In this document: one piece after another, positions 1 through 34,201 of the stretch
Position numbering within the stretch: the stretch's first letter is position 1
Layout of the letters: each line of letters begins with the position of its first letter
NCBI RefSeq assembly: GCF_001654865.1
Contig: NZ_LXEO01000057.1
Coordinates: forward strand, 1-34,201
Source of the DNA: Buttiauxella noackiae ATCC 51607
Lineage (GTDB): Bacteria > Pseudomonadota > Gammaproteobacteria > Enterobacterales > Enterobacteriaceae
Direction of reading: 5' to 3'
Length of the DNA: 34,201 bases
Program-made: the position numbers and the translations under genes
The notes under the pieces: generated by a model
What the model was told of the DNA's origin: nothing
What the model saw: only the letters and a program-made list of their open reading frames with translations
Databases searched by the model: none

Positions 1-48
1 AAAAAATTATGCCTGCTTAATTAGCGGGCTTAATAATAAGCGTTATTT

Positions 49-124
49 AGGGGCGTAGCTCAGTTGGTAGAGCACCGGTCTCCAAAACCGGGTGTCGCGA
101 GTTCGAGTCTCTCCGCCCCTGCCA
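49..124 (+). tRNA. trpT: tRNA-Trp (CCA anticodon)
   Basis: A 76-nt cloverleaf with the CCA end encoded. The acceptor stem AGGGGCG pairs with CGCCCCT, the anticodon loop is CTCCAAA giving anticodon CCA, and the T arm carries GTTCGAGTC. It is nearly identical to E. coli trpT. In E. coli this gene ends the rrnC operon just before hdfR, and the same neighbour follows here, so an rRNA operon and tRNA-Asp probably lie just outside the left edge. Confidence 0.98.
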
Positions 125-131
125 TATAATG

Positions 132-160
132 ATCCTTTGCTTCGGCAAAGGATTTTTTTT
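132..160 (+). terminator. Intrinsic terminator after tRNA-Trp
   Basis: A 9-bp perfect stem, ATCCTTTGC with GCAAAGGAT, is closed by a TTCG tetraloop and followed by a run of eight T. It should end the upstream rRNA/tRNA transcript. There is no T run on the other strand, so it would not stop hdfR transcription coming from the right. Confidence 0.95.
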
Positions 161-203
161 GCCTAAAATTCCTCAAGCTATCCCTCAAATCAACAAAAGC
201 GCA

Positions 204-1028
204 TTACTGCGCCATAAGTGGTGTCTTTAATAACTCTTTGATTGCGCTTTGTTTATCACTATTTTGCAGCCAGATCGCATACAAAGGACGTGAAAGTGTA
301 TTTGTATCGGGTACCTGGTAAATTCCTTCGCATTCTTTAGCCCATTCGATGGGTAAAAATGAGCAACCATTGAGCGGTGCTAACAATTTATAGGCTATTT
401 GTGCGGAGCTAGTCGTGAGAACCGGAATGCTATCGTTGTTGATAAGCCCCGCTTCATGCTGTTGAAAATCAGGACCCCACTCCAGGCGTAGATACGTTAA
501 CCCTGTTTTTGAGCTTTGTGGCGAAGAAGAAAATAGTGCCAGGTTAAAATGCCCTAATAACTGGCATGAAAATTCGTCCATCTTTGGCGATTCTGTCGTG
601 ATCAGCAGATCAAGCTGACGTTCATGCAATTGTTTAACGAGTGACTGGCGTTGGGAAATACGGGCTTCAAATTGAAGTCCTTTGTGCTGTTGATAAAGTG
701 CAACAAGCCATTCAGAAAGCATGCATTCCCAAAGTGAGGAACTTGCACCAATCGTGAGCTCATTGTGCTGAGATGTATTGGAAACTTCTTTCTTGGCAGC
801 CAGCCAGGTATTCATGAGGTTTTCTGCATAGGGCAATAAACGCTCACCTGCTGTTGTCAGGCGAATATTATTACGATGACGAGTAAAAAGATTCACACCA
901 AGTTGATTCTCTAATTGACGAATTCTGAAGCTAACTGCTGATTGCGTTAGATAAAGCGCCTCCGCAGCCCGCCCAAAATGCCGTGTTCGGCTCACTTCTA
1001 GAAACGTTTTTAATAATTCAGTATCCAC
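204..1028 (-). CDS. hdfR: LysR-family regulator HdfR
   Basis: A 274-residue LysR-type transcriptional regulator. Residues 1-60 form the winged helix-turn-helix typical of the family ([12 protein letters not shown] at the start, then [20 protein letters not shown]), and the rest is the substrate-binding-like effector domain. In E. coli HdfR (about 279 aa) is an H-NS-repressed regulator that represses the flagellar master operon flhDC and also affects gltBD. Identity is supported by the N-terminal sequence and by the position divergent from maoP and next to tRNA-Trp. The C-terminal half is less conserved than the DNA-binding domain, as is usual in this family. The effector is unknown. Confidence 0.93.
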
Positions 1029-1074
1029 AACCCTCTCCCAAAAATAATTTGTCGTTATGATTTAAATGTTTTGT

Positions 1075-1112
1075 TTGACGCTCTGTCAAGCGTAACTAAT
1101 ACTCCGCGCCAT
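1075..1112 (+). promoter_or_regulatory. maoS: maoP promoter with probable maoS site
   Basis: TTGACG at 1075-1080 and TAATAC at 1097-1102 are separated by 16 bp, followed by a GC-rich discriminator. This is a plausible sigma-70 promoter for maoP. The 17-bp stretch CTAATACTCCGCGCCAT at 1096-1112 matches, as far as I recall, the E. coli maoS site, the single cis element acting with MaoP to organise the Ori macrodomain, which also lies just upstream of maoP. The match to maoS is from memory. Confidence 0.6.
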
Positions 1113-1147
1113 AAATAGCTCGACCAAGAGAATTAGGAGCGTGCAGG

Positions 1148-1486
1148 ATGGCGGAAAGCTTTACGACGACTAATCGGTTTTTCGACAATAAACATTATCC
1201 GCGCGGGTTCGCTCGCCATGGTGATTTCACAATTAAAGAAGCCCAGCTGCTAGAGCGTCATGGTTATGCGTTCAATGAGCTGGATCTTGGCAAGCGTGAA
1301 CCTGGTACTGAAGAGGAAGTTCTGTTTGTAGCTGTATGCCGTGGTGAACGTGAGCCGGTAACAGATGCAGAACGTGTGTGGAGCAAGTATATGGCGCGAA
1401 TTAAGCGTCCTAAACGTTTCCATACCCTCTCCGGTGGCAAGCCGCAGGCGGATGCGGTTGAAGACTATACCGACAGTGAAGATTAA
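1148..1486 (+). CDS. maoP: Macrodomain Ori organization protein MaoP (YifE)
   Basis: A 112-residue small acidic-tailed protein (C-terminus DYTDSED) matching E. coli MaoP/YifE in length and sequence, for example [19 protein letters not shown] near the start. In E. coli MaoP works with a site in its own promoter region, maoS, to impose long-range DNA mobility constraints on the Ori macrodomain. The ATG at 1148 is preceded by AGGAG at 1135-1139. It is divergent from hdfR across about 120 bp and is closed by a hairpin terminator shared with convergent comM. Conservation of protein, site and position argues that the macrodomain system is intact. Confidence 0.95.
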
Positions 1487-1490
1487 TAAA

Positions 1491-1514
1491 AATGGGGCGA
1501 AAGCCCCATTTTTT
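1491..1514. terminator. Bidirectional terminator between maoP and comM
   Basis: An 8-bp stem AATGGGGC/GCCCCATT with a GAAA tetraloop is followed by Ts on the plus strand and preceded by As, so it can act in both directions. On the minus strand it overlaps the comM stop codon (1513-1515). Confidence 0.9.
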
Positions 1515-3033
1515 ATCCTGTTAACTGTTGTAAGTGAATGAGTAAGCGGTCAATCGCACGGTAGCTCAATGCTTCAAGAAGATGCTCCCTCTGTATCTGT
1601 TTATGCTCCTGAATATCTGCAATTGTTCGTGCAACTTTTAATAATCGATGCCATGCACGTACCGATAGCCCCAGCTTCGCCAATGTCTCCTCAAGCCACA
1701 TGGCATCATTGTGCTCAATGACACAATGTTTTCTGATTTCATGGTTATCCAGTCTCGAATTTAACTTTTGCTGTCTATCATACTGCCGCTGTTGTGTAGC
1801 GATGACTCTAGCTCTTACGTCTGCGCTACTTTCGCTGCTCACACCTGGATTGCTTAGCATTCCGGAGGGTGGAAGTGGGATCTCTGCGGATAAATCAAAT
1901 CTATCAAGAAAAGGTCCTGAAAGACGGCTGAGGTAGCGTAGCGTTTGTTCGGGTGTGCAGCGATTATGCTTACCTTGATAGTGACCTGTTGGACTTGGGT
2001 TCATCGCAGCCAGAAGCTGGAAATTGGCTGGGTAGCTAATTTTTGCACGGGTACGGGAAATATGAATTTCCCCTGATTCTATAGGCTCACGTAATGCATC
2101 AAGCACACGGCGTTCAAATTCCGGGAGTTCATCGAGAAATAATACGCCATTATGCGCCAGCGATATTTCACCAGGTCTTGGAATTGAACCTCCACCCACC
2201 ATCGCACTCAGCGAAGCGCTATGATGAGGCGCTCTGAATGGGCGCTGACGCCACTGTTGTTGTAAAGAGTGTGGATTGATCAGGCTGAGAATAGCTGCAC
2301 TCTCCAGCGCTTCACTGTCGCTTAATGGGGGGAGTAAAGTATTCAGGCGGCTGACTAGCATGGTTTTACCCGTTCCAGGCGGGCCAATGAGCAATAGGTT
2401 ATGCCCACCTGCTGCGGTGATCTCCAGTGCTCGCTTTCCCTGAGACTGACCAAAAATTTCATTAAGGTCTTGCCGATATTCAATATGTTGCAGCTGTCGT
2501 TTTTCTGGAGCAGATAATTCGGCTTTGCCTTCAAGGAATGCACAGACTTCAGTGAGGTGGCTTGCAATAAGGCAGCCAGCTTGTGTTATCAAACTAAGTT
2601 CAGCGGCATTTTCATCGGCAACGATTATTTTCTTCCCTGATTTTAAAGCCTCCATAGCCGATGAAATTGCGCCTGGGACGCCTCGTAGCGCCCCAGTAAG
2701 TGCGAGTTCACCAACGAACTCATATTGACTTAACTTATCAATAGAGAGCTGCTCAGACGCTGCCAGTAATGCCAGAGCAATAGGTAAGTCATACCTTCCG
2801 CCTTCTTTAGGAAGATCTGCCGGCGCGAGATTTATCGTGATTTTTCGAGCCGGGAAAGTATAGCCACTATTGATGATGGCACTTCGCACTCTGTCTCGTG
2901 CTTCACGGACCGTCGTTTCGGGCAAGCCCACGAGCGTCAAACCTGGCAACCCCTGGCTGATATGAACCTCAACGGTTACCAAAGGGGCGGCAATACCTAA
3001 TGCTGCCCTTGTATTAACAACTGCCAGTGACAT
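1513..3033 (-). CDS. comM: ComM/YifB, Mg-chelatase-like AAA+ ATPase
   Basis: A 506-residue protein, the same length as E. coli YifB. The N-terminal ~200 residues form the Lon-protease-like fold typical of the family (MSLAVVNTRAALGI, then LPGLTLVGLPETTVREARDR). The central AAA+ module has Walker A GPPGTGKT and Walker B GVLFLDELPEF. The C-terminal Mg-chelatase-type domain follows. In naturally competent bacteria ComM is a hexameric branch-migration helicase that helps integrate transformed DNA. Its role in enterics that are not known to be competent is uncertain. Start is ATG at 3033, preceded on its strand by AGAGGAAAG. It is divergent from ilvL. Confidence 0.95.
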   Translation of the reverse strand: MSLAVVNTRAALGIAAPLVTVEVHISQGLPGLTLVGLPETTVREARDRVRSAIINSGYTFPARKITINLAPADLPKEGGRYDLPIALALLAASEQLSIDKLSQYEFVGELALTGALRGVPGAISSAMEALKSGKKIIVADENAAELSLITQAGCLIASHLTEVCAFLEGKAELSAPEKRQLQHIEYRQDLNEIFGQSQGKRALEITAAGGHNLLLIGPPGTGKTMLVSRLNTLLPPLSDSEALESAAILSLINPHSLQQQWRQRPFRAPHHSASLSAMVGGGSIPRPGEISLAHNGVLFLDELPEFERRVLDALREPIESGEIHISRTRAKISYPANFQLLAAMNPSPTGHYQGKHNRCTPEQTLRYLSRLSGPFLDRFDLSAEIPLPPSGMLSNPGVSSESSADVRARVIATQQRQYDRQQKLNSRLDNHEIRKHCVIEHNDAMWLEETLAKLGLSVRAWHRLLKVARTIADIQEHKQIQREHLLEALSYRAIDRLLIHLQQLTG

Positions 3034-3388
3034 AGTTCTTTCCTCTGGGGTGAGGTTTCATCCTGCCAGCTTGCTAATGATGCTGAAAGCGGCGAAATAA
3101 CGTTCCTCGTAACGCCTTCCAGACTTCCGGGTAAGATTTCTTTTTTGAAAATTATTCTGCGATGCGCTTCGCAAAAGATTTATTTTTGGAAGGAATTTGG
3201 AGGAGAGGAATAAGAATTCGCTCTATATGAAATATTTTCACTATCTCGTTATTTGCTGAAAACAAATAGTTTTTCTGTTGGCTGATTTTTGTAGCCTCTT
3301 TCTTGCCATAAAAAAATCTTGTGCTTGTCTCTGACTCTGTGATAACTCTGTAGGCATTACTTCGAACAAGTAGACAGAATAAACAAAC
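3034..3388. promoter_or_regulatory. comM-ilvL intergenic region with ilv operon promoter
   Basis: A 355-bp AT-rich gap. The recognisable element is a promoter for ilvL: TTGTGC at 3319-3324, a 17-bp spacer, then ATAACT at 3342-3347. This corresponds in position to the E. coli ilvGp2 promoter. The upstream 3120-3300 stretch is rich in A/T tracts. In E. coli the equivalent DNA binds IHF and helps open the promoter; I can see the AT bias but not a definite IHF site. The comM promoter should lie at the left end. No further gene is visible. Confidence 0.65.
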
Positions 3389-3487
3389 ATGAAAGCCCTC
3401 CTACAAGTGATTAGCCTGGTCGTGATTAGCGTGGTGGTGATTATTATCCCACCGTGCGGGGCTGCACTTGGAGAAAGAAAGGCTTAA
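3389..3487 (+). CDS. ilvL: ilv operon leader peptide IlvL
   Basis: A 32-codon ORF beginning MKALLQVISLVVISVV and ending GERKA. It contains 5 Ile, 6 Val and 4 Leu codons, mostly in an unbroken block (codons 7-20), the classic control signal for multivalent attenuation. It is nearly identical to E. coli IlvL apart from a few residues at both ends. Ribosome stalling at scarce Ile, Val or Leu tRNA would favour an antiterminator fold over the hairpin just downstream. The peptide itself has no known function. Confidence 0.95.
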   Translation: MKALLQVISLVVISVVVIIIPPCGAALGERKA

Positions 3488-3510
3488 AAATCAAGCCTGA
3501 ATCGAAAAGA

Positions 3511-3541
3511 ACCCCCGCACCGAAAGGTCCGGGGGTTTTTT
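3511..3541 (+). terminator. ilvGMEDA attenuator
   Basis: A strong intrinsic terminator: ACCCCCG at 3511-3517 pairs with CGGGGGT at 3530-3536. A one-base mismatch and a further ACC/GGT stem with a GAAA tetraloop complete the hairpin, and six T follow. It sits 23 nt after the ilvL stop and before ilvX/ilvG, exactly where the Ile-Val-Leu attenuator is expected. Confidence 0.95.
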
Positions 3542-3573
3542 GTTGGGCAAAGAAATACGGAGAGGAACAGATG

Positions 3574-3624
3574 ATGCGTTGCAGAATAAAATGCTGTTTC
3601 TCCGATAATGAGACGGGGAACTAA
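3574..3624 (+). CDS. ilvX: Small protein IlvX
   Basis: A 16-codon [19 protein letters not shown], between the attenuator and ilvG. It aligns end to end with the E. coli IlvX micro-protein (as I recall it, M....K.CFS...TGN), including the conserved CFS core and TGN end. The upstream ATG at 3571 would add one Met; AGAGG at 3561-3565 serves either start, and 3574 gives the E. coli length. The stop is two bases before the ilvG ATG, and the ilvG ribosome binding site (GGGGAA) lies inside ilvX, so the two are probably translationally linked. Function is unknown. Confidence 0.75.
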
Positions 3625-3626
3625 CT

Positions 3627-5273
3627 ATGAATGGTGCGCAGTGGGTGGTACATGCGTTGCGAGCGCAGGGTGTAGAGACAGTTTTCGGCTATCCGGGTGG
3701 CGCAATCATGCCCGTCTATGATGCGTTGTATGACGGTGGGGTCGAACACTTGCTCTGTCGACATGAACAAGGCGCAGCAATGGCAGCCATTGGTTATGCA
3801 CGTTCTACTGGAAAAACAGGGGTTTGCATCGCCACTTCCGGGCCTGGTGCAACTAACCTAATCACTGGCCTTGCCGATGCGCTGTTAGACTCCGTTCCAG
3901 TCGTTGCCATCACCGGCCAGGTCGCCGCACCATTCATTGGTACCGATGCGTTCCAGGAAGTGGATGTTTTAGGATTATCCCTCGCGTGCACCAAACACAG
4001 TTTCCTCGTTGAATCATTCGATGATTTACCTCGCGTGCTTGCAGAAGCTTTCGAAATTGCAAACTCTGGCCGTCCGGGTCCTGTCCTGGTGGATATCCCA
4101 AAAGATATTCAGTTAGCACAAGGTGAGCTGGAGCCGTGGTTATCGACTGTAGAAAATGGTTTCGAAATGCCACATGCCGAGCTGCAACAAGCTCGCGAAA
4201 TGATAGCCAATGCTCGCAAGCCTATGTTGTATGTCGGTGGTGGTGTCGGTATGGCGCAGGCAGTTCCGGCGCTGCGCGAATTTATCGCCGTCACCAATAT
4301 GCCTTCCACCGTTACGCTGAAAGGTTTGGGCGCGGTTCCGGCGGACAACCCTTTTTATACCGGCATGTTAGGCATGCACGGCACCAAAGCGGCTAACCTC
4401 GCGGTGCAAGAGTGCGACTTGCTGATTGCAGTTGGTGCGCGTTTTGACGATCGCGTAACTGGCAAGCTGAATACTTTCGCCCCACACGCCAAAGTTATTC
4501 ATATGGATATCGACCCGGCAGAACTGGGTAAATTGCGCCAGGCGCATGTCGGTTTACAAGGTGATTTGGCTCAGTTATTGCAAGCGTTGCAGCAGCCGCT
4601 GGAGATCGCTGAATGGCAGCAAGAAGTTGCAACCTTACGGGCCGAAAACCCTTGGCGTTACGATCATCCAGGCCAGCCAATCTTTGCTCCGTTATTGTTG
4701 AAACAAATCTCTGACCGCAAACCGCACGACTGCGTGGTAACCACAGATGTGGGCCAGCACCAAATGTGGACGGCTCAGCATATGTCTTTCACGCGCCCGG
4801 AAAATTTCATCACTTCCAGCGGCCTGGGAACGATGGGCTTCGGTTTGCCAGCCGCTGTAGGTGCGCAAGTTGCCCGACCGAACGATACGGTTATCTGTAT
4901 CTCCGGTGACGGTTCCTTCATGATGAACGTTCAGGAGTTGGGCACCGTAAAACGAAAACAGCTGCCGTTGAAAATCGTTTTACTGGATAACCAACGTTTA
5001 GGGATGGTTCGCCAGTGGCAGCAGATGTTTTTCTCCGAACGTTATAGCGAAACCAACCTCTCCGATAACCCCGACTTCCTCATGCTGGCCAGTGCCTTCG
5101 GTATCCCTGGCCTTCACATTACTCGTAAAGACCAGGTAGAAGCTGCCATCGACACGATGCTCAATAGCGATGGTCCATTTATGCTTCACGTCTCTATTGA
5201 TGAGTACGAAAACGTCTGGCCGTTGGTGCCGCCCGGTGCCAGTAACTCACAAATGCTGGAGAAATTATCATGA
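3627..5273 (+). CDS. ilvG: Acetolactate synthase II, large subunit
   Basis: A 548-residue catalytic subunit of acetohydroxyacid synthase II. It condenses two pyruvates to 2-acetolactate (valine/leucine branch) or pyruvate with 2-ketobutyrate to 2-aceto-2-hydroxybutyrate (isoleucine branch). The catalytic thiamine-activating Glu47 is in CRHEQG, the FAD-binding middle domain follows, and the ThDP/Mg motif starts at Gly427 (GDGSF) and continues to the conserved region around DNQRLG. The frame is open throughout, unlike E. coli K-12, where ilvG is frameshifted and inactive. The stop overlaps the ilvM start by four bases (ATGA). Expression should follow Ile/Val/Leu supply through the attenuator. 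Confidence 0.97.
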
Positions 5274-5530
5274 TGCAACATCAGCTCGCAGTAACGGCCC
5301 GTTTTCGTCCAGAAACCCTGGAGCGCGTATTACGTGTCGTGCGCCATCGTGGTTTTCAGGTGTGTTCTATGAACATGGTCACGGTGGGGAACACCGACGA
5401 TATTAATATTGAATTGACCGTTGCCAGCCTGCGCCCAGTCGAATTACTGTTTAGTCAATTAAGCAAACTGGTTGACGTTGGTCGCGTCGAAATCCAGCAA
5501 CAAACAACAACACAACAAATCCGCGCCTGA
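5270..5530 (+). CDS. ilvM: Acetolactate synthase II, regulatory small subunit
   Basis: An 86-residue ACT-domain subunit of AHAS II, beginning [20 protein letters not shown] and closely matching E. coli IlvM (87 aa). It is needed for full activity and stability of IlvG; isozyme II is known for resistance to valine feedback. The start codon overlaps the ilvG stop (ATGA), which should couple translation and keep subunits balanced. It is followed by ilvE after 19 bases. Confidence 0.96.
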
Positions 5531-5549
5531 GCGTAGAAGGAAAAGAATA

Positions 5550-6482
5550 ATGACGACGAAGAAAGCTGATTACATCTGGTTCAATGGTGAGATGACGCCG
5601 TGGGGCGAGGCAAAGGTTCACGTAATGTCACACGCACTGCATTACGGTACATCGGTGTTTGAAGGCATCCGTTGCTACGAATCTCACATTGGCCCAGTGG
5701 TGTTCCGCCATCGTGAACACATGCAGCGTTTGCGTGATTCAGCAAAAATCTATCGTTTCCCTGTATCACAAAGTGTTGATGAGCTGATGGAAGCTTGCCG
5801 TTCTGTTATTCGGAAAAACAATCTGACTAGCGCATACATCCGCCCTCTGGTATTTGTTGGCGACGTGGGGATGGGTGTGAACCCGCCAGACGGTTATACC
5901 ACTGATGTGATCATCGCAGCCTTCCCATGGGGTGCATACCTCGGCGCAGAAGCGCTGGATCAAGGGATCGACGCCATGGTTTCCTCATGGAACCGTGTGG
6001 CACCAAACACCATTCCTACCGCGGCAAAAGCCGGAGGTAACTACCTTTCTTCCTTGCTGGTTGGTAGCGAAGCGCGCCGCCATGGTTATCAGGAAGGTAT
6101 CGCGCTGGACGTGAATGGCTACTTGTCTGAGGGTGCTGGCGAAAACCTGTTTGAAGTGAAAGATGGCATTCTTTTCACCCCACCATTTACCTCTTCCGCA
6201 CTACCAGGCATTACGCGTGACGCGATTATCACACTGGCAAAAGATTTGGGTATCGAAGTGCGTGAGCAAGTGCTGTCTCGCGAGTCACTCTACCTGGCGG
6301 ATGAAGTCTTCATGTCTGGTACTGCCGCAGAAATAACACCAGTTCGTAGCGTAGACCGTATTCAAGTGGGTGAAGGGCGTTGTGGTCCGGTTACTAAACG
6401 CATTCAACAGGCATTCTTTGGTCTGTTCACTGGCGAAACAGAAGATAAATGGGGCTGGTTAGATCAGGTCAACCCTAAGTAA
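5550..6482 (+). CDS. ilvE: Branched-chain amino acid aminotransferase
   Basis: A 310-residue class IV PLP aminotransferase that carries out the last, reversible step to isoleucine, valine and leucine with glutamate as donor. The PLP lysine is in TAAKAGGNY, and the phosphate-binding region SGTAAEITP is present near the C-terminus. The start at 5550 (MTTKKADYIW) is chosen over an in-frame upstream codon inside ilvM: it has GAAGGAAAAG just before it and reproduces the E. coli N-terminus. Length is one residue more than E. coli (309). Confidence 0.97.
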   Translation: MTTKKADYIWFNGEMTPWGEAKVHVMSHALHYGTSVFEGIRCYESHIGPVVFRHREHMQRLRDSAKIYRFPVSQSVDELMEACRSVIRKNNLTSAYIRPLVFVGDVGMGVNPPDGYTTDVIIAAFPWGAYLGAEALDQGIDAMVSSWNRVAPNTIPTAAKAGGNYLSSLLVGSEARRHGYQEGIALDVNGYLSEGAGENLFEVKDGILFTPPFTSSALPGITRDAIITLAKDLGIEVREQVLSRESLYLADEVFMSGTAAEITPVRSVDRIQVGEGRCGPVTKRIQQAFFGLFTGETEDKWGWLDQVNPK

Positions 6483-6494
6483 AAATATAACCAG

Positions 6495-6516
6495 GCGGAG
6501 GGTGATCACCGTCCGC
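6495..6516 (+). other. Intercistronic hairpin between ilvE and ilvD
   Basis: GCGGA at 6495-6499 pairs with TCCGC at 6512-6516, with a self-complementary GGTGATCACC between. The two arms are complementary over about 11 bases with one mismatch. There is no T run, so it is not an intrinsic terminator. It could influence mRNA processing or differential stability within the operon; that is inference. Confidence 0.5.
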
Positions 6517-6543
6517 TCGACAGACAGACTGGAGTAAATAAGC

Positions 6544-8394
6544 ATGCCTAAGTACCGTTCAGCCACTACCACCCATGGCCGTAATATGGCGGGTGCCCGC
6601 GCATTGTGGCGCGCAACCGGGATGACCGATGACGATTTCGGCAAGCCGATTATTGCGGTAGTAAACTCCTTTACTCAGTTCGTGCCAGGCCACGTTCACC
6701 TGCGCGATTTGGGCAAACTGGTTGCCGAACAAATCGAAGCCTCCGGCGGCGTTGCTAAAGAATTCAACACCATTGCCGTTGATGATGGTATTGCTATGGG
6801 CCACGGCGGCATGCTTTATTCTCTGCCGTCGCGCGAACTGATTGCTGATTCCGTGGAATACATGGTGAACGCGCACTGCGCAGACGCCATGGTTTGTATC
6901 TCCAACTGCGACAAAATCACCCCAGGGATGCTGATGGCCTCGTTGCGCCTGAACATCCCGGTGATTTTTGTTTCCGGCGGCCCGATGGAAGCCGGGAAAA
7001 CTAAACTGTCTGACCAAATCATCAAACTCGATCTGGTTGATGCGATGATCCAGGGCGCCGACCCGAAAGTGAGTGACGAGCAAAGCGAGCAGGTTGAGCG
7101 TTCTGCCTGCCCAACTTGTGGCTCCTGTTCCGGTATGTTCACGGCGAACTCCATGAACTGCCTGACCGAAGCGCTGGGCTTATCTCAGCCGGGTAACGGC
7201 TCTTTGCTGGCAACGCACTCTGACCGTAAAGAGCTGTTCCTGAATGCAGGTAAACGCATCGTCGCTCTGACAAAACGTTATTACGAGCAAGATGATGAAA
7301 GTGCATTGCCACGTAGCATCGCCAGCAAAGAAGCGTTTGAGAATGCCATGACGCTGGATGTCGCCATGGGTGGTTCAACAAATACAGTTCTGCACTTACT
7401 GGCCGCAGCTCAGGAAGCGGAACTCGATTTCACGATGACCGATATCGACCAGCTTTCCCGCAAAGTTCCACAGCTGTGTAAAGTCGCGCCAAGTACTCAG
7501 AAATACCATATGGAAGATGTGCATCGTGCGGGTGGTGTCATCGGTATTCTGGGCGAACTGGATCGCGCAGGCTTACTTCATCGTAACGTGAAAAACGTGT
7601 TGGGTCTGACGCTGCCGCAAACGCTGGAACAGTACGATGTCATGCTGACTAAAGACGAAAGCGTGAAAAGTATGTTCTCTGCAGGCCCTGCGGGTATCCG
7701 TACCACTAAGGCATTCTCACAATCCTGCCGTTGGGATTCGCTGGACGTTGATCGTGAAAACGGTTGTATCCGTTCGAAGGAAAACGCCTACAGCCAGGAC
7801 GGCGGTTTAGCCGTTTTGTACGGTAACTTCGCAGAGAATGGTTGTATCGTGAAAACGGCCGGTGTTGACGAAGGCAGCCTGGTATTCCGTGGCCCTGCAA
7901 AAGTATACGAAAGCCAGGATGATGCGGTTGAAGCGATCCTTGGCGGCAAAGTTGTCGCGGGCGACGTGGTTGTTATTCGTTACGAAGGGCCAAAAGGCGG
8001 GCCGGGCATGCAAGAAATGCTTTACCCAACCACCTACCTGAAATCGATGGGGCTGGGCAAAGCGTGCGCACTGGTCACCGATGGGCGTTTCTCCGGCGGT
8101 ACTTCTGGTCTTTCAATCGGCCATGTTTCTCCGGAAGCCGCAAGTGGTGGCAATATCGCGCTGATTGAAGATGGCGATATGATTGCCATTGATATCCCTT
8201 CGCGTGGTATCCAACTGGAATTGTCCGAGCAGCAAATGGCAGCACGTCGTGAAGCGCAAGAAGCTCGCGGTGACAAAGCCTGGACTCCACGTGCGCGTGA
8301 ACGCCAGGTCTCCTTCGCTCTACGCGCTTACGCAATGCTTGCCACCAGTGCCGATAAAGGCGCGGTGCGTGATAAAAGTAAGCTTGGAGGCTAA
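6544..8394 (+). CDS. ilvD: Dihydroxy-acid dehydratase
   Basis: A 616-residue [4Fe-4S] dehydratase of the IlvD/Edd family, the same length as E. coli IlvD. It converts 2,3-dihydroxyisovalerate and its methyl homologue to the 2-keto acids that IlvE transaminates. Cluster-ligand cysteines are visible at Cys122 (NCDK) and Cys195 (in CPTCGSCSG, residues 189-197). The conserved C-terminal region [19 protein letters not shown] is present. The ATG at 6544 follows a GGAG motif. The stop overlaps the possible first ATG of ilvA by one base. The cluster is known to be sensitive to superoxide and nitric oxide. Confidence 0.97.
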
Positions 8395-8396
8395 TG

Positions 8397-9941
8397 ATGG
8401 CCGAGTCACAACCGCTACCTGACGCCCCTTGCGGGGCGGAATATCTGCGAGCCGTGCTGCGCGCCCCGGTTTACGAAGTCGCGCAGGTCACGCCATTACA
8501 GAAGATGGAAAAGCTCTCTTCGCGTCTGGATAACGTCATTCTGGTGAAACGTGAAGATCGCCAGCCGGTGCATAGTTTCAAACTGCGCGGCGCATACGCG
8601 ATGATTGCCGGGCTGAATAGTGAGCAAAAAGCTAGCGGCGTGATTACGGCTTCGGCTGGCAACCACGCCCAGGGTGTTGCGCTTTCCTCAACGCGTTTAG
8701 GCATCAAGTCTCTGATTGTTATGCCGGTTACCACGGCTGACATCAAAGTGGATGCTGTCAGAGCGTTTGGTGGGGAAGTGCTGCTACATGGCGCAAACTT
8801 TGATGAAGCGAAAGCGCGCGCAATCGAGCTTTCGCAGCAGCAGGGTTTCACTTACGTTCCTCCGTTTGACCACCCGGCAGTCATTGCCGGGCAGGGCACG
8901 CTGGCGCTGGAACTGCTGCAGCAAGATGCACATATCGATCGTATATTTGTTCCGGTTGGTGGCGGCGGTTTAGCGGCAGGTGTCGCGGTGCTTATCAAAC
9001 AGCTGATGCCACAAATCAAAGTGATTGCCGTTGAAGCGGAAGATTCAGCTTGCCTGAAAGCCGCGCTGGATGCAGGAAAGCCGGTAGATTTGGCGCGTGT
9101 AGGTCTGTTCGCTGAAGGTGTGGCGGTTAAACGCATCGGCGATGAAACATTCCGTCTGTGCCAGGAATATCTCGACGACATTATCACCGTGGATAGCGAT
9201 GCGATTTGCGCTGCGATGAAAGATCTGTTCGAAGATGTTCGTGCGGTCGCTGAGCCATCTGGCGCGCTGGCGCTGGCTGGGATGAAGAAATACATCCAGC
9301 AGCATCAGATCCGTGGTGAACGCCTTGCGCACGTATTATCCGGCGCGAACGTAAACTTCCACGGCTTACGTTATGTCTCTGAACGTTGTGAGCTTGGCGA
9401 ACAGCGTGAAGCGCTGCTGGCGGTGACCATTCCTGAGCAACAGGGCAGCTTCCTGAAATTCTGCCAGGTGCTTGGCGGGCGTTCGGTTACGGAATTTAAT
9501 TATCGTTATTCCAGTTCGTCAGAAGCCTGCATTTTTGTTGGTGTCCGGCTGACGCGCGGCGTTGAAGAGCGGCAGGAAATTATCGCCCTGCTTAATGACG
9601 GCGGTTACGGCGTTGTCGATTTGTCTGACGACGAGATGGCGAAACTGCATGTGCGCTACATGGTGGGTGGGCGTCCGTCTAAACCACTGCGTGAGCGGCT
9701 GTACAGTTTCGAATTCCCTGAATCACCGGGCGCTTTGCTGAAATTCCTGCAAACGCTGGGTACACACTGGAATATTTCGCTGTTTCATTACCGGAGCCAC
9801 GGTACGGATTATGGCCGAGTGCTAGCGGCGTTCGAACTGGGCGACAATGAGCCGGATTTCGAAACCCGGCTCAATGAGCTGGGCTACGACTGCCACGATG
9901 AGACAAATAATCCGGCGTTCCGTTTCTTCCTGGCGGGTTAG
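8397..9941 (+). CDS. ilvA: Threonine deaminase, biosynthetic
   Basis: A 514-residue PLP enzyme that converts threonine to 2-ketobutyrate and ammonia, the committed isoleucine step. The PLP lysine is Lys62 (HSFKLRG), the glycine-rich phosphate loop is VGGGGLAAG, and the C-terminal ~190 residues carry two ACT-like regulatory subdomains (repeated LLAVTIPE and LYSFEFPE starts) where isoleucine inhibits and valine activates. Two ATGs are adjacent; the second (8397) gives the E. coli length and a 6-base gap from GGAGG at 8386-8390, better than the 3 bases for the ATG at 8394. The stop overlaps the convergent ilvY stop by three bases (9939-9940 shared). Confidence 0.96.
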   Translation: MAESQPLPDAPCGAEYLRAVLRAPVYEVAQVTPLQKMEKLSSRLDNVILVKREDRQPVHSFKLRGAYAMIAGLNSEQKASGVITASAGNHAQGVALSSTRLGIKSLIVMPVTTADIKVDAVRAFGGEVLLHGANFDEAKARAIELSQQQGFTYVPPFDHPAVIAGQGTLALELLQQDAHIDRIFVPVGGGGLAAGVAVLIKQLMPQIKVIAVEAEDSACLKAALDAGKPVDLARVGLFAEGVAVKRIGDETFRLCQEYLDDIITVDSDAICAAMKDLFEDVRAVAEPSGALALAGMKKYIQQHQIRGERLAHVLSGANVNFHGLRYVSERCELGEQREALLAVTIPEQQGSFLKFCQVLGGRSVTEFNYRYSSSSEACIFVGVRLTRGVEERQEIIALLNDGGYGVVDLSDDEMAKLHVRYMVGGRPSKPLRERLYSFEFPESPGALLKFLQTLGTHWNISLFHYRSHGTDYGRVLAAFELGDNEPDFETRLNELGYDCHDETNNPAFRFFLAG

Positions 9942-10831
9942 TGACTACCGGGCAGTAATTTCCAGAATGCATGTACAAGCGGCTCATTGAGCCGCTTTTT
10001 TTGTACGCAAACGCCCAGTTCAAACGGCGTGGTTTCATCGTTTCGTTCCAGAATCTGCACGCGGTTGCGCACCGGTTCAGGGCTGTTCTCCAGCACGATT
10101 TCAGGGATCAGTGCGACACCACAGCCCAGCGCCACCATTGAAACCATCGCTTCATGCCCTGCCACCGTTGCATAAATAAATGGGTTACTGATTTTATGAC
10201 GGCGAAACCACAATTCAATGCGGCGGCGAACTGGCCCCTGGTCTGGCAGAATAAACGGAATTTTGGCCCAGTCGGGATCGGGCAGGTTCACCTGCGCACG
10301 AACCGGGCAGGGCAATGCCGGCGCGATAAGTGCCACGGATAAGTTATCCAGAATCGAGAAAGCAACGCCGGGCGGTAACATTTCTGGCTTACCGGCGATG
10401 GCGAGATCCGCTTCATCGGAGTCCACTTTTTCTACCGCATCGGCGGCATCGCCTGTGGTCAGTTTGATCTCCACATTGGGATGTTCAGCACGGAATCTGT
10501 CGAGAATTGGGGGTAAATGACTATACGCGGCGGTGACCGAGCAAAAAAGATGGAGCTCGCCAGTCAGCGATGGCCCTTCCTGCCCGATGGTGTGGCGCAT
10601 CTGCTGATACTGCAAAAGCGTGTGCTGGGCGAACTGTTTGAGTTGTTCTCCAGCTTCAGTCAGCGTCACGGTGCGGTTATCACGTAAAAACAGAGGTTGG
10701 CCGAGATCGTCTTCAAGGCGCTGGATTTGGCGCGAAAGTGTTGAAGGGCTTACGTGCATCGCGCGTGCGCTCCTGCCGAAATGGCGACTTTCAGCAAGGT
10801 GGAGAAACGTTTTTAGATCCCGTAAGTCCAT
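9938..10831 (-). CDS. ilvY: LysR-family activator IlvY
   Basis: A 297-residue LysR-type regulator with N-terminal helix-turn-helix (MDLRDLKTFLHLAESRHFGR, then VSPSTLSRQIQRLE). In E. coli IlvY binds its two operators in the ilvYC intergenic region, represses itself and activates ilvC when the substrate acetolactate or acetohydroxybutyrate is present. The start at 10831 is preferred over the ATG two codons upstream: it gives the E. coli N-terminus and leaves 9 bases after GAGAG instead of 3. The 3' end of the gene contains the transcription terminator of the opposing ilv operon (9977-10002), so this coding stretch has a double job. Confidence 0.96.
   Translation of the reverse strand: MDLRDLKTFLHLAESRHFGRSARAMHVSPSTLSRQIQRLEDDLGQPLFLRDNRTVTLTEAGEQLKQFAQHTLLQYQQMRHTIGQEGPSLTGELHLFCSVTAAYSHLPPILDRFRAEHPNVEIKLTTGDAADAVEKVDSDEADLAIAGKPEMLPPGVAFSILDNLSVALIAPALPCPVRAQVNLPDPDWAKIPFILPDQGPVRRRIELWFRRHKISNPFIYATVAGHEAMVSMVALGCGVALIPEIVLENSPEPVRNRVQILERNDETTPFELGVCVQKKRLNEPLVHAFWKLLPGSH
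9977..10002 (+). terminator. ilvGMEDA operon terminator inside ilvY
   Basis: AAGCGGCTC at 9977-9985 and GAGCCGCTT at 9989-9997 form a 9-bp stem with a three-base loop, followed by T to 10002. It is 35 bases after the ilvA stop and lies wholly within the antisense of the ilvY coding region, where it encodes KKRLNEPL. It is oriented to end the ilvGMEDA transcript. Confidence 0.9.
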
Positions 10832-10851
10832 GGTCATCAGCTCTCTTTTTT

Positions 10852-10920
10852 ACGTTGCATAAATTGCAACGTCACGTTGTTAATATATCAATTTAAGCAA
10901 CGCATTTCCTGTCATATAGT
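10852..10920. promoter_or_regulatory. ilvY-ilvC operators and ilvC promoter
   Basis: A perfect inverted repeat, ACGTTGCA, five bases, TGCAACGT, at 10852-10872 is the likely first IlvY operator, close to the ilvY start. A second, looser dyad, CGTTG at 10875-10879 and CAACG at 10898-10902, abuts a weak ilvC -35 (TTTAAG, 10892-10897) placed 17 bp before a good -10, TATAGT at 10915-10920. A strong -10 with a poor -35 overlapped by an operator is what an activated LysR promoter should look like, and it matches the known E. coli ilvYC arrangement. Confidence 0.8.
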
Positions 10921-10997
10921 GGGTTCATTATCGCAAGCAAGACACGGCTGGCGAACCTTATAAAAGCACAACACAACGACTACGGAGTACCACCACG

Positions 10998-12473
10998 ATG
11001 GCTAATTATTTCAACACTTTGAACCTGCGTCAGCAGTTGGCGCAACTGGGTAAATGTCGTTTCATGGGGCGAGCAGAATTCGCCGATGAAGCAAGCTACC
11101 TCAAAGGCAAAAAAGTCGTCATCGTCGGCTGTGGCGCACAGGGCCTGAATCAGGGTCTCAACATGCGCGACTCCGGTCTGGATGTTGCTTATGCTCTGCG
11201 CGCAGAAGCTATCGCTGAGAAACGTGCTTCATGGCGTAAAGCGACCGAAAACGGTTTTAAAGTTGGCACCTACGAAGAACTGATCCCACAGGCTGACCTG
11301 GTTGTTAACCTGACGCCAGACAAGCAGCACTCCGCAGTAGTTAAAGCTGTACAGCCAATGATGAAAGATGGCGCTGCGCTGGGTTATTCCCACGGTTTCA
11401 ACGTGGTTGAAGTGGGTGAGCAAATTCGTAAAGACATCACCGTTGTGATGGTTGCGCCAAAATGTCCGGGTACTGAAGTTCGTGAAGAATACAAACGTGG
11501 TTTCGGCGTGCCGACGCTGATTGCGGTTCACCCGGAAAACGATCCGAAAGGCGAAGGCATGGCGATCGCTAAAGCCTGGGCTGCGGCGACTGGCGGTCAC
11601 CGTGCAGGTGTTCTGGAATCTTCCTTCGTGGCAGAAGTGAAATCTGACCTGATGGGCGAGCAAACTATCCTGTGCGGTATGCTGCAGGCGGGTTCTCTGC
11701 TGTGCTTCGATAAGCTGGTGGAAGAAGGCACTGATCCGGCATATGCAGAAAAACTGATTCAGTTCGGCTGGGAAACCATCACCGAAGCGCTGAAACAAGG
11801 CGGCATTACACTGATGATGGACCGTTTGTCCAACCCGGCAAAAATCCGTGCTTATGCGTTATCTGAGCAACTGAAAACCATCATGGCTCCGTTGTTCCAG
11901 AAACACATGGACGACATCATCTCCGGTGAGTTCTCTTCTGGCATGATGGCTGACTGGGCAAATGACGATAAAAAACTGCTGACCTGGCGTGAAGAAACCG
12001 GCAAAACTGCGTTCGAAACCGCTGCACAGTTTGACGGCAAAATTTCTGAGCAGGAATACTTTGATAAAGGCGTTCTGATGATCGCTATGGTTAAAGCGGG
12101 CGTTGAGCTGGCATTCGAAACCATGGTTGATGCGGGTATCATTGAAGAGTCTGCTTACTACGAATCATTGCACGAGCTGCCGCTGATTGCGAACACCATC
12201 GCTCGTAAGCGCCTGTACGAAATGAACGTGGTTATCTCTGACACCGCTGAATATGGCAACTATCTGTTCTCTTACGCAGCAGTTCCATTGCTGAAAGAGT
12301 TCATGACAACTCTGCAAGCGGGTGATTTGGGCAAAGAAATTCCGGCGGGTGCGGTTGATAACGCGCAACTGCGTGATGTTAACGAAGCGATTCGTAATCA
12401 TGAAATCGAAACTGTTGGTAAGAAACTGCGCGGCTACATGAAAGATATGAAGCGTATCGCTGTAGCGGGTTAA
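10998..12473 (+). CDS. ilvC: Ketol-acid reductoisomerase, class II
   Basis: A 491-residue NADPH-dependent, Mg-dependent enzyme converting acetolactate and acetohydroxybutyrate to dihydroxy acids, the step between IlvGM and IlvD. The dinucleotide-binding motif [14 protein letters not shown] is near residues 35-50. The long form with duplicated C-terminal knotted domain (class II) is typical of enterics; E. coli IlvC is also 491 residues. It is transcribed alone, divergently from ilvY, and induced by its own substrates through IlvY. The start ATG follows CGGAG with an 11-base gap. Confidence 0.98.
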
Positions 12474-12480
12474 TCGATTT

Positions 12481-12513
12481 TGTCGGATGGCGCTAGCGCT
12501 TATCCGACCTACA
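12481..12513 (+). repeat. REP-like palindrome after ilvC
   Basis: The stretch around GTCGGAT....ATCCGAC followed by CTACA has the form of an enterobacterial repetitive extragenic palindrome. The stem is GTCGGAT/ATCCGAC with an inner AGCGCT-type segment. It sits 7 bases after the ilvC stop and before the terminator, a common place for REP elements. It may protect the ilvC mRNA 3' end. Confidence 0.65.
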
Positions 12514-12521
12514 AAACAATA

Positions 12522-12556
12522 AAAGCCCGGTGCGTTTAGTCACCGGGCTTTCTTTT
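12522..12556. terminator. Bidirectional terminator between ilvC and ppiC
   Basis: AAGCCCGGTG and CACCGGGCTT form a 10-bp stem (12523-12532 with 12541-12550), followed by a T-rich tail on the plus strand and preceded by A-rich sequence for the minus strand. It serves ilvC and convergent ppiC. Confidence 0.92.
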
Positions 12557-12837
12557 TAGTTTCTGTAGAGAACTTTAATCACATGGTAGCCAAACTGCGT
12601 GTGCAGTGGGCCAACGGGCTCAAGCAGTGGGCAAGAGAACACCACTTTATCGAACGCCGGAACCATCTGACCCTGACGGAATTCACCTAAGTGACCACCT
12701 TTTTTGCCTGATGGGCAAGTAGAATGCTTTTTAGCCAGTTTTTCGAAGTCGCCGCCATTTTTCAGCTGTTCGAGAATTTCCTGAGCCAGTTTTTCTTCCT
12801 TAACAAGGATATGCAATGCTGCCGCGGTTTTTGCCAT
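12556..12837 (-). CDS. ppiC: Peptidyl-prolyl cis-trans isomerase C (parvulin)
   Basis: A 93-residue single-domain parvulin, the same size as E. coli PpiC/Par10. It is cytoplasmic, with no signal peptide. Family motifs are visible: [10 protein letters not shown] at the start, [20 protein letters not shown] in the middle and [12 protein letters not shown] at the end. The start at 12837 (MAKTAAAL) is chosen because it restores the E. coli N-terminus and has AAGG upstream; an in-frame ATG 16 codons earlier gives an unlikely extension. In E. coli the next gene to the right is rep (with decayed yifNO ORFs between), but here an accessory cassette intervenes. Confidence 0.96.
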
Positions 12838-12877
12838 GATAGTGCCTTGATTGGGTGGATATAAATCTGGCGGCAAT

Positions 12878-12905
12878 AATAGCATGCGTCATGTGATAGC
12901 CAAAT
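12878..12905 (-). promoter_or_regulatory. Probable ppiC promoter
   Basis: On the minus strand TTGGCT (12905-12900) is followed by a 16-bp spacer and TATTAT (12883-12878). This is a good sigma-70 match and lies 41 bases upstream of the ppiC start. Confidence 0.55.
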
Positions 12906-12985
12906 TTGGTTTACTTGCCTTTTACTTTGCAGCAATCCCTTCTTTACCACTCATTGATACGTCAGGTATATACACTTTGGCTTAG

Positions 12986-13074
12986 CAGGACAGATGTCCC
13001 GTCTGATTGAAGGAATCGGGAGGTAGGCTACTTTTCTAAAGCCCTTCTCCTTATTACGCAGGACGCCCGTCCTG
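12986..13074. promoter_or_regulatory. Twin palindromes, candidate operators of the cassette regulator
   Basis: CAGGACAGATGTCCCG at 12986-13001 and CAGGACGCCCGTCCTG at 13059-13074 share the core GGAC, four bases, GTCC in the same 16-bp frame. The second is a perfect 7-bp inverted repeat. Their centres are 73 bp apart, close to seven helical turns. The 16-bp dyad size suits a Crp/Fnr-type dimer. A weak promoter (TTGAAG 13007-13012, 16 bp, TACTTT 13029-13034) lies between them. They sit immediately upstream of the Crp-like gene at 13086. Binding is inferred, not shown. Confidence 0.5.
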
Positions 13075-13085
13075 TCTTTCCCGTA

Positions 13086-13802
13086 ATGGAGATCGCTATC
13101 ATAAACATAATGAAAGAGACTGAATTTTCAGATAGCTGGCTATCAGGTCTGACAAGGGTTGTACGTGATCCAGTGCTGTATGAACTACTAAAAAATTGCC
13201 CGCTGGAAATTATGCAGCGCTGGGTTTTTGAAGAAGTACCTCGTGGAGCAATGCTTTGCCGCCAAGGGGATAAATGCCAGCGTTTTTCATTAATTGTTGC
13301 TGGTGAAGTTGACGTCTTTTTTGAAGCTGAGGATGGCCGCCGTTATCGACAGGCTCGTTATAACAAAGGTGACATGTTAGGTGAGTTGGAAATATTTGAG
13401 TCACGGCACTACATCTGCTCAGTTTCTGCTGTGACTAATACGCAAATATTGAGCTTATCGCAGACACATTTTTGCCGTTGGTTAGCACTGGATAATTATT
13501 TTAATCAGCGGATGCTGAGATTTTTCAGCCAGCAATATTACCAGCTATCCAGAAAGGCAAGCAGCGACAATCTTTATTCACTTCATCAGCGGGTTTGTCA
13601 GGCGCTCTGGCAGAGGTTTCAACAGCAGCAGACGACAGAAATTTTTATTGATAAACAAAACATCAGCCAGGAATTTGCAGCCACAACGCGCAGTATTAAT
13701 CGCATCTTACATGACCTGAAATCGCTTCGGATTATTGATACCGAAGGAGAAAGAGTTTTATTGCTGGCTCCTGAGCAACTCAAGCAGGAGGCAAATATCT
13801 AA
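13086..13802 (+). CDS. Crp/Fnr-family transcriptional regulator
   Basis: A 238-residue protein with an N-terminal cyclic-nucleotide-binding-type beta-barrel (about residues 40-130; GELEIFESR resembles the Crp GELGLFEE), a dimerisation helix (about 135-160) and a C-terminal winged HTH (about 165-230). The residues that bind the cAMP phosphate in Crp (Arg82-Ser83) appear as Ile110-Cys111, so cAMP is an unlikely ligand. In the recognition helix TTRSINRIL the Crp Glu181 position is Arg202 and the Arg180 position is Thr201, while Arg206 matches Crp Arg185, which predicts a different DNA site. Cysteines are at 38, 58, 64, 111, 130 and 171. There is no clear ribosome site for ATG 13086; ATG 13110 is an alternative. 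It is the first gene of the cassette with the phosphorylase and pnuC, and by analogy with YeiL next to rihB/nupX it probably controls them. No symbol is assigned. Confidence 0.85.
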   Translation: MEIAIINIMKETEFSDSWLSGLTRVVRDPVLYELLKNCPLEIMQRWVFEEVPRGAMLCRQGDKCQRFSLIVAGEVDVFFEAEDGRRYRQARYNKGDMLGELEIFESRHYICSVSAVTNTQILSLSQTHFCRWLALDNYFNQRMLRFFSQQYYQLSRKASSDNLYSLHQRVCQALWQRFQQQQTTEIFIDKQNISQEFAATTRSINRILHDLKSLRIIDTEGERVLLLAPEQLKQEANI

Positions 13803-13826
13803 ATAAAGGGAAAGATAAGGAGAGGC

Positions 13827-14579
13827 ATGATGTCGCTTCAGCCACATATTCGGCTTGAAAATAATATGACGAATGCGAAGTACGCATTGCTACCGGGTGA
13901 CCCGGATCGGGTCGATCGTATAGCCTGCTTTCTGGATAACCCTGAGAAATTGGGTCAAAACCGTGAGTTTCGAGCTGTACGCGGCTGGTTTCAGGGTATT
14001 GAAATTCTTGTGCTATCCACGGGTATTGGTGGCCCGTCAACGGCGATAGCCATTGAAGAGCTGTGCCAGATTGGTGTGAAAACGATGATACGTATTGGCA
14101 GCTGCGGTGCGTTGCAGGATGACCTGGCACTGGGGAATATCGTTATCGCTCACGGTGCGGTTGCGGATGATGGCACCAGCAGAACCTATGCGCCAGCTTG
14201 TTATCCGGCCTGCGCCGATCCGCTGTTTACCGCAACGTTAGTCCAGCAGGCAAAACAGATGGGTGTCCCCGCCGTTTATGGACTGGTGCGTAGTCATGAC
14301 AGCTTTTATACCGAGCGAGAAGCGCAACTGGATGCTGAATGGTCAGCGCGGGGGATTCTTGGTGCGGATATGGAGAGTGCCGCACTGATGGTTGTTGGAG
14401 CATTACGCGGACTGCGCACGGCGTCACTGTTGAACGTGGTTGTCGAGCATAACGGTTGCCTGGGTAGCAGTATCAACGACTATGTGCAGCAGGAAGCTTT
14501 GTGTCTGGAGGGTGAAGAGCGACAAATCCTGCTGGCACTACGTGCAATCTATGCTGATAGTCAGCAAGGAGAAAAATAA
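13827..14579 (+). CDS. Nucleoside phosphorylase, PNP/Udp family
   Basis: A 250-residue phosphorylase-1 family enzyme. The N-terminal half resembles uridine phosphorylase: PGDPDRV (residues 23-29, phosphate site), STGIGGPSTAIAIEEL (64-79) and RIGSCGA (Arg89, Ser92). The C-terminal half is nearer purine nucleoside phosphorylase: SHDSFYTERE, then GILGADMESA with ribose-binding Glu183. The Udp pyrimidine-specificity loop (Gln/Arg in an insertion after SDTFY) is missing. At the place of the PNP catalytic Asp (SDH) is Glu207 (VEH). Substrate cannot be assigned; a role in splitting nicotinamide riboside or another nucleoside imported by the adjacent PnuC is the contextual guess. AAGGAG lies at 13817-13822; ATG 13830 is an equally good start. 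The stop overlaps pnuC by one base. Confidence 0.85.
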   Translation: MMSLQPHIRLENNMTNAKYALLPGDPDRVDRIACFLDNPEKLGQNREFRAVRGWFQGIEILVLSTGIGGPSTAIAIEELCQIGVKTMIRIGSCGALQDDLALGNIVIAHGAVADDGTSRTYAPACYPACADPLFTATLVQQAKQMGVPAVYGLVRSHDSFYTEREAQLDAEWSARGILGADMESAALMVVGALRGLRTASLLNVVVEHNGCLGSSINDYVQQEALCLEGEERQILLALRAIYADSQQGEK

Positions 14580-15307
14580 TGGATTTTTTCAGTATTAACA
14601 ATGTGATGGTCACGATTCCTTTGGGCGAAGGTGGTTATGCACTGTCGTGGATTGAAGCGGTTGGTACGCTGTTTGGCTTGTTGTGTATCTGGTTTGCCAG
14701 CAAGGAAAAAATCATCAACTACTTGTTTGGGTTGATTAACGTCACGCTGTTTGCGGCTATCTTCTTCCAAATCCAGCTTTATGCCAGCTTGCTGCTGCAG
14801 GTGTTCTTTTTTGCAGCCAACATCTATGGATGGTACGCCTGGAGTCGGCAGACCGAAAATAACGAGGCCGCGCTGAAGGTTCGTTGGTTATCTCGTCAGC
14901 AAACCGTCGTACTGGGTGCGATTTGTATTGTGGCAATTATGCTGATGACGTTATTTATCGACCCGGTGTTTGCGGCGCTAACCCATATGATGATTTCCAT
15001 CTTGCAGGCCGTGGGTATATCCGTAGCGATGCCAGAACTGCAACCTGATGCGATGCCGTTATGGGACTCAACCATGCTGGTGCTTTCGATAGTGGCAATG
15101 GCGCTCATGACCCGTAAATATGTGGAAAACTGGCTGCTGTGGGTCGTGATTGACGTGATAAGCGTGGTTATCTATGCCATTCAGGGTGTTTACGCGATGT
15201 CGCTTGAGTATGTTCTGTTGACGGCAATTGCGATTATGGGCTCATGTAGTTGGGTTGCCCGTGCAAAACGTAATGGCTATACACCTCTGGCTTCTGCCGC
15301 TTCCTGA
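14579..15307 (+). CDS. pnuC: PnuC-type nicotinamide riboside transporter
   Basis: A 242-residue integral membrane protein very similar to E. coli PnuC (about 239 aa): [51 protein letters not shown] and MPELQPDA are nearly verbatim. The family has seven membrane helices and a SWEET-like fold and moves nicotinamide riboside by facilitated diffusion, trapped inside by phosphorylation. The substrate motif W-x-x-W-x-x-x-(N/D) is present as [10 protein letters not shown], with Asp where I recall E. coli having Asn. The ATG overlaps the phosphorylase stop (TAATG), with AAGGAG just upstream, so the two are translationally coupled. E. coli pnuC is next to nadA and under NadR; this location is different, so it may be a second copy. 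Confidence 0.9.
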
Positions 15308-15360
15308 TTTTTCGGGCAGCTCGATTGGGCTGCCCGCTGCATCATCCGACCCACTTCTGC

Positions 15361-15366
15361 TACAAT
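15361..15366 (+). promoter_or_regulatory. Probable -10 element of rep
   Basis: TACAAT is a 5/6 match to the sigma-70 -10 hexamer, 32 bases before the rep ATG and after the pnuC stop. No convincing -35 is seen at 16-18 bp. It suggests that rep keeps its own promoter downstream of the inserted cassette. Confidence 0.4.
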
Positions 15367-15398
15367 CCTTCCCCCGTTCGAAGATTGAGCAATACATC

Positions 15399-17420
15399 AT
15401 GCGTTTAAACCCTGGTCAACAACAAGCCGTCGAATTTGTCACAGGACCTTGCCTGGTTCTGGCTGGTGCAGGCTCGGGCAAAACGCGTGTCATTACCAAT
15501 AAAATGGCCTATTTGATCCGCGAGTGCGGTTATCAGGCTAAGCATATCGCGGCGGTTACCTTTACCAATAAAGCGGCGCGTGAGATGAAAGAACGTGTGG
15601 CACAAACGCTGGGCCGCAAAGAATCGCGCGGTTTGCTGATCTCCACTTTCCACACACTGGGGCTTGAGATCATCAAACGTGAGTTTGCCGCGTTGGGGAT
15701 GAAATCGAATTTCTCCTTGTTTGATGACACCGACCAGACAGCGTTGCTCAAAGAGCTGACTGAAGGTTTGCTCGAAGATGATAAGACATTATTGCAGCAG
15801 TTGATCTCGACGATCTCAAACTGGAAAAACGATCTGATGACGCCGTCGCAGGCGGCTGCCCAGGCAAAAGGCGAGCGCGATCGAATCTTTGCTCATTGTT
15901 ACGGACTTTACGATACCCACCTCAAATCCTGCAACGTGCTGGATTTTGACGATCTGATTTTGCTGCCGACGCTGCTTTTGCAGCGTAATGAAGAAGTGCG
16001 CGAGCGTTGGCAAAATCGCATCCGCTATTTGCTGGTGGATGAATACCAGGACACCAACACCAGCCAATATGAACTGGTGAAGCTGCTGGTGGGAGCGCGG
16101 GCGCGCTTTACCGTGGTGGGTGATGACGATCAGTCTATTTACTCCTGGCGCGGCGCACGGCCGCAAAACCTCGTTTTGCTAAGTCAGGATTTCCCAGAAC
16201 TTCAGGTTATTAAGCTTGAGCAGAACTACCGTTCTTCCGGGCGCATTCTGAAAGCGGCAAACATTTTGATTGCCAATAACCCACACGTTTTTGAAAAACG
16301 CCTTTTTTCTGAGCTGGGTTACGGCGCGGAGCTAAAAGTGGTGACGGCTAACAGTGAAGATCATGAAGCCGAACGCGTTACCGGCGAGCTCATCGCCCAT
16401 CACTTTATTAATAAAACCAACTACAAAGATTACGCCATTTTATATCGCGGCAATCACCAGTCGCGCGTTTTCGAAAAGATGCTGATGCAGAACCGTATTC
16501 CGTATCGTATCTCTGGCGGCACGTCATTCTTCTCACGCCCTGAAATCAAAGATTTACTGGCTTATCTGCGCGTGCTGACTAACCCGGATGATGACAGTGC
16601 ATTCATGCGGATTGTGAATACGCCGAAGCGCGAGATCGGCCCGGTGACCATGCAAAAGCTGGGAACCTGGGCGACGCAGCGCAATAAAGGTTTGTTCGGC
16701 GCAAGTTTTGATATGGGCCTGAGCCAGACGCTGAATGGCCGTGGTCTTGAGTCGTTGCAGCGTTTTACTCACTGGCTACGCGATGTTGCGACGCTGGCCG
16801 AACGCGAACCGATTGCTGCGGTGCGGGATTTGATTCACGGCATCGACTATGAAAGCTGGCTGTATGAAACCTCGCCCAGCCAGAAAGCTGCTGAAATGCG
16901 CATGAAGAACGTCAATCTCCTGTTTAGCTGGATGACGGAAATGCTGGAGGGCTCGGAAATGGAAGAGCCAATGACACTTACACAAGTTGTCACCCGCTTT
17001 ACGCTGCGCGATATGATGGAACGCGGCGAGAGTGATGAAGATACGGACCAGGTCCAATTGATGACCCTTCATGCTTCGAAGGGGCTGGAGTTCCCGTACG
17101 TATTTTTAGTAGGGATGGAAGAGGGCATTTTGCCGCATCAGAGCAGCATTGATGAAGATAATATTGATGAAGAACGCCGTCTGGCTTACGTGGGGGTTAC
17201 TCGGGCACAGAAAGAGCTAACCTTTACGCTTTGCAAAGAGCGACGTCAGTATGGTGAATTGATCCGCCCGGAACCGAGCCGTTTCTTGCTGGAATTGCCA
17301 CAAGATGATTTGCAGTGGGAGACGGAACGCAAAGTCGTTTCCGCTGAAGAGCGAATGACAAAAGGGCAGAGTAATGTTGCCAACATCCGTGAAATGCTGG
17401 CAAAAGCGCGTAAAAGTTGA
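15399..17420 (+). CDS. rep: ATP-dependent DNA helicase Rep
   Basis: A 673-residue superfamily 1A 3'-5' helicase that clears proteins such as RNA polymerase ahead of the replication fork and works with DnaB. Walker A is AGAGSGKT (Lys28), motif Ia is [12 protein letters not shown], Walker [11 protein letters not shown], motif [16 protein letters not shown], motif [19 protein letters not shown] and motif [14 protein letters not shown]. The start at 15399 ([10 protein letters not shown]) restores the E. coli length exactly; in-frame codons upstream run through the pnuC 3' region and are not conserved. It ends one base from the convergent gppA stop, with no hairpin between. Confidence 0.98.
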
Positions 17421-17421
17421 G

Positions 17422-18906
17422 TTAGTGAATCGATAAAGGCCAGTGAACGTAGCTCTGCCACAGGCTTTCTTGTGCCAGCAGTTCCGCACCCAGAGGGTGG
17501 CATTCGAGCCATTTTTCGGGGAGTTCAAGATTCAGGGATTCATCTTTAACTTTCAGCGTAATTTCCGGCAGGATGTCATCCCGGCGGCGGCTGGCGAAGA
17601 TAATCGCCAGGCGTAGCAGGCGGCAAAGATGTTCCGCAATTCGTGGTGGTACCGCGTTCTGCTGGTGGAGAGAGGAGAGATCGACTGGGTTTGTTTGGTT
17701 TAACATTAGTGTTGCCAGCAGTTTTTTCTGCGCTGGCGTATATCCTGGAAGATCAAGGTTCTTAACCAGATAGGCAGCATGTTGTGGTGCTTGTTTGAAA
17801 TCAATACTCAGACCAATTTCATGGAGCAATGCTGCACTGCTGAGCATTTCTATGCTGAGTGGTGTCAGGTTCCATGAATCCGTAACCTGGTTGGCGAGAG
17901 CCTGAGCGAGCTGTTGTACACGCTCTGCCTGACCGGTATCGACCATAAAACGACGTTGGATGTTGCGGATCGTGCGGCTTCTGATTTCCTGATTAACGGA
18001 CAAGTGAAGCATTCCGTAGACCAGACCTTCACGCAGCGCGCCGCCGGCAAGCGTCATGCAGTTAATCGATAACTCTTCGAAAATGGCGATTAAAATAGCC
18101 AGGCCGCTTGGGAATACCAGCGCTCTTTCCAGCGTTAAACCTTCAATTTCCAGCTCTTCAAGACGCCCGCATTGAATCGCTCTTTGCTTCAACTGTTGTA
18201 GTTTGGCAAGTGTAATGCGTTCATCCATTCCCTGCGCCATCATGATTTCTTGTAGTGCTTGCACGGTGCCTGATGCACCAACACATACTTTCCAACCATG
18301 ATGTTTTAGCTGGTCGCACACAGGACGAAGCACTTCTTTTGCCGCGAGTTCGGCTGCATCAAAGTTATCTTGCGCTAAGTTTCGGTCAGCGAAAAAGCGC
18401 TCAAGCCAGGTTACGCAGCCCATCGACAAACTAAACAGCGCGGTTGTTTGTGCCCCTGTTCCTGTAACAAGCTCGGTGCTGGCACCACCGATATCAACGA
18501 CTAAACGCTGATCGGCTCCACCTGTAGTATGAGCAACACCCTGATAAATCAGGCGTGCTTCTTCTTCACCGTGGATAATTTGCACCGGGCAGCCGAGAAT
18601 AACTTCAGCTTGCTGGATGAATTCATTGGCGTTGGTGGCAAGGCGGAGTGTCGCAGTTGCGACAACACGAATTTGGGTTTGAGGAATATCCTGAAGGCGT
18701 TCAGCAAACAAGCGCAGGCATTGCCACCCGCGCTCCATTGCTTCACGTGAAAGCGTATTATCGCTGCTTAAACCAGCAGCAAGACGTACTTTTCGTTTAA
18801 TCCGAGCAAGGGTTTGTATGCTCCCTGCCACCTCACGTACAACCAACATATGAAAGCTATTAGAGCCTAAATCTATTGCAGCATACAGCGAGGTGGAGCT
18901 GAGCAT
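17422..18906 (-). CDS. gppA: pppGpp 5'-phosphohydrolase / exopolyphosphatase
   Basis: A 494-residue Ppx/GppA phosphatase, the same length as E. coli GppA. It converts the alarmone pppGpp to ppGpp and can degrade polyphosphate. The ASKHA-fold phosphate loops are visible: [15 protein letters not shown] near residues 9-23 and [14 protein letters not shown] near 145-158, followed by [10 protein letters not shown]. The C-terminal HD-like region carries [20 protein letters not shown]. It is 6 bases downstream of rhlB on the same strand and is very likely co-transcribed with it. Confidence 0.97.
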
Positions 18907-18912
18907 AAATTT

Positions 18913-20184
18913 TTAACCTGTGCGACGGCGATTACCACGAGGAGCGCCACCATTACGGCGAGGACCGTTACCCGGACGGGCACGTGTCAGACGTTTCGGT
19001 GGAGGAAGTTCGCTTAACAGTGCTTCAGTTTTGTACTTGCTGACCGGAATTGAGTGACCGATGTAAGTCTCAATTGCAGACAGATTCAACGCATAGTCTT
19101 CGCATGCAAGACTGATGGAATGACCACTTTCGCCAGCACGACCGGTACGGCCAATACGGTGAACGTAATCTTCGCAGTCATCCGGGAGGTCGTAGTTGAA
19201 AACGTGAGTTACTAACGGGATATGCAGACCACGGGCGGCAACATCGGTTGCAACCAGAATATCCAGATCGCCACGAGTGAATTCTTCAAGGATGCGCAGG
19301 CGTTTTTTCTGAGCAACATCGCCAGTTAAAAGACCAACGCGGTGGCCGTCTGCTGCAAGGTGGCCCCAAATATCTTCACAACGATGTTTAGTGTTAGCAA
19401 AAATAATTGCGCGATCTGGCCACTCTTCTTCAATAAGAGTCTGCAGCAGGCGCATTTTTTCTTCGTTGGAAGGGTAGAACAGCTCTTCCTGGATGCGGTG
19501 ACCCGTTTTTTGCTCTGGTTCAACTTCCACGTATTCCGCGTTGTTCATTTGCTCGAACGCCAGTTCACGCACACGATAAGAAAGTGTGGCAGAGAACAGC
19601 ATGTTCAGGCGTTGTGTTACAGGCGGCATACGGCGGAACAACCAGCGAATATCTTTAATAAAACCCAGATCGTACATACGATCGGCTTCATCCAGCACCA
19701 CAACCTGAATTGCGCCTAAGTTAATGTGGTTTTGCTTGGCATAATCAATCAAACGACCAGTTGTGCCGATAAGAATATCAACACCGCTTTCCAGCACTTT
19801 AAGCTGTTTATCGTAGCCGTCGCCACCGTACGCCAGGCCGAGTTTAAGGCCGGTCGATTGTGCTAGCGGCTCTGCGTCAGAGTGAATTTGTACTGCCAGT
19901 TCACGAGTCGGCGCCATAATTAAAGCACGCGGCTGGTTCACCTGGCGATTCTCTGGAACCGGGTGAGAGAGTAAATAATGGAACGTTGACGTTAAAAACG
20001 CCATCGTTTTGCCAGTACCGGTTTGCGCCTGCCCTGCAACGTCACGATTCGCTAGTGTCAGCGGTAGTGCCAGTGCTTGAATAGGGGTGCAGTTATGGAA
20101 CCCTTTATTTTCAAGGGCTTCAATCACCTTAGGGTGCAGGGCGAAGTCGGAAAACTTCTGTTCGGTCAAATGTGTTTTGCTCAT
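18913..20184 (-). CDS. rhlB: DEAD-box RNA helicase RhlB
   Basis: A 423-residue DEAD-box protein, the helicase of the RNA degradosome, where it unwinds structured RNA for PNPase and RNase E. The Q-motif region ([14 protein letters not shown], then [10 protein letters not shown]) is near residues 10-40, followed by motif I AQTGTGKT, motif Ia PTRELAVQ, motif [15 protein letters not shown], motif [11 protein letters not shown], motif [10 protein letters not shown] and motif [15 protein letters not shown]. The basic tail, rich in Arg, Gly and Pro, is typical and contacts RNA and RNase E. It is divergent from trxA and upstream of gppA. Confidence 0.97.
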
Positions 20185-20302
20185 AGTGTGGTAGAATATC
20201 AGCTAACTATTGCTTTACGAAAGCGTATCCGGTGAAATAAAGTCAACCTTAAGTTGGTTAATGCTACACCAACAAGGTAGACATAATCCTGCGGAGTAGA
20301 AC

Positions 20303-20632
20303 ATGAGCGATAAAATTATTCACCTGACTGACGACAGTTTCGACACGGACGTGCTAAAAGCTGATGGGTTGATTCTGGTTGATTTCTGGGCAGAGTGGTG
20401 TGGTCCATGCAAGATGATCGCCCCGATTCTTGATGAAATCGCTGATGAATATCAGGGCAATCTGACCGTTGCTAAACTGAATATCGATCAGAACCCGGGC
20501 ACTGCACCAAAATATGGTATCCGTGGTATCCCAACTCTGTTGCTGTTCAAGAACGGTGAAGTGGCTGCGACCAAAGTTGGCGCGTTGTCCAAAGGCCAGT
20601 TAAAAGAGTTCCTCGACGCTAATCTGGCATAA
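20303..20632 (+). CDS. trxA: Thioredoxin 1
   Basis: A 109-residue thioredoxin differing from E. coli TrxA at about two positions. The redox site is WCGPC with Cys33 and Cys36; the cis-proline motif GIPTL is present. It reduces ribonucleotide reductase, methionine sulfoxide reductase and PAPS reductase and is recharged by TrxB. The start ATG follows GCGGAG. In the 118-bp gap to rhlB an inverted repeat GTTGGT/ACCAAC (20253-20258 and 20268-20273) precedes it. The almost unchanged protein argues for close kinship with Escherichia and its near relatives. Confidence 0.99.
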
Positions 20633-20651
20633 TGGAATCTCAGCCGGTGCG

Positions 20652-20700
20652 TGCGTGGCTCGCAATTTTTTGTGAGCCGCTGGACGCCCGGCGTCAGTCA
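20652..20700 (+). other. Hairpins downstream of trxA
   Basis: GGCTCGCAA and TTGTGAGCC form a 9-bp stem (one G-U pair) around a T-rich loop near 20658-20679. A second short dyad, GACGCC-C-GGCGTC, lies near 20684-20696. Neither has a T run after it, so they are not standard intrinsic terminators. They may stabilise the trxA 3' end or mark Rho-dependent termination. Confidence 0.4.
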
Positions 20701-20712
20701 TGCTAAGTTACT

Positions 20713-20991
20713 TTTACTGCATTTAGAACTTGCCTTGTAGTTTGACTCTTTGTACTACCCAATGCTCCCACAAGTTGCCATTAATTCTCTACACAGTGCA
20801 GTGCGCACGTGGTTGCATAATCGATTTCGGGCGTATCACCCATTCCGTCGTGTCGTTTCAGTTCTGCGTTTTTCCTATGACCAGACAGCGATAAGACATG
20901 TGGTGGTGGCCATTAAACAGGCATGGATGATCCTGCCATACCATTCACGATACATGTTCGAGATTTACCCCGAGTTTAAGAACCCACCATT
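20713..20991 (+). promoter_or_regulatory. rho promoter and long leader
   Basis: TTTACT at 20713-20718 and TGTAGT at 20736-20741, 17 bp apart, are the best promoter match. Transcription would start near 20748, giving a leader of about 245 nt before the rho ATG. A leader of this size is known in E. coli, where Rho ends its own transcript early. The 33-residue RhoL leader peptide annotated in E. coli is not recognisable here. A different open frame (ATG at 20762, 77 codons) runs through the leader and ends in an ATGA overlap with rho; it has no ribosome site and I do not call it a gene. Confidence 0.6.
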
Positions 20992-22251
20992 ATGAATCTT
21001 ACCGAATTAAAGAATACGCCGGTTTCTGAGCTGATTACTCTCGGCGAAAATATGGGGCTGGAAAACCAAGCCCGTATGCGCAAGCAGGACATTATTTTCT
21101 CCATCCTGAAGCAACATGCGAAGAGTGGTGAAGATATCTTTGGTGACGGTGTACTGGAGATATTGCAGGATGGATTTGGTTTCCTCCGCTCTGCAGACAG
21201 CTCCTACCTCGCCGGTCCTGATGATATCTACGTTTCTCCCAGCCAAATCCGCCGTTTCAACCTCCGCACAGGGGATACCATCTCCGGTAAGATTCGCCCG
21301 CCGAAAGAAGGTGAACGTTACTTTGCACTGCTGAAAGTAAACGAAGTCAACTACGACAAGCCGGAAAACGCGCGTAGCAAAATCCTGTTCGAAAACTTAA
21401 CCCCGCTGCATGCTAACTCTCGTTTACGCATGGAACGTGGTAACGGTTCTACCGAAGACTTAACTGCACGTGTACTGGATCTGGCATCGCCAATCGGTCG
21501 CGGTCAGCGTGGCCTGATTGTGGCGCCGCCGAAAGCCGGTAAAACCATGCTGCTGCAAAACATTGCGCAGAGCATTGCTTACAACCACCCTGATTGTGTG
21601 TTGATGGTTCTGCTAATCGACGAACGTCCGGAAGAAGTGACCGAGATGCAACGTCTGGTTAAAGGTGAAGTTGTTGCTTCTACCTTTGATGAGCCAGCAT
21701 CTCGCCACGTTCAGGTTGCCGAAATGGTTATCGAGAAAGCGAAGCGTCTGGTTGAGCATAAGAAAGACGTTATTATTCTGCTCGACTCGATCACTCGTCT
21801 GGCACGTGCGTACAACACCGTTGTACCTGCATCAGGTAAAGTATTGACTGGTGGTGTGGACGCTAACGCCCTGCATCGTCCAAAACGCTTCTTCGGTGCT
21901 GCACGTAACGTAGAAGAGGGGGGTAGTCTGACTATCATCGCTACAGCGTTGGTTGATACCGGTTCTAAAATGGATGAAGTTATCTACGAAGAATTTAAAG
22001 GTACCGGCAACATGGAACTGCATCTGGCGCGTAAAATCGCTGAGAAACGTGTGTTCCCTGCTATCGATTACAACCGTTCAGGTACACGTAAAGAAGAGTT
22101 ACTTACTACCCAGGAAGAACTGCAGAAAATGTGGATCCTGCGTAAAATCATCCACCCAATGGGTGAGATTGATGCAATGGAATTCCTCATCAACAAATTA
22201 GCGATGACGAAAACCAACGAAGACTTCTTTGATATGATGAAGCGCTCGTAA
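20992..22251 (+). CDS. rho: Transcription termination factor Rho
   Basis: A 419-residue hexameric RNA-dependent ATPase and translocase that ends transcription of untranslated RNA. The N-terminal SAP-like region ([14 protein letters not shown]) is followed by a cold-shock-like RNA-binding domain ([21 protein letters not shown]). The ATPase core has Walker A APPKAGKT, Walker [17 protein letters not shown], the Q-loop [11 protein letters not shown] and the R-loop region [17 protein letters not shown]. Length equals that of E. coli Rho. It is followed by a strong intrinsic terminator, after which the ECA cluster begins. Confidence 0.99.
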
Positions 22252-22269
22252 GTAACAAAAACTCGGGGA

Positions 22270-22296
22270 ACGCCACGCTTAGACGTGGCGTTTTTC
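22270..22296 (+). terminator. Terminator after rho
   Basis: ACGCCACG (22270-22277) and CGTGGCGT (22284-22291) form an 8-bp stem with a six-base loop, followed by T to 22295. It separates rho from the ECA genes. Confidence 0.93.
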
Positions 22297-22402
22297 ATTT
22301 CTGGTATATACGATATAGCTGTAATGATCGCGGCTAAGCACATATTGTGGCAAGGAATGCCATCATGTTATTTGCAGCAACGCTGGATGGTGTTGTTTGA
22401 GT

Positions 22403-22417
22403 AATAACCAGGTTATT
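22403..22417. promoter_or_regulatory. Perfect dyad in the rho-wecA gap
   Basis: AATAACC-A-GGTTATT is a perfect 7-bp inverted repeat with a one-base centre, about 85 bases before the wecA start. The arms extend imperfectly (TTGA to the left, CAA to the right). No T run follows. It could be a regulator site for the ECA operon. No JUMPstart/ops element is visible nearby. Confidence 0.4.
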
Positions 22418-22502
22418 CAAGGATTAGATGTATATAACCATTGGACGGGGTAGACTTCAAATAAGTTGTCCTTGACCTTTTATTTTGCAGAGAGCTTGCA
22501 CT

Positions 22503-23594
22503 GTGAATTTAATCACCGCTGGAACTGACCTGGTTTGTATTTTCTTGTTCACCACCATTTTTCTTTTTTTTGCGCGCAAAGCGGCGAAAAAAATTGGTCT
22601 GGTAGATAAACCCAACTTCCGTAAACGCCACCAAGGGCTCATTCCTTTGGTCGGGGGCATTTCGGTTTATGCTGGGATCTGTTTTACTTTTCTGATTGCT
22701 AATTACTATATCCCGCATGCATGGCTTTATTTGATATGTGCTGGAGTGCTGGTATTTGTCGGTGCTCTGGATGACCGCTTTGATATCAGTGTAAAAATTA
22801 GGGCTTCGGTTCAGGCTTTAATCGGTATTGTGATGATGGTTGTCGGGAAATTGTACCTGCTCAGTCTAGGGTATATTTTTGGCTCCTGGGAAATGGTTCT
22901 TGGTCCATTTGGTTACTTTTTGACCTTGTTTGCGGTTTGGGCCGCAATAAATGCTTTCAACATGGTTGACGGTATTGACGGTCTACTGGGCGGACTTTCT
23001 TGCGTATCATTTGCGGCAATGGGGATCATTCTTTATTTCGATGGACAATTGAGTCTGGCGATGTGGTGCTTCGCAATGATTGCTGCCATTCTGCCTTATA
23101 TTCTTCTAAACCTTGGGATACTTGGTCGTCGTTATAAAGTTTTTATGGGTGATGCGGGGAGTACTCTTATTGGTTTTACCGTCATCTGGATCTTGCTTGA
23201 AACTACGCAGGGCAAAACCCATCCTATTAGTCCTGTCACCGCATTATGGATTATTGCTATTCCGTTGATGGACATGATTGCCATCATGTATCGCCGACTA
23301 CGCAAAGGTATGAGTCCCTTCTCCCCAGACCGCCAGCATATTCATCATTTGATCATGCGTGCCGGGTTTACTTCTCGGCAAGCATTCGTACTTATCACAG
23401 TTGCTGCAGCTCTGCTTGCTTCAATTGGCGTAGCGGCTGAATACATGCATTTCATTCCGGAATGGGTGATGTTGGCATTATTCTTGCTTGCATTTGTTCT
23501 CTATGATTACTGCATTAAACGAGCCTGGAAAGTTGCTCGCTTTATAAGACGTCATAAACGTCGGCAACGTAGAAATACCAGCAGCATTTCTTAA
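22503..23594 (+). CDS. wecA: UDP-GlcNAc:undecaprenyl-phosphate GlcNAc-1-phosphate transferase
   Basis: A 363-residue polytopic membrane enzyme that starts ECA (and often O-antigen) synthesis by making undecaprenyl-PP-GlcNAc. The acidic motif GALDDRFD (Asp90-Asp91), NAFNMVDGIDGLLGG and the conserved RQHIHHLI loop of the MraY/WecA family are present. About eleven hydrophobic segments span the protein, and the C-terminus is strongly basic. GTG at 22503 is chosen as start: it reproduces the E. coli N-terminus (NL.T..TDL..IFLFTT) and has AGAG eight bases upstream. The C-terminus is a few residues shorter than in E. coli (367). Confidence 0.96.
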   Translation: MNLITAGTDLVCIFLFTTIFLFFARKAAKKIGLVDKPNFRKRHQGLIPLVGGISVYAGICFTFLIANYYIPHAWLYLICAGVLVFVGALDDRFDISVKIRASVQALIGIVMMVVGKLYLLSLGYIFGSWEMVLGPFGYFLTLFAVWAAINAFNMVDGIDGLLGGLSCVSFAAMGIILYFDGQLSLAMWCFAMIAAILPYILLNLGILGRRYKVFMGDAGSTLIGFTVIWILLETTQGKTHPISPVTALWIIAIPLMDMIAIMYRRLRKGMSPFSPDRQHIHHLIMRAGFTSRQAFVLITVAAALLASIGVAAEYMHFIPEWVMLALFLLAFVLYDYCIKRAWKVARFIRRHKRRQRRNTSSIS

Positions 23595-23617
23595 TTCTGA
23601 ATGTAATTGGGGAAGTG

Positions 23618-24667
23618 ATGAAACAAAACGTGCCAGGAAATAACCCGGGAATGGTAGACAACGAGTTGGACATTCGTGGTTTGTTCCGGACACTGTGGCA
23701 AGGAAAGCTGTGGATTGTTGGTCTGGCAGTGTTGTTTGCGGCCATTGCATTCATCTACACCTTCTTTGCCAGGCAGGAGTGGAGTGCTAACGCGATAACC
23801 GATCGCCCAACAGTTAACATGATGGGTGGATATTATTCGCAACAGCAATTCCTACGTAATCTTGATGCTAAAGCTAATATGGTTTCCGTCGATCAGCCCT
23901 CAGTGATGGATGAAGCCTATAAAGAGTTCATCATGCAGTTATCTGCATATGATACTCGTCGTGATTTTTGGCTACAGACTGATTATTACAAACAGCGTCA
24001 GGTTGGCAACAGTAAAATTGATGCCGCTCTGCTTGATGAACTGGTTGATAATATTCAGTTTTCAGCTGGTGATGCCACGCGCAATATCAGTGATAGCGTG
24101 AAACTTATTGCAGAAACAGCTGCTGATGCGAATAACTTGTTGCGCCAGTACGTCGCTTTTGCCAGCCAGCGTGCTGCGAGCCATCTAAACGAAGAACTGA
24201 CGGGCGCCTGGGCTGCACGTACAATCCAGATGAAAGCACAAGTTAAGCGTCAGGAAGCGGTGGCTCAGTCAATTTTCGACCGCAAAGTGCACAGTGTGGA
24301 ACAAGCGCTGAAGATTGCGCAGCAGCAAAATATTGCAAAGAGTGAAACTGAAGTTCCTGCCGATGAGTTGCCTGATTCTGAAATGTTCATGTTAGGACGC
24401 CCTATGCTGCAAGCTCGTCTTGAAAGCCTGCAAGCTGTCGGTCCGAGTTACAGCATCGACTACGACCAGAATCGAGCCATGCTGGCGACTTTGAACGTTG
24501 GGCCAACGCTTGATGCGCGTTTCCAGACATATCGCTATTTACGTACCCCTGAAGAACCTGTGAAGCGTGATAGTCCACGCCGGGCATTCTTGATGATTAT
24601 GTGGGGTATGGTTGGGGCCCTGATTGGCGCGGGTGTGGCATTAGCTCGCCGTCCAAAATATTTGTAA
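23618..24667 (+). CDS. wzzE: ECA polysaccharide chain-length modulator WzzE
   Basis: A 349-residue polysaccharide co-polymerase. Two membrane helices (about 31-51 and 325-343) flank a large periplasmic domain rich in helix. The Pro-rich second-helix entry (LRTPEEPVKRDSPRRAF) is the Wzz signature. It sets the modal length of ECA chains with WzyE. ATG at 23618 has GGGGAAG immediately upstream; the N-terminal tail before ELDIRGLFRTLW differs from E. coli. A strong terminator-like hairpin follows before wecB. Confidence 0.96.
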   Translation: MKQNVPGNNPGMVDNELDIRGLFRTLWQGKLWIVGLAVLFAAIAFIYTFFARQEWSANAITDRPTVNMMGGYYSQQQFLRNLDAKANMVSVDQPSVMDEAYKEFIMQLSAYDTRRDFWLQTDYYKQRQVGNSKIDAALLDELVDNIQFSAGDATRNISDSVKLIAETAADANNLLRQYVAFASQRAASHLNEELTGAWAARTIQMKAQVKRQEAVAQSIFDRKVHSVEQALKIAQQQNIAKSETEVPADELPDSEMFMLGRPMLQARLESLQAVGPSYSIDYDQNRAMLATLNVGPTLDARFQTYRYLRTPEEPVKRDSPRRAFLMIMWGMVGALIGAGVALARRPKYL

Positions 24668-24678
24668 CGCCCTTACCC

Positions 24679-24712
24679 GGTGAAGGCTCGATGGACGGCC
24701 TTCACCTTTTTT
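24679..24712 (+). terminator. Intrinsic terminator between wzzE and wecB
   Basis: GGTGAAGGC (24679-24687) and GCCTTCACC (24698-24706) make a perfect 9-bp stem with a 10-base loop, followed directly by six T (24707-24712). It lies inside what is usually described as a single ECA operon, so it may act as a partial terminator or attenuator. Only 17 bases remain to the wecB start, leaving no room for a promoter after it. Confidence 0.85.
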
Positions 24713-24729
24713 AACAAAAGAGAATTGCT

Positions 24730-25863
24730 GTGAAAGTGTTAACTGTTTTTGGCACGCGCCCGGAAGCTATTAAAATGGCTCCTCTGGTTGATGCGTTGGC
24801 AAAAGACGCGTTTTTTGACGCAAGAGTATGCGTGACAGCGCAGCATCGTGAGATGTTGGATCAAGTGCTGAATTTATTTTCTATCGAGACGGATTATGAT
24901 TTAAACATCATGAAACCGGGGCAGGGACTTACGGAAATTACCTGCCGCATTCTCGAAGGACTGAAGCCGATCCTTGAATCATTCAAGCCTGATGTTGTGC
25001 TGGTTCATGGTGATACTACGACTACAGTTGCCACTAGTCTTGCCGCATTTTATCAGCGCATTCCTGTCGGTCATGTTGAAGCAGGTCTGCGTACTGGCGA
25101 CCTTTACTCTCCGTGGCCGGAAGAGGCGAACAGAACTTTGACCGGGCATTTGGCTATGTATCACTTCGCCCCAACCGAGAATTCTCGACAAAACTTATTA
25201 CGTGAAAATATCAGTGACAATAAGATTTTCGTCACCGGTAATACGGTGATTGATGCGCTGATTTCTGTTCGCGATCGCGTACTTGCCGATGATGCTTTGC
25301 ATAGTTCTCTTGCGCAGTGTTATCCATTCCTGGATAGCAGCAAAAAGCTGATTTTGGTCACTGGCCACCGTCGTGAAAGCTTTGGTGATGGTTTTGAGCG
25401 CATTTGCCACGCACTGGCACAGATTGCCAAAGAAAACAGTGACGTCCAGATTGTTTACCCTGTGCACCTGAACCCGAATGTCAGCGAGCCTGTGACGCGC
25501 ATTCTTGGCGATGTCAAAAATGTGGTGCTGATTGACCCACAAGAATATTTACCGTTTGTCTACTTGATGAACCATGCATATCTGATTCTGACTGACTCAG
25601 GTGGCATTCAGGAAGAAGCACCGTCATTGGGTAAACCGGTGTTAGTCATGCGTGATACCACTGAGCGCCCTGAAGCCGTTGATGCAGGAACCGTTCGTCT
25701 GGTCGGTACGGATACACAAGAAATTGTTCGCCAGGTTACGCGCTTATTGAAAGACGAAAATGAATATCAAGTTATGAGTCGCGCACATAATCCTTATGGT
25801 GATGGCAAGGCTTGTGAGCAAATTTTGGCTGCATTGAAAAAGAATCAGGTGACACAACAATGA
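24730..25863 (+). CDS. wecB: UDP-GlcNAc 2-epimerase (non-hydrolysing)
   Basis: A 377-residue enzyme converting UDP-GlcNAc to UDP-ManNAc, the first of two steps to the ECA sugar ManNAcA. It has the GT-B fold of the family: [14 protein letters not shown] at the N-terminus, [10 protein letters not shown] near 93-102, [21 protein letters not shown] near 213 and [11 protein letters not shown] near 288-298. The start codon is GTG (24730), preceded by AGAGAAT, giving [11 protein letters not shown] as in E. coli (376 aa). The stop overlaps the wecC start by four bases (ATGA). Confidence 0.97.
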
Positions 25864-27122
25864 GTTTTGCAACCATCTCTGTTATTGGTCTGGGTTATAT
25901 TGGTTTACCAACTGCGGCGGCATTTGCTTCAAAACAGCGAAACGTTGTCGGTATCGATATTAACCAACATGCTGTAGACACCATTAATCGTGGTGCTATT
26001 CATATTGTTGAACCAGACCTGGATAAGGTGGTTAAAACGGCTGTAGAAGGCGGATTTTTGCGCGCCAGCACACTGCCTGTTGAAGCTGATGCTTTTTTAA
26101 TTGCAGTGCCAACGCCTTTCAAAGGCGATCATGAACCTGACATGGTTTTTGTTAAAGCAGCAGCGGAATCTATAGCACCAGTGCTAAAAAAAGGCGCTCT
26201 GGTGATTTTGGAATCAACTTCTCCAGTTGGCTCCACCGAACAAATGGCGGGTTGGTTAGCGGATCTGCGTCCTGACCTGACCTTCCCTCACCAGGCTGGT
26301 GAAGCGGCAGATATTAATGTTGCCTATTGCCCTGAGCGTGTGTTGCCGGGCCAGGTGATGGTTGAGCTTATCAAAAACGATCGCGTTATTGGCGGCATGA
26401 CGCCCGTTTGCTCTGTTCGTGCCAGCGAGCTTTACAAAATCTTCCTTGAAGGCGAGTGCGTGGTGACGAATTCCCGCACAGCTGAAATGTGCAAACTAAC
26501 CGAGAATAGCTTCCGTGATGTGAATATCGCATTCGCCAACGAGCTATCGCTGATTTGTGCGGCTCAAGAGATCAACGTATGGGAGTTGATTCGTCTGGCT
26601 AATCGCCATCCGCGAGTCAATATTTTGCAGCCTGGCCCGGGAGTTGGCGGGCACTGTATTGCCGTTGACCCCTGGTTTATCGTTGCTCAAAACCCTGAAC
26701 AAGCGCAGCTGATTCGCACTGCACGTGAAGTCAACGATGGCAAACCACACTGGGTAGTAAACCAGGTGAAAGCAGCTGTCGCAGATTGTCTGGCAGAAAC
26801 GGGTAAACGATCGAGTGAAATTACTATTGCCTGCTTTGGCCTCGCGTTTAAACCCAATATTGATGACTTGCGTGAAAGCCCTGCCATGGAAATCACACAG
26901 CTTCTGAGCAGCTGGCATAGCGGTACAACACTAGCCGTTGAGCCAAATATCCATGAGTTGCCGAAAAAACTGAGCGGACATTGTGAGTTAGCCACGACAG
27001 AAGAGGCTCTTGAACAAGCCGATGTGCTGGTGATGTTGGTCGATCATCAATCCTTCAAGGCGATTCCGGGTACGCAAGTTCAGCAACGCTGGATTGTTGA
27101 TACCAAAGGGGTCTGGCGCTAG
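25860..27122 (+). CDS. wecC: UDP-ManNAc 6-dehydrogenase
   Basis: A 420-residue NAD-dependent dehydrogenase of the UDP-glucose/GDP-mannose dehydrogenase family. It oxidises UDP-ManNAc twice to UDP-ManNAcA. The Rossmann motif [14 protein letters not shown] is at residues 10-23, and the catalytic cysteine is Cys266 in [14 protein letters not shown]. The length equals that of E. coli. It begins in an ATGA overlap with wecB. In E. coli rffG and rffH come next; here wecD begins after only 25 bases. Confidence 0.97.
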
Positions 27123-27147
27123 GTTCTGCCAGCAGCGGGTGAAGCCG

Positions 27148-27837
27148 ATGACCACCTTCTCCATTCCTGTTCACGCCCGGATTGAATCTCTTAGTTGGGA
27201 AAATCAATTCTTTGCGGTCAACAGCGGAATCCTTCGTATTAAAGATGGTGCGCCACTGCTTACGGCGCAACGTCTTGATACCTTTTCCCGTGTACAGGCG
27301 AAAATATCCGGCCAGCAAATCGTCTTGCTGGATGGTTTGCAACTGCTCGGATTTAAGCTGGTTGAAGGAGAAGTTGACCTTGCACTGGCAGTTGGCACGC
27401 AAAATGCTGCGACTTCTGTAGAGCTGGCAACAAGTGCTGATATTCCTGTTTTGCGAGATTTGGCCGCTAAAATTTTTACACAAAGCCGCTTTCGTGCACC
27501 CTGGTATCAACCCGCTGACAGTGGTCGTTTTTACGCGCAGTGGGTTGAAAACGCTGTGCTGGGCACCTTTGACCATGAATGCCTGTTGTTGAGGAACGGT
27601 GGCGCGATTCAGGGCTTTGTGAGCATGCGTCAACTTAATGAGAGCGAGGCGCGTATTGGTTTGTTGGCAGGACGAGGTGTGGGTGGTCAGTTAATGGATG
27701 CCGCACGTTTTTGGTGTCAGCAACGCGGAGTAGAAACGCTGCGCGTGGCAACGCAAACCAGTAATACCGCAGCCCTGCGACGTTATATTCAAAGCGGTGC
27801 CAATATTGAAAGCACCGCCTTCTGGTTATACAGGTGA
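27148..27837 (+). CDS. wecD: dTDP-4-amino-4,6-dideoxygalactose N-acetyltransferase
   Basis: A 229-residue GNAT acetyltransferase that makes dTDP-Fuc4NAc, the third ECA sugar donor, using acetyl-CoA. The C-terminal GNAT part carries the acetyl-CoA loop [16 protein letters not shown] and ends in [21 protein letters not shown], nearly as in E. coli (224 aa). The N-terminal half is more variable, as in other WecD proteins. ATG at 27148 ([10 protein letters not shown]) is preferred: earlier in-frame codons lie inside wecC. It is 4 bases from wecE, whose ribosome site AGGTGA overlaps the wecD stop. Confidence 0.94.
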
Positions 27838-27841
27838 AAAA

Positions 27842-28972
27842 ATGATCCCATTTAATGCTCCTCCAGTAGTAGGTACGGAAATCGAATACATGCAGGCTGC
27901 AATGGGTAGCGGCAAGCTCTGTGGTGACGGTGGTTTCACCCGTCGTTGTCAGCAATGGATGGAGCATCGCTTCGGCAGCAAAAAAGTTCTGCTCACACCT
28001 TCCTGTACTGCATCGCTGGAAATGGCAGCGTTACTGTTGAATATTGAACCCGGCGATGAAGTGATTATGCCGAGTTATACCTTTGTTTCTACTGCCAACG
28101 CTTTTGTGTTGCGTGGTGCAAAAATCGTCTTTGTCGATGTGCGCCCGGACACCATGAATATTGATGAAAAGCTGATTGAAGCGGCAATTACTGAGAAGAC
28201 TCGCGTGATTGTGCCTGTTCATTATGCTGGTGTAGCTTGTGAAATGGACACCATAATGGCCATTGCCAACAAACATAATCTGTTTGTGGTTGAAGATGCC
28301 GCACAAGGCGTGATGTCGACCTACAAAGGCCGCGCATTGGGCTCAATTGGTCATATTGGTTGCTTCAGCTTCCATGAAACCAAAAATTACACGGCAGGTG
28401 GTGAAGGTGGTGCGACCCTGATTAACGATCCATCGTTGATTGAGCGCGCAGAAATCATTCGTGAAAAAGGCACTAACCGTAGTCAGTTTTTCCGTGGGCA
28501 GGTGGACAAATATACCTGGCGTGATATCGGTTCAAGTTACTTGATGGCCGATCTCCAGGCGGCTTATCTTTGGGCGCAGTTGGAAGCGGCAGAAAAGATT
28601 AACCAGCAGCGTCTGAAGCTGTGGCATGCCTATCATGATGCCCTGGCTCCGTTGGCAAAAGCCGGGCGCATTGAACTGCCTTCTGTTCCAAAAGACTGTG
28701 TGCAGAATGCGCATATGTTTTATATCAAACTGCGTGATATCGAAGACCGTAGTGCTCTGATCGCGTATCTGAAAGAAGCAGAAATTCTGGCGGTGTTCCA
28801 CTACATCCCATTGCATGACTGCCCAGCGGGTGAGAAGTTTGGTTACTTCCATGGCGAAGATCGTTTCACCACTCAAGAAAGTGAGCGCCTGCTGCGCTTA
28901 CCGCTGTTCTATAACTTATCTCCTGCTAACCAACGTACTGTCATTAATACGTTGTTAAGCTTCTTCTCCTGA
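27842..28972 (+). CDS. wecE: dTDP-4-amino-4,6-dideoxygalactose transaminase
   Basis: A 376-residue PLP aminotransferase of the DegT/DnrJ/EryC1 family. It aminates dTDP-4-keto-6-deoxy-D-glucose with glutamate to give dTDP-Fuc4N, the WecD substrate. The PLP lysine is Lys181 (HETKNYTAGGEGG); the cofactor region VEDAAQGV precedes it. The start at 27842 (MIPFNAPP) gives the E. coli length and follows AGGTGAAAAA. Its keto-sugar substrate normally comes from RffG/RffH, which are not encoded beside it here. Confidence 0.96.
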   Translation: MIPFNAPPVVGTEIEYMQAAMGSGKLCGDGGFTRRCQQWMEHRFGSKKVLLTPSCTASLEMAALLLNIEPGDEVIMPSYTFVSTANAFVLRGAKIVFVDVRPDTMNIDEKLIEAAITEKTRVIVPVHYAGVACEMDTIMAIANKHNLFVVEDAAQGVMSTYKGRALGSIGHIGCFSFHETKNYTAGGEGGATLINDPSLIERAEIIREKGTNRSQFFRGQVDKYTWRDIGSSYLMADLQAAYLWAQLEAAEKINQQRLKLWHAYHDALAPLAKAGRIELPSVPKDCVQNAHMFYIKLRDIEDRSALIAYLKEAEILAVFHYIPLHDCPAGEKFGYFHGEDRFTTQESERLLRLPLFYNLSPANQRTVINTLLSFFS

Positions 28973-28973
28973 T

Positions 28974-30224
28974 ATGTCGCTTGCGAAAGCCTCAGTGTGG
29001 ACCGCCGGGTCCACATTGGTAAAAATCGCTGCCGGTTTGTTGGTGGTAAAGCTGCTCGCTGTGGCATTTGGGCCGAGTGGGGTAGGGCAAGCTGGAAACT
29101 TCCGTCAGATGGTTACGGTATTAGGCGTGCTTGCCGGAGCGGGCATCTTCAATGGCGTGACAAAATATGTCGCGCAGTATCACGACCAGCCTGAGCAACT
29201 TCGGAAAGTCATTGGTACATCGTCGGCGATGGTGATGGGCTTCTCCACACTGTTAGCCATCATCTTTGTCGTCGCGGCAAAGCCCATTAGCCTTGGCTTG
29301 TTCGGACACGAAGATTACCAGGGGCTGGTTCGTTTAGTCGCGCTGGTACAGATGGGCATAGCCTGGGCGAACTTGTCGTTAGCCATCATGAAAGGGTTTC
29401 GTGATGCTGCCGGTAATGCGCTGGCACTGATTGGTGGCAGTATTATTGGCGTGATTGCCTATTACCTCTGCTATCGCCTCGGCGGCTATCAAGGTGCGTT
29501 GTTGGGCCTGGCGTTAGTGCCTGCACTGGTGCTCATTCCTGCGGGGATTATGCTGGTTCGCCGCGAACACGTGCCGCTTAGTTATCTGAAACCGCAGTGG
29601 GATAAAGTGTATGCCAGCAGCCTAGGTAAATTCACCATCATGGCGCTAATCACCTCGGTGACACTGCCGGTCGCTTACGTGATGATGCGAAATTTGCTGG
29701 CGGCCCACTACAGTTGGGATGATGTCGGGATCTGGCAGGGGGTCAGCAGCATTTCCGATGCTTATCTGCAATTCATCACCGCCTCGTTTAGCGTTTATCT
29801 TTTGCCAACGCTCTCGCGCTTAACCAGCAAACATGACATCAGCCGTGAGATTGTTCGTTCCTTAAAGTTCGTTCTGCCCGCTGTGGCTCTGGCAAGTTTC
29901 ACCGTCTGGCTGTTACGCGACTTCGCGATTTGGCTGCTTTTCTCGCATAAATTTATTGCGATGCGTGATCTCTTCGCCTGGCAGTTGGTAGGCGATGTGT
30001 TGAAAGTTGGCTCATATGTGTTTGGATATCTGGTGATAGCGAAAGCATCACTTCGCTTCTATGTTTTGACTGAAATCAGCCAGTTTGCGTTGTTGACTGG
30101 TTTTTCACATTGGCTTATACCTGCGCACGGTGCTTTAGGGGCTGCTCAGGCTTATATGGCAACGTATATTATTTATTTCACGCTCTGTTGCAGCGTTTTC
30201 CTCATTTATCGTAGACGAGCATGA
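28974..30224 (+). CDS. wzxE: ECA lipid III flippase WzxE
   Basis: A 416-residue polytopic membrane protein of the MOP/polysaccharide-transporter family, the same length as E. coli WzxE, with about twelve hydrophobic segments. It moves the undecaprenyl-PP-linked trisaccharide across the inner membrane. The start [19 protein letters not shown] is characteristic. It begins one base after the wecE stop and ends in an ATGA overlap with wecF. Confidence 0.96.
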
Positions 30225-31300
30225 CAACACTGATTCACGTTTTGGGATCGGATATCCCGCATCATAACCAAACGGTGCTGCGCTTCTTCAATGATGCTCT
30301 GGCTGCCTCAAATCCGCATGCGCGCCAGTTTATGGTGGTCTCGAAGGACGACTCACTTTTGTCCTCTTTTCCGACTCTTCTTGTGACACTCTATCCAACG
30401 AAAAAAGCGTTGGCGCAGGCCGTTGTGGCAAAAGCGCGTGCCAATCGGCAGCAACGCTTTTTCTTTCATGGCCAGTTTAACAGCTCACTGTGGATTGCGT
30501 TGCTGACTGGTGGCTTGAAACCAGCTCAGATGAACTGGCACATTTGGGGCGCCGATCTTTACGAGGCCTCAAAAAGTCTCAAGTTTCGGGCGTTTTACTT
30601 ACTGCGAAGAATTGCGCAGGGCCGAGTGGGGAGAGTGTTTGCTACACGAGGTGACCTGAATTATTTCCATCAGCACCACCCGCAGATTCCAGGGGAGTTA
30701 ATTTACTTTCCGACGCGTATGGACCCGTCTCTTAATATTCTGGCCAACAGTGAAGAAAAAGTTGGCAAAATGACGATTCTGGTAGGTAACTCTGGCGATC
30801 GTAGCAACCAGCATATTGCAGCATTAAAAGCGATTCATACTCAATTTGGTGATTCGGTGCGCGTGGTCGTGCCGATGGGCTATCCAACCAACAATGACGC
30901 TTACATCAATGAAGTTCAGCAAGCTGGACTTGCGCTATTTAGTAAAGAAAACCTACATATACTGAAGGAAAGCATGGGCTTTGATGATTATCTGGCTCTT
31001 TTGCGCCAGTGCTCGCTGGGCTATTTCATTTTTGACCGCCAGCAAGGTATTGGCACACTTTGTTTGCTGATTCAGGCGGGTATTCCTTGCGTATTGAGTC
31101 GTAAAAATCCTTTCTGGCAGGATATGACTGAGCAGCATATTCCGGTGTTGTTTGCAGGCGATCTGCTTGATGAGTCGGTGGTGCGCGAAGCACAGCGTCA
31201 ATTACGCTTACTGGACAAGCAACAGATTGCTTTCTTTAACCCTAATTATATAGACGGCTGGAAGCGGGCGCTGGACGTAGCATCAGGAGAAGCCGCATGA
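30221..31300 (+). CDS. wecF: Fuc4NAc transferase (lipid III synthase)
   Basis: A 359-residue glycosyltransferase (family GT56) that adds Fuc4NAc from dTDP-Fuc4NAc to lipid II, completing the ECA trisaccharide. Length equals that of E. coli WecF (RffT). Recognisable stretches are [20 protein letters not shown] at the N-terminus, [12 protein letters not shown], and [13 protein letters not shown] in the middle. It lacks membrane helices and is expected to act at the cytoplasmic face. It overlaps wzxE and wzyE by four bases at each end. Confidence 0.96.
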
Positions 31301-32673
31301 GTTTGCTGGAGTTTGGCGGTTTATTTGCGGTCTGGTTTTTATCAGTGATGTTCATTGGTATTTTAACGTACCAGGAATTCCGCCGGGTGCGTTTCAATTT
31401 CAATGTGTTCTTCTCAATACTATTTTTGCTGACGTTTTTCTTTGGCTTCCCCTTCACCTGTACGCTGGTATTTCGTTTCGGGGTCTCGGTTGTACCGGCA
31501 GATGTATTATTGCAAGCGCAACTCGCTGCCGTTTGCTTCTATGGTATTTACTATGTCGCCTACAAAACACGGTTGCGGGAGAAACGAACTACAGAGGTTC
31601 GGCGTCAGTTGTTTACTATGAACCGTGTTGAAACTCATCTGACATGGGTAATGCTGATGGTGGTGGCGCTGGTGAGTGTTGGCATCTTCTTTATGCATAA
31701 CGGTTTTTTACTATTTAAGTTGCATTCATACAGTCAGATCTTCTCGAGTGAAGTGTCAGGTGTTGCGTTAAAACGTTTCTTCTACTTTTTCATCCCTGCG
31801 ATGCTGGTGGTCTATTTTCTTAAGCAAGATGGCCGTGCCTGGATGTTTTTCCTGGTGAGCACCGTGGCGTTTGGTCTGCTGACCTACATGATTGTTGGTG
31901 GGACTCGGGCCAATATTATCATCGCGTTCGCCATCTTTTTGTTCATCGGTATTATTCGCGGCTGGATCTCGCTGTGGATGCTGGCGGCGGCGGGTGTATT
32001 TGGCATCGTAGGTATGTTCTGGCTGGCATTGAAACGTTATGGGCTTAACGTCAATGGTGAAGAGGCGTTTTACACCTTCTTGTACCTGACTCGCGATACC
32101 TTTTCACCCTGGGAAAATTTAGGGTTGCTGCTGCAGAATTACGACAAAATTGAGTTCCAGGGTCTGGCACCAATCGTACGTGATTTCTATGTCTTTATTC
32201 CGACCTGGTTATGGCCTGGCCGTCCGGGGATTGTCCTGAATAGTGCGAACTACTTTACCTGGGAAGTTCTTAACAACCACTCTGGTCTGGCAATTTCACC
32301 AACGTTAATCGGTTCACTGGTGGTTATGGGCGGCGTGTGGTTTATCCCATTAGGCGCAGTTGTAGTCGGACTGATTATTAAATGGTTCGACTGGTTGTAT
32401 GACCTGGGTAATCGTGAGACCAACAGGTACAAAGCCGCCATTTTGCATAGTTTCTGCTTTGGGGCGATTTTTAACATGATTGTATTGGCACGTGAGGGAT
32501 TGGACTCTTTTGTCTCCCGAGTAGTGTTTTTCATGGTTATCTTTGGTATCTGTTTGCTGTTTGCGAAGCTGCTTTACTGGCTATTTGATAGCGCGGGGTT
32601 GATACATCAACGTCTACGCCGTTCACCGCAAGCTGTTTCTGGCTCTCAAAATGTATCGCAGGGAATATCATGA
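31297..32673 (+). CDS. wzyE: ECA polymerase WzyE
   Basis: A 458-residue polytopic inner-membrane protein (about eleven or more hydrophobic segments) that polymerises ECA trisaccharide units at the periplasmic face with WzzE. It begins [20 protein letters not shown] and contains the conserved [15 protein letters not shown] and [12 protein letters not shown] stretches. E. coli WzyE is about 450 residues; the extra residues are at the hydrophilic C-terminus, which varies. Start and stop overlap the neighbours by four bases each (ATGA). Confidence 0.96.
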
Positions 32674-33410
32674 CAGAACTCACGACAGCCCCTTCTTATA
32701 CGATTCGTGGCTTGAGCCTTTTGGGCTGGCGCGATATGCAGCATGCATTGGATTATCTCTACGCAGGAGGTTCGCTGCGTAGCGGTACGCTGGTTGCGAT
32801 TAATGCTGAGAAAATCCTTACCGCGGAACGTGACCAAGAAGTACGAACGTTAATCGATAATGCAGAATACAAATACGCTGACGGTATCAGTGTGGTGCGC
32901 TCGATTCGCAAAAAGTTTCCAGGTGCCGTTGTGTCGCGCGTTCCGGGAGCCGATCTCTGGGAAGCTTTAATGCAACGTGCAGGTAGTGAAGGCACTCCTG
33001 TTTTCCTGATCGGTGGTAAACCTGAAATACTGGCGCAAACCGAAGCCAAACTGCGTAAGCAGTGGAACGTCAATATTGTTGGTAGCCAGGATGGATACTT
33101 TAAAGCCGAGCAGCAGCAGGCTTTGTTTGAGCGTATCCGGGAAAGCGGTGCCGCTATTATCACTGTAGCGATGGGATCACCGCGGCAGGAGCTCTTTATG
33201 CGCGATTGCCGCAAGGTTTACTCTGATGCTCTGTATATGGGTGTGGGTGGAACATACGATGTCTTTACCGGGCACGTGAAACGCGCACCAAAAATCTGGC
33301 AAAACCTGGGTCTTGAGTGGTTGTATCGTTTATTGTCGCAACCGAGCCGCATCACACGGCAAATAAAGTTGCTGCGTTATCTGGCCTGGCATTATACCGG
33401 TCGGCTATAA
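32670..33410 (+). CDS. wecG: UDP-ManNAcA transferase (lipid II synthase)
   Basis: A 246-residue family GT26 (WecG/TagA/CpsF) glycosyltransferase adding ManNAcA to undecaprenyl-PP-GlcNAc. Family features are [11 protein letters not shown] near 45-55, YADGISVV near 68-75, VFLIGGKPE, and [10 protein letters not shown] near 170; the C-terminal basic helix ([19 protein letters not shown]) likely binds the membrane. The length equals that of E. coli. It is the last ECA gene. In E. coli yifK follows, but here the tRNA operon starts within 160 bases. No intrinsic terminator is seen after it. Confidence 0.96.
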
Positions 33411-33517
33411 AATGCGGTTCGGCATCCTGTTAAAGTGAGTATTACGGCTGAATTTGGCTGGATAATCATCAGAATGTGCAAAGCGTAACCAAATGCGCAT
33501 TTTATTTAAATAAGCAC

Positions 33518-33546
33518 TAGACAGCTGAGCATGAAGCCCGTAATAT
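33518..33546 (+). promoter_or_regulatory. Promoter of the argX-hisR-leuT-proM tRNA operon
   Basis: TAGACA at 33518-33523, a 17-bp spacer, then TAATAT at 33541-33546. It is followed by a GC-rich discriminator (CCGACCCCGC), as in stringently controlled stable-RNA promoters, and preceded by an AT-rich tract (33495-33512) that could act as an UP element. The start point would be near 33553, 15 bases before tRNA-Arg. Confidence 0.8.
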
Positions 33547-33567
33547 CCGACCCCGCAACGGCGCTAT

Positions 33568-33644
<77 letters not shown>

Positions 33645-33717
33645 TTGATTGAATGGGGCCAGAGCTGCGGCGGTACTTCTTGTTAAGAAGGTGGACCGCG
33701 CGAAAAGATTTACAGTG

Positions 33718-33793
33718 GTGGCTATAGCTCAGTTGGTAGAGCCCTGGATTGTGATTCCAGTTGTCGTGGGTTCGAGTCCCATTAGCCACCCCA
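33718..33793 (+). tRNA. hisR: tRNA-His (GTG anticodon)
   Basis: A cloverleaf with acceptor GTGGCTA/TAGCCAC, anticodon loop TTGTGAT (GTG), discriminator C73 and encoded CCA. The extra G-1 characteristic of tRNA-His is encoded at 33717, which would make the mature RNA 77 nt. Confidence 0.97.
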
Positions 33794-33809
33794 TTAATTT
33801 AGTGATATT

Positions 33810-33896
33810 GCGAAGGTGGCGGAATTGGTAGACGCGCTAGCTTCAGGTGTTAGTGTTCTTACGGACGTGAGGGTTCAAGTCCCTCTCTTCGCACCA
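33810..33896 (+). tRNA. leuT: tRNA-Leu (CAG anticodon)
   Basis: An 87-nt class II tRNA with a long variable arm. The acceptor stem GCGAAGG pairs with the CTTCGC end, the anticodon loop is TTCAGGT (CAG), and CCA is encoded. It corresponds to E. coli leuT in the same operon position. Confidence 0.97.
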
Positions 33897-33935
33897 TCTC
33901 TAAGTTGAAAGCAGTAAGATGTAAATGCAGTATTT

Positions 33936-34012
33936 CGGCGAGTAGCGCAGCTTGGTAGCGCAACTGGTTTGGGACCAGTGGGTCGGAGGTTCGAATCCTC
34001 TCTCGCCGACCA
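33936..34012 (+). tRNA. proM: tRNA-Pro (TGG anticodon)
   Basis: A 77-nt cloverleaf: acceptor CGGCGAG with CTCGCCG, anticodon loop TTTGGGA (TGG), T arm GTTCGAATC, encoded CCA. It is last in the operon and followed by a terminator. Its 3' end plus terminator are duplicated in decayed form at 34144-34199. Confidence 0.97.
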
Positions 34013-34020
34013 AATTTAGA

Positions 34021-34048
34021 AAAGACCAACCTTCGGGTTGGTCTTTTT
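34021..34048 (+). terminator. Terminator of the tRNA operon
   Basis: AAAGACCAACC and GGTTGGTCTTT form an 11-bp stem with a TTCG tetraloop, followed by T to 34048. Confidence 0.95.
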
Positions 34049-34143
34049 GCATTTGTAGTTTATAGAAAAAGAGAATCTCCGAAGAAGGTTTGAGCCGAGC
34101 GAAGTGAGACAACGTTGCTTTAGCTACGGCCTGTAGGGTAACC

Positions 34144-34199
34144 CCTCTCTCCCATTCAATTTGAAAAAGCCAACATTCGCGTTGGCTTTTTTGCATCTG
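34144..34199 (+). repeat. Decayed copy of the tRNA-Pro 3' end and terminator
   Basis: CCTCTCTC, CC, AATTT, GAAAA, CCAAC, GTTGG and TTTTTGCAT-TG occur in the same order and spacing as at 33997-34055, which covers the tRNA-Pro T arm, acceptor end and terminator. Here the acceptor and CCA are degenerate, so no functional tRNA remains. The hairpin (AAAAGCCAAC/GTTGGCTTTT) and T run survive. The 34056-34143 stretch between the copies contains no recognisable gene. Confidence 0.65.
34165..34192 (+). terminator. Second hairpin terminator, right edge
   Basis: AAAAGCCAAC (34165-34174) and GTTGGCTTTT (34181-34190) form a 10-bp stem with a six-base loop and further T. It is the surviving terminator part of the duplicated tRNA-Pro 3' module. 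Confidence 0.85.
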
Positions 34200-34201
34200 C
34201 T

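Follow-up and report, generated by a model that had tools for sequence, protein, structure and literature searches.

A conserved cassette of a Crp-family regulator, a nucleoside phosphorylase and PnuC as a candidate system for nicotinamide riboside phosphorolysis

Introduction

Why should a genome that has NadR and a nadA-linked PnuC carry a second PnuC, joined to a nucleoside phosphorylase and a Crp-like regulator? The question is raised by three genes of Buttiauxella noackiae ATCC 51607 that lie in the window, as we call the whole stretch of DNA that was analyzed (34,201 nucleotides). An earlier note on this DNA had read them as a self-regulated, accessory unit for salvage of nicotinamide riboside (NR), separate from the NadR-controlled kinase route. 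Excerpts of the relevant papers describe NadR as controlling nadA-pnuC (PMC5343134) and the NadR route as the sole source of NAD in Pasteurellales (PMC6593275), and the excerpt on E. coli XapA reports that the enzyme forms NR from nicotinamide as a weak side activity (PMC3923242). XapA and DeoD resemble the proposed cassette enzyme in being nucleoside phosphorylases able to interconvert NR and nicotinamide, as XapA does in that excerpt, which mentions neither linkage to pnuC nor a dedicated regulator, unlike the situation of the cassette enzyme (PMC3923242). A paper on Yersinia that names pnuC and udp was considered as a prior report and set aside, as the excerpt has the two in separate rows of a table (PMC2631605). 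Among the matches listed in our search of the open-access literature, a scope outside which most subscription papers fall, we found neither the operon, nor a pnuC-linked NR phosphorylase, nor the palindrome described below.

Results

We confirmed the open reading frames of the three genes, all on the forward strand, and the 1-bp overlap of the last two that had been noted earlier, the TAA of one and the ATG of the next sharing base 14579. The first gene encodes a regulator of the Crp/Fnr superfamily and was called from 13086 to 13802 (238 aa); a start at 13110 (13110..13802) is more likely than the 13086 of the earlier note, because the called 5' end includes a GGAG (13088-13091) and conservation in the alignment begins later. 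It is followed by a nucleoside phosphorylase gene (PHO, proposed NR phosphorylase; 13827..14579, 250 aa) and by pnuC (14579..15307, 242 aa). The boundaries, both outside the unit, are ppiC on the left (12556..12885, reverse strand) and rep on the right (15399..17420, forward strand); each was assigned by its ORF and a score above its own NCBIfam cut-off. As had been claimed, these core genes are near neighbors in E. coli, where a single PemK/MazF-family gene stands between them; in E. coli 1943 that gene (L137:2127-2576) occupies the junction at which the window has the cassette. A known RNA switch was considered and rejected, the only match of an Rfam scan of 12400-15700 being to a leader near ilvC and below threshold (22.5 bits; gathering threshold 55). 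The promoter scan gave three predicted promoters where 3.5 were expected. The closest named relative found for PHO was from Buttiauxella massiliensis (92% identical).

We searched a sample of the window's family for PHO (E <= 1e-60) and found it in 26 of 392 genomes and 11 of 154 genera. The regulator, PHO and PnuC genes were side by side in all 26 (the window and L068-L092), and for this reason chance clustering was ruled out. The same triad was present in G010, which lies outside the family. Of the 26 units, 12 (the window and L068-L078) lie between ppiC and rep, as does that of a Salmonella Senftenberg record, and the other 14 (L079-L092) are elsewhere. In one of the latter, from genus g234 (G665, L079:7656-10085), genes that by eye look like a membrane transporter and an adenosine deaminase adjoin the cassette. 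Within the window's own genus, two of six sampled genomes had the cassette. STM3912 is given as rep of S. Typhimurium in an excerpt (PMC2874528), from which we infer that strain LT2 would be without the three-gene unit.

In an order-wide sample of 394 genomes, PHO was found in 13 at the same threshold. Since 1e-60 misses diverged PHOs, we repeated the search at 1e-35 in all 58 PnuC genomes of this sample and took a PHO beside pnuC as the criterion. The gene order was pnuC-PHO in loci other than those of the window's family and of G010. Of these reordered loci, 21 have both PHO and PnuC intact, and in 19 of them a Crp-like gene followed PHO, the exceptions being L099 and L101; a further locus without this gene (L094, genome G365) has a frame-broken PHO (L094:4195-4924) beside an intact pnuC. 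The co-occurrence in related genomes that the earlier note proposed to look for is thus seen both in the 26 family-sample genomes and in the 19 pnuC-PHO-regulator loci. Among Gram-positive bacteria, an Enterococcus hirae plasmid has PHO-PnuC, and a plasmid of Limosilactobacillus mucosae (Lactobacillales; L135:4554-7912) has regulator-PHO-PnuC-phosphopentomutase. Other transporters were also met with. Genome G382 (L065:7021-9996), which has no PnuC, joins regulator and PHO to a gene of NupC type (405.9 bits, cut-off 442). In a locus from Clostridia, regulator-PHO is followed by a BMP-like ABC gene set, in which the binding protein matched the BMP model far below its cut-off and the remaining genes were named by eye, and in Acetoanaerobium PHO comes after similar BMP-like ABC genes, also read by eye.

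The PnuC of the cassette scored above both PnuC cut-offs (NF011926, 423.3 bits against 335; TIGR01528, 203.4 against 42.45). A second pnuC, which the earlier note had proposed to look for near nadA, was found in the window genome behind nadA, and its product is 69% identical to the cassette PnuC. The unit is not always accessory: 9 of the 26 cassette genomes in the family sample had no PnuC (E <= 1e-15) other than that of the cassette. When 86 PnuCs were placed in a maximum-likelihood tree, the 34 cassette PnuCs formed one group (100/99) within which the 19 from ppiC-linked loci made a sub-group (100/98); the counts of 34 here and of 33 below include near-duplicates such as L003 and L068. The PnuC of G010, which belongs to another family, nested beside genus g234, and this placement suggests that the cassette may have been transferred between families. 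Residue 220 was Met in 34/34 cassette PnuCs and Asn in 25/25 canonical ones, and the reordered PnuCs of genomes lacking the NR kinase kept Asn220 in 22/22. Asn/Asp192 was discarded as a marker of specificity, because canonical PnuCs also vary there (17 Asn and 8 Asp of 25).

We then compared the distribution of PHO with that of NadR, scored as a TIGR01526 match (E thresholds 1e-15 and 1e-5), in the 58 PnuC genomes of the order sample. NadR was matched in 33, of which 31 were over the cut-off, one (G270) had partial matches and one (G006) had the kinase part only; 25 had no match. PHO adjoined pnuC in 22 of the 25 genomes without a NadR match as compared to 1 of the 33 with one, namely the window genome. 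By family, the kinase-less genomes with PHO beside pnuC were 10/11 in f25, 3/3 in f12, 5/5 in f21, 3/4 in f6, 1/1 in f11 and 0/1 in f8. The exceptions were G365, with the frame-broken adjacent PHO, G129, with no PHO, and G358, in which the only PnuC is divergent (32% identity). At the level of genomes the anticorrelation had a Fisher p of 9e-12, a value that counts related genomes as independent, and at the level of families it was not significant (5/6 versus 1/3, p 0.23), the sample being too small. In the window's own family, the four genomes of genus g234 have the triad without NadR or any other PnuC, and NadR was present in 22 of the 26 family-sample cassette genomes. The window genome has its NadR on another contig, and none of the three cassette proteins is a kinase, as the earlier note had stated. 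Of that note's inferences, the separation of the unit from the kinase route is the best supported, in that PHO linked to pnuC occurs mostly where the NR kinase is missing, among related genomes of the order sample. The unit seems to stand in for the NR kinase. In G006, PnuC (L096:2609-5711) is beside a gene that by eye resembles a TonB-dependent receptor, and the NR kinase part is on another contig.

PHO belongs to the superfamily of PNP_UDP_1 (Pfam; 120.8 bits, cut-off 25.1) and fell below the cut-offs of both uridine phosphorylase TIGR01718 (206.5 against 280.3 bits) and DeoD-type purine nucleoside phosphorylase (125.5 against 230). Our alignment covered 58 PHOs, of which 34 came from cassettes, 22 from reordered loci (that of G382 among them) and 2 from Gram-positive bacteria, together with the window genome's own Udp and DeoD. 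In Udp numbering, His8, Gly26, Arg30, Arg48, Arg91, Met197 and Glu198, which we take to be phosphate and ribose residues, were present in 58/58, as was a Ser at the Thr94/Ser90 position. PHO thus shares with Udp the superfamily and the phosphate/ribose residues, and differs from it on the side of the base. Gln166, Arg168 and Arg223 of Udp, which we assume to bind uracil, were kept in 2/58, lost with the whole Arg168 loop in 58/58, and found in 0/58, respectively. The equivalents of DeoD Asp204 (the acid) and Arg217, presumably its purine-side residues, were also absent in 58/58; in an ungapped alignment a Glu took the place of Asp204 in the window PHO and not in the PHOs of reordered loci. Among seven more distant alignment rows, one of them a duplicate, two had Arg at 168. 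On chemical grounds NR could do without base-side residues, as the charge on its pyridinium ring would favor the departure of nicotinamide. The window genome has a separate Udp besides PHO. The best PDB matches of the window PHO are labeled uridine phosphorylase (4lnh, 4mch and 4mci), and the PHO of L103 (L103:5726-6454) matched the same entries with 405 bits over its length. Because of these matches we place the three structures in the PHO family, and their label is probably a wrong name.

The regulator has cNMP_binding and HTH_Crp_2 domains (Pfam), which place it in the Crp/Fnr superfamily and which it shares with CRP and YeiL; its scores were far below the cut-offs of the CRP (46.6 bits against 266) and YeiL (33.1 against 180) models. 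The regulator type of the reordered loci was 21-22% identical to the window regulator where BLASTP aligned the two, and one of three representatives of that type gave no BLASTP match to it.

Upstream of the regulator we identified two palindromes of the form GGAC-N4-GTCC, both putative operators: a distal one, GGACAGATGTCC, at 12988..12999, and a proximal one, GGACGCCCGTCC, at 13061..13072, 73 bp away. These were the only two in the window, where 0.25 were expected and 2 of 100 shuffles reached two. The geometry, with a five-base half-site and a four-base core, is one that we take to be Crp/Fnr-like. Among the 33 cassettes with upstream sequence, the proximal site was exact in 33/33, both sites were exact in 20/33, and both were within one mismatch each in 33/33; the two sites were 73 bp apart in 20 cassettes and 74 bp apart in 13. 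The palindromes were kept where the neighboring intergenic sequence has diverged. Outside the upstream regions a single exact GGAC-N4-GTCC occurred in 441 kb of cassette sources, and single-base shuffles of the upstream regions gave a mean of 0.145 loci with a site.

The reordered loci with a regulator had a site upstream of pnuC in 19/19 (17 exact, 2 with one mismatch), at a distance of ~394 bp in L062 and ~442 bp in L064. The palindrome was found in 0/30 other PnuC loci, that is, in 0/8 without the regulator and in 0/22 of canonical type, the latter having short flanks only and being classed by sequence and clade, with nadA itself seen in the window genome alone. Thus the palindromes track the presence of the regulator across cassettes and reordered loci. 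One-mismatch sites were also found ~670 bp before the NupC-type gene of G382 and 128 bp before the Limosilactobacillus regulator, and in the scanned stretches of L134, L136, L009 and L010 no site turned up even when one mismatch was allowed, although the upstream sequence of L010 does show a related palindrome. A genome-wide regulon was rejected, since GGACANNTGTCC occurred at two other places in the window genome and the reversed-pattern control at one; reading the ORFs by eye, one of the two is intergenic, before a mandelate-racemase-like gene, and one is inside a TldD-like gene. The GGAC-type half-site and this scarcity of further sites set the regulator apart from CRP and YeiL.

Discussion

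We consider it probable that the cassette controls its own expression and serves to exploit NR by phosphorolysis, a reading built on what was computed (gene content, linkage, kinase anticorrelation, palindrome conservation and active-site residues), from which the substrate, the direction of the reaction, DNA binding, the inducer and action as repressor or activator are inferred. PnuC would pass NR through the inner membrane, and PHO with phosphate would convert it to nicotinamide and ribose-1-phosphate, so that the pentose is kept and nicotinamide is freed for PncA, or NadV where present, and so for NAD. The Crp-family regulator would bind GGAC-N4-GTCC at 12988 and 13061 and govern its own operon; the conserved pair upstream of its gene fits the self-regulation that had been proposed, and a distance of 73-74 bp, which amounts to some seven turns of the helix, would be well matched to cooperative binding or to looping. 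The unit would be a second NR route in the window genome, and in genomes without an NR kinase it is likely the way in which imported NR is used. As compared to nadA-pnuC/NadR, with which it has the PnuC importer in common, the cassette has a phosphorylase where that route has a kinase, a Crp-like regulator and palindromes of its own, and a PnuC from a separate clade of 34. The idea of the earlier note is supported in a stronger form than it was given, in that the unit is conserved and comes with a palindrome.

The chief alternative is that another nucleoside is handled, for example nicotinate riboside, another cationic or modified nucleoside or a deoxynucleoside, and that the specificity of PnuC has shifted. 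The Asn220Met change common to all cassette PnuCs speaks for this and counts against NR, leaving doubt on its transport, and NadR and a canonical PnuC are present in the window genome in any case. Since PHO occurs with NupC-type (G382) or BMP-like ABC transporters (Clostridia, Acetoanaerobium) in other genomes, the specificity of its family may be broader than NR. G129, with PnuC and neither kinase nor PHO, was also counted against NR. However, Asn220 is kept in 22/22 reordered PnuCs of kinase-less genomes, position 192 varies in canonical PnuCs as well, the window cassette PnuC is well above the PnuC cut-off, and in nine family-sample cassette genomes the cassette PnuC is the sole PnuC found. 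The phosphopentomutase of the Limosilactobacillus locus, a user of ribose-1-phosphate, and NadV, a user of nicotinamide, in G281 and, mildly, in G382, were counted for NR. We regard a different substrate as rather unlikely.

Phosphorylases are reversible, and PHO might work mainly toward NR from nicotinamide and ribose-1-phosphate, with PnuC merely balancing NR across the membrane. XapA forms NR in this way according to the excerpt (PMC3923242), but the unit is commonest in genomes that lack the NR kinase, which would act on NR next, and we find such a direction very improbable. Nor do we give much credence to the view that PHO is a common paralogue of uridine or purine phosphorylase, placed beside a spare PnuC by chance. 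The uridine phosphorylase label of the best PDB matches would suit it, but the linkage recurs in two gene orders with palindromes common to both, the uracil and purine residues are missing and the scores are below the cut-offs, and a separate Udp is present in the window genome; the co-occurrence data already contradict it.

Returning to phosphorolysis of NR, we lean toward a wider statement: that a dedicated NR-phosphorylase family, 4lnh included and labeled uridine or nucleoside phosphorylase, forms with a cognate Crp-family regulator and a GGAC-N4-GTCC operator a further NR route, which would take the place of the NR kinase in genus g234 and across several families of Gammaproteobacteria, move horizontally, also on Gram-positive plasmids, and stand beside NadR in the window genome. 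The PHO/kinase anticorrelation, the paired palindrome and the PHO residue pattern are new here. In PnuC bacteria without the NadR kinase the importer lacks an obvious next step, to which the unit is a concrete and testable answer; it also puts a likely enzyme family in the place of a questionable database annotation, and it pairs a regulator with a palindrome. Should the proposal hold, it bears on the use of NR, a vitamin B3 supplement, by gut and aquatic bacteria, and on which of them make nicotinamide rather than NMN from it.

The occurrence of enzymes that would use the freed nicotinamide was counted against NR for several genomes: the PncA model was matched in 21 of the 31 genomes searched and over its cut-off in six, the window genome being above it. 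NadV was found in 2 of the 31, G382 (PHO, no PnuC) and G281. Three genomes of one genus in family f6 (G365, G253 and G301) have a PncA-like match at a distance of ~6-12 kb from their pnuC locus.
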